Shown here: positions 1 to 64,000 of the stretch, in pieces
Layout: every line of letters starts with the position of its first letter
How positions within the stretch are numbered: the stretch's first letter is position 1
Assembly: GCF_009730915.1 (NCBI RefSeq)
Contig: NC_052476.1
Location: 20,627,257-20,691,256, forward strand
DNA: 64,000 nt
Direction: 5' to 3'
Source: Dioscorea cayenensis subsp. rotundata
Lineage: Eukaryota; Streptophyta; Magnoliopsida; Dioscoreales; Dioscoreaceae
Translations under genes and position numbers: made by a program
The notes under the pieces: generated by a model
Told to the model about the DNA's origin: nothing
Database searches by the model: none
Seen by the model: only the letters and a program-made list of their open reading frames with translations

Positions 1-2293
<2,293 letters not shown>

Positions 2294-3890
2294 GTAAGCT
2301 GAATTTTTATCGAGATCTGTAAAAAATAATATATATATATATATATAAAAGATATTTTAAATAAAAAAAAATGTAAAAACTAAGACATGCATCAAAGAGG
2401 ATTTGAGCCCGGCCTGATGGGTCAAAATCATAAATCTTATAAATAAGTCCACACACAACTCAAGCACATGTCTGTTCTTTGTTTTTGAGTGCCCAAATAT
2501 TATATATTATATTAATTTAACTATAGAAAAATCGGAAAAAAAAAATAAACCTTATGTGGCATGAAAGATAGTCTTCGCGGCTCCAAGGGGGGTTTTAGCC
2601 CCTGTTAACCCTTCTTGGTTCTGCCCTTGTTTTTACCTTCACGCTTCCAAAAAACAAGAGTAGACGTCGCCATGAATAGTGGCGATCTCATTCCCATGAC
2701 GCGTTTGTAGCAAACGCGTCATAACCTCAATGTTCTCGTGGTGAGGAAAACGGTTGAGTGTTGTCAGCCCCGTCATCGCATCTCGGACAAGCGCGTACGA
2801 CAATGACGACATAGGAAGGAGAAGCACACAGAGAAGAGAAGTGTTTGAAGAGAGAATAAAAAAATTAATTATAAAAAAAAAATAGAAGGTGAAGACCTCA
2901 CGGTAGATTTCAAAGAAATACTCATAAATTTTTCAAAGAGGAGGTCCTACAAAAATTATAAAAATATGGCCATATTAATTAAAGTCACTATTTTCTTTCT
3001 TATTCATATTAAGTCATTCCCATGTCATTTTTCTCCTCTCTTTTCACAAATATTCAAAAATTATTATTATTATTATTATTATTTAAAAAGGTGGATAAAC
3101 CACTTTCATAAAAAAAAAGTAAAATAAAATAAAACAGTACGGTGCTCCCAAAACAAAATATTCAAAATTTATTCAACTAGACCCTTTAAAGCTCAACTTT
3201 TCCATATTATTACTATTATTATTATTTTAATTTTACAAGCAAATCCTCCAATTTCTTTACTTTCACATCTTTTACCACTTTTGAAAATAAACCCGGATTT
3301 TTTTTTCACACTTTAGGTTTTTATATATTCTTCTTCTTTTCTTCTTTTCTATAGGATATATTTACTCTTAAAATGCTCCAGCGCCGGAACAGGAAACCGA
3401 AAACCGGAAAACCATGTCACTGCTCCACAGGATCAACCGGGAACCGGATGATCCCTTCCGATCACCGGTCAGACACTTTCCCTCATTTAATTATTAAAGA
3501 CTTCACCCCCTCCTTCTCCACATCCCATTCATCATGCCTCGTCTTCCTTTTGATCCAAAAGAGATGAAAACATATACTCACGAGACAGTGCCTGCAAGGG
3601 CAAATTGCCATCTATATAATATCTTCACTCGTGATTATACTACATGTACAATGCTTTATAAACACATAAGCAGAAACTTTAGCTTTTTATAGTGCTTTTG
3701 AACTTTTAAACATTGTTTTACATGTTATGAGCAGGCACACAGTCAACTTAACTCTGACCATTCTTTTATAAAAGAAGTTTCCAAGTAAAAACAACTAAAT
3801 AAATAACTTAAATGAACCACCAGATACATTATCATATAATAATACACTTTCAATCACAACAAAATAATTAACACAAAAATAAACAATATA
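2294..3890. other. Repeat-rich filler between the two helicase fragments
   Basis: No gene is supported here. The stretch is AT-rich with simple repeats: an AT run near 2330-2346, an ATT run near 3061-3081 and another near 3205-3225. It also holds a hAT-like terminus (2581-2629) and, near 3088-3110, a minus-strand copy of the tail GTGGTTTATCCACC seen at LINE 3' ends elsewhere in the window. The short frames at 2639-2827 and 3373-3567 resemble no known protein. Confidence 0.6.
2581..2629 (-). mobile_element. Solo hAT-like terminus
   Basis: The sequence ends in GGTTCTGCCCTTG. Together with the preceding run of G and the AGCCCCTG core, it is collinear with the reverse complement of the left terminus of the full hAT element at 46631 (CAAGGACGGAATTA followed by an AGCAGGGGC core). 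It is therefore probably one end of a related element or MITE. I could not find the partner end or a clear 8-bp target duplication. Confidence 0.45.
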
Positions 3891-3896
3891 AGGTAC

Positions 3897-5300
3897 CTCA
3901 CTGTCATCATCGCCATCATCAACCTCAGAAGTACGGCTTCGAACTTGCCGCCCAACATCTTTGGATGTAGTCACCTAATGTATAGCATAAATCAAAAGAA
4001 AATCAAGTATCTGACAACATAGAACTGAATGACAACTTACCATATGAAAGGGAAAGTGCTATGAAGGAAAACACCATCATCTGCATCATCTTGGGTTTCA
4101 TTTTTCCTCCTAAAACGCTTTCCATGGGATTCTTTTTTCTCGGGCTGAGAAGTTGCAGAGGTGGCAGTTACTGAGCCAGCTCCTTCAGCGTCCAACAATT
4201 TGTAATTCTTTGCTTCAAACAAAGATGCTTCTTTTTCCTGGTTTTGGTAATCCTGGATCAAGTAGAAAACATATAAACCTAATGATATACTTAACAATTT
4301 AAAAAAGAAAGCACCCAACTATCACAGTCTGTAATCAAAGCAGTAAATAACTTCTGCAATTTTAAGAGCCTTTGACATGTAACTTTAAACAGATTAATGT
4401 ACCTTTTCTAAACTGATTGCAAGCATAACCATCATTACAACAGAGATTGAAAGGGAGCCAAGTAGGGACTTACACTCGTACCAGATTGTTTGTGAGGAAC
4501 TTTAGCAAATATCTCTTCAGCAAACGACCGTGTCTCTGCTGATGAAGAAAACCCATATTCCAACAACTTGCTTAGAAGATCAGAGGGTGAAGACGATTCC
4601 TTAGCTGCAAGATCAGCCAAAATTCATTCCCAAACTAACTAAAATTAACATAGAATGGTTTGAAGAAATTCAAAATCAATCTCCTGATAATTACACAAAC
4701 GGCTAACATATTGCAAGACAACGCTCTTGGAGTATCCCATCAGAGTCATCAGCTTATCCGAAAACCAAGTTTTCAAGTAGCTCTTGCTTGCCATTTTTTA
4801 TCCTAATGCACGCAAACATCAACGTCTTCAAAGGAATGAAATGAAGATATGAACTCAAAACATGAACAAGATTACAGCAAAAAAAACACATAAAAAAACC
4901 ACCAATTCCAGAGTTTACGATCCCGTTGAGAACAAATTTAAAAACACATTGACAACCACTGTTTCTAGGGTCTACAATCTCATAAAAAAAGCGACTGAAA
5001 ACACAACAAGATCCATTATTTCTAGGGTTTACAATCTCATCAAGAAACGATTGAAACACATGCAGAATCACTATTTCTAGGGTTTACGATCTCATCAACC
5101 AGCAATTGAAAGCACCCGCAGAACCAAACACATCCGGAACCATAAAGTCTAGGGTTAGGCCATTGAGCAAGAGCCTATCAGGGCATTACCTGGATATCAA
5201 CAAAAGGATGCACACGTCGGAGATCGAGGAAGGAGAACGGAGAGGTTTGCTTCAAGCTTGCTGCCCCGGAGAATGGCGAAAGATCGCAGTGATCGATGAG
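3897..5300 (-). pseudogene. DEAH-box splicing helicase, N-terminal fragment (DEAH1/MEE29-like)
   Basis: Read on the minus strand: a 5' UTR exon ending at 5190 (CAG/gtaatg), then coding exons 4802-4695 (ATG at 4794-4792), 4604-4474, 4252-4041 and 3974-3897. The product starts MASKSYLKTWFSDKLMTLMG, then carries LLEYGFSSSAETRSFAEEIF and the charged KRFRRKNE region. This is the N-terminal helical domain that precedes the helicase core in plant DEAH1/ESP3/MEE29 proteins. The first three coding exons join in phase. The strong donor at 4040 puts the fourth exon out of phase with the next one, and no later exon is found to the left. The fragment therefore stops before the helicase domain, while a helicase-core fragment lies on the opposite strand 1.6 kb away. 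It could still be transcribed, but it cannot make a helicase as it stands. Confidence 0.8.
4905..5135. repeat. Tandem repeat, ~65 bp unit, about 3.5 copies
   Basis: The phrase TCTAGGGTTTACGATCTCAT, or a close variant, recurs near 4910, 4967, 5020 and 5078, each followed by an A-rich spacer with a TTGAAA/CTGAAA core. The array lies inside the 5' UTR intron of the minus-strand helicase fragment. Confidence 0.8.
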
Positions 5301-6857
5301 CGCGAATTTGGGATGGTTATAACCCAAAAGAAAACGCCGTGTTTTTTTTGCTTGCATGCCCCTCGAAAAAACAGAAAATTATTTACACACCACCATAAAA
5401 ATAACATTTGCTTGTAACCTAGTGCCAATGGGTCTTTGGTTTTTATTGCACAAAACGAATGTGAGATAATCAAAATGTTTCAAATTAAAATCTCATTGAA
5501 AACAATAAAAATGATGAGTTATCAGTTGTGGGTGTGGGCTCGCAACCCAAACCCCTTATCTCGTCACCGGTTAAAAATTTGCAGGTTGAATAATTAATTC
5601 TCAACCCGCATGCAAGCTCCTGATATGTAAAGCGTTTGTTGCTTTCATAAAAAAAAATAATAAAATAAAAATAATAAAATGATAAAAAACTATTTGATGA
5701 GGGGTTTGGGTTGCAAGCTCCTGAAAATGTTGTTTTTTTTTATAACAAATTGGATAAACCACTGCAGGGACATGTGCTCTCACTATCTCACCCATTAGCT
5801 GAGGTTAAAACCTACATTTTTGGTAAACACACAAACGCCCTACAAAAACTAATGCCAATAGTTGGTAAAATGGGTTTTTTCTTTCATGCCCTTTTAATAT
5901 AATATATATATATACACTGCATAAAAAATAACATATATTCATATATTAATAAATTGTTTATATATTTTTATAACTCACTATTATTTGCTAATATACTCTG
6001 AAATAAAAAAATAATTAATTTTTTTAATAATTAAACTATCTTTTACCTTTCTCCTTTTTATTTTTAAAAATAAAATTAAAAAGCCAAGTTTAGCTAGCAA
6101 ACATTATCAAGCCAATGCCATATGTCTACAATGCCGCAAGCATCTCTTTCTTTTGCTGCATAATCATCGACAATTACATCGTAAATTCCAATCTCTGATT
6201 TCTAAGTTTGTAAACACAAAAGCACCATTCAATTTGAAATCCAATCAAAAGTTGAAATATATTTATGAGAAGTCCAAAGTTATCGATGAGATAACATATA
6301 AAGCAGGATAGCTAGCAAACATTATCAAGCCAAGGTCATATGTCTACATTGCAGCAAGCATCTAATTTCATTGTTGAATAACATTTCTCATTGCAATCAT
6401 GTTCAATCACTAAAAATTACTTCTTTCAGTGCACACTAAGGCGGGTCTCTGTGGGTGCTTCCTAATTCCTATATAGAGGGACATCGAACAAGAGTAAAAA
6501 GTTATTGTAGAAATTCTGTGAAATGAAAATAGGTCTAAAGCGCATAGGCCCTTTATATGAAAAAACAAAAATATTAGTTTGATTCCAAGGATTAATTTTA
6601 AAAAGAAAAATAGAGACCAAAGTTGCAGCTACTCACTGTATTCATGCTTAAGAGGCTACATGTGATCTTCTTTTTTGTTAAAGGACCAAACCAAACTCCT
6701 TCATTTATTTATTTATTTTAAAATTATCAAGTTTAGGGACCAAAAAGAATAAAGATGCATAGTTTTGGACCAAAACTGCACTATCACCATGAAATTATAA
6801 ACAGAAGACAGAATTCATCCTTGAATCCTACCAGCTGGTTTCATTGCACATCAGTGT
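5301..6857. other. Intergenic, AT-rich, with a spaced direct repeat
   Basis: No gene is seen. A ~85-bp sequence beginning AGCTAGCAAACATTATCAAG occurs at about 6090-6178 and again at 6309-6395, 220 bp apart, with scattered substitutions. Near 5745-5760 there is another minus-strand LINE-tail-like motif (GGATAAACCACTG). Short open frames such as 5106-5417 and 5711-5902 show no recognisable domain. Confidence 0.55.
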
Positions 6858-7600
6858 TATTAAAAGCGAGAAAGGCGCTCAGGTGTAGGCGAGGCCCTGG
6901 CGCCTCAACACATCCTTCGGCGAACTCTTTTTGCCCTGCGCCAAGCATAAAAAGCCTTTTTTTTTCCCTATCAACCTATATTTAATGCTTTCAATCAATG
7001 TTAATTGGGATCTAAAAAAACACTTACTAATAAGGAAAAAAAAAATTAGGGGAGAAAAACTAGGCGATTTTACAAAGGCACAACTACTAATAAGGAGGGA
7101 AATAAATTTAGGGAGAAAAACTAGAAGATTTTAAAAGATGTGCTTACTAATAAGGAATGAAATAAATTTAGGAGAGAAAAACTAAGTGATTACAACTGCT
7201 ATTTTTTAAAAGAATAATGAGTAAATTAAGGGATTAACTAATTAATTAGAGAAAATTGAAGAAGCATCAAAAGTTGCACTCTAAATCTAGTGATGAAGTT
7301 GAAGCTAGTTTAGATGATGAGGATGATGATATTGTAGAATTAGATGACTAATGAAGGTAAAGTTTTCATTTTAAAAACTTTAGTAGTTCTAGACTTCTAG
7401 GAAGTGTTTTGCTTAACTTTATGCCATGATTTGTTTGACTTTATGTTTTGCTTTGCTTGACTTAATTATTCCAAAAATTACATATATATATATATATATA
7501 AGTTATTTATTAACTAGCGCTTTATTTCGCTCGGGCGTGCACCTTTTGTGGCGCCTCTCGCCTTTGGCAATAAAAAGTCTTAGCGCTTGGAGAACGCCAA
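6858..7600. mobile_element. Degenerate DNA transposon, probably hAT-type and non-autonomous
   Basis: GC-rich ends rich in GGCGC/GCGCC words (6865-6910 and 7515-7590) flank an AT-rich middle. They are roughly inverted: AAAAGCGAGAAAGGCGC at the left, GGCGCCTCTCGCCTTTG at the right. An acidic coding-like tail near 7290-7351 (DDEDDDIVELDD then stop) resembles the C-terminal tail of plant hAT transposases, but no transposase domain remains. Class assignment is inference from this layout. Confidence 0.45.
7018..7190. repeat. Tandem repeat, ~60 bp unit, three copies
   Basis: CTACTAATAAGGA / CTTACTAATAAGGAA recurs at about 7022, 7085 and 7143. Each copy is followed by a run of A, then TTTAGG and GAGAAAAACTA. 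It sits inside the degenerate transposon at 6858-7600. Confidence 0.75.
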
Positions 7601-7679
7601 CTTCAAACCACTTAACCACCTATAAATAGCCAAACACCTAGTGGATACATTAGGAATGTCTAAGTTGCCATCTGGTATC

Positions 7680-9425
7680 CTACCATACTGCGTGAGTGTG
7701 ATACATTTTATGCTTCGAGCTTCTAGGTTTATTGCAGAGTATGTGATATATCGAAACCAAATCTTTTTTATTGCATATCACGATATCATACATTAACTGC
7801 CACAAACCAAAAGTAACATGTCTTGCTATTATAAGCCATGTATATGTCAGAGGACTAACCTTACAAAGAGAAGTCCTGCAGTGAGAACCATCCCTCCAAT
7901 TGCCCATGAAACCTTTTCAGTATTGCCCAACCATTGCCGAAAATCTTCAAGCACCATAGAGTTCCCACCCTTAAAAAAGGGACCTAGATCGAGGAGTGCT
8001 CCATGAACCAGCAACTGATTCAATGCTTGATTTCTCTCCGTAACAGAAGGGCACACTGTCACTCCAGGAGATAAAATTAGCCGGTTGCACCGCAAAACCC
8101 GCTAAGTGGCAGAGTTCCGTACCATTTGAGACCCATTCGCTTGCCCTGCCACAAACGACATCACTAGGTCCACATGGAAACAATACCTGATAAGAATAAA
8201 CCAGACTCAGTTCTTTGCTTGACGACAAATAACAGTCCACTAATGAGCCGTCATGCACATTTACAAATCACAATCACAAGCATGACATCTTGAACAAAAG
8301 CTTTCATGCCATTGATATATATATATATATATATACATAACGTAATTAATTGATTCAGATTCATTACATACTAACTTTATTATCACTATATCTGAATACA
8401 AAATCAATTAAAGTAGTTATCTTTCTATAGACGATAAGAGATTGTCTAGAAAACTTAGTGTACCATACATGAGCAGAAAGATCAACTGAAACATCATGTT
8501 CAGACATATGAAGCCGCAAAGTATCTCAAGCAATATCCTTTGTCCTGATGATCTCTTAAATTGTCTAGAGTTAACAGTTTAATCAACATCCACTTGATGA
8601 AGACAAATGGCTAAAACAACATCCTTTGTCCTGATGAGCTCTTATATTGTCTAGAGTCATCAGTTTAGTCAACATCCACTTGATGAAGACAAACAACCAA
8701 TTTTAGCCAGTAATCAGAAGGAACAAAGCGGTCTAAACAGTTCAAAAAGCAGGCAAAACCCTAACAAACCATGTTAATTTTTGAATCAAAATCTAACACA
8801 AAACAAATACAATGATCAAATCCACAGCAAACTGAGATTAATAATCACCTGTGTCTTTGCATCAATGGAGAAGTAAGCATTGGCACAAGCCTGAAAAATC
8901 CCATCACAAAAAGATTCACAAATTAGAGGAGGCCCAGGCTGAACACCAACAAGAGGATGGCATATAGAGCACTCCAACAATTCCCACAAACTGAAACACT
9001 CTTGACTGGCTTCTCCAGCAGAAGCCAACCTTCTCATAGCCAACAAAGCAGGGTAAGTCTGAGCTAAATCACAAGTACTCTTTCTGAAAACCCTACAAAG
9101 CGCCAGATCTCTTGGTCCTCTGGAGACAAATCCAGGGGCCTTCCCTTCAGATGAAAATGGAGGGAAGCGACCACCAGGACACACACAAACTCCACTAGAT
9201 TTACCTGAAAAATTCTCAAGCATTCAGTGATCAATTAAAGCCAAGAATCAAGGAAAAACAAAACTATAAATCATGGTATTAAGAATCAAACACAAAATGA
9301 TCACTTTATGAATCGAAGAACGAGTATAGTGGATTGAGAAACCCTAGAGAGAGGATTGAGGGGCTCTTACCAGCCAAGGATGGGATCACAAGGGCGAAGA
9401 GAAGGAGGAGGAGCAATGGAGCCAT
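7680..9425 (-). CDS. Folate-receptor-like secreted or membrane protein (one frameshift)
   Basis: Exons on the minus strand: 9425-9371 (signal peptide MAPLLLLLLFALVIPSLAG), 9204-8849, 8186-7860 and 7722-7680. The product is Cys-rich with VCVCPGGRFPPFSSEGKAPG, SQECFSLWELLECSICHP and CGRASEWVSNGTELCHLAGF, then a hydrophobic segment (VSWAIGGMVLTAGLLFV) and a short basic tail. This is the plant folate-receptor-like family, similar to animal folate receptors but of unclear ligand. Exon 3 shifts frame at a run of six T (about 7973-7978): the upstream frame reaches TAA at once, while the conserved VLEDFRQW segment lies one base off. Dropping one base would also restore the phase of the last junction. 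It is therefore either a recent pseudogene or a homopolymer sequencing error. The first exon lies 46 bp from a scaffold gap, so the promoter is missing. The first exon fits a signal peptide; the hydrophobic segment suggests membrane anchoring. Confidence 0.82.
8526..8700. repeat. Tandem duplication, ~88 bp unit, two copies
   Basis: ATCCTTTGTCCTGATGA..CTCTTA..TTGTCTAGAGT followed by CATCCACTTGATGAAGACAA occurs at about 8532-8610 and 8620-8697. It lies in the second intron of the folate-receptor-like gene. Confidence 0.85.
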
Positions 9426-9471
9426 ACCATGAGAGAAACAAGGATTCTTTCTTCTTCTCGATGATGAGCTT

Positions 9472-10471
9472 NNNNNNNNNNNNNNNNNNNNNNNNNNNNN
9501 NNNNNNNNNNNNNNNNNNNNNNNNNNNNNNNNNNNNNNNNNNNNNNNNNNNNNNNNNNNNNNNNNNNNNNNNNNNNNNNNNNNNNNNNNNNNNNNNNNNN
9601 NNNNNNNNNNNNNNNNNNNNNNNNNNNNNNNNNNNNNNNNNNNNNNNNNNNNNNNNNNNNNNNNNNNNNNNNNNNNNNNNNNNNNNNNNNNNNNNNNNNN
9701 NNNNNNNNNNNNNNNNNNNNNNNNNNNNNNNNNNNNNNNNNNNNNNNNNNNNNNNNNNNNNNNNNNNNNNNNNNNNNNNNNNNNNNNNNNNNNNNNNNNN
9801 NNNNNNNNNNNNNNNNNNNNNNNNNNNNNNNNNNNNNNNNNNNNNNNNNNNNNNNNNNNNNNNNNNNNNNNNNNNNNNNNNNNNNNNNNNNNNNNNNNNN
9901 NNNNNNNNNNNNNNNNNNNNNNNNNNNNNNNNNNNNNNNNNNNNNNNNNNNNNNNNNNNNNNNNNNNNNNNNNNNNNNNNNNNNNNNNNNNNNNNNNNNN
10001 NNNNNNNNNNNNNNNNNNNNNNNNNNNNNNNNNNNNNNNNNNNNNNNNNNNNNNNNNNNNNNNNNNNNNNNNNNNNNNNNNNNNNNNNNNNNNNNNNNNN
10101 NNNNNNNNNNNNNNNNNNNNNNNNNNNNNNNNNNNNNNNNNNNNNNNNNNNNNNNNNNNNNNNNNNNNNNNNNNNNNNNNNNNNNNNNNNNNNNNNNNNN
10201 NNNNNNNNNNNNNNNNNNNNNNNNNNNNNNNNNNNNNNNNNNNNNNNNNNNNNNNNNNNNNNNNNNNNNNNNNNNNNNNNNNNNNNNNNNNNNNNNNNNN
10301 NNNNNNNNNNNNNNNNNNNNNNNNNNNNNNNNNNNNNNNNNNNNNNNNNNNNNNNNNNNNNNNNNNNNNNNNNNNNNNNNNNNNNNNNNNNNNNNNNNNN
10401 NNNNNNNNNNNNNNNNNNNNNNNNNNNNNNNNNNNNNNNNNNNNNNNNNNNNNNNNNNNNNNNNNNNNNNN
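9472..10471. other. Assembly gap (1,000 N)
   Basis: Exactly 1,000 N, a conventional placeholder. The real distance and content are unknown. The open frames called across it are artefacts. Confidence 0.99.
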
Positions 10472-10649
10472 AATTAAAATTAATTTTAATAAAACTCTGA
10501 AATTAATTTTACTGCTATAAAATTAGCACTTTAATATTTTTATTCTTTAATTTTATATACATCGGCACGATTTGACTTCACTAGAAACGATATTATTTTT
10601 AATGCCAACGTCGTACTGTCATACTCTCATTATTAAAATTGATCATTTA

Positions 10650-11030
10650 TTATTGTCCCAGACGATAACCGCGAGCGAGGGTGACTGCGGAAGTTCTGAG
10701 GAGGCCATGGAGTGCTCGGGAGGAGTCCCGAGTCTCGGGGCTCATGTCTGAGATGGAACACTGCTCGAGACAGATCTTGAGGTAGCTATGGTCGAGGAGG
10801 CCGACAGAGACATCGGAGTAGTCCTCTTTCTGGGTTGTTAGGTGGGGAGGAGGCCCTTTTCTCCTCCTTTTTTTCTCTTGCATGTACTCCGTTGTTTATG
10901 TTATTTTGTGTGTTTTGAGATATTTGCACCACTGCTAGTGGTTGGGTGTCCTTTCCCCTTTCTCGTGGGGAGGCCTGTTTTGTACTCTCTTATTTCATCG
11001 AAATGGTTTATCCACCTTTCACATTGGCCA
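10650..11030 (+). mobile_element. LINE 3' end fragment
   Basis: A GC-rich segment leads into TTGTACTCTCTTATTTCATCGAAATGGTTTATCCACC. This parallels the 3' end of the LINE at 42903-44141 (CTTGTACTCTGTC...AAAGCTATGGTTTATCCAC). Only the 3' untranslated part is present; no reverse transcriptase sequence is seen. The 3' flank to about 11400 is AT-rich with no gene. Confidence 0.6.
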
Positions 11031-11494
11031 TGATCGGTATCAATAAGCCATGAGATTGTTTGGGTTAATTTAAAAAATAATAATAATTTGTAAAAGCATT
11101 TTTGTCAAAATTGTTTTTCACAGTAAATTAAAATATTTTTAATATTTTATGTTTGGATAAACTAATACAAAAATACTTTTATTACTTAAATTGACATTAA
11201 AAGATTATTTTATTAATATGGAAAAAAACACTCATACATCAACTAGGTTACTAAAACTAGCAATTAATTTCTAATATGTAAATGCAATGCCAATGACTCT
11301 GTTTTCTACATGTTAAGTTGCACAAGTATGATTCACACAAACTAAATTGATATGAATCAGTTCCATAAAAAATTGGCTCTTCTTGAAGACAAATTACATC
11401 TTCGCTTTGTTTATATGTTTAGTGACCAGATAAACCCATGAGAGACAATAGACCGCCTGTCACCGGCATAAGTTCGCATCCCTCAACTGGATTT

Positions 11495-14400
11495 TCATAG
11501 GCAAAGAGCACCGAGATCAAGTTGGTTACTACTTCGGCTTGCTTCCGCTTCTCCAACAGCCTCCTTTCTCCTACAGCTCTTTCTATCTTTTCTATCCTTA
11601 CTTGAAGTACATTTGGCATTGCTGATCAAACACAGAAAGCAGAGTGCTCAAGAACATTTTACTTTATTGAAATTAAGAGTTCATAACTATAATGTCATTA
11701 AAATCATGATGATGTGGTTTTATAGCATCTTCATCAGAAATATATTTCATGTAATTCTTGAAAGCATATATATGAAGCAGACTATGAAGTTAAGAGAGTA
11801 ACAAATATGCAGATTGATCAATATCAATACCATGAAACCCATAATGCCAAGCTTATGTTATGACAATAGCAATGTTAATTGATTGGAAGTGCATGATAAG
11901 AAACAAATGGGAAAATGCACCTGTTGGTTACTGCAGAAGTACTTGCAACACCTGACCCACAACAAGCCTTGTATTTCTTCTTCGACCCGCAAGAACATTG
12001 CTTATTATTTGATGTTTTCTTGAACAGAGAAAAAATATAATAATAACAAAATGAGTGTCTATACCACAGTTTTACTTCATTAAATGACATATAATTATGC
12101 TTGTATCAATCATAAATACCTTATCAACAACTTGAACTTTCCGCTCAGTAACTGACTGAGGGTCACTGTCCAGTGAACTTTGTGCTGTTGTCACATCTTC
12201 AAATGGCACCTCCAGTTTCTCAGAATTCATAATTTGATCAGCTCCTGGGTAATCTCAAACATTTAAGCATGAAGAAAAATCATCCATCAAAGGGAGACAG
12301 TAAAATCATTCTACACACATGATATTGCGCAAGCAAACCGATCATGGTATTACAAAACTTGGGAATGGATTTTTGTACACGTCAAATTATAGAATGATAA
12401 AAGAAGAATAAAACAAGCAGTCGCATAGGCCATTCTCCACATTTTAAGATTGTATCCATTGCATAAATCTCTCTGGGTAGATGCTGTTCTTAATCATATA
12501 GTTCATCAAGACTATGTACCCCTCAAAAGTATTAGACCTGATTCCATAATATACTTCTAGCAAACTTCATTCACTTTATTAGTGCATAGAAAGAGATTTT
12601 GGACATGGATTTTTCTGAAGGCAAAGATTGAATATACATGGTATATGATAAAGTAGGACTTAAAATAAAACAATACACCCGAACTTTGATCACATATACA
12701 TTGTTGAAGGGAATTCTTGGCAAACATGATCCAGCCCTAATATGAGGTACGCAAAATTTGTTAGGAAAAACTTATAACATCTAGTTTTGATAATTGATAA
12801 TGATATGACACAGCTTGTTACAAATACGTTTGGGAGGTCTATCTTTGTGATAAAATATGTAATCAGATAGAAAAAAATTACCATAAGAAATATTATTTTC
12901 AGAGGGAGTGTCATTGTCATCATTCTCACAATCTTTCATTTCTTGTTCTGCTATCAAAAACTCAATCGCAGCATCAACATCCCCACCAAATTCTTGTAAA
13001 ACCTACGACACAATTAAAAACATTGGATGTAAGAAAGTAATATGATTTTTTATTTTTATTTTTATTTTTATTTTTATTTTTATTTTTATTTTTTTTTGCA
13101 AGAGTACCTCTTACCTGCTCAGCTTTAGCAAAATTTTCACATCCTGTCCCGGACATTACCATCTTGACAGATGCGGCTTTTGGTACACATGCTGGCACTT
13201 TCTTGTTATGGCTGGGGACAAGAATATCTGAATCCGCCTATCGTAAGAATCATTGTACAACAGATCAAATATTATTTATGTCTAGAATTTCCACACTATG
13301 TTACATAACGAAAACATTCTCTAACGCAATTTTAAAGCATAATGATCATGTATAAATAGAAACCTTAATAATGATCTGTTTAGCTGGCCCTTCGCAAGAA
13401 TCTTCACATAGACGGACGCTATTATAGTGCTTGCCATGATGATAAGATCTGTATATAATAGAATGACTCAAAACACATAATAACAAACTATCAAACATTT
13501 GACACAAAGAACTCACAGCAATCAGTTAAGCCATTCATTAGAATTGTTTTAGGAACATCTAATTATAAGGTATAATGAAAGTTAGTATGAGAAAACTAAT
13601 TACAGAGAAATGAGTCAAACAGGCCATCATAATAGAATTGCCTAAACATCAAGTTTAACCTTCCCAAAGTGTTTTTACAACCGAAATTTTGCTTATGAAC
13701 AATGAAGACTTACAAATGAATCATCCTTGCTTCTTGTCCTTGAAAATTCCTAATGTACCATCGGGGGAACATAGCCTGCACAGAAAATACTTTCAGTTTT
13801 ATAAGCTTCACAAAGTTAGTCTGTCTTGTTTACAGGTATAAGTCGATCACATGTGAGTCTAAGGTAAAATTGGCAGTTGAGTGAGGCAGGATTGAGAAAT
13901 AGATGGAGAAATAAATGTGAGGTGGGATTGAGAAATAGATGGAGTCCAATTTCACTCTGACATGTAATTAAACTGCAAATATATCAGATATGGTCAAATA
14001 AATGTGGGAAGAGTTGCACAAGTTCAGTCATCAATAAAATCACAGACTGGTACCTCACTAACACTCATTGTACACTCATTTCCTCAAAGAGCGGAATATG
14101 TTTGCTACACAATCAGATGAATTTATATCAACCCTAACTTTAAGTCCCATGTTTAAACAAAAAAATGGCAATTATTATTGTTTATATACTAAGCTAAAAT
14201 TCACCTCACTTAATGGTTTCATGCACTATCATGGCAGTTAAAAAACCTGATTTCATCTTAGAGCTGAAAAATGGATTGTCGCTAGCACTTAAATCATATG
14301 AGCAGTTGAATCCATATGTTGTTCAAAAGGATTTCAGACACATACATTTGACAAAAGCATATTAGAAAGAAGAACTTACTCGATGGATGCAGATATTCAC

Positions 14401-15974
14401 TCCCGTAACAAGAGATGCTGCTTGCAACTCCATATGTCCTGCCCATGTACCTTGCTTTCCCATGGAATGACAGTATTTGTCAAAGGGGACATCACCCTCG
14501 ATGAATGGCTCAAAATCCTCACGATGATTCTGTACAGCACAGTAAGTGACCACTAAATCAGCTTACTTGGTCATATCAAGAATAAATGAAAAAATGAACA
14601 TACACACCAATCAATATATATGGAGAACTTGAAACAAAAATCATAATGATGTTCAACTTGAAGAGAGAAACATACCACTATATATTTCGCCACCATATGT
14701 CGATATTTTGTATGTTCCTCTGCATTTCCTTCTAGCTGATCAGCTAGAGCTCTACAAAAGATAAAAACAAAAGAACAATAGTCAAGAAAAATTCAAATAA
14801 AATAAACATAGCCACAAAAGAAAAATCTTTTTTACCTACAAATCTAAATGCATCTAAGGATTTCTACTAACCTGAAGAAACAATTACCGTCTGCTGTGAT
14901 TTGAATAATTTTTAAACCTAAGGCATTTAGCTGAGGCTGGAATTGTGGTAAAACAACTTCCTTTCCTTTCTTCTTTACCTAGACAACAACACACATTTTC
15001 AAATGTAAATCTGATCATACAATCAAGCAGATCCATCACAAACAGAACTCACATTGAGAATGAATGTTTAAGAACCTTTGAGCATCAAAAAGGACTAGCA
15101 AGGTACTAACAATAACTCAAGCACAACAATAAGGCAATGAATTTCGTAGTTCATAAATCACCTTGACAAAAATTTTGAGCTTTTGATCTAAATAAATTCC
15201 ACGTTTCTTTCATTGTGGATCAAATTCCTTGAATCAAACTCATTGAAAAATCACATCTTTTTTATCCAACATATACCAAAAAAATCAAAGCTATATTTAG
15301 ATTGAGAAAAAGAAAAATAAAAGCAAAAAAGTTCTCCTTTCTCTTCCTTCATTCACCCTCAATCCAAATACTTCTCGTGATGATCAAAAGAAAAACTTAA
15401 ACTAAGATCGAAACAAATTCAACTCATAATCCAATACCAACACAAAACCACAGGTAAACAATCTCGAAAAAAGGATTGAAAGACAATCAAAGAGAGAAAA
15501 AGAGAGAGAGAGAGAGAGAGTAGTGATCGAGTTGCTGCTCACCGAGAGAAGCCATGACCTCGTTCTCCCCTTTGCTTCTCTTTCCGGTGGTGGTATCTTT
15601 GGATTGAGAAGGAATTAGGCTTTGTTTCATTTGGGTGTTTGAGGGGAATATATGCAATTGAAGAGAAAAAAACCTGATTGGGGGAGTTGTTGCCTTTGTG
15701 TTTGCTTATATTTACAAATTATTTTTTTTTAAGGGCTGCAAGCGCCGATTTACTGGTTTTTTTATATATATATATCATTGACATCAACACCATCAAGCAC
15801 AGAAAAACCATTGAAATCAACACCATCAAACACAGAAAACAGAAATAAATTAAAAACAACAGCTCTTTCTCATCAGAGAGAGAGAGAGAGAGAGAGATGA
15901 GGGCTTACAGCGGCGGCGTGGGATTGCTTCTTCTCCGGCTGGGGCTGGGGCTTCTTCTGCTTGGACTGAATCAT
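11495..15974 (-). CDS. OTU-domain deubiquitinase with SEC-C motif (OTU7-like)
   Basis: Eleven coding exons join in phase: 15974-15909, 14978-14872, 14751-14676, 14529-14380, 13775-13714, 13448-13364, 13237-13115, 13002-12882, 12244-12120, 12018-11921 and 11621-11495. They give a 379-residue protein with a lysine/proline-rich start. An OTU cysteine-protease domain follows: catalytic Asp and Cys in ITADGNCFF (Asp52, Cys55), WAGHMELQAASLV in the middle, and catalytic His161 in HHGKHYNSV. A UBA-like helix pair (VLQEFGGDVDAAIEFLIAEQ, from about 224) and a SEC-C zinc motif (CSCGSKKKYKACCG, 313-326) come next, then the family-typical end LDLGALCL. Domain order matches Arabidopsis At5g67170 (OTU7). 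OTU enzymes remove ubiquitin; the catalytic residues are intact, so activity is likely. I chose the start at 15974 because it opens the first in-phase exon. An alternative ATG at 15554-15552 (MASLG/gtgag) would give a different first exon. Introns carry AT-rich DNA and a (TTTTTA)n tract. Confidence 0.9.
13044..13096. repeat. (TTTTTA)n microsatellite
   Basis: About eight units of TTTTTA/ATTTTT lie in an intron of the OTU gene, directly before a run of T. Confidence 0.9.
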
Positions 15975-15989
15975 GGCTGAAATCCTGTG

Positions 15990-16164
15990 AATTCTGGCGG
16001 CATTAGCCTTTTTAAAACCAAATTTTCAAATTTGTTTTTATTCCTAATCTAATTAGGGTTAACAAATCTATAAAATTTTCTTAACAAATTAAGAAACTTC
16101 TCTTTCTCAAATAAGTCCATTGATTTTAAAATATGAATTAATTAATTATTGTGGATCAATTACA

Positions 16165-16201
<37 letters not shown>

Positions 16202-16780
16202 GAGATGGATTAAGTTACCTTATAGAGATTTACAAGGGTAAAATTTTTCAACTCACACACGCGAATACTCGTGAAGTTTTAATCCTTAGTATGTAAGAAC
16301 TGATAGTTTATCTTGCTTTGCTTTTAAGTAATTAATGTGAATATTTTGATTTTCTAATATCCATCTTTTTATAGTAATTTTTGTTATTCGAATCATAATC
16401 AAAGTCTTTACTAATTTTTAAAGTCACACCCAACAAATTTTAACTTAATTTAAAAATTTAGAGATATTTATATATGAGACCTTAATAAATATTTTACATA
16501 ATAGTCCCTCTTCCTTCCTATGTTAAATATCAAACTAGAAAGAATCCAAGATTATGTTTATATAAAATTATTTTATACTTATCTCCTTATCAAATTCATT
16601 TTGAAAAAAATCTAATATTTTCTGTTCCTATTTTGGTTGGGATAAGAAAAATAAGGAGATAATATAATAACAATATTGATGAATGCCCTGATCATATTCA
16701 TATTTTTACGAAAAAAAAACCCATATCCTATTCCTATTTGAAATAGAAAATTGAGAGATAAGATAATGAACTGATTATAA

Positions 16781-16825
<45 letters not shown>

Positions 16826-17930
16826 CGGCAAAAAATAAATTTTAGAAAAAAATTCAAAATTTTGGGAAGTAAAGATAAAATAAAAAAAAATAGATTTGAA
16901 AAAGAAAAGAAGAAAATTTGAAATGCAAAATTTGGATAAATCCTGATGCTCCGAAGATTTGATAAAATTTATGTCTTGAATCTATCTATGCCATGCATGT
17001 CATTAGCCTTTTTGATACCAAGACATCTAATGAAATTTTCAAAAGTTTTCTTTTGTGGGTTTTTTTTTTTTGGAAATTAACCTAATGTAACTACGGTTAA
17101 CAAATCTAAAAAGAATTTCTTAACAATTTTAAAAAATTCTATTAATAAAATTAATCAACAGTTCAATTGATATTTAATAATTAATTAATTAATTTCACGT
17201 GAAAGACATGAAAAGACATAAATATATGTGTTAGATCAAGTTACCTTACACTGGAAAAAATATAGTTTATTTTGCTAAATATTAGAGTTTTCTCCTAACA
17301 GTCTTTTAACAACAATTATTGTAGTTCGCATAAATCCTAATGAAACATCACCTAATGCAACCAAATAAGTTTAAACCATACAACATAGGACTTTAACAAT
17401 TTAATCTTTACTAATTTTTATAATCATAATCATGCTAATCAATAAATTTTAATTTAATCGAAAGATTTACATATACTTACACATCAGACCTAGTTTACAT
17501 ACTAGTCCCTCTTCCTTATGATGGTAGAAACCAAACAATCATGTTTAAATAGAATTATGTTATATACAACTCCTAATCAAATTCAGAAAATTTAGTGGGA
17601 AATCTAATATTTTATTATCCTATTTTGGTTGGAATAAGGAAAATAAGGGATGGGATTATTACACTATAATCAATGCTGTTATGCAAAGAATGAAGATGGC
17701 GGGAGAGTCAATGGTGCTAGGGAAATTGAATGTGGAGAGGCACGTGTCAAAGAGCACGAAAGCTGAGCTGGATAAATCTGATGGCGTGGAAGAGAGATAA
17801 TAATAATAATAATAATAATTAATAATCGGTCAAACTAAATTTTAGAGAAAAAAAAAATCCAAATTTTCGGGACGTAAAGATAAAATTTTAAAAAAAAAAA
17901 TAGATTGAATTTTTGAAACTTCCATCCATA
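15990..17930. repeat. Ancient ~1 kb tandem duplication upstream of the OTU gene
   Basis: Blocks recur in the same order about 1,000 bp apart. CATTAGCCTTTTT occurs at 16000 and 17005. GGTTAACAAATCTA occurs at 16058 and 17094. AGTCCCTCTTCCTT is at 16503 and 17503. CCTATTTTGGTTGG is at 16626 and 17620. An ATA-repeat followed by AATCGG and AAATTTTAGA occurs at 16800-16845 and 17800-17845. The copies have diverged by many small indels. Apart from a short ORF in copy B, the interval holds no gene. Confidence 0.75.
17681..17800 (+). other. 39-codon GC-richer ORF of unknown origin
   Basis: An ATG at 17681 opens a frame that begins MQRMKMAGESMVLGKLNVER and ends at TAA 17800. Its base composition is clearly less AT-rich than its surroundings, and it is absent from the paralogous position in copy A of the tandem duplication. 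I do not recognise it. It could be a captured exon piece or chance. Confidence 0.35.
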
Positions 17931-20900
17931 TACTATATCCAGAGTGGCAACCCTTCCTCTTTGCCTCGAGAGGTCTCCGAGAACTAGACCTAATGTTCTG
18001 GCCTGCAAATCATCAAATAGTATAAAATCAGGTTCTCTCTAATCCGCAACGGAACAAAAATCAAATCAGTACATTCCATAAAACAAAATGTGATATGTAA
18101 TTACAACCGAGATACACATCAACTATATCCAAGGAAAGCTCAAAAAGATTAAAACTTTCTTCTTTCTTAAGAATTTATTTAAAAAAAAATATTGAAAATT
18201 AGTAAACTATAGGCAATGAGAACAAAATTAATACTTTGAATTCCACAACTATGGAAAAACAAAGTATGACACACGCACATCACCAAGGTCACTAGAAATC
18301 TCAATATCCAAAAAAGATTTGAACTGTCGTGTTTCTAAACACAAATTTACCAGAAATAATCGAAAAATGTCAAACTACAGTTCAAACCAAACATCCAGAT
18401 CCAAAAGATCAACACTATCAATTGAAAACCTCTAAATCGATTTAAAAGAAGTATCAAATCTGGTTTGCATGAAACACGGTTTAGTTCACACTTGTAAATA
18501 GCAGCACACAGAAAACAAAAGAATGATGTTTAATTATGGTAAGAAAAAATACTTGCCTTCTCCTTTGGAAGAACTTCAGATGAAGCATCAGGGGAAACTA
18601 CAGGCGAAGCTGCTGGCCTAGGCCAGGATGCTTAACAAGGCACTGAACAGAGAATATTTCAATCAAGGTCCAGATAAAACCTGATGTGACATTAATAAGT
18701 AAAAGTAGCTGATGAAATAAAATTAAAAAAAAAATACTAGAAAATAAATGCCTTCCACCTATGGTGGAAAGCTTGGATCACATGCATTTGCCCATAAAGG
18801 ATTGACTATCATACCTGTTAGCTGGGCTTCTTTCTATTTCCACTTTATACCCCCATCAGATAAGTGAGTCTCATAAACTGCCATATGAGTCAGCATCATC
18901 ACTTCACAAAACAACCTCAATTGCAACAAACTTGCAACAAGAGAACTAATATTTAATCAAGTAAACAGACTGGGCCAATTTATGTGGCTAAGATGGGAAG
19001 TAATTAAAAGGTTTGAGGATCATTAATCTACCAAAACACAATAGTGTTCATGACACAACTTGAGGATTACATGCATAACAAATTAATTTTTCAAAAACAA
19101 GAGGAAAAGCTAAAAAGTCAAACGTTGATTCCAGCTGGAATTGGAAAAAATCAATTATCAATAACTAAAACTTAAGTAGAACCAAGAAACTAACAGCTCC
19201 TTACTCTTGCAATCAACATATGAGTAAGATTCCTGAAACTTCAGTGCCAAAACACAAAAAAAATTGTTGCCTATCAATAATAATCTAGCCACTTTGTTTA
19301 TATATACAAATGGCAGCCTCCTAGTCAACCTTAATATAAAAGAAAACGATTAAATGTCAAGTAGTTCTTAGAAAAAAAGTCAATATTTACCTTAATCAGA
19401 CAAAGTGTTTAAAGATCACACTGCAGACGATAGAACTCCTTCTCAACATCAGAGGTAACTGATAGAGAGACAAGAGAGAGAGATGAAGAGAGAGTGGAAC
19501 AATTCTCATTAACTAGATAGAAATGAAGAAGACCTTAGGTCTACATATATAGGAACAACTATACCCAAGTATACATACATATATATATATATTTAACACC
19601 CCCCCTCAAACTCAAAGCGGATCATGCGTCTTGAGTTTGGATAACATGAATAGATGTTGATCGCGCGTCTGTGCTTTGGTAAAGAAATCAGCCACTTGGA
19701 CCTCTGTAGGAAGATAGTGAAGTGACACAGCCTGGGCACGTACATGACATCGAGTGAAGTGGGCATCCACACCTATGTGTTTGGTCAGCTCATGCTTGAC
19801 CGGATCTGTAGCAATCTGAAGTGCCCCAGTACTGTCACAGTGAACAGGAATAGGAGAAGTGATCAGTATACCAAAATCCTGCAGAATCGAACGAAGCCAA
19901 AGGACCTCTTGGACAGTAGACGCTAATGCACGAACCTCAGCCTCAGCACTGGACTTGGCAACAGTATTCTGTTTCTTGAGTGGCGGACTGCCATGGCCGA
20001 GGAACTTGATGCTTTGTCTCGGACTCACAAGTGGGATCTTGTCCCTCAACCTTGCTCTGATACCATGATAGAGAGACAAGAGAGAGAGATGAAGAGAGAG
20101 TGGAACAATTCTCATTAACTAGATAGAAATGAAGAAGACCTTAGGTCTACATATATAGGAACAACTATACCCAAGTATACATCTATACATGTATAAGTAT
20201 ACATACATATATATATATATATCTAACAGTAACAACTCCGCCATTGTAATGGGAAGAAGTTGAATTGATTACAGCAAGGCAGGCAGTTATTACTCATACT
20301 TCAAGCAAACAAAATGGAAGAGAGTTCTGAAAAGCAAAGATAGAAGATAGAAATTACCACTGAGATTTTCAAAGTAAGACTATAAGGCATTCATGAAATC
20401 TCTACTGTAAAAATATAAGTGAGAACTAGAATATATAAATAAAATCTAGACAAAAGAATGGATGAGTATATCACATACCTCATGCAAGGCTAGCGTCTTT
20501 CAGAAACTGAAGATAAATGCATAGCCTCTTGCAGCAACCTCAACTGGCCAAGAAAGTTTGAATAATAACTGAAAATTTGAGCAAAGATGTAACCATTTTT
20601 TTCACTAAGGTGGGCTTTTAAATCCAACAACAAATAAAAATAGCTACTGGTTAATCATCCAACAGTGTAACATATGTAGGCTACAGAGTGGGAAATGCCA
20701 CAGGATCCCAATGAAGAAGCACTCCCAAAATTGACACAGGGAATATAGATAGCCATAGAAATGGCATACAAGGTTAAATTTTGTAAAGATGTTACCTTAG
20801 AATATAATATGGCGAATTATGGAAAATTCAAACTATCCGATGATTCAAAATTTTAAGCAAAGATGCAATCTTCATATATTAAAAAATCTATTAATGTCAA

Positions 20901-22757
20901 CTACCTTTTCTCATACTCATGATTATGAAAGTGGAAGTAAAAAATGAATATGATAGCAAAGATCATACACCACACGAATAAGAGCAGTACATGCAAGCTG
21001 CAGGTAGTAGCTGTAGGTGCAGATTCAGGTGTCCCCACAGCTAAATGGGATAGCAGGACCACAAAGCAATTAGTAACAATCTCAGCACTGTATCTTACTC
21101 AACTCATACATCATGTTTTGACAATTGCAAGAGAAGAATATCCTCAAGTTATTCAGTTCAGATATTGATGAACATTAACTTAGTAAATCATATGAAAAAA
21201 ATTCCAAATAAATTTGATCAAAACAAAGTAGATAAGGTTCAACCTTTGATTGGCATGCAAAGAGGTATTGTCTAAACTCAAACTCTCTAACAAGTCAATG
21301 GCTTGAATACAGAATTCAGCAGGGCAGCCTGATCATCGCCATGATCCAATCCTCCAAAATCCCTCTGTCTAACAGGTGTATTTACTACTTACTGCATAGC
21401 ACTAACTAAGTTAGCTATGTCAATAAAGAACAATACAGTTGTATAGTATGATCAAGCAATTTTATGGTTGCAGTTCCAAAGAGAAACATCTAATATAGTA
21501 CCAGTTTCTCAAAACAACACAAGGCAAGAATGGTATATAATATGCAGAAGCAATTTCCAATTGCTGAAGAGGGAAAACAAACCAACCTACTTCTAGGTAG
21601 CAAAGCTCTAGTTCATCATATTCATGTAATGAGTCTTCATGAAGATGAGCCATCTCATACATAAAAGCTAAGCTTTCCTAATTGAAAATAAAATAAAATA
21701 CAATGTTCAGCCAGACACTTCATAAAAAATTGATTTCAAAATAAAAGCAACAACGCCAATTCACGAGTGAACTACCTTAAGAATAAAAAAAGTTAAAAAA
21801 GTTTCCACACAAGCAGCTAACGTTGTTCACTTAATTTACGAATTTCTTCCTCATAAAATTGAACACATCTGTCCTCCGTGTTTGTGATTGATTTACCATT
21901 TTGGACTCCAAATCTTCCCAAAAAATGGATTCGGTTCCATGAAAATCTAATTTGCAGCACCTGGGCAATGTAAAGTACACCACAACAGATCAAGAACTTG
22001 ATTTTTCTGAGTATGATAATAAGGCATGCCTCATAAAGAAAAAGAAGTCAAATTTTAAAAGCAAATTGAACAAGGGATTATATCACAGCACAAACACACT
22101 ATACACATTATACCTCTCCCTCTTTTTCAAGCTGAAATCAACTTGAAGCTTTGCATATATTTTCTTTGCCATCTTCGTGGGTCATTGCTGGGATGAGCCT
22201 TTGATACAAAAGCAATGAATCATTCCTTCTCCTCATTTTGAAGGATCAGCTTCAAGCGTGGCTTCAAAATCGTCTTGAATTCACAAACATATCAACCAAC
22301 AAAATTGCATACATTTTCAAGAAAGCATAGTTGCCATCTTCCAATGAATTAACAAATCGGATCAACAAAGTATACCTCACAGGTCACAAGAACAACAACA
22401 TCACATGGCTCCCGGAACCAAAACACCGACTGCGCAGCCTCGACTCAGTCACAGGATTGCTGCGATTGCACGCCTTCCTGAATGGCAATCCCTGCTCGAA
22501 ACCCTCTTTGACGCAAGGCCACAAAATCACTCACATCCTCCGCTAATCAAGCAAAAGAATCAAACAAATGAGAAGAAAAAGGAATCGTGGATCTAGAATT
22601 AGGTCATGGATTTGAATCGTTTCTTGGAAGAAATTGAGATCGGGGAGGATATGATCAGGGTTAGGGTTTATACCAGTGATGACGAGAGTTCTTGATGGTC
22701 TAGAAAGGGGAGTGATGGAACTCCGAGAAGATCTAAATGTTTGATTTGAGCTGCCAT
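17930..22757 (-). pseudogene. TRAPPC10 / TRS130 (CLUB-like) unprocessed pseudogene
   Basis: Minus-strand remnants follow the order of plant TRAPP II subunit TRS130/TRAPPC10. A damaged first exon lies at 22757-22674 (TIKNS, with an internal deletion). At ~22540-22370 is EDVSDF..GLPFRKACNRSNPV..FWFREP, spread over several frames. At ~22290-22140 come ILKPRLKLILQNEEKE, then a TGA at 22222-22220 where the family has Trp, then FIAFVSKAHPSND and a frameshift before KMAKKIYAKLQVDFS. At ~21665-21600 is YEMAHLHEDSLHEYDELELC. At ~18640-18555 is SWPRPAASP..SPDASSEVLPKEK. A last trace lies near 18000-17935. The functional protein is >1,200 residues and tethers Golgi/TGN vesicles; here only the first third remains, introns included. 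Retained introns show it is a broken duplicate, not a retrocopy. A copia-type LTR element interrupts it at 19460-20228. Confidence 0.85.
19460..20228 (-). mobile_element. Compact copia-derived LTR retrotransposon with 5-bp target duplication
   Basis: Direct repeats 19460-19598 (139 bp) and 20066-20228 (163 bp) start TGATAGAGAGAC and end TAACA. They are nearly identical apart from a ~24-bp insertion in the right copy. GTAAC flanks both sides (19455-19459 and 20229-20233). On the minus strand the right LTR is 5'. Next to it lies TGGTATCAGAGCAAGG (20065-20050), the classic copia primer-binding site for initiator tRNA-Met. A polypurine tract (GAGTTTGAGGGGGGG) precedes the left LTR. The 467-bp interior keeps only the copia RNase H C-terminus (KKQNTVAKSSAEAE, VHCDSTGALQIA, KHIGVDAHF) before a stop at 19612. 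Gag, protease, integrase and reverse transcriptase are missing, so it moved with proteins supplied in trans. Near-identical LTRs and a perfect target duplication indicate a fairly recent insertion. Confidence 0.92.
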
Positions 22758-25394
22758 TTTTCGATTTTTCATAGTAAATTCCAGTTAAGAAAATTAGAAA
22801 AAAGTCAAATCTTTTTTAGCATTGAGATTTCCGGTGACCTTCTTGATGTGGCTCTATCACGCTTTGGGTTTGGGGTTTGGACCTTTGATAGTTAGTTTTA
22901 TTAATCTCAATTGTTTTGTAATAATTTCCTAATAAACTGTTGCAAGGTTATTAGAATAGTAGTAACTAGTAAGAGAAGAATAAATTTAAGAAGGGGAAGG
23001 GATCAGATCGAAGAGAAAGGGGAAATCTACCTGGCGGCGGGAGGGGTGAGAAGGAGAAATGACACCCAGTAGCCTCAACAGTTAAATCGGGTAGTCACAT
23101 AAATAAGGGCACTTTGGTAATATTAGTGTATTTGAAATGGATGAATTTACATAAGTTAACCCTAGACCATTACTGTTATTTGACTAAGGGAAAAAGGGTA
23201 GCCATGTCTTTTCAGTATACTTTGAAAGGAGAAGCAAACCGGGAGAAGAAAATTACATTATTTACCCCTGAACAGTTATCTTGGGTACACAGAGGGGGCA
23301 AGGGTAGCACCCAGATCACTGAACCCTTAATGGTCTCACTGTATGTTCAGACATCAAGGCCCAATTTCAATGAAGCTTGAATATAACAGCTCATCCTCTA
23401 AAAAAGGGGCATTATTGCGAGAATCTCATCTATCTATCCTGTTCATCTTCATCCTGGAGTGGTGGCTATAGGTTTAGAGATCTCCTGGTCTCTGATCTCT
23501 TGTTTTAATTTTAGTTTGCCGTTGAATCTCTTATGTAATGTTGTTGGTGTATTGCTAGCTATGTAAGGATCAGTGAGATCCTGGTTATCAATCAAATTAT
23601 TTCATTGCTTGAGTCTGTTCTAGTGAGTAATTGCAGGTTGTGCAGTATTCAGTTGAAGGACTGCATCATAAACAAGATGTAGCTATGATCACACAGGAGC
23701 AAAATACATTTTGATGATCTTGACAATGGTGCCCATTTGCTTCTTTAATTAATTAGTTTGTTTCTTTATGGCAAGAGAGATGTTTCAGTTGCTACTTACC
23801 TTTGAAGTTGTTTATATTATATTCTCTTCCATGTTTGTGCAATGTTTATTTGAGTTTAAAATCAATTTGTTTTGTGTTAATGGTTGTTTGATCTTTTCTA
23901 GTTGAATGTGTTTCTTCTTGTTCTTTTGCTTGGAACTGAATTTGAATTTCTCAGGGTTCCACGTTGAAGTTGACTCAGGTGAATATCTATTGATATGTTA
24001 AATGTTTTATAAAAAAAATATTTAAATTATTTACAATTAAAAAAAATCTGAGTTAAAACAAAACAAATGCAGTGCAAGAAGATATATATATATATATATA
24101 TATATATATTGCACTGTTAGAAGGAAATGATAAGATATTAATTTACATGACATACTAAATTGTTATATAAAAAAATAATAAAACGAAAGGATAGAATACT
24201 TTGTGAAATATTTTCACAATGCAACTTAGTTATAATAGAGGCTGTAAAAAGTAATGCAATTTAGTTACACATTAATATTACATCTAAATAGGGAATATTT
24301 ATAAGTAAATTTCAACATCGACCGCTAGCTTCCTTGTGAGAAATATTGATTGTAGGGAGCCTGCTAAGCAAGCAACTCTAAGTAAAACTCAACATCTTGC
24401 ACTACATTCAAGACATTCCATAGAGAGATCAAGAAGTTATTCAAAGATCATTGAGGTGTAGTATCTCAATCATACTCTTATTGTACACTTAATGTATGTT
24501 AATTATACAAAAACGAAAAATCTAGTCACTGTAAAATCAATATGGAACACTTTCTTTTATTGGGAATATTATAAGCCAAATTGGCATAACTTGGGTATAA
24601 AAAAAATTGATAAAATTGTGTACTTATTGATGTACAGTTCTTTTTTTTTACCATCAATGCTAATAAATGATGTTATTTCATGCAAATAAAAATTCTACGT
24701 TAGCCACAATGGAAGGGGCTGTATTAAATTAAAAAAATGAGAAATGAAAATATGTGAAGGATAATATATATTTTATTAATTATAAATAATATAGACATTT
24801 TCATTGAAAAAACAAAAAGTTAAAAAATGATAAAGAAATAAAGTAATATAAGAAGTATATAACCATATTAATGTAGTTGGTATAGTTACCATAACTCCAA
24901 GGATTAAAAAAGTTAGCCCTAGCTAGATAAAGAGGGACTTACAAATCATTTCAAAGTTTTAGGAATGGAAGGGTGAAATTGAAAATTATCAAATAATTTT
25001 CTTAATAAAATTGGCAGATTATATCCAAAAAATTCTTTTATAATATGCATAACATATTACCACATACGGGTACAAAATAATCATTTTTGAATTTTTTTTA
25101 ACCGTTTGGATTTCTTTTTCTTTTTTTTTTTCTCTCAAGAATACCCTTTGGGTTTGTGGGTTTTGCCTTTATATATACCCCTAATAACCATTACTACCTT
25201 TTATCCTCCTCCTTTTTCTCCATTAGCTCCAAGGAACTCCTCTCTCTCCCGTTCTCCGCCATCTCCCCACTGGTCTTATTCCCCACTGGTATGTATATGT
25301 AATTACTTGGATTTTTATCCTTTTAATGTGTGATTCCATGTGTTATATAGTAAATAATATAGCCATTTAATTTCCATGCAGCAGCTAGCATCTC
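22758..25394. other. Intergenic; possible solo LTR near 23040-23640
   Basis: No gene is recognised. The 23040-23640 stretch is less AT-rich and has LTR-like organisation: a weakly coding-like 88-codon frame (23114-23380), then CT-rich and T-rich text ending before GCAGGTTGTGCAGT. I found no second copy or target duplication, so this is only a suspicion. An AT microsatellite lies at 24082-24108. 24300-25100 is plain AT-rich sequence. Confidence 0.4.
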
Positions 25395-27295
25395 ATGGAA
25401 CACCAAATGGAGATGGTTTGTTTATAACTTCTCATTCTTGTTTCTTTTTGTGAGTATTTAAATCTTTACTAATTTATTTATTTGTTATTTTTTGTTTATA
25501 TGATGGTGCATTTTGCCATTTTAATATGACATTTTATGTAAGAACTTCATATGCATGGTGCAAGATCATCATATATAGATCAGCTGCAAGATTGAAAATT
25601 GAACACCAATATATATCCCATGGAGATGATGTCTTTGTATTCTTGTTTTTCTCTTTTGAATGCTTGATTATTTATCTATTTGTTTTTTTTCTTTCTACTA
25701 AATAATTTTTTTCTTATATGATAAAGGTTCTTGTTCTTTATAATTTGATTCTTGTTTATTTTTTGTTGTGAGATTAAATCTTGGTTATTTCATTTATTAA
25801 TTTGTTTATTTGATGCATTTTTTTCATCTGTACGTGTTTGTGTGATATTTAATGCAGGAACTTCAGAGGGTGCAAGAGGAGCATCATGCTGAACAGCAAG
25901 ATCAACTTGAAAACCAGCATCCCTTGGAGATGGTATTCTTTTTCTTGTTTTAATTTCTTTTTTTCTTTACTTTTCTTCTGAATAATTGAACCTTTGAATC
26001 TTTATTTAAATCTTTACTAATTTATTTATTTGTTATTTTTTGTTTATATGATGGTGCATTTTGCCATTTTAATATGACATTTTATATAAGAACTTCATAT
26101 GCATACTGCAAGATCATCATATGTAGATCAGCTGCAAGATTGAAAATTGAACACCAATATATATCCCATGGAGATGATGTCTTTGTATTCTTTGTTTTTC
26201 TCTTTTTCTTTTCTGAATGCTTGATTATTTATCTATTTGTCTTTCTACTAAATAAATCTTATATGATAAAGGTTCTTGTTCTTTATAATTTGATTCTTGT
26301 GTTGTGAGATTAAATCTTGGTTATTTCATTTTATTAATTTGTTTATTTGATGCATTTTTTTCATCTGTACGTGTTTGTGTGATATTTAATGCAGGAACTT
26401 CAGAGGGTGCAAGAGGAGCATCATGCTGAACAGCAAGATCAACTTGAAAACCAGCATCCCTTGGAGATGGTATTCTTTTTCTTGTTTTAATTTCTTTTTT
26501 TCTTTACTTTTCTTCTGAATAATTGAACCTTTGAATCTTTATTTAATTAAGTTTTGTTCTTTCTACAATATATTGTTTTTATTCTTTGATATTTTGTTTA
26601 ATTGAACTATTATAGGGTGATGATCATGTTGGTGAACTGGGTTTCTGTAGTATATGCAGAAATGATATAGAATCCAGAGAATGGGCAGCTTTGTTGACTT
26701 GTGAACATACATATTGGTTAGTGATCATGAGTTAAATTTCATCTTTAATTTGTGCTCTTTAATTTCAGATTAATCATAACATTTATAGTTGAAGAAATAT
26801 AATTGAGGTTTGTTTTTTCTTTGTTTGCATGTTAAATATATATATTCTTTTGATTTATATATTTTTTTTTTTGGGCAGCACCAAATGCATTTTAACCTGG
26901 GTGGCACATAAGCATCTGCAATCCTGTCCCGAATGCAAAGTTCCATTTCATTCTATTAAAGTTTATCGCTATCCCGATGGAAGGTATTATATTTTCTTTT
27001 TTTCCCCTAATCTTCTTCTTCTTTCACTAAATTAATAAATGTATTAAAAAACACTGATCCTTCATTTTAATTTGATGCAGCATTGTTATGTATCCAAAAA
27101 CACTGATCATTTTAAATTGAATGCAGCATTGCTGAGACCCCTGTTGAAGAAAACTTAACCAAACTCCTTAAAGCCCCTTGGTTAGGAAAATTTGGGAAAG
27201 ACAAGAAACTGAAAAAGGCTTTCAAACTAGAAAAAACTCGCATAAGTGATGCAGCTAAGCATAGGAAACATCTGGAGAGGCTGGGGAGAAGCTGA
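25395..27295 (+). CDS. Small RING-finger protein with duplicated Gln/Glu/His-rich exon
   Basis: Exons 25395-25415, 25858-25932, 26395-26469, 26616-26716, 26879-26983 and 27127-27295 join in phase to give 181 residues. Residues 8-32 and 33-57 are two identical 25-residue repeats (each starting ELQRVQEEHHAEQQDQLENQ), encoded by identical exons. A C3HC4-like RING follows: Cys68, Cys71, Cys86, His88, Cys92, Cys95, Cys108 and Cys111 (CSIC, CEHTYWC, CPEC). The basic C-terminal tail (KFGKDKKLKKAFKLEKTR) ends at TGA 27293-27295. RING proteins of this size usually act as ubiquitin E3 ligases or E3 partners; the substrate is unknown. I chose the ATG at 25395 because it keeps phase 0 into the repeat exon; a further upstream exon is possible. 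The nearest family is not identified. Confidence 0.72.
25457..26546. repeat. Tandem duplication, ~540 bp unit, containing one coding exon
   Basis: Two copies (about 25457-26004 and 26005-26546) share long identical stretches, including intron text and the whole 75-bp exon, which is identical base for base. The exon starts are 537 bp apart. The copies differ mainly by short indels in T-rich intron sequence. This is an unequal-crossover type duplication inside the RING gene. Confidence 0.92.
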
Positions 27296-27408
27296 GGAAA
27301 AAATTTATACATATTTTGATCTGTTTCCATATGTGTTACTCATTATTTCATGCATACAATATACATGCAGATAGTTTTAAGCTTTCATACCATATAGTTT
27401 TGAGCTGT

Positions 27409-28408
27409 NNNNNNNNNNNNNNNNNNNNNNNNNNNNNNNNNNNNNNNNNNNNNNNNNNNNNNNNNNNNNNNNNNNNNNNNNNNNNNNNNNNNNNNNNNNN
27501 NNNNNNNNNNNNNNNNNNNNNNNNNNNNNNNNNNNNNNNNNNNNNNNNNNNNNNNNNNNNNNNNNNNNNNNNNNNNNNNNNNNNNNNNNNNNNNNNNNNN
27601 NNNNNNNNNNNNNNNNNNNNNNNNNNNNNNNNNNNNNNNNNNNNNNNNNNNNNNNNNNNNNNNNNNNNNNNNNNNNNNNNNNNNNNNNNNNNNNNNNNNN
27701 NNNNNNNNNNNNNNNNNNNNNNNNNNNNNNNNNNNNNNNNNNNNNNNNNNNNNNNNNNNNNNNNNNNNNNNNNNNNNNNNNNNNNNNNNNNNNNNNNNNN
27801 NNNNNNNNNNNNNNNNNNNNNNNNNNNNNNNNNNNNNNNNNNNNNNNNNNNNNNNNNNNNNNNNNNNNNNNNNNNNNNNNNNNNNNNNNNNNNNNNNNNN
27901 NNNNNNNNNNNNNNNNNNNNNNNNNNNNNNNNNNNNNNNNNNNNNNNNNNNNNNNNNNNNNNNNNNNNNNNNNNNNNNNNNNNNNNNNNNNNNNNNNNNN
28001 NNNNNNNNNNNNNNNNNNNNNNNNNNNNNNNNNNNNNNNNNNNNNNNNNNNNNNNNNNNNNNNNNNNNNNNNNNNNNNNNNNNNNNNNNNNNNNNNNNNN
28101 NNNNNNNNNNNNNNNNNNNNNNNNNNNNNNNNNNNNNNNNNNNNNNNNNNNNNNNNNNNNNNNNNNNNNNNNNNNNNNNNNNNNNNNNNNNNNNNNNNNN
28201 NNNNNNNNNNNNNNNNNNNNNNNNNNNNNNNNNNNNNNNNNNNNNNNNNNNNNNNNNNNNNNNNNNNNNNNNNNNNNNNNNNNNNNNNNNNNNNNNNNNN
28301 NNNNNNNNNNNNNNNNNNNNNNNNNNNNNNNNNNNNNNNNNNNNNNNNNNNNNNNNNNNNNNNNNNNNNNNNNNNNNNNNNNNNNNNNNNNNNNNNNNNN
28401 NNNNNNNN
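27409..28408. other. Assembly gap (1,000 N)
   Basis: Exactly 1,000 N, between the RING gene 3' flank and the LPA1 promoter. Frames called across it are artefacts. Confidence 0.99.
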
Positions 28409-28561
28409 GCGCTCAGTGTACACGTGGGCTGATCATAACGGTTCACACGCCATCAGCGATCAGATGCAATCTCTGATCTAACGGTTCACATGAGCCTTCA
28501 TATATACACCTCTCTCCCTCTCCCAAATGGATAACAAGCTTCTCTTCTCTCTCTCTCATCG
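28409..28561 (+). promoter_or_regulatory. LPA1 proximal promoter with G-box
   Basis: A G-box, TACACGTGGGC, lies at about 28419-28429. AACGGTTCACA occurs twice (about 28438 and 28480), flanking related GATCAGATGCAATCTCTGATC text. A TATA-like ATATATACA at ~28501 precedes a CT-rich leader and the ATG at 28562. The G-box fits a light-regulated plastid gene, but that role is inference. Confidence 0.55.
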
Positions 28562-31500
28562 ATGGCCATGGCGGCTCTTGCGCTCCATCAGCCTCTCCCA
28601 TGGCGGACAAGATCGAGAACCTTGAGCCCGAGAAGCACCCATCTACGATCTCAGAAGGCTCGCCTCTTTTTCACAGTGTATTCCTCTTCGACGCCATCAG
28701 AGCCCAGCACACAGACCGCGGAATCTTGTGTCAATACGGGGTTGTCTCTCTTCAAGAAGGGCAGGGTGAGGAGGATCATTCCGTTCTATGTCTCATCCTT
28801 TGTTTTGATCTTATTTTCCTTGTTTCTATCTTCAAATCTTTGCTGAAATGATAAATTTCCAGTTCTAATGCGTGATTGCATGAACCCTTTGTGAAAATTT
28901 CTAAGGATTGGATGGAATTTGGATGTGGAGTTAGTATAATGTGAATTTTTTAAATGGAAATGGGATTTTTCCAGTTCAAATGCTTGATTAACAAACTTCT
29001 ATGAAGGTTTCAAAGAATTTGACTTGATACCTGTGTTCTAGCATAGTTTCTAATTTAATTAGATGGAATGCATCATTGAGGTTAGTACAAAATCTATCTA
29101 AATGCAACATTTGGTGAATTGAGAATCATAGATTCTAGTTTCTAGGTGAGGAAACAACCTTCATGTATGTAAAATAAGGCTGTACGATTACCCTTCTAAA
29201 TCATACATTTGCCAACTTCTGCTAGTTTTTGGCTCGACTCTCTTTGTTGTCTTTTCACTAAGTTGTTGTTCTCAACTTTGACTAATCATTTCATTTGTTT
29301 ATCTGTAGTAAGGGATAGAGTCATGTTGAATGATTTATTGGTTTGGTTTTACTTCACTTGCTTGGTTTGTTGGTTCATGTAGTTTGCTATGGTACTTTAG
29401 ACTTGAAAAATAGAAGATTTCATTTTTGGACAAATCCTTGGTAATGTGGCTTTGTCCGAATATTGTAGGTAAAGGATGCCCTTTTGCAGTTTGAAAGCGC
29501 ACTAGATTTGAATCCAAATCCTAAGGAAGCTCAAGTAGCACTTTACAATAAAGCTTGTTGCCATGCATACAGGTATAACATCCATTGGAAATATCTTTTT
29601 ATTTATTATCATTATCATTTTTGGAAATTGAAATTGTCATTTTTTTTAGTGAATAGTCCATATTGCTGATCCTTGTGATTGGCTTGATTTTGAACAATCC
29701 ACCTGTTTGTGTTTGTGGGCGCTTTTCTTAGCTGATACTAGGGACAGTTTGTTTCTTTTAATTTTGCTCTGTTCACTTAACTGCATTTCATTTGAAGAGT
29801 GGACTATTGATGTTATAGGTTCAACATTCTTTTTTTAGGAACATGCCAGTACATGATATTTATGAACATTCCCTAAGCTCTTTACTCTATTGCATACATT
29901 TGGCTTTGAGTTCTTAGTTTTCGTCCCTTGTTTTGTGCATCATAATTGGATTGTAGGTTGGATTTCTTGGTAATCCATCAAGTTCAAAATCGATGAATGG
30001 GGCTTCTCATTCATCCAAGTAAAAATAATTGATCTTTTTGTCCTATCAGCTCCTGTGAAGTTCAAATATTCTCCTTTCATCGACTGCTTTAAAGGACTTG
30101 TAACTGTGTGTTGTTGCGAATTTCTTCCTTTGTAGTTATAATCATGTCTTGTTTGAGGCAGAGGGGAGGGAAGGCAAGCAGTGTCATGTTTACGAACTGC
30201 TTTGCGAGACTATAATCTCAAATTTAGCACTATTCTTAATGATCCTGACTTGGCATCATTCAGAGCTTCACCTGAATTTAAGGAACTACAAGACGAGGTA
30301 TGTGATTTACTTCTTTCCGTTTCTTACCTTTTTAATTTTTAGAGTGCCAATTTATTTCTTCACTCTAGCATTTAAGTGAAACATTTCCTGGATCTCTTGT
30401 GGCTCAGAAATTCTTACTTGCTCATTCTCTTAATATTACAGGCAAGACAGGGTGGTGAAGATATTGGTTATGGATTTCGAAGAGATCTCAAACTCATTAG
30501 TGAAGTTCAAGCACCATTTCGTGGCGTAAGAAGATTCTTTTATGTAGCCTTGTCTGCTGCAGCAGGAATCTCGATGTTCTTTACTGTGCCCAGGTTCATA
30601 CGTGCAATTAATGGTGGTGAAGGTGCTCCTGATATTTGGGAAACTGCTGGAAATGCTGCAATCAATATTGGAGGTAAATTAGCAGACATCCTTGTACGGA
30701 AGGCATGGTGTTCTTTAGTATACATTTTTATTGTTGTACCATGCATGCCAACTGTTTTTGTTCTTGTTTTATGTATACGCTTGTTGAATTGATCAAGCCT
30801 TTTGAATCAGCACTCTGCAGGCATTGTGATTCTCGTGGCATTGTTTATCTGGGACAATAAGAAAGAAGAGGAACAACTTGCTCAAATATCACGAGATGAA
30901 ACACTCTCCAGACTGCCTTTACGGCTATCAACTAATAGGATTGTTGAACTTGTCCAGCTTCGAGACTCAGTTAGACCGGTCAGTACATTTTTCTTCTAAT
31001 GGACACTGTCAGTTAGCCCAGTTAGTATCATTTTTCTTCTTAATGTACATTACTCAATGTACCATTACCGTCAGGTTAGGGCGGTTTGTATCATTTTCTT
31101 TCTCAATGTTTATCACTCCATAGACTGTCAGTTAGGCTGATTAGCATCATTTTTCTTCTCAGTTTTCATTACTCAATTGACCTTTGTTGCCTTCTCATTC
31201 CATCACAGGCTTACTGGAAGCATTGCCTTATAACTTGCTCTAGTTTGTGCAATTTGACTTGCATCTTCTTGTTGGCTTTAAATATGCAAAAAGAATTTTT
31301 TATGTGTTGTTGAAAGATGTGCCTTCAGGTTATTTTGGCAGGGAATAAGGAGACTGTAACTAGAGCAATTGAAAAGGCTGAGAGATTCCGAACTGAACTT
31401 GTCAAAAGAGGTGTTATTCTTGCTCCTGTCATCTGGGGTGAGAATAGGAAAGCTTCTCTTGAGAGAAAAGGATTTGGCCTTCCCGCAAAAGCTGCCACAT

Positions 31501-33250
31501 CCCTTCCCTCAATAGGGGTTAGATCCTTTTCTTTGATATTAAACATGAGAATATTCTACCTGAGGAAATTATATTTTGATTTGTTATCATATTCTTATGT
31601 AAGACATATACGATCTGGTTCTGATCTCATGGGAAGTGTTTTCTAGACATCTAGCATGTATTCTGATAATAGACTTGCAGAGTTACACATCAACTAAATC
31701 ACTAGTTTCCTTTGTTCTTCTGTTTTGCACACTTCTGATTTTTAATCAATATAATTTTCACTTTGAAATGCTTCAGAATGATAATGCCTCCCAGCCCACC
31801 CTCAGTAATTTAATATTTTTTCTTTTTTATGGAGAAAGTATTAATCAATTATGCTTCTCCAACTTGTGATCTGAGTCCTGTCTTCATTACTTATGCTTCT
31901 CAAAATTTTATTAGAACTCATGAGTTTTATTATCTGGATGGAAACGTTATTTATTAGTTTAATTATGCTATAGTTACAATACATCATAGTAAATGATTTT
32001 TCCTTCATTGGACACTATAGCATCCAATTTTATCTTGCAATCTTTCCTCGTGCTACTCAAAATTCTATTAAAACATACTGATTTTTATTTTTGGACAGAA
32101 GCAGTATTAGTTCTGTTATACTATGGTTATCACTTATCGTACATCATAATTAATTATTTTCCCTTCATTGGACACTATAACACGCAATTTTTTATTGACA
32201 GGAAGATTTTGATAAGCGAACTCAATCAATAACTGCAAAATCACGCTTGCAAGCTGAGGTGCGATTCAAGGCTGAAATTGTATCACCGAATGAATGGGAG
32301 AGGTCAGCTTCTGCTTTAATCTCATTTCTGCACAACATATTTTGGTTTACACCTTCCAAAAAAAAAAAATTCTGAGCACTTTTGATAAAAACTTTGTTCG
32401 ACAGTCCAATGCAAGTATCAGTAACTTTAGTTCGATATTGCTAACTTTTAAAAGAAACTAACTACATTGTCTCCAACTTACCATTGTATCTCTTTCGTAG
32501 GTTACATATTCCACAACCTTTGTTGCTACCCAAATAGAACAAACAATCATATGAACTAATAATGGTTGCCAATTGACCAGAAGTAGGGCCTGGTGCTGAC
32601 AATGCCTGGCAAGAATGGTCTGATTCAATCCCTAGATCTGACAATCCTGCACCTATTGGACATTTGGACCCAAAACAATCCATTTTTAGGAAATTTATCA
32701 GGCAATGGGGTCACGTTCTGGGCCTGTCTTTCAGTCAGTCCTTTTTAATGTGGTTCAGCCTAGTCTATATATATATATAATTTAAAATAATGAAAGGCAA
32801 TACTTTTATGTAGATAAATTATACCTTCATTTGTTTACCTTAGTCATCATATGTTCTTCATCTAACTAAAGAAAAAGAAAATGCCTCTCTTCATCCTCAA
32901 ACCAAACACACTCTATTTTATTTTGGCCTTCCAGCTACCATTATATGAAAAGTGCTCAAGACTTGATACTGAGAATCCTCATGTATTAGGTGGATTCGCG
33001 ATCAACAAAAGTCCGAGGGTGTTAACCCCGGTGATGATGTATATATAATTCTCCGGCTTGATGGTCGAGTTCGAAGATCAGGAAAGGTATATATGATGCA
33101 TCATACATCATGTTAAACCATCTACGCTCCATTTAATACACTCATCGTTACATTAATGCAATCCATAACTTGCAGGGCATGCCTGATTGGCAGGAAATAG
33201 TCAAGGAGCTACCTCTATTGGAAAATCTACTTAGCAAACTAGAAAGATGA
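28562..33250 (+). CDS. LPA1: LOW PSII ACCUMULATION 1 (LPA1), chloroplast TPR protein
   Basis: Nine exons (28562-28765, 29469-29572, 30162-30297, 30442-30673, 30821-30978, 31329-31517, 32202-32302, 32990-33086, 33176-33250) join in phase to give 431 residues, close to the Arabidopsis protein. Residues ~1-50 form a Ser/Arg-rich plastid transit peptide. A TPR region (SLFKKGRVKDALLQFESALD, then NPNPKEAQVALYNKACCHAY) follows. Two hydrophobic segments come next (FFYVALSAAAGISMFFTV near 178-196 and IVILVALFIW near 227-236). Then come the conserved LSRLPLRLSTNRIVELVQLR block and the C-terminal VNPGDDVYIILRLDGRVRRS. In Arabidopsis, LPA1 is a thylakoid membrane protein that helps assemble photosystem II by aiding D1. 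All splice junctions are GT-AG. Intron 5 carries short tandem repeats and intron 6 a ~160-bp duplication. It looks functional. Confidence 0.95.
30965..31200. repeat. Tandem repeats, ~60-70 bp units, spanning the exon 5 donor of LPA1
   Basis: The phrase GTTAG.C.GGT..GTA.CATTTTTCTTCT with A/C..GTCAGTTAG linkers recurs at about 30968, 31010, 31074 and 31132. The first copy includes the last bases of exon 5 and its donor (AGACCG/gtcagt), so the array was seeded from the exon-intron boundary. Confidence 0.7.
31990..32210. repeat. Tandem duplication, ~160 bp, in LPA1 intron 6
   Basis: CCTTCATTGGACACTATA is present at about 32003 and 32163, each preceded by a similar TAC.ATCATA..AA.TGATTTTT-like tract and followed by CAATTTT. 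The second copy ends directly at the exon 7 acceptor (32201). Confidence 0.75.
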
Positions 33251-33824
33251 CATTGCTGTATGACCTTAATTATCTGCCGTTATTCATCGTTAAGTTTCCT
33301 TTTGTTCTATCATTTGAAAGCAAACTTATATGAGTGCATACATAGGTTTTAAGTGCAAAGTTACAATCACTGAGATATGGCTGTTGGTCTTTCTACATAA
33401 GGTTTAATAAATCTATTTCATTGCAATATTGGTGAGGGACATGAGTTAGGTTATGATAGGGAAAAAGAGAGGTGGGACTTGTATGTCCATGCATGTCATT
33501 ATTATCCTAGTAAAAGAGGAAGAGAAGATGTAGGTGTCCACATTGAAAGGTAAGAGGTAGGAGTAGGGCCAAATATAATGTTGTTGTGGAGTTGGATATA
33601 TAGTTTTCATTGATAAGAGTTGGTGGCTTGCATGACTAGGGTTTTTATGTGGGCCATGGATTTGGTACAAGAGAACATGGGGGATGAGCTTGTCAAAATT
33701 TCTATGGACGTGGAGGCACCAACACACCGTTTTTTTTAAGGGTGTTTTGGGTTTATAATAGACCTACAAATGTGAGATGGATCTCATTTCTATTTTGGGA
33801 AAATTATATTAATGGTAAATCTTT

Positions 33825-34095
33825 GATATAATACCCGAATTGATTCATCTACTTTTTTTTTTTTCTTTTCTGTACTCTATTCGAAATGTTCGATTAGTCT
33901 CTTTTCTTTTGAAAAATGAGCTCATTTTAGTTTTTTCAGCTTTTAGTCTCTTACCATTGAGTCCTCTACTTGAAAAATACGAGGAGCCCAGTTGGGATCA
34001 TTTTCAAACGTAGAGAGATTAGTTTAGAGCATTTCTGAGTAGAGAGACCAAAATGAAAGAGAGAAAAGTAGAGAGATCAATTCGGGTATTATATC
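33825..34095. mobile_element. Mutator-like MITE with 9-bp target duplication
   Basis: The ends are inverted: GATATAATACCCGAATTGAT at the left, and its reverse complement, with a few changes further in, at the right (to 34095). The arms extend ~100 bp with CTCTCTACTTT and TTTTCAAA..GAT words. The 9 bases outside are TAAATCTTT at the left and TAAATTTTT at the right, one mismatch. A 9-bp duplication and long arms fit a Mutator-like MITE. No coding sequence. Confidence 0.75.
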
Positions 34096-34803
34096 TAAAT
34101 TTTTTGAGTATTTTAGAGTTAATAAAGTAAATTATAGTTGGGTGTTTAGAGGAAATTTGGTTTTTATAGTATGTATATTGGATCTTTGGAGACATCTCTT
34201 TGAGAATGAAAAAAAGGTGATTTATTTTTATTTTTATTTGGTTAATTTATTTATTTATTTTTTTGATACTCAATCAATTTTTTTTAACAATTAAATCTAC
34301 CTCTACTGTTTTATATTTATATTTAATAATTCTTGAACTGCAGCTTTTATATACTGGATCATTAAATGAAGCAAAAAAATGTTATTTTCAATCAAGTTTA
34401 TAAGGATTTCTAAAATTAACAAATTAAATTAAATACCAACATACAACTCCACTGTTTTTTTTCTAGCGGCTGAAAGTCCACTGTTGGGACATTAATTATA
34501 CCAACATATACCCTTCAACCACACATCTGTATATATATATATATACAGGAATTTGTTCATCCAATAATTATTTTAATTTATTATTAAAAATTTTAAAAAA
34601 AACAATTTAGAGGTTATAAAAAAAAAATGCATTTACTAATATATAAATATATAAAATAATTATATAATGTAATTGAAGATAAACATCCTAATATTAATTA
34701 ACCACAAAAATATCAAAACTAAACTATTCACGTAATTTAAAGGACTAATTTTTTAAAAATAAAATGAATAAATCACTCGTCTTATTGTATTGCAAGAGGG
34801 TCA

Positions 34804-35122
34804 AAATATCAAAATAGTCCCATCTATTTTACGTTTTTCACCCTATTAGTTCCTTTTAATATAAAATCTGTTTTTTTGTTCTCATATTTTTATATTTTTA
34901 CCTTTTTGATCCCTCTAATTGATAGATCTGTCCTTTTGGTCCTTTCAAATGATAAATTAGAGGGACCAAAAATGATGGAAATATATAAGTACGAGAACTA
35001 AAAGGGTGGATTTTATAACAAAAGATTAAAAATGTGCAAATATAAGGACCAAAATGGTGGATTTTATATTAGAGGGACTAAAAGGGCGAAAAATGAGAAA
35101 TAGAGAGACCATTTTGATATTT
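34804..35122. mobile_element. Long-arm inverted-repeat MITE
   Basis: The left arm reads AAATATCAAAATAGTCCCAT and the right arm is its inverted counterpart ending ACCATTTTGATATTT. The arms continue through matching CACCCT..TTAGT.CC, TATAAAATC and GGTCC words to a centre near 34960. The structure is a near-palindrome of ~320 bp. I see no clean target duplication. Confidence 0.65.
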
Positions 35123-35420
35123 GGATGAAAATCAATATAATCATGTAAAATAAATAAATAAATAAAACAAGAGACATTTATTATATATATATTTTTAATT
35201 TAAGTATTAAAGAAAAAAACAATAATTGAATATAATTAAGAAATTTTGTGTACTACGAACAGCTAACTTAAACTCCTCACAAGTACTACAACCACTAAAC
35301 CTCACCGGCGGTGACCACACCCTTAAAAAAACCACAGTAAGTCAAACCCCAATCCCTTTTCAGTAAATAAACCCGAAACTCCATGCCCCTTTTCCTAACC
35401 CTTTGCCCCCTCTCTCTCTC

Positions 35421-35427
35421 TATATAA
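35421..35427 (+). promoter_or_regulatory. TATA box of the RALF gene
   Basis: TATATAA lies after a CT repeat, 92 bp upstream of the ATG at 35519. This leaves a CT-rich leader of about 60 bases, a common plant arrangement. Confidence 0.75.
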
Positions 35428-35518
35428 CCCCTTTCATTCACGCTCTTCTCTTTCTCTCTCTAACCCAAACCTTCTTTTTAGAGAGAGAAACACCAGCATC
35501 TCTCCAACCCTCTCTTCA

Positions 35519-35854
35519 ATGGCGGAAGGATTCCATCGTTCCTTCATCTCTCTTCTCCTTCTCCTCCTCCTCATAGCCGGCGCTTCCGCTTCCGGCCACG
35601 ATCTCGGCTGGATCCCACCGAAATCGATGTGCCGGGGCATGATCGCCGACTGCCTCGCTGAAGAGGAGTTCGATCTCGATTCCGAGGTCAACCGTCGGAT
35701 CCTCGCTACATCCAGCTACATCAGCTACGGCGCTCTTCGCCGTGACACCGTTCCTTGCTCTCGCCGTGGCGCATCCTACTACAACTGCCGTGCCGGTGCC
35801 CAGGCCAATCCCTACAATCGTGGCTGCTCCGCCATTACCCGGTGCCGTAGCTAA
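35519..35854 (+). CDS. RALF peptide precursor (RALF1/22/23/33 type)
   Basis: An intronless 111-residue precursor. A signal peptide covers residues ~1-25 (LLLLLLLIAGASA). The acidic propeptide ends in the subtilase S1P site RRIL (59-62). The mature ~49-residue peptide carries YISY (67-70), the CrRLK1L receptor-binding element, and four conserved cysteines (80, 90, 103, 109) with ASYYNCRAGAQANPYNRGCS. Members of this class bind FERONIA-type receptors, alkalinise the apoplast and restrain growth. All hallmarks are present, so it should be functional. It follows LPA1 in the same orientation, as RALF1 does beside LPA1 in Arabidopsis. The precise paralogue (RALF1, 22, 23 or 33) cannot be fixed from one sequence. 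Confidence 0.95.
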   Translation: MAEGFHRSFISLLLLLLLIAGASASGHDLGWIPPKSMCRGMIADCLAEEEFDLDSEVNRRILATSSYISYGALRRDTVPCSRRGASYYNCRAGAQANPYNRGCSAITRCRS

Positions 35855-37029
35855 ACTTTGAAACTTCTTCTTCTCTTCATCTCTCTGTGTGTGTGTCTCT
35901 CTTTCTCTCTTTGTGTTTCTCTTTGTTGTGATCTTTATAAGCATGATGTTGTTGTTGTGATGATGATGATGATGATGATGGTATTCTTGTTCCCCTTGAT
36001 CTGATTAGGGTTTTACTGGATGTTGTGCTTTGAGATTTGAATTTAGAGGGGGAATTATTTATATGATTATTATCGTTGTATTAATATTTGCTATTTTCAA
36101 TGTATTTTCTTGTACAATATCAAGCCTATTTCTTCGTCATTTCTTCATTTTTTAATTTTTTCTGAATTTTAGACTTATTTCTTAGATTTATTGGTTTGAT
36201 TTTCTCTTTATAGTCTAGAGTAAATCCACTGTTTTTTGGGTTTTTCAATTTGGGGATTTTTTAGCTTTTGGTTTAGATTGATGATCAGGCTGTGTATATG
36301 ATTGAAAATTGCTGGTTATATCCAACCAAAAATAAATAATTAATTAAATGATGGTAATTTGTATGTGAAATTTCCAATTCTTTGAAGAATTTAAATGGGA
36401 TAATATATTTGCTTTTTTTTTTCACCCATCAATGCAACCAAGATACAACCAAAAAGCTAATAAGATGAGAAACCTGAAACCCAGATTTATATATTTAATT
36501 TTTATTTTATTAATTGGTAGATTATTATAATGGGATTATTTTTTTCTTTGAAGGTAAAAAAAAAATTATGATTTGTGTATTATAAAGTTTTCAATTTATT
36601 TTTGAAAGATAGAGAAAAGTTGGTTTCTTTGCTTTAATTTGAGAAAGTGAGAGAGAGAGAGAGAGAGAGAGAGAAGAATGGTAATTTAGTTTATGTCCTT
36701 TGTTTAACAAACTTTCTTGGAAAGACAATAGTTTGTATATGAAACTAAAATAGTAATAAAATATAGTTTATGACAGAGAAGAGGGTAATTTGGTCTCTTT
36801 AATATTACTTTTCAAACTTAGAGAAAATAATAGAATTTTATTTTATTTCTTTAATAATAATAACAATAATTATTATTATTATGTTTTTTTTGGGTTGAAC
36901 TTTTTGTAATTGAAAGGGTGAAGCAAAGAACAAAAGAAGACAAAATTGATAAGTTTGAAGAAGGAAGGAATAGGCTTCTTATGCTATTACTTCCCCCAAG
37001 ACCAAGAAAACCAGGAAATAAATGTGAGA

Positions 37030-37067
<38 letters not shown>

Positions 37068-39456
37068 AGGATGACACCTCAACTCTGTTGGTTGTATTAA
37101 TTTATTATTTGTTCACTTTGATAGTACTCATGAATAATATTCATTGGGAATTTTATGTACCTCTTTAAAACCCAATATTCTCAAATTAGATACTTGGTTA
37201 CATAATAATTTGAGATAAGTCTGTTCCAAATTATTATTAATATTATTATTAATTATTAATTATTGTTATTATTATTATTTCTTCAAATTTTACTTGAATA
37301 AATTTGTATGGCATTAATCATATCAAAGTTCCAAAAAAACCAAAAACTTAAAGAAAATTTAAATAAAAGTTTAACAATCAACACATCTTAAAGACTTTGG
37401 GATACTTTACAGTGACTGCGACAAAGAAAGGAACCATCAAACCATTCTCTTTTCTAATTTGGTTTCAGAGGTGTTTCTATTTATTGTTTGTCACCATTTC
37501 TTATTTTTAGTTATTTTTATTATTTCTTGCATTATAATTTGTGTATCTTTCAGGCAAATAACTAATATACAAATCTTAAAATTGGGAGGAAAATGAATGA
37601 TTGAAAAAAAAAATGGAGAAACAAAAAACAAAAGTTTAGAAATATTGGAAAACACCTGTAAAAACCCTTTTCACATTATTACTACTTGAAAGATACTTCA
37701 ATGAAATTTGGGCATATATATATATATATATATTATTACATCTAGAGCCTATAAAAAAAACATTTTCAGAGTTCTCCACACCCCTAATAATTAGATATTC
37801 AATAACTTAAAACACTAAACTATGACTTTTTAGGATTTATAACTCACTAAAATAATATATTTTACAAATGCAACCATCCAATAAAAAGCTTATCATTTTA
37901 TTTATTTTTTATTATATCAGGATTTGAATGCATATTTTACTTTTTTAAAGACGTGCCTTCAATAACTAATGAACATCTAAAACCTAGTCAGAGGTACTCA
38001 GAATCTAACCAAAAAATAATAATTACAAGGATAAATATGTAATATCAAGTTTTCATATTTAAAAAAATATATATATATATTATTCAGAAACATCTCATCT
38101 CATGGTAGGATCAATATCTGTATACAGTTATGAGAAAAAAAATAAGAAACCAAGCAAAACATCCTGCAGACAGATACACTTAAATAAAACTCTACAACTT
38201 GTCATTTAACTTGTCATTTGAGTCTGAACCTAAAGATAATGCTGGCACTAATAACAAGACAAATTCAAAACACTCTAGCAAACAATGGTTGTCATTGGCT
38301 AGAAATTCATATAATAATAACACCACATTTTTGTCAAAATAAAAGCAAGACCTGAAAACAGATGTCTCCAATCATAATTTTTGTCAAAATATATTCAGAA
38401 CCTAAAACATTTTAAAACAAGATCAAATCTAGATTCCACTCAACCTTGGCTAGAAATTTGTATAATAGTGACAACCTTGACAAAAGAAGTGTTAATAGAC
38501 GTCTGCAACATTTGGTCTCAGGCTAAAACCAAATTTAAAAACTATGTTCATTTTGGTTCTTCAATTGGACAACTAAACCAACTATGTTCGATTAGTCCCT
38601 CATCTATCACGATTACTAACACAACCCACTAATTGAGATGCCAGTTTAAGCTAATGTGGTCGGCATATTAAGTGTGCATCCATGACATATTTAGTTAGAT
38701 GAATGTCATTCAGATGAGAGATTGAAAATGATACTATTTTAATTGAGAGGCAAAAATAAACAATGTCTAATGGAAACCAACTAGGGTTTTAAACTTTAAA
38801 ATTAACCAGCTAAAATAGATGGCCTTGTCTTTTATCAGATTCGATCGCCTTGAAACCTAACTACAATTAGTTTGAAATCAATACGTACTGACAGGTAACA
38901 GGTCAAGATGATCCACAAAAGGTACAAAAGCATTATTGATTTTGGGTTGGATCTAGAGTTGTCCACCTACTTGCGAAACTGGTCATTGATGAATGATGCT
39001 GATAAGGTTTAGAGAAGTACAACTAATCCATACAATTCAATCAATTTCGAAACCAGAAATTAAATATAATTCAAACCTGGGAGGATAGAGCATGTGCCCA
39101 ATGTCATTGCCCATCTACTAAGTTGCTTGATCACTGATTACCCATCAAGTTTGTTGTTGTTGAGCATGACCTTCCAAAACTCTGGCATCACTAAACATGG
39201 ATGCCCTATTGCCAACAGACAAACTTAAAAGCATGCCAAGGTCTATACTCATTTCACTTGGAAAATATGTAAAAAAAATATCTCTCACATAAGTTTAAGA
39301 ATACTAACTCAGGAAAGCAACGGCTGTAAACATGAATAGAGATCAGCTTAATATTCAAATATTAGAGGTGTTTCTAATAACCAGATGAATATTAATAGTT
39401 TCAAGAAAAGACAGTTGCTCCACCAGCAGAGTAGTTACAAGTTGCTTGCTGCAACC
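35855..39456. other. RALF 3' UTR, then a long AT-rich intergenic stretch
   Basis: The RALF 3' UTR holds a GAT repeat (35959-35980). Beyond about 36150 I see only AT-rich sequence with microsatellites: GA at 36649-36674, ATT/TAA at 36850-36885, TAA at 37032-37065, TTA at 37228-37280, and AT at 37714-37732 and 38068-38080. The 83-codon frame at 38381-38632 is not convincing. Confidence 0.6.
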
Positions 39457-42263
39457 TCATGAAGATTCATCAGCTGGTTTTGGATCTTCAGGCTTTGCCT
39501 CAGACACACCATCTGTTCCCATCTCAGCCTTGAGGTTGTTGATGCTTTGTTCCAGTTCATCAATCCTGCTTCCCATCTCATCTAGTGCGCTGTGGTTAAA
39601 GACAAACTCTACATAGGCTATCACAACAATAAAAATCAACCCATCTTCAACTGTCAATGAGCTAAAACTCTCTAAAGGCGCAAGTCATGGATTTGGATTA
39701 TTTTTGCACCACTAAGGCATTTCCCTTTAATTTACTGCAGTCCCTTAAGGTCATTCTCATATGGCTAGACCTAAAATGCTTAAGAAATTATGCATTGTAT
39801 ACAAAAAAATTGGCATAATATTGTAAAAGCCAAGAAGCATCAAGAGAACAAAGTTCAATAAAGAAAGCTAGTGTAAGAGTTGAGATAGATAACACGTCAG
39901 TGCAGCAGATATAAAAAAGAACAGAATGTTCAAAAGGATATTCTTTCCGATAAGCGACTCAGACATTGTCTGGAACCTAGTTTGCTGCAAACAAAATAAT
40001 TCAGCATAAAGAATGCAGCATGTGCGTGCATGTGTCAAAGAGAGAGAGAGAGAGAGAGAGACCCACCATTTGCTGAAGAAGATTTTGTACCTAGACAAGA
40101 AACCGCAAGATTAAGCAAGGTCAGAAGATAATTTTACATTGATAAAGATGAGGATAGAACGGGAGGAAAAAAGAGGGTTATTTTTTACCAAAATATAAAA
40201 CTAAAAAAATGTTGAGATGATTTCAAGCACAACTATAACATGGAAATCTTTCATGCACACCTCTTTCTGGCCCATTTATGTAATTTCATGGAGTAAAAAA
40301 ATTGTTAAAAAAATTAAAATAGACAACTCACAAATACGGTCATATCTGCAGTGCTTTGTTGTAGGTTATCTGATTCTTGTCCAGCCTGAAACAAACATCA
40401 AAGATACTGAATTATTGGATGGGGTCAACCAAGAGTGGCAGTGAAATGATCAAGAATCATGCATGCAATCCAAGACACCTATAACCAAACAAAATATAAG
40501 CTAACTTACCTAACAAATTAAGGTTTAGATGATAACAACGTCTACATCAGCAATTTTAAAGTACAGTACTCATGAATTATACAGTAAAGCAGACAAAAAT
40601 AGTCCATGATATGACTCTGTTCTTATCATACAGCCAAAGTAAATTATTTATTTTCTCACATTACGTTCAGATACAATATATTCTCTCCATGTGTTGACTA
40701 ACTCAAGCACTTTTGATGCTTGACAAGTCCTTAGATATATCGGTGAACACATAAAGTGAGCAGAATATCCAATTACTACATCTCTTTAACATTTAAGAAG
40801 GCACATATATCAAATAAGTTCTCTTACTCTTCACTAACAGTTAGCATTCTTCCAATTTCCATTAAGTGAGGAAGCAACACCACAAAAGCACATAAGCATC
40901 ATAATAATCACTATATCGGTTGGATTTAATAACTTGCTGGTAGGTTGGGGCTTATGGCCTTCTTACACAATAAAATAATGGTAAAAGGAGAAAGACCCAA
41001 GATATCTTAAGACAAAGATATAAAGATATCCTTTCCAAGAAAGACATTGCATTCAGATTTTTCTTCGCATGATGACTGAAGGCATGTTTTGAATAATAAA
41101 GTTCCTTTCGAGTAGAAAAGATCATAGGAAGGAATACACTGAAGCAAAATCCAACATGCACTCAGCTGCATGGCCGCCTGGTTGGAACAAGAAGATGAGG
41201 CTCAAACTTCCCAAGAAAAAGAAAAATCACTGATATATTTCAAAATAATAATGTGTATTGTTGAGATAAAGAGGTGGCGGAGTTCTTAAACAACAACCAA
41301 ATTTGATGCTTGACTCACAAATCAAAGGCTGATACAGGTTCTTTCATCTATTGGTAGCAAAGAAGACAAAGGTTCTAGTTTAGGATAGGGATAAACACAA
41401 GGATTTCAAGCATGCTTGATCTGAAAATTCTTAAAATACTTCAATCTATGACAATCAAGTCAGGGCCCACAAAGAGACAACAGTTTGAAGAGAAACCTAA
41501 TAGTTTCCAATCCCACTGTTTCAAATGTTCAAAAGGATGAGATACATGATGATGCAAAATGGAACAAGAGGAGCTTAGATTAGAAACAAGAGAAACTAAT
41601 GATGCTCCAAGAGAACAAAAAAGGAGTTGAAGATGAAGGAAGCCAAACAAACCATAAAGAATCAATGAATAAATAAAAGAATAAAGTATTTCCACTTTCT
41701 AATCCATCATGCTTTCCCGATAAAATAAAATAAAAAAAATCTCAACCTACTCTGATCTTGTTTATAACTCCCAGTGTCATCAATTCCACCAATTTTTACT
41801 CAAAAATTCACCAAAATTTAAAATGTTAAAACTATAGCTAAAACAAATGAAAATTCCAACATTTACGAACCATCATCTGATCTAACATTTCCAATGAAAC
41901 ATCATATGTTTTTACAAACCCTAGACGGATTGAAACAGTAATACTACACGCAAACAATGATGGAGAGATTAAAACTTAAAACTACCATCTTATTTACAAC
42001 ACCAAGACTTCAATTCTACCATCTTTTACTCCAAAATTGAAATCTCAACTAAAAATTCACCAAAATTATAATGCAATTTAACAAAAACAAAAGAGTGAAA
42101 AATTCCAGCATAAATAACACAACAAGTGATCTAAACATTCAAATCAAGCACCATATGTTCCTACAAACCCTAGATGAATCGAAACAGCACCGTGTTTGGA
42201 AGCAAACGGTGAACAAATTGAAAATATGGATTGAAAGATTGAAGAGAAAGGGAATCAAACCAT
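39457..42263 (-). CDS. HSBP: Heat shock factor-binding protein (HSBP)
   Basis: Exons 40385-40332, 40090-40067, 39984-39942 and 39584-39457 join in phase to encode QSTADMTVF, VQNLLQQM, QTRFQTMSESLIGK and then IDEMGSRIDELEQSINNLKA with an acidic Ser-rich end. This is the small coiled-coil HSBP, which binds trimeric heat-shock factors and attenuates the heat response. The hydrophobic heptads sit in the first and third segments. The junction between the last two exons needs a U12-type AT-AC intron (39941-39585). A GT-AG reading would force an in-frame ALDEMG variant with no GT donor. The start is inferred: ATG at 42263-42261 directly followed by gtttga would give M + AGQESDN and an 83-residue protein, a normal size. 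That first exon is weakly supported; the rest is strong. Confidence 0.85.
39585..39941 (-). other. U12-type AT-AC intron in the HSBP gene
   Basis: The 5' splice site after GGAAAGA is ATATCCTTT, the U12 consensus. Near the 3' end lies TCTTTAAC, matching the U12 branch-site consensus TCCTTAAC at seven of eight positions. The intron ends in GCAC eleven bases after the branch adenosine. Joining A/TA gives Ile and keeps the HSBP frame (IGK-I-DEMG). There is no GT donor close to the exon end. Confidence 0.88.
41757..42240. repeat. Diverged tandem duplication, ~240 bp unit, in the HSBP first intron
   Basis: Collinear words recur ~240 bp apart: TTCA.TTC.ACCA.TTTTTACTC.AAAATT, AAAATTCACCAAAATT, AAATTCCA.CAT..A, AAACAT..CATATGTT..TACAAACCCTAGA and GATTGAAACAG/GAATCGAAACAG. 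The copies lie just inside the inferred first exon. Confidence 0.7.
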
Positions 42264-42902
42264 TTCGAAGCTCGGATTTGGATGCGAACTCAGCGAAATC
42301 GCTACAACACTCTCGCAACTCACGCTCTCAAAAACAGCGAAAGAGAGGGCTTCGCCTTCAAATTTCAAGCATTGGGTTTCTTTTGCTATAATTACCAATA
42401 TGACCCTGAATGGGCCTTTTTTCACTTCAGTCCCTGTCTTTACTTTCCTTTTGTTTCAGCCCTCTTAACTTTGAAATGGAATTTATGGTAATGAAAAATA
42501 AATAAATTTGCTGCCATGTGAGAGAGAGCTTCCCTTCAAATTTCCATTATATTCTTTGTTAAAATTACAAATATACCCCTAATCTTTTTAACTTTCTAAC
42601 ATATATGTATGTATGTGTGTATGTGTATACGACTCGATTATCTCCTTCCCTTATATTATAGTTATTTTCATCCTCCATATTTAGCGACACTATGGTGAGG
42701 TCAAGTGATTAATGAAAAAATAACTCCCTCATAATATATAGTCGAGACATAATAATGAAAAAATATGTGTTTAAAATAAGTCATCTATATTATAAAAAAT
42801 ATATTATTAAATATGTAAATTAATTTTAAAAACCATATACACAAGAAAAATTATATAAGAGAAAATATTAAAAAAAAATCACATACATAAGACACAAGCA
42901 AA
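42264..42902. other. HSBP upstream region
   Basis: No gene is seen. AT-rich DNA lies between the HSBP 5' end and the LINE insertion, with a GTATGT-rich run near 42603-42632. Confidence 0.5.
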
Positions 42903-44141
42903 TCCTGATAGTAGTTGGGCTAAAATCATTCATTATAATTACTCAACTGGTAGCCCAAATGGAATCTTTTTCCACAACCCACCTAGAAACAAATCTTTCT
43001 TTTGGGCAAGAGTGAACTCTACTTTACTTCCCTTCCGATCCTGTATACACAAAATCATCAGAAATGGCTCAAACACATCTCTTTGGTTTGACCGTTGGCA
43101 TGATGGACAATTGCTCAAAGATCTCTGGCCAACACTTTTTTCGGATTGTACATCTCCTTGGATAAATATTAGACAATTCATCCAACTTATTAATTGTCCA
43201 GAGGTTCTCTTTTACTCTGCTCCCTCAGACATGTTATCCTATCTTTTAGAGATCATTCCAGATTGCTCTCATAGTCAGGAAGATTTCTATTCCTGGGCAT
43301 TGGAAAAAAGTGGAAAATTCACTGTCAAATCATTTTATAAATTCCTCATTGATGGTGGAATGCGTAGTCCACTTTATTCTCATTTCTGGAAAACCCGTTG
43401 TCCTAGCAAAATAACTCTTTTCTGCTGCCTCGCTGGGGAAGATAAAATTCTCACTTTCACAAATCTCTTCAAAAGAGGGTGCAACACTCAAAGCTCCACA
43501 GACACCTGTGTTCTATGTCACAAAGCTTCAGAAAATGTTAACCATCTTTTTCTTGAATGTGATTTCTCCAATCGTCTCTGGGGTTTCTTTTCTCAAATCC
43601 TTGGTTTCAACCTTTCTCCACATTCAATTTCCACTCTTTGGACTTCTTGGATTCCATCTCTTATCCCACAACACCGAACCCTCTGGGATCTTATTTCCCG
43701 TGCAATCTTGTGGAATATCTGGATTGAACGAAACACTCGTATTTTCCATTTGACTGCTTTACCGGTTTACAATATCTTTATTAAAAGCGCTAATATGCTC
43801 TCTCTTGGTACTCAATTACGGGGAGATAGTCGCGAACCGGGTCCTTACTCGAAGCTTCACTCGAAAAATCAAGCGCTCTCTTAACTTCTACAACGCTAGA
43901 GACTCAAACCCTGTTGGAGAATCGGACTCTGATCATGCGCAGGAGTAGTTGCTCCTTTTGATGGCTTGGATAGGCTCGAGGGACTGCAGCGGTGTCTTCC
44001 GCCTTTCCTAACTCCTTCTCTCCATGTCTTTTATTTTCCTGTTGTTTCTAGTTCCTCTCCTCACTTCTGATGAGAGATTTTATCTTGTACTCTGTCTCTT
44101 TTTATTCAATAAAGCTATGGTTTATCCACATTTATTTCAAA
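42903..44141 (+). mobile_element. 5'-truncated LINE with 14-bp target duplication
   Basis: AAGACACAAGCAAA flanks both sides (42889-42902 and 44142-44155), a perfect 14-bp target duplication. The insert begins in the middle of the second LINE reading frame and ends with a 3' UTR carrying TTCAATAAAGCTATGGTTTATCCAC and a short T/A tail. 5' truncation with a variable-length target duplication is the hallmark of target-primed reverse transcription. The intact remaining frame and perfect duplication suggest a young insertion. Confidence 0.93.
42904..43884 (+). pseudogene. LINE ORF2 C-terminus with zf-RVT domain
   Basis: The frame is open from the truncation point to TAA at 43882-43884. It encodes the tail of a plant LINE polyprotein: a stretch with SFFWARVNS, then SLWFDRWHDGQLLKDLWP, the YSWALEKSGKFTVKSFY segment, and the reverse-transcriptase zinc-binding module (KITLFCCLAGEDKI, CVLCHKASENVNHLFLECDF, LWNIWIERNTRIFH). 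Endonuclease and reverse-transcriptase domains are missing. The first ATG, at 43012, is internal to the ancestral protein, so any product would be a domain fragment. Confidence 0.92.
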
Positions 44142-44488
44142 AAGACACAAGCAAAAAGAGTATTATGTAATGCATATATTTTTTTAAAAAAAAAACAAAG
44201 TTCGCAATGGAACACAAAGTCCATGTATTGCAAGCTAGCGAATTGGATCAGATTGAGCCTATGCTCCTACTCAAATTGAATCAAACCCATTTTTTATTAA
44301 AAATTAATAAATCACAATTTTATTATGTTAAAAAAAACCTACAAAACTAAAACAGCATAAGGAAAGAAAATATAAAAAAGAAAACAGAATGTTGTCTTCC
44401 AAAAGCCATTAAAAATTATTTTAAAACCATAAATAAATCAGGAAATTCTAATTATTTTATTTTATTTTATTTTATTAATTCATTAATT

Positions 44489-44625
44489 ATAGCCAATGAC
44501 CGCTAGGTCAATTGGCACCGGGTTCCTCAGGGAGACCCAGGTTCGCTTCAGAGCGCCGCTCCCATGTGTACGTCCTGATTACTTTTAGATGGGCCCTTGT
44601 TGTCTATTTGTAAAAACAAAATAAA
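44489..44625 (+). mobile_element. tRNA-derived SINE
   Basis: A tRNA-like head has an A-box-like TAGGTCAATTGGCA and, about 35 bp on, a B-box-like GGTTCGCTTC. A body ending TTGTTGTCTATTTG and an A-rich tail (TAAAAACAAAATAAA) follow. TCATTAATT occurs on both sides (44480-44488 and 44626-44634) as target duplication. Confidence 0.72.
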
Positions 44626-44695
44626 TCATTAATTTTAATTATTATATTTACAATAATAAAACACAAAACCAATCTTGGTACTGCCACCTTCATCT

Positions 44696-44745
44696 CCACG
44701 TGTCACTTTCTCAAACCCACAACACCTCTTCTTCCGCCACGTGTC
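44696..44745 (+). promoter_or_regulatory. Paired ABRE/G-box elements upstream of TSPO
   Basis: CCACGTGTCACTTTCT occurs twice, with core CCACGTGTC at 44696-44704 and 44737-44745, 41 bp apart and about 125-170 bp before the ATG. ACGTGTC is the core of an abscisic-acid response element, and paired ABREs are typical of ABA-inducible genes. Arabidopsis TSPO is induced by ABA and osmotic stress. A CATGCATG (RY-like) word follows at about 44774. Confidence 0.75.
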
Positions 44746-44869
44746 ACTTTCTTCCCATCTTTCCTCTCCCTCCATGCATGCATATACCTTTCCATCCTCT
44801 TCACCACCCTTTCTCTCTTGACCTTTTCCCCCTCCTTCTCACCAGATCCACTTCCTCTTCCTCTCTCCA

Positions 44870-45424
44870 ATGGCCACCACCGAACTCCGTCACCGTCCAC
44901 CAACCATCACCGCCACCACCACCACCACCTCCAAATCCAGAAACTCCGGCAAGAAGATGGCCATGGCAAGAAGAGGACTCAAATCTTTAGCCATTGCCAT
45001 TTCCTTTCCTTTAGCTTTAACAACCATTGTCCTTCTTCTCTTCACCACCTCTTCTTCTTCTCAAACTCATTCTTCTAGACCTTTCTGGTACCCACCAGAA
45101 TGGGCTTTCCATTTAGCCACTGTTTCTTGTTCTTCTCTAATGGGTTTATCTTCTTGGTTAGCTTGGGCTGAAGGTGGCTTTCACCGGCGGTTGGAGGCTT
45201 TTCCGTTGTACTTAGCTCAGCTTGTGTTTGGCTTGGCTTGGGGTCCTCTTCTTTTTGGGAAGGGTTCACCGAAGGCGGCGTTGGTGGTGGCCGTTGGGCT
45301 CGTCGTCGCGTTGGGTGGCTGTGTTCGGTGTTTCCGGCGAGTGAACCCTATTGCGGCTGATTTGGTTAAACCTTGTTTGGCTTGGGCTGTTTTCTTGGCT
45401 CTGTTTAGTTATCATCTTGTTTGA
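44870..45424 (+). CDS. TSPO: Translocator protein TSPO/MBR family
   Basis: An intronless 184-residue protein. A plant-type N-terminal extension rich in Thr, Ser and basic residues (~1-40) precedes the five-helix TspO/MBR domain. This runs through LAIAISFPLALTTIVLLLFT, the hallmark PFWYPPEWAFHLATV, LMGLSSWLAWAEGGF, YLAQLVFGLAWGPLLFG, and the final VKPCLAWAVFLALFSYHLV. Plant TSPO is a stress- and ABA-induced membrane protein of the ER/Golgi that binds heme and porphyrins and is degraded by autophagy. The ATG at 44870 gives the usual plant length; in-frame ATGs at 44957 and 44963 would remove most of the extension. Two ABRE elements stand upstream. It appears intact. Confidence 0.93.
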   Translation: MATTELRHRPPTITATTTTTSKSRNSGKKMAMARRGLKSLAIAISFPLALTTIVLLLFTTSSSSQTHSSRPFWYPPEWAFHLATVSCSSLMGLSSWLAWAEGGFHRRLEAFPLYLAQLVFGLAWGPLLFGKGSPKAALVVAVGLVVALGGCVRCFRRVNPIAADLVKPCLAWAVFLALFSYHLV

Positions 45425-46460
45425 AAATGGTCTTGTGTTTGACTTTTGTTTTTATGGTCAACGGTTTGAAGTTTGTTTGTTGTTCTTGCTTGTATAATGT
45501 GGATGTTTGTTTAATTGTTTGAGTGATGTTGTTGGATACGCCTCAAACTTATGTTCATGAATATTTATGAGTTTATATATTATTAATTAATATTATTATT
45601 CCCTTTTTTTCTGTTTTCTTTAATTCAAGCTCAAATTATATTAATTAAGTGGGTTTGGGTTATGACATTGGATCTTATGTCAATAGGCTTGAGATTTTTA
45701 GATGTCTTGCATTACAAATTCTATTAAAAAAAATTTAATATTTTTTTAAGTATATGAAAAGGATTAATTTTTAATATTAATTTATCAATAATTGTTTAGT
45801 TTATTCACATAAGGTGTAGGTCTTGGTTTTGCTAGAAGATTGAAAAATGACTTTAAATTTTAGATTCCCACATGAGATTTTAGAGATATATAGAGATGTT
45901 ATAAGATTTTTTTATTTTTTTATTTTTTAAATAAAGTGAATAAACCATTTATATAATAGAAATAAAACAAACAAAAAGAGGTGAACAACAACAAAAATTA
46001 TAAACAAAACATAAAATAAACATGAGGTAAAGTACAGTCCCTGAGGTGAAGTAAAAAAAAAAACAACAAAATAAAGATTGGAAACAAATGAGAAAGCAAA
46101 TCCACTCTCTAGTGTCCGAGTTTTTTCAAGTTGATCACGAGAGTGGATTACTCATTGCTTTCTCAAGGTCCTAAGAAGTGAGGCATTTTCAGGTTTCTAG
46201 CTACAGAAATCCAATCATAGAATACAATGTAAATCAGGGTTTCTAGTTGCAGAAATCCAATCATAGAATACAGTGTGAGAACATGTGAATTGAAGATGTG
46301 ATTATTTTTTTCTCTAACCAAATATTTCAAAAGATGGCTATAGAAAGAAGATCCCCAAGAAATGAAAAGCATCCAATAAAATTGGGTTCCAAAGTGGTCT
46401 GTCGTCTGGACCTTAGAAATAGATTGAGGAAGAGAATCCATGGCTATTGAGTTTAGCTCT

Positions 46461-46511
<51 letters not shown>

Positions 46512-46630
46512 ACAACATAGAGTTATGCTTTTCCACATGCGGGATTGAACTTTATGTCTTGCGTAAGGTGAGGGCACGACGCACGTGGGTCTCCATTGAG
46601 TCTTGCTTCCCACACGTGTATGTCTCAGAT
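45425..46630. other. TSPO 3' flank and intergenic sequence
   Basis: No gene is seen. A minus-strand LINE-tail-like motif (AGTGAATAAACCATTTAT) lies near 45935-45955. TTTCTAG.T.CAGAAATCCAATCATAGAATACA is repeated at about 46192 and 46239. A (TA)n run spans 46466-46507. Confidence 0.55.
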
Positions 46631-49600
46631 CAAGGACGGAATTAAGGGAGGGCTAGCAGGGGCTTCAGCCCCCCCTCAGCCATCGGCGGTCTTCTTTGGT
46701 GGCCGGAAGACCCAAAAACCAGCCCCCCTTGGTGGCCGAGCAACGGAGCAACCCAACCTGCAGCTTTGCTCGAGCTCGATGTTCCCAGCCGGCGGCAACC
46801 AGCAGCCCTTCTCCGATAGCGGCAGTTAGCATAGGATGAAGTTGAAGGCTGAAGTTGAAGTCTTGGATGAGGTCCTGAGGATGAAGATGAATGATGAATT
46901 GATGATGGCTTGAGCTTTGTCATTGATTTGAGTGGCTTGGCATGTGATGTGGGCCCATAACTTAATTATAAACTTTACTACTTCAGTTTTTCAAATTTTT
47001 CATTAATTTCTTTGAGATTTTAATGGAAAAAAAAAACTAATGTAACTAAATAAAAAACTAAAAGCAAAAAGCCTTGTTGTGGTTGTGGCCTTGTGGGCCG
47101 GCCGGCCAGCCCATGGGCTATAAGTTATCATTATCAAAAACACTCGAAACATTCCTTGATATTCCGTTTCCCGATTTCAAAAATCCCGAACATTGGTTGC
47201 TTGGAGTCTAACTATCTTAGAGTCTTGGAGATAATAGTGAGTATGTTACATTAGTAATTTAGTATTATTTTTATTATTGCCATGAATGAATGTATTACTC
47301 CTTTAAATATGAATGAATGTATAAAATTCATAGGGTGAAAAAAATAGAACATGAATGTTAAAACTTCACTTTTTATAAAATATGCCCACAATGTGTTTGA
47401 TTAAATGCCTCAATGAGTTAAAATGTTGAGAATATCAAATATTAATATATATCATAATGTATATATGTATAATTAAATAATGTTTAGTGTTAAACACTTA
47501 AACCTATATAGCAAAATGTAAAACAAGATAGACTTCAATAAGACTAGTTATACCAATTACCAAAGGTTTTATATTCATTGACACATAACAAAATGGATTC
47601 AATAACATAATAAAATTGGTTTTATAAGACATATTCAATCATTTAGATGCATGAATGTTAGCATTACCATGTTTAAACAATTTTGTGTTTGATTCTTCTA
47701 ATGATGTTAGTTGTGTCATGATTAACTTTTTTGCTTGTTATTTTTTTATAGTCTATAATTAAAGTTTTTTTACTTTTTTTTTATAGATCATGGACAAATT
47801 TTTGATCAAACGACCAAGGAGTGAAGAGTCATCAAATACTCCTAAAGTATCATTGGATTCTAAATCAAGCGAGGAGAACATTAATACAAATTTTAATTTC
47901 AACGACATTGTTAGTGACCCCGGATTACGAAAATCAATTGAAGACTTTGATATTGGGATTAGAGATCAAGTTAGAAGAGAGTATTTGACTAGAGGCCTAT
48001 GTCAACCAATTGGCCACAATTTTCCACAAAAAGATTATGGCAAACAAAAGAGAAGTTTTCAAGATGCTTGGTTTAAACAACATCCATGGTTAGAGTATAG
48101 TATGACAAAAGATGCGGCATTTTGTTTTTGGTGTTATCTTTTTAAGACAAGTAGAGGAAGCTGGGAGAAGATGCATTCACCAAAAATGGGATTCAATAAT
48201 TGGAAAAAAGCATTAGAAAAATTCGTAGAACATATTGGTGCCATAAATAGTATGCATAATGATGCAAGAGTAAAATTTCAAGGGTTCAAAGTCAAAGACA
48301 AAGTGTGTCACACTTGTTGGCTACACATTCACATGAGATGGAGGTTGCATATCGTATTCGTTTGACGGCAATTTTAGATATGACTCGTTTTCTTTTTAAG
48401 CAAGGTTTACCTTTCCATGGAAATGATGAGTCTTCAAATTCACTAAACAAAGGCAATTTTCTTGAGTTGCTTGATTGGTATAGCCTACGAAATGAAGAAG
48501 TTTGGAAGACAGTCAATCAAAATGCCCCTGGAAACAATCAATTGACTTCCCCAAAAATTCAAAAGGAGTTGGCAAATGCTTGTGCAACGGAGATTACACT
48601 TGTTATTGTTGATGATATTGGGGATAATTATTTTTCTCTTATGGTTGATGAAGCCCGAGATGCTTCAATAAAGCAACAAATGGGAGTTGTTTTACAATAT
48701 GTGAATAAGAATGGACATGTGATAGAGCGATTCCTTGCATTGGTTCATGTGCCTGATACCTCTGTAATTTCTTTAAAGAATGCCATTGATTGTTTATTTG
48801 CTAAACACAAGTTGTCTCTTTCGAGGTTAAGAGGGCAAGGATATGATGAGGCTTCAAATATGCGAGGTGAATTCAATGGTTTGAAAGCACTTATTTTAAA
48901 AGAAAATCCATATGCAAGATATGTACATTGTTTTGCTCACCAACTACAATTAGTGGTTGTTGCGGTTGCTAAAGAGAATCGAATTGTGAGTGATTTTTTC
49001 CAATATGTTAATATGATTGTTAATGCCACCAGAGCGTCATGTAAAAGGAGAGATCAACTTATGCAACATCATCATGATAGATTGGTTGAGCAATTGGAGA
49101 AGGTGGAGATAGTCAGTGGTAAAGGAAAAAATCAAGAATCCAATTTAGCATGACCCGGGGATACTCGTTGGGGATCGCATTACACTACAATTCTCCGGCT
49201 AATTTCTATGTGGACCTCAATTTTAGAGGTACTCCAAAATGTGCATGATGATGGGGCTTCTACTAACAATAGAGGCATAGTGCCAAGTTTGATTGACAAA
49301 ATGGAGAATTACCAGTTTGTATTTGTGATGTACTTGATGAGGCGTTTATTGGGTATGAGTTGTCACTTGCGTTACAACAAAAAGACCAAAATATTGTTCA
49401 AGCCATGCGATTGATTGAAACGGTGAAAGCTTGTCTTCAACATTTTAGGGAGACAGGATGGGAGGAGTTTTTGGGAGAAGTTACCTCTTTTTGTAAGGGT
49501 AACTCAATTGATGTGCCTAATATGGAGGATAATATGCCAATTCGTGGTCGTTCTAAGCGGGAAGGACAATTCATTACTCATTTTCACCATTATCGTGTAG

Positions 49601-50449
49601 AGATTTTTTTGTGAGGTAATTATTTTTTGTATTTATTATAGTTTTATAAATCTCATTAATTTATTCTTTTTATTAATATTCTCTCTATTTTATCATTATT
49701 TCAATATTAGGTTATTGATTTGATTTCTCAAGAAATGCTCAACCGCTTTCCTGAAGCTAGCACGGAGTTACTTCTTTTGGTATCATGCCTTGATTCTAGG
49801 GACTCATTTTCTAAATTCAACATCCATAAGCTACTCCGTCTTGCAGAGTTGTACCCTGAAGATTTCTCAGGGACTGAACACATGATGCTTGAGGATCAAC
49901 TTGCTACTTTCATTTATGATGTGCAACATAATGATGATTTTGCAAATATCAGAGACTTGGGAGGTTTTGCTATAAAGATGGTTGATACCGGCAAATGTAC
50001 TATTTTTCCCCTCATTTATCGTCTTATTGAGCTGCCATTGGTTTTTCCAGTTGCGACAGCTAGTGTTGAGAGGGCATTTTCGGCGATGAATATTGTGAAA
50101 TCTGACTTGCGCAACAAAATGGGAGACGAGTGGATGAATGATAGCATGATTGTCTATATTGAGAAAGAGGTTTTTGCAACTATTGACAATGAGGCAATCC
50201 TACAAATGTTTTCAAAAAATGCAAACTCGCCGTATTCAGTTACCTCCTTTAAGTAGCATGCGTCGCACAGATAGCAGTTCTAGGTCGAGTGTGCATAGAT
50301 AAACGTTTTATGTTTTTTTTGTAATTGTTTTAATTAAATGTCACAATATCACACTATTTTGTATCGAATACAATTGTTATGTTGACTGAAATATATTTTT
50401 TGACACTTTGTCCTCATCCCCCCATCTTTATGTCCTGGTTCCGTCCCTG
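46631..50449 (+). mobile_element. hAT-superfamily DNA transposon, full-length but inactivated
   Basis: Imperfect terminal inverted repeats bound the 3.8-kb element: CAAGGACGGAATTA at the left, and CAGGGACGGAACCA as the reverse complement of the right end. The outer 8 bases are TCTCAGAT and CTCTAGAT; they agree at four positions and differ only by C/T transitions, so they may be a decayed hAT target duplication. The interior carries one transposase gene of the TTF-type zinc finger/hAT family. The GC-rich left subterminal region (46640-46830) contrasts with AT-rich surroundings. Confidence 0.82.
47790..50256 (+). pseudogene. hAT transposase (TTF zinc finger / DUF4371 / dimerisation domain), broken
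   Basis: The start codon at 47790 begins MDKFLIKRP. A TTF-type zinc-finger region (QDAWFKQHPWLEYSMTKDAA, FCFWCYLF), the RNase H-like catalytic region (MVDEARDASIKQQMGVVLQY, GQGYDEASNMRGEFNG, VHCFAHQLQLVVVAVA) and the C-terminal hAT dimerisation domain (PVATASVERAFSAMNIVKSD) follow. It is broken by a frameshift near 48290-48305, a TGA at 49151-49153 where CGA (Arg) is expected before PGDTRWGSHY, and another frameshift near 49345-49370. A probable intron spans about 49614-49710. The stop is a CG-to-TG type change, as cytosine methylation produces. Most domains are readable, but no active protein can be made. Related non-autonomous copies may have used active relatives. Confidence 0.88.
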
Positions 50450-50746
50450 CTCTAGATTCTGGTACTTGTTGCCTTTCTAAAAAATAAAATAAAATAAAAA
50501 AATAATAATAATAAAATAAGTTTAATGGAGGAGTATCTTTGAAAAACAGTTTAAACAAATTAGGTAAAAATTTAGCTTAAGGGCAAGTAATTTCCCCTTA
50601 TATTTCTCTCTTTTTCCTTAATTAATTAAACATTGACAGCGAAATAAACTCAAATAAAAATAAGAAAATAAAAGTATTACAATATTCCAATTTCAAAATG
50701 TTGATATTAATTAAAGTTTATCAATTATCTATTAATTTCAAATAAC

Positions 50747-50885
50747 TCAATGACACGTGGACTAGTGCAGCAATGGGATTGGTCATTGATTTCTCCTGGA
50801 TTTACATTTTAGCCGTCCGATCAGACTTGATCCAACGGCTGTGAGCTTGGCCATCTCTCTCTATATATATCAATCTCCCGCCAAT
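50747..50885 (+). promoter_or_regulatory. Promoter-like region
   Basis: A G-box-like GACACGTGG (50752), a near-palindrome AGCCGTCCGATC...GATCCAACGGCT, and a CT run leading to TATATATATC (about 50861) precede the first exon-like sequence at 50947. The layout resembles the LPA1 promoter in this window. Confidence 0.5.
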
Positions 50886-50946
50886 TTTTTCAAAACCCAA
50901 GTTTTCATTTTTTTTCGTTTTCTTTTTCTTTTTTTATGGTATCAAA

Positions 50947-51027
50947 ATGTTTCTTGAAGGGGTTCTCAATCGATGGAAATCATCGGATCGATCGAGGTCG
51001 AAATCGGAGGTGCAAGATGATCTAATA
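50947..51027 (+). CDS. Candidate first coding exon of an unidentified gene
   Basis: An ATG after the promoter-like region opens MFLEGVLNRWKSSDRSRSKS and runs 27 codons to a good donor (ATA/gtaagc). The exon end is then repeated three more times in the array at 50972-51679. I could not identify a product. Later exon-like scraps (near 53300-53380, 53722-53812, 54300-54398 and 56000-56095) do not join into a convincing protein. It could be a degenerate gene or a long non-coding transcript. Confidence 0.35.
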
Positions 51028-51679
51028 GTAAGCTACTATGTGTTCAATTATGTTTGGATTCATGCAATTTTCAGCATATTTGTTGTTGTTTTTGATTTAT
51101 TTTCTCCATTTTCTGTGAATTATTGTGTTCTTTTTTATTTTTTTTAGTGTTCAATCATGTTTGGATCAATCAAGGGCGAAATCGGAGGTGTGAGACGATC
51201 TAATAGTAAGTTTTTATATGTTCAATTATCTTTGGATTCATGCAATTTTCAGGATATTTGTTGTTGTTTTTAATCTATTTTCTCCATTATCTGTGGATTA
51301 TTGTGTTCTATATGATTGTTTTAAGGTTCAATTATGTTTGGATCCATCGAGGGCGAAATCGGAGGGGCACAAGGATCTAATAGTAAGCTACTATGTGTTC
51401 AATTATGTTTGGATTGATACAATTTTCAGGATATTTTTTTTGTTTTTGATTTATTTTCTCCATTATCTGTGGATTATTGTGTTCAATTTGATTGTTTTAG
51501 GGTTCTATTATGTTTGGATCCATCAAGGGCGAAATCAGAGGTGCATGATGATCTAATAGTAAGCTACTATGTGTTCAATTATATTTGGATTCATGCAATT
51601 TTCAGGATATTTGTTGTTGTTTTTTTATTTATTTTCTCCATTATCTGTGAATTATTGTGTTATATTTGATTGTTGTAGA
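50972..51679 (+). repeat. Tandem array, four ~175-bp copies carrying an exon-like unit
   Basis: Copies start near 50972, 51147, 51325 and 51499. Each holds a GAG(G/T)(G/T)CGAAATC.GAGG..GATCTAATA/gtaag exon end with donor, the intron phrase TTGGATTCATGCAATTTTCA, and TTTTCTCCATTATCTGTGGA before a T-rich acceptor. Copy 3 could splice as an open 57-nt phase-0 exon; copies 2 and 4 read into TGA when spliced at the nearest AG. Confidence 0.85.
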
Positions 51680-54600
51680 AGCTGAATCTCCCTGAAATGA
51701 ATTCAAGTAAATTTGGGTTTAGATGTGATTTTTATTGCGTTAAATTTTGAAAGTATTCTTGGTCTATTAGGTGGGAGTTATTGGTGCTTGATGTTATTGT
51801 TTTATTATCTAGATTTGCTTGCCTGAATCTGGAAGACTTTAATTAAATGAACTGTGATGATTGGGTTTTTAGAGAAATGTATTTCTTGTTTGAAATATGG
51901 GTTATGAGATTTTAGGTTATATTATCTAAGTGGTTGTTTTTTTTCCTTCTTTTCTTTAATCAATTGGATTCTTTTTGATCGTTCGTTATCATTTGATGTC
52001 TAAGATCACACTTTCTTTTAGATCACAATCCATATTAATAACTATTAGCCTTTTTATGGGTTTTTTTTTTAAAATTTAAATTTCTCGTCGCACATCTTGA
52101 AGTATAAAATTTAATGTTGAGGGTTCATGCTAGTATTTTTTATTTTTTTCTAGTTTTGCTTACTGTTATCATATTATTGTGAGTTTTTCTTAGCTTTATT
52201 CTGCTAACCGACTATTTCATGATAATTTTCTTTTGCAAATGTTCTGAATTTAACGGAAAAAAAAGAAGGTTACGTGCTTGATTTCCCAAGTCACTGCTAA
52301 TTCATATTTATTTGATATTTTTTAAATTATTACTCAGTCATGCCAAATTCGTTTGGATTTTATGAGCTAATTAATTTTGTTCACCAGGTTTATTGGATTA
52401 AGAATTAGTTCACATCATGTGGTCATGCAGTAATATTAGATTTTATCCACAATGCTGCTAGTTGAACAGAGGTATGTTTTGCAGAATGATATTTGAATCA
52501 ATGTATGAGCTGGAAATGGATGTGCCACCATTTCCAGAATATTTTATAAAATACGGTGATTCATAAAATCTTGGAGGTTGCCTCTTCTTTGGCAGACGAT
52601 ACATTCATCATAATTGCATTACTATTGCTGTGGAATAGGCCTGTTGTAGTTGTGATCTTAATGCTATGGTACTTCAATTGAAATATTATTTAGCATCAGA
52701 GCAAAATACCCTTTTCTATGCTAGAGGTTGATGAACTTTCTCTCCCTCTAGTGGCCAGAGTTATGTTTACAATCATCACTTACCAGATTGAGAGTTGCAA
52801 CCCAGTACTTTGCCATGCAGCTGAGAATGGTAGATCATTTTCTGCTTGTTTGCCTCTTATCCCTACTAGCTCTAGTGGAGTTATTTCTTGATAAACTGAC
52901 AATGGTCTTGGATTTTGCTGAACGGAAGACGATCTATCTGTTCAGTTAGTTTGCCTGAAGATTGTATCCCACAATGAGCCAAGACATGAATTGCATTTAT
53001 TACTCGATGCATTGTTTTCTTTTGGAGAGTCTATTTCTACAAAAGATATTCAGTTGTTTTCTGGTGTAAATGGCTTTTAATGAATCAAATATATGCATAC
53101 ACATAAAACTTTTGTCTTCCTTAGGTTCTGAGTGAATTAATTCCCTTCGCAATAATGGTGGATTTAGTGAGAATTCAAAATTATTGGTTATATTTACATA
53201 TATAATCTTATGTTCTTGCTTAATTATATGTAATTACTTTATATTTTGATGGTTCTAACAGTTTTATTAGCTTCTTCCTGCACATTTAGCTTCCCTTCAG
53301 GGATTATGAGTTCTGATGTGAAGAGGTTTCAGGATGCTCTGCCTGGTTAAATGAGGTGAAGATGAATCATGAGGTATCGCATTTTGGTTCTGTTTAGTGT
53401 TATCTCTACTCTAGATTTTCATTTCTTTTGGTTGCTTGACTTTTGATTTTTGACTCTTGGTTTGCTACTATGAATAATAAGTTTCCTCAAAATAAATTGC
53501 TCTTTGAACTTGCATCTGGTTTAACCATTCTTTCTAAACTCAAAATGAATTTTTCATTGACCTGCATCTGATTTCTTCGCAATGTAGATGTTGTGGGAAG
53601 TTAATCTAAATAAAAATTTCAGGCAGTCTGTCAATGTAAATGTTCTAATTATGATTTTCTTAAATGGCTATTTTTCTTGGGATTATGTGCATCCACCTTA
53701 AACACTTTATTTATAAGCTGCAGTCCTTCTGGAAAAAATTGGTTGATTTCACGACTGACAAGTTTCCTATGGCAAAAAAAGCAAGCTCATCTTCTTGCTC
53801 AGATTTTCAGTAGCTTCCGTATGCATGTTCATTATTTTTGATTGTGTAGTGTGATTGTATGGTGAGAGAAACAACTGCTAATTATTAGATGTATACTCTT
53901 ATTCTGTGATATGATCCATTCACTCATTTTTTAGAACAAACAGTCATTGCATTGTTATAATTAGTTTCTGAAAGTTTTGTATTAATATTTCTCTTATCAA
54001 CTCATAAGTTTGGTTTCCATGAGATATTAGTACCTGTCCTGTTAAAAACCAGCGGATGCCATAGTTTCTCCTGACACCAACAACAAGAGGTCAATTTGGT
54101 TTATAATTTTTAGACACTAACCAAGGCCTGGTTGGGCTAGTTTACAATTCTATAAATCTCAAAATTTTTATTATTTTTGGGCAGCCATCTGTTGCTTTTT
54201 TAAAAATGTCTGCCTCCTGATTGCAAAGCATGGATTCTTGCCCTTTTTTAATCATTGAATGCAGATCCATTTAAAGAAACCACTCCACATGTGATTGCAG
54301 ATTGGCTACTCAGCTGAAGAAAAAATTTCCCCCTATGTTTCTTTTAGTGATTGTGCTCAACACCCTGATTGCATGTTTTCGCCATATATTCAAAGCAGGT
54401 ACATAATTTATTTTTATTTTTTTATAAGGCAGGGTGACAAACACCAAACCTTAGGAGAGTACGCGGGTGGGGAAAAAACTACAACTCCTTCACCCTCTTG
54501 AAATTGGGGAGCACGGTTAGGAGGAATCGAACTCACATCTCTCCCAATGAGGGGACCTGGGGTACTGCTAGGCTACAAGCCCGTTGATACAGGTACATAA

Positions 54601-57600
54601 TTTAACGTTGCTAAGTCGTTTTTCAACACCTATCTCACATGACAACCAACTGATATTTCTTAGTTTCAGCTCATTTTTCATACAGTACTCTAATATTATT
54701 TAATTGTTTATGTAATCCTCCAATATTCATCTGCAATGGACTTGTGCCCCCTCCTGGACTTCCGAAATCTTGAGTAATAACTTTGATGCAATCCTATTTG
54801 AGGGGTCTTGTTTTTTATTGGTCCATTTACCTTTTTCTTTTTAATTATTGCCAGCTGTGACATTTATCAAATGCTGTTGACTACTGGGACCTACTTAGAG
54901 ACCAATGAGCTTTTTAAGCTCTCACTTAAGATAGAGTTAGTGCTGCGTATTTACTAATACAAGGTGGATGATTTGAACCAAATGGTTGTGCCTGGACATT
55001 CTTCTTTACATTTATTTTAATGCTCTTGTCCCTTTCTACAATCAATTGAATAATTGATGTGGATTAGGCCAGTGGTGTCAGGCCTGGAAAGGATTAGCAA
55101 TAACTAACAGGCCCTGCATGATAATGATAAGCATGTGGTCTAAGTTTGAAAGATCCTGATTAGTTTTGTGGAATATTAAATGAAGATGGCTCTCTGCAAA
55201 GTTACATGAACATTTTCATGTTCTCATTTTGACTTTTTCTATTTACTTGTAAGTAAATGAACTAGTCACTTTGTGTGCAGACACTTTTTAAATCACATTG
55301 TACTTTCTTCAATTTGTGGCAAATTTCAAGGTTCTCTTTTTCTTCTTTCAAATGAATGCAGCACTTGGCTTGTTTTTAACTGAAGTAAAATTAAAGTTCA
55401 ACTTGTTTATTAATCAATGCAAATATAAAAATATAATAGAGTTATACGTACCTTTATAGCAAGAATATAGTGAATTTTAAATATGTATGTAAGCAATTGA
55501 AAAACTAATGGCAAAATACAAATACAGAACTAGTCTAGCAGATTAGGATATAGATAAATTCACTGATCCAGGAAAACCAGGACCAATGACATTCTGTGGA
55601 CTAAGGTATTCCTCCCTGCGCATAATCAAATTCCTCTCTTATACGGTTCGATGTTGTACTTTATTATCATTTGAGTTTATTTATGCTAGAGTTGCAGACA
55701 AGTTGGACTTGGTTTATCTAAAATGATATTTGAATATGATATTGTTTTTTGTTATCAGTGTTTGGTGGCTTAAAGCTCATCAACAAGAGAATTATTTGAG
55801 TATCTTGTTTTGTTAGTGAAGTGTTATAAATGATTTATTTGTTTGTCTCCCTACTTACTTTCTTTTGTGTGTGAGTGACTACTGCTGAATCTTATCTTGT
55901 TGGGTCCTAAAAGGTTCTCTTTCTTATATCTTCTATGACCCACACTGTTTTATTGATGTTCTTCTTTTATACATAAGATAAACTTTATGTTATTAGGTAT
56001 GTGGATTTGTCCGGTTGGCTGGAGACTTGATCTTATAGAAGCACGCTCTGAATGGATTTGGATGCCAACCATTGCACAAGATCTTCACAAACAAAGGTTG
56101 GTAAAATACTTCCCTTCTAAATGACTACTAAAAAAATTATATATATAGTGAGTTTGCTAGTTGTGTTTTTGTTTCACAAAGTGAACAAGTCACGTGATGG
56201 GATATGAGATAAGCGTAGGTGTGAAGTTAATATCTTAATGCGTTTATATTTTTATTTTATCTGAGCTAAAGTTAAACATGTTTTCTCGGTAAAAACACAA
56301 ACACTTTAAACAAAATATCTATTGTGAATAAACCATAAAGTCGTAAGCAGCTCTAATTCTTTTTTCATGATTTGTTTATTAATATAGAAAAATTTAGGGT
56401 TCATGTCTAGATTAAGTGAATGGCGTTTGATTTTCTTTTTTATTCGAAGAGCTTTTCACATGCACTACGTACTAGTTCAACTCAATGCCAACCAAGTACA
56501 TTTGATCCTTCCTCTGTTTTTATTTTATTTTATTTTATTTATTTATTTATGCTTGGCCCCTTTTCAATTATGATGTTTTGGACTAAACTTCAATATGTTA
56601 AAATAAAATAGAAGAAAATTATATGATTCTCATATCATATCTACCTTCCAATATAATTACATGATTCTATGGCATATTGTTTTTTGCTAGTTAAAAGTTG
56701 AATAGTAATATATGCCAATTCAATGAAATGCCATTTTTGTTATTTGTAGCTTTTTTTTACCTATCATTAATTATTTATACAAAATGATATGTCATGACCA
56801 TTCATAGAATATATAAATGCTAGTATTAACTATTAACTATTGGTTGGTATTTTTTTTTCCCTTTAAAAGTCAACTCAAAAGTCAAAATTTCAATTATATC
56901 CGTGGGTTTTTATATTATTTAAGAAATATAGTAGTGTGAGGTTGGGTTAGTTTCTTCATATAAGGTTCTTTATTTCTACACAATTTATGACTTTCAATTT
57001 AAAAATAAAGTATTTTAAGTTCTGAACTTATGAAAAGGAGAATTTTCAAAGCTCTTTCTATGAACTAGATTTATAAATTTTTTCCATTTTTTATTTTTTA
57101 TTTTTTGTTATTTTCTAACTTTCTATAAATTGGAATTTATTTCTTTATAGCTTGTCCTAACAATAATACTTTTCATCCCTGTCTTATTTTGTCATATGTT
57201 TTTAATTTTCAATTTTATGATTTTGTTCGTTTATTAATTTTTCTTTCCTTTAAATTAAATTGAAATTACTGTTTGACCATTTTATTTTTAAACACCATCC
57301 ACATGGTTTAATTCGTAAGAATTTCAAACATAGTGAATAATTTGAAATTTTCAAAGGGGCAATATGAAAAAAAAATCCAAAAAAATCTCAACGCAACCCT
57401 TTAGCCGGTTACCCACTTACCCATGCAACGGTCAACATCTCTTCTGGTTGACCGAGAGAGTCAACTCGGCCGAGTCAGTCGCCAAACACGTGAGCAAACT
57501 CGTGTCATCGTCTGCCGGCTTTCAAACCCACTCGTCTTGCAGACAAAAATGCCCTTTTTTATTTTTATTTTTGGAAAAAAATTCCCCTTTTCTTTAACAA

Positions 57601-57983
57601 TAATTCCATTTTTCACTTTATATTTAATTATTGTTAATTTTCCAATTATAAATTATTATTATTATTATTATTGTTATTATTATTTTTCTCATCAAAAAAT
57701 CCCAAAACCTAATCCTTCCCATGGCCTTTTACCTTCACACGCTCACAATCAAATCAAAAGAAAGCAATTCCGTATAAAACCTTTTTTTTTAGTTTATGGC
57801 CCCTCTTAAAAGTTTGTATTTACGAATTACGGAATTACTCTGTCTTTTTTCAATTCTGATCTTTTTTGGGGGGTTAAATGTGAAATTGTGAAAGGGATGC
57901 AATCGAGAGCTCTATAAATATTTGGGAATTATTGCAGTGTTATTCTCTTCGACCGGCGAGGAATTAGCATCGGATTGGCGGCG
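51680..57983. other. Long stretch without a recognised gene
   Basis: Besides the SINE at 54411-54589, I see T-rich intron-like sequence with a few exon-like scraps but no protein I can name. 56100-57350 is plain AT-rich. From 57390 the sequence becomes GC-richer (CCGGTTACCC, GGTCAACATC, GTCGCCAAACACGTG) and is probably promoter of the AAA-ATPase gene. An ATT run lies at 57656-57683. Confidence 0.5.
54411..54589 (-). mobile_element. tRNA-derived SINE with 15-bp target duplication
   Basis: CAGGTACATAATTTA flanks both sides perfectly (54396-54410 and 54590-54604). On the minus strand the element starts with a tRNA-like head: A-box-like TTGTAGCCTAGCAGT and, downstream, the B-box GTGAGTTCGATTCCTCC. 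It runs to a tail of A/T next to the left target copy. Confidence 0.88.
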
Positions 57984-60900
57984 ATGGTCGAGACCCGCCG
58001 GAGTTCCGCTTCTTCGAAGCGCCCTATCTCTTCTCCGTCGAACTCCTTGCAATCCACTGCAAAGCGCTTCAAGGTTTTGATCCTTTCCTCTTTTGGGCGA
58101 TTTCGATTTTCTTGGGGTTTGATCTGATTAGGGCCTGGCGTGGTGTTGTTTGGATGGTTTTCAGGTTGAGGAGTCGGGATCTTTGAAAGGAGATCGGGCG
58201 AATTTGAAGAAATCAGCGGTGGATTCCTGGCAGCAGGCATCGGATCCGTGCGCCTCCGATCCGCCCAGGGAGTCGTTGGACAAGGCGCCGGCGCAGGAGG
58301 AGCGGACCAGCGAAACGGCGGCGCGAGGTCGGTTTGAAGTCCTTTTGTGTTTGTTTTTTTTGTTTATTTTAGCGTGGTTTGATTATTGATGGGAAGTTTG
58401 AAGTTCGGTGGCGTGTTCTTTTTGGGGTTCTTTTAGGGTGTGGTCATGCCGAGGCAGAGCCCTTAACGAAGTTGCTGACGCCGTTGGATTTGCCGAAGAA
58501 GAAAGTGGTGAAGACGCGACCCAAGCTTCCATGGGGACGATTAATCTCTCAGTGCAAACAGGTTTGCTCTCGTTTGATATAGTCACACAGTTTTGACGAA
58601 CGTTTTTTTAGCTGAAAACTTTCTTTTATTTTCATTTTTTAATTTTTTTGGAGTTTTGTTATTCATACCTTAGTGAACTAGATGCGGCATTGTTTGGGAT
58701 TTGGATACGCAAGTGTTTTTCATTGAGAGAAGCAGGAGTTCAAGGATTTCATCACTCTCTTCATAGTATTTTATTATTGGAGTGCATCGTGTTCCTTGGC
58801 AATGATATTTCATTATAAATCGGTGCTTATTTCTCTTTAGTATTAGCTGCAGAAATACAGACATGAGATCTAGAAGTTTGATTAATCTTAAAATAAGGTT
58901 GCGTTATTTGGTTGCCTTATTTGAAATTATTTTAACGCAATGGTGTCGTCAGAATTGAAGATTTCTTATTATGGAGATTATGAAATCAATAATGATTGAG
59001 CTTGGGACTGTGCTCATAAATACATGCTTCGATGCACTATTGAAGGTTTTTTGTATACTCAAATTTTTATATGAGAAAGCTGTTTAAGTACTTAAACACT
59101 GTGTATAATTAAATGATGCGGGGTGTACCATTTGAAAGTTTGTTTGCTAGCTGGTTCTCTTGGTTCATAAAGTTTAATGAAATAAATTTTGATGTCTTTA
59201 ACCCCTTGTACTGGCCAGGATGGTTGTCTTAATCAACTTATTATATCTGAATTATCTGTTGACATTTTGAGGATGCTAGATTCTCTTGAATCATGATTAA
59301 TTCGTGTTAATCTGCTGTGAAAAGCAGGGATTGACCTATAGTTGTTCTTTGTGGTTATCATTTCTCTTTTGAACAACTTAGCATAGAAATGCTCTTGGGT
59401 TACATTTAAATTCCTTGAAGTCATCCATTGATCTTGGACCTGGGGTCGTGCTAGATATGGGTCTTCAGGAAATGCGCTCAATAGTTTATTACGGTTTTCT
59501 ATAGTGCGCTATTTTCAAGCTCATTATTTTCATTTTTCTTTCTTTTTTCCAAATTCTGGGATGAACTTGCTCCTTGATGTTCCTTCTTTATTTGCTCACT
59601 GTGTCTTTGTTTGCTTGTTTTTCCATAGAACCCTCACGTTCCTATATGCGGGTCTCTTTTCACTGTTGGTCAAAACAAAAAATGCGATTTACGTTTGGAA
59701 GATCAATCTATAAGTCCAACACTATGCAAGTTGAGGCACACAGAGGTAACTATTATGTGTTATTGTAACAAATTCATGAAACTAATATATTTGCATATTT
59801 TGAGATGAAGAGCACTACATGGTGCCTTAAGATGTGATCAAACTTGTAGACTGAGTTTTATGTTCTATCTTCAGCATGGAGGTGCATCAGTTGCTGTGTT
59901 AGAAATCTCAGGGAGCAAAGGTTTTGTACGAGTTAATGGGAAGATCATTCAACAAAGTTCTAACATTATCCTCTCTGGAGGGGATGAGGTTGTTTTCAGT
60001 TCAACTGGAAGACATTCTTATGTATCCTTTTCAGATTTTTCTTTTCATATCGGTACAGTAATTATTTTTTAATTATTAATGAGGTGTTTAATTTTCATAT
60101 GTCACTATGAGCTCTTCACGTTTCATTTTATAAACAAATGTTCTTTAGCTTCTCTTTAGATATTTGAGCAACTTGGGATTGAGAAATTAACTACACCGCC
60201 GTTACCCTCCTCGCTTAGCATGACAGAATCACAGGTCTCCCCTGCCCGAGGAATTCAGCTTGAAGCTCGATCAGGTGATCCATCGGCTGTTGCTGGTGCT
60301 TCAATACTGGCTTCTCTTTCAAATCATAGAAAGGACATACCAGTTCCTCACCCGGGATCCAACTGTCAAAACATTCATCAAGGACTGGAAACACCAACCC
60401 TGCCCTCTGTTTGTGATGCTTCAGACATTGTCCTTCCTGATCTTGATATAAGTGGTGACTTGGAGAGGGGTCCAACTGAACACAATGGTGTCAATGGGCC
60501 TCCTGCCTCTGATTTTGCTGCTAATGAAGCCTTTCAACTTAGTACTATTGGTTTGAATGCTCATTTTGCCTTAGAAATTGAAAAGTTTTATAGTGCTAAA
60601 TTTAAATTAAGACCATATGTCTTGATGAACACAGGATCGCCAGCTGCTGATTTGGATTTGAGTGGGAACATGTTCAAAGTGCCTGAAGATCAAAGGGAGG
60701 TGCGGAAGGATCTTGATTGTTCTGATGTTTTGCCTACCAATCGGTTCCAAATTTTCAAGGATGGCTTGAGACAAGGGATTCTCAGTGCTTGTGATTTGCA
60801 AGTTTCCTTCGATGATTTTCCCTATTACCTAAGGTGTGAATTTCTTAATAGTATATTGATTCTTTCTGGCTTTACCTGTTTGCCTATGCTTGTTTATTGT

Positions 60901-63900
60901 TTATACTTGTTGGTGCATATTTTTCTTTTTCTTTTTTTCTTTTTTCAATTTTTTATTCCATCTTATTTTTTTATTTTTTTGATTTTTATTATTTTAGGTG
61001 TCCAATAAGCTCTATGTATTTTTAGAGGCTAAAATTGTCTAGTGAGTGGAGTATTTTTTGCAAAATTTCTTAGGTAATACATTGAGCTGGTAGTAGTGTG
61101 GGCATATCATCATGCTACTGTTGAAGCATTACCCCATAGGTTTACATCATGAGCTTGCTGCATACGCACATCAGGTTAAATAACAACCGGTTTTTAAACT
61201 GACTGATTTAAAACCACAATTATTTATCTGTATTGATTGGTGGACTAGCTGTGTATTGTTGTTCATCTTTGGTGGAATGATGATGATACCCATTAGATCT
61301 GTTGTATAATCTAATTAGCATAATAATGAAGATTTACCTTATGATTTTGTGACTTTTTAATTGCCGACTGACTTCTAATGTTTGGATGAGCTGATTATGT
61401 GCCAACTCTGTGACATGATTTATCGCATTTCCATCTTTATCACCATATCTTTCCTGATAATTTTTTGGATAATATGTTTGGCAGTGAACTGGTGGTTGAT
61501 TGCCTTTTTTTCTTAGTAGCTTTTCTATGTCTAGTCTCAAGGTTCACGAAACTAGGCTCTGGACTCCTGGCTGCTGCTATAAATTTTGTTGTCCTCTAGT
61601 GTCAATAGTTTTCCTTGTTCTGTGTTATTCCATATGTACAATGACTTGCAGCCATGAGTACAGGACAATTGGTTTTGTAGTTGTCATCATGAAATATTAT
61701 ATATTCTGCTGTTTGAGTTCTGCATATTATTGGTGATTTAATCTTATTTAACATTTTCTCTTGTTTTGCAGTGAAAATACAAAGAGCATGCTGTTATCAA
61801 CTGCATACATACACTTGGAATGCAAAGAATTTATTAAATTCACTTCAGATATTTCCTCTGCAAGCCAACGGATTTTATTATCTGGCCCTACTGGTTTGCT
61901 GCTTTATCTAGATCATTTTAGTAGCTGATGTGTTTGCATGTTTCATGCTTGTTCTAACAAAAAAATTATTTTTGCTAAACCTCGTTTAGGATCTGAAATT
62001 TATCAAGAAACTTTGACGAAGGCCCTTGCTAAACACTTCAATGCTAGGCTTCTTATTGTAGATTCTCTTCTGCTACCTGGTGTAAGCTTTTGTACTTCCC
62101 CATTGGAGAATTCTGTTTATATATGTATTCAAAGACTTCTGAAAGTTATGCTAGCTTTGAATATAGATGTGCGTCACCATCACTTCAAATATTAACATGA
62201 TTATTTATTATTAAATTTATTGAATTTTTTAGTGCTATAAAGATGCTATTATTATTCATTTTGGAAAATAATGACAGGGATTGCCATCAAAGGATTCAGA
62301 GCCTATCAAAGAAGGTGGAAAAAGTGAGAAACCAAGCAATCCTTCTAAACAACGAGCTGGACAAGTTGAAACAGTACAGCTTAAAAGACCCGCTTCCAGT
62401 GTTGAGGCCGATATTGTAGGGGCATCTGCATTTAATTCCCAATCCTTGTTAAAGCAGGAGACTTCAACCGCATCATCAAAAAACTATACCTTTAAAGAAG
62501 GCAGGCTGTTTTGCTATATTGTTCTCATCGTGTACTCTTTTGTAGGTAACCTTGATTTATTGACTCTATTGGTTTAATATTAACTTAGTGTTTATAATTC
62601 TTTGCTTAGGTGATCGGGTGAGATATGTGGGTCCATTGCATTCAACAGGATTTTCTTTGCAAGCTCCCCAAAGGTATGTTCCTGTTTACAGGCCTCGATC
62701 ATCGTAAATGTGCTGTTCATATTTCAATTACTCCAGTATTATCTCAGTAAGGGGCTTGGATTTATATGATGCCTTTCATATTCCAAATTCTATCAGCTTG
62801 GGATTTACACTACTCTCTCTGTTCTTTAGTTGCTCACGAATATTCTCCTCTAATCAAAGACTCATTTGACAAATTTTTATTCATGGCATCTGTACTTCAT
62901 CTCATGTATCAAATGGCATGGTCATGCTCTCAGGTTATTTGAATAAGTATTTATATTTCCAACTTTTATTGGGACCAGCTATACATTTAGGCTTTTGGCC
63001 CATTTACAACTTCAAATTTCATACTAGAACTTTGGCATAAGATTTGATGAGTTTCTCATAGGGGAACATACATAGTTTCATTCAGGTGGATCACTGTGAT
63101 TTTAACTTGGTGGCGACCAAAGTACTTGTATTTTATCCACTTGCTCAAGGTTAGCTGTACAGTGCATGGTCAAGAACTTGTTAGATACTACCTCATGTTT
63201 AGCATATCCTTAATTCATTAATCACTGTTTTTGGAATGTACTTAATTTTCTAGATGTTGAAGTAGTACAGTGACAGTCAGATTTGGATTTATTTCAAAAA
63301 ATGTTTCTTTGGGTATGTAAGGCTTGTTGGTTTGGCATACTTGGTCTGATTAAATTAGAAAAAGATAACTCTCTTCAGCAGCCGTTGCTTATTTATCCGT
63401 GCAATGTATTCTTGGGTGTAATGTAATGTCAGAAGTACCAATGAGCATACTTGCAAAATCATTGGCAACATCCAGATTCTTTTGATTATTCTCCAAATTG
63501 TTTCTTTTTGTTGTTACTGTATGCGGATTCTTTTCTTATATATTGTTTTTAATGTTATGTTCAGGGGTCCAAACTATGGTTATAGAGGGAAAGTTGTTCT
63601 TACGTTTGAAAATGAATCCTCCAAAGTTGGTGTGCGATTCGATAGGCAAATTCCTGATGGTAATGATCTTGGGGGTGTTTGTGAAGAAGATCGTGGGTTC
63701 TTTTGCCACAGTGAGTGTCCGAGGGAGCCATGCTCAATCATGAACAGAGTACTTATTGATTGCTTTGGTTGATTGTTTCTATCTTACAATTTTTTTCAGC
63801 TGACTTACTTCGTCTTGATTATTCTGGTGGTGAGGACAGTGAAAGGCTTGCCATTAATGAGTTGCTAGAGGTCTGATGTAGTTTTTTTGTATCATGCTGG

Positions 63901-64000
63901 CTAAATTATCATATACCACTTCATTTTATTGTGCTTACTCCATTTTGTGCAGGTTGTATGTGAAGAAAGTAAAAGTGGCCCTCTAATAATATTTTTGAAA
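57984..64000 (+). CDS. FHA-domain AAA-ATPase (plant ATAD/katanin-like family), 5' part
   Basis: Thirteen exons are visible: 57984-58073, 58165-58327, 58437-58561, 59629-59745, 59875-60021, 60160-60833, 61772-61893, 61990-62081, 62278-62500, 62610-62673, 63565-63710, 63800-63870 and 63953 to the edge. The Ser/Arg-rich start MVETRRSSASSKRPISSPSN leads into an FHA-like domain (PWGRLISQ, FTVGQNKKCDLRLEDQSISP, HGGASVAVLEISGSKGFVRV). Then come a long linker, FDDFPYYLSENTKSMLLSTA, ILLSGPTGSEIYQETLTKAL and the KEGDRVRYVGP and GYRGKVVLTFE modules. The catalytic AAA core with Walker A/B lies beyond the edge. This matches the large plant AAA-ATPases such as At1g02890 and At4g02480 (~1,200 residues). Nearly all junctions are GT-AG; the exon 9 junction appears to use GC. 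Cellular role is not well established. Confidence 0.9.

Follow-up and report, generated by a model that had tools for sequence, protein, structure and literature searches.

At this locus, an HSBP gene of Dioscorea cayenensis subsp. rotundata is interrupted before its last exon by an intron that begins with AT and ends with AC, which raises the question of whether it is an ordinary intron of the minor, U12-type class or a misread intron of the major class. The gene lies on the minus strand of the window, i.e., the whole 64,000-nt stretch of contig NC_052476.1 that was analysed. Its five exons carry 3, 54, 24, 43, and 128 coding bases, with intron phases of 0, 0, 0, and 1, and their joining produces an intact frame of 83 amino acids, MAGQESD...KPADESS (Table 1). 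Introns 1–3 are of the GT-AG type, and intron 4 is of the AT-AC type. The 83-residue product matches the Pfam family HSBP1 (PF06825) with 84.4 bits, compared with a curated cut-off of 28.6 bits. As described below, intron 4, the last of the four introns in this plant gene, is almost certainly an ordinary U12-type AT-AC intron.

Table 1. Positions of the HSBP gene features in the window
Feature	Position	Strand	Remarks
Exon 1, coding part (start codon alone)	42261..42263	-	ATG directly before the GT donor, in frame with exon 2; presumed position
Intron 1, GT-AG, 1875 nt	40386..42260	-	
Exon 2, 54 nt	40332..40385	-	equal length in the C8 paralogue
Intron 2, GT-AG, 241 nt	40091..40331	-	
Exon 3, 24-nt microexon (VQNLLQQM)	40067..40090	-	equal length in the C8 paralogue
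Intron 3, GT-AG, 82 nt	39985..40066	-	
Exon 4, 43 nt, phase-1 end	39942..39984	-	equal length in the C8 paralogue
Intron 4, probable U12-type AT-AC, 357 nt, phase 1	39585..39941	-	from sequence; an intron of this kind at the matching position in the C8 paralogue
U12 5' splice site ATATCCTTTT	39932..39941	-	10 of 10 nt identical in the C8 paralogue
U12 branch site TCTTTAAC	39595..39602	-	
3' terminal AC	39585..39586	-	10 nt from branch site to end; AC and spacing also in the paralogue
Exon 5 including the stop codon, 128 nt	39457..39584	-	

Several other features were recognised in and around this gene. Skipping of the exon 3 microexon would leave the frame intact and remove eight residues. On the plus strand, likely transposon remains lie beside the HSBP gene (42859–43881 and 48263–50253); they comprise a match to zf-RVT and open frames that contain DUF4371 and hAT dimerisation domains. 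Likely host genes, also on the plus strand, include a member of the TspO/MBR family (44822–45421), a Low PSII accumulation1/Rep27 gene (DUF3493; 30376–30789), and an Xrn1 SH3-like exon (63422–63769).

Minor-class signals of intron 4

The consensus of U12-type AT-AC introns consists of ATATCCTT at the 5' site, TCCTTAAC at the branch site, and a terminal AC (PMC2831892). Intron 4 (minus strand, 39941–39585) reads ATATCCTTTT...TCTTTAACCACAGCGCAC. Its 5' site agrees with the consensus at all eight positions from +1 to +8, and its branch site, TCTTTAAC, agrees at seven of eight. The distance from the branch-site C to the AC end is 10 nt, and in U12-type introns the branch site usually lies about 8–20 nt from the 3' end. 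U12-type introns have no polypyrimidine tract (PMC5932401), and none is present in intron 4, where just CACAGCGCAC separates the branch site from the end; in a 27-nt stretch that includes the branch site and stops 3 nt short of the intron end, 14 bases are pyrimidines. The A+T content of the intron is 65.3%.

These signals also show complementarity to minor snRNAs of the same genome. Positions +4 to +9 of the 5' site could pair in full with AAAGGA of U6atac, and the branch site could form seven pairs, one of them G-U and with one A bulged, with GUAAGGA of the U12 snRNA. By itself, the pair of motifs occurs at least once in 37 of 100 Markov-1 random windows of equal size, and its rarity was therefore dropped as a stand-alone proof. 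The U12 assignment is made because the motif pair coincides with the junction required by the protein and recurs in a paralogue. In the first-pass annotation, a U12-type AT-AC intron had been proposed for this HSBP gene. That proposal is supported by the agreement of splice signals, family fit, and paralogue, and the coordinates given for it, 39585..39941, are exact (minus strand, 357 nt).

Splicing of AT-AN minor introns requires CENATAC, and that of the AT-AC introns of Arabidopsis requires DROL1, the plant orthologue of the main CENATAC interactor (PMC11039992). In the yam genome, a CCDC84/CENATAC-like gene was found, the best exon of which scored 110.2 bits. The U12 snRNA gave a full-length match of 96.1 bits, and four U6atac loci lay above the cut-off (87, 85.3, 74.2, and 44.1 bits); a recheck with the whole Rfam library covered the U12 snRNA match and two of these U6atac loci. 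No match to U4atac was obtained in this genome, and such a miss does not show absence.

In minor introns, both ends are read by the U11/U12 di-snRNP, and U11 at the 5' site then gives way to U6atac. On the model of known introns of this class, U11/U12 would recognise ATATCCTT and TCTTTAAC of intron 4, and U6atac would then take over the 5' site from U11. Splicing would join AAGA to TAGATGAG, thereby restoring the codon ATA (A/TA, Ile42) within the coiled coil. Thus read, intron 4 is presumably removed by the minor spliceosome in the plant.

The HSBP paralogue on C8

A search of the plant's own genome with the whole HSBP protein gave eight matches. Exon 5 was matched in two genes, the window gene (C6) and a second gene on C8 (L002/L010), and one further match corresponds to the window gene. 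The remaining five were weak (L004–L008, E values of 4–5) and were discarded as unrelated. A PF06825 search of the genome gave no match, probably on account of the short exons; none was obtained in 14 control genomes either, so this search is uninformative. The product of the C8 paralogue itself scores 79.0 bits for PF06825, above the cut-off of 28.6 bits. The exons recognised in this gene, which do not include exon 1, measure 54, 24, 43, and 131 nt.

At the identical codon and in the identical phase, the C8 paralogue contains a 597-nt AT-AC intron that starts with ATATCCTTTT and ends with TTTTCTTAACTGCAATGTAC. Its first 10 nt are identical to those of intron 4 in the window, and its branch site, TTCTTAAC, lies 10 nt from the AC. 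The branch sites of the two introns were matched by their position from the 3' end, as a global alignment left them unaligned. No AG is present between the branch site and the end of the C8 intron, the nearest one being located 38 nt before the end. The CAG that precedes the end of intron 4 in the window is therefore not common to both genes. Among the 52 in-frame pairs of splice sites in the scanned range of the C8 paralogue, none is GT-AG, and some are GC-AG.

The two HSBP proteins share 47 of 64 residues, with a Ks of about 1.24 and a Ka of about 0.17 (Nei-Gojobori, 64 codons, with only 35.5 synonymous sites). The intron bodies are 47% identical, a value within the range of 39–51% (mean 45%) given by 20 shuffles. 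The sole local BLAST match between the introns is the shared first 10 nt (E = 0.31), which is not significant alone and takes its weight from its position. Since Ks is about 1.24 and the intron bodies are at the shuffle level, the U12 signals of both HSBP genes look selectively kept. The intron was presumably already of the U12-type AT-AC kind before the HSBP gene was duplicated, and it has presumably been kept as such in both copies. Among the sequence data, the intron of the C8 paralogue is the strongest evidence for the probable U12-type nature of intron 4.

Two side observations concern the surroundings of these introns. The U12 5' site of the C8 paralogue is preceded, 77 nt upstream and within intron 3, by a second, decoy-like ATATCCTTT. 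In both HSBP genes, a TAG acceptor follows the AC at a distance of 3 nt (39582–39586 of the window, minus strand), and an AT-AG product shorter by one residue is possible.

Alternative readings of the exon 4/exon 5 junction

GT, GC, and AT donors were combined with AG and AC acceptors within a scanned range around the junction, and the pairs that keep the frame and contain no stop codon were retained. The resulting 95 pairs comprise 33 AT-AG, 25 GT-AG, 16 AT-AC, 14 GC-AG, and 7 GT-AC combinations. The earlier assertion that only the AT-AC reading keeps the HSBP frame is thus false as worded; family fit is what distinguishes this reading from the others. Human HSBP1 (PDB 3ci9), the sole solved relative retrieved by sequence search, has the same coiled coil and aligns with the yam protein without gaps over residues 12 to 56 (45 residues). 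This alignment spans the intron 4 junction, where yam HSBP has GKIDEM and human HSBP1 has GRIDDM. When the 95 pairs were scored against the human segment, 39941/39585 ranked first with 138, followed by a score of 123; the best GT-AG pair, 39922/39590, with a product eight residues longer, reached 118. Of 19 placements of equal length around the junction, the AT-AC placement alone restores GKIDEM. Similarly, among eight in-frame readings compared with Pfam HSBP1, the AT-AC pair 39941/39585 has the top score of 84.4 bits, and the rival readings score 75.5, 70.5, 68.5, 64.6, 62.3, 61.7, and 51.4 bits. The reading with 75.5 bits, an AT-AC pair at 39951/39595 that gives the same protein length, was rejected: it starts with ATCGGAAAG, removes part of exon 4, and has its 3' end within the branch site.

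A major-class GT-AG intron, likeliest from the GT at 39922 to the CAG ending at 39590 and with a protein eight residues longer, is very improbable. This pair is in frame and free of stop codons, retains 64.6 bits for HSBP1, and tops the 25 GT-AG pairs in the comparison with human HSBP1 (118), but it loses about 20 bits and adds eight residues to a coil that aligns with the human protein without gaps. Three further GT-AG or GC-AG readings fare no better, with 51.4, 61.7, and 62.3 bits. GT donors were scored by means of the nine-position consensus of major-class donors. The donor at 39922, TCT/GTTCTT, matches it at three of nine positions, compared with five, six, and seven for the other three donors of the gene. 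All seven GT donors in the vicinity of the junction match at two to five positions, and the one at 39964 reaches five but cuts into exon 4. The paralogue on C8 also argues against a major-class intron, as no AG follows its branch site within the intron and no in-frame GT-AG pair lies in the scanned range. The CAG itself, previously described as a tempting acceptor 6–7 bases upstream, was slightly misplaced: it ends at 39590, i.e., 5 nt before the intron end.

It is likewise highly unlikely that the intron is a U12-type AT-AG intron, spliced solely or as a minor product through the TAG 3 nt downstream (39582), with a coil shorter by one residue. The TAG is present in the C8 paralogue too, and the product is in frame, comprising 82 residues with 70.5 bits for PF06825. 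However, one residue would be lost from the ungapped coil, the Pfam score is 14 bits lower, and the score against human HSBP1 is 118 instead of 138, while the TAG is accounted for by Ile-Asp coding sequence. The least credible alternative is that this HSBP copy is a pseudogene or that the motif match is coincidental; although the motif pair by itself occurs in 37 of 100 random windows, the 83-codon frame is intact across five exons, Ka (about 0.17) is low relative to a high Ks (about 1.24) against the paralogue, and the identical kind of intron signals is found in the C8 gene.

Known relatives and the heat response

To date, members of the HSBP family have been described as HSF-binding attenuators, a statement made for relatives (PMC12582567); by analogy, yam HSBP is a putative protein of this kind, which would bind and attenuate heat shock factors. 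The HSBP1 gene of Arabidopsis consists of five exons, the classes of which are given as 0,0,0,0,2 (PMC10499616). For this gene (At4g15802), the values are exactly the yam phases if they denote coding phases as commonly written in annotation files, the comparison being with a phase string and not with a sequence. According to the same source, two HSBP genes of Brassica rapa have two and four exons (PMC10499616), counts that are either truly different or mis-annotated. In rice, exon 5 of OsHSBP1 has been targeted by two guide RNAs (PMC12922113). A known counterpart of the yam intron is intron 4 of plant CBP20 (PMC5932401), which is likewise AT-AC, with a U12-type branch site, an A+T content of about 65%, and a conserved position; it belongs to another host gene.

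In the portions of the literature searched, no statement on the class of the last intron of At4g15802 was found. Nor was a statement on an HSBP minor intron found in print, intron databases and supplementary files being outside the scope of this search, and HSBP is not mentioned in the minor-intron papers that were text-searched for it. Intron 4 may already have an entry in an intron database. In any case, it belongs to a small known class of introns. Representative transcripts in the Arabidopsis reference annotation contain 81 AT-AC introns (PMC5716242). The AT-AC share of U12-type introns is 26% in Arabidopsis and 23% in soybean according to one database (PMC7367187) and 4.8% according to another survey (cited in PMC5932401). 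The first-pass annotation had also claimed that ordinary annotation would misplace HSBP intron 4. This is plausible because an ab initio gene set of one Arabidopsis accession contained zero non-canonical introns (PMC5716242).

A further proposal, which is compatible with an ordinary U12-type AT-AC intron, is that intron 4 serves as a heat-responsive switch, in which heat or stress alters minor-spliceosome activity and thus sets the level of full-length HSBP. In B. rapa, heat changed how both HSBP genes are spliced, but in the text consulted this event is not tied to a particular intron (PMC10499616). In human cells, activation of p38MAPK by stress leads to more U6atac and more splicing of minor introns, but the text consulted does not show this mechanism for plants (PMC3728624). 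In the yam gene, retention of intron 4 would lead to a stop after 65 residues and a protein truncated halfway through the coil, with Pfam positions 2–28 of 51 still matched, and the AT-AC intron is kept in both HSBP genes found. The retained-intron RNA might escape junction-dependent decay, because intron 4 is the last intron found. On the other hand, minor introns may persist for long without any regulatory role, as much of the evolution of minor introns may be explained by neutral processes (PMC10639083). On balance, a heat-responsive switch is unlikely. The broader idea that the plant HSBP minor intron is an ancient, selectively kept control point, the removal of which is altered by heat to yield a half-length coil and a brake tuned by splicing, is more doubtful still. 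Regulation of the heat response through intron 4, as had been suggested at first, is a conjecture.

The AT-AC reading provides what is probably the correct gene model for a conserved heat-response attenuator, in which annotation limited to GT-AG introns would add or lose coiled-coil residues. It also offers a clean case in which U12 signals appear to be kept in two paralogues while the intron bodies have become as dissimilar as shuffled sequence. Should the splicing of intron 4 respond to heat, the minor spliceosome would be tied to the shut-off of the heat response.
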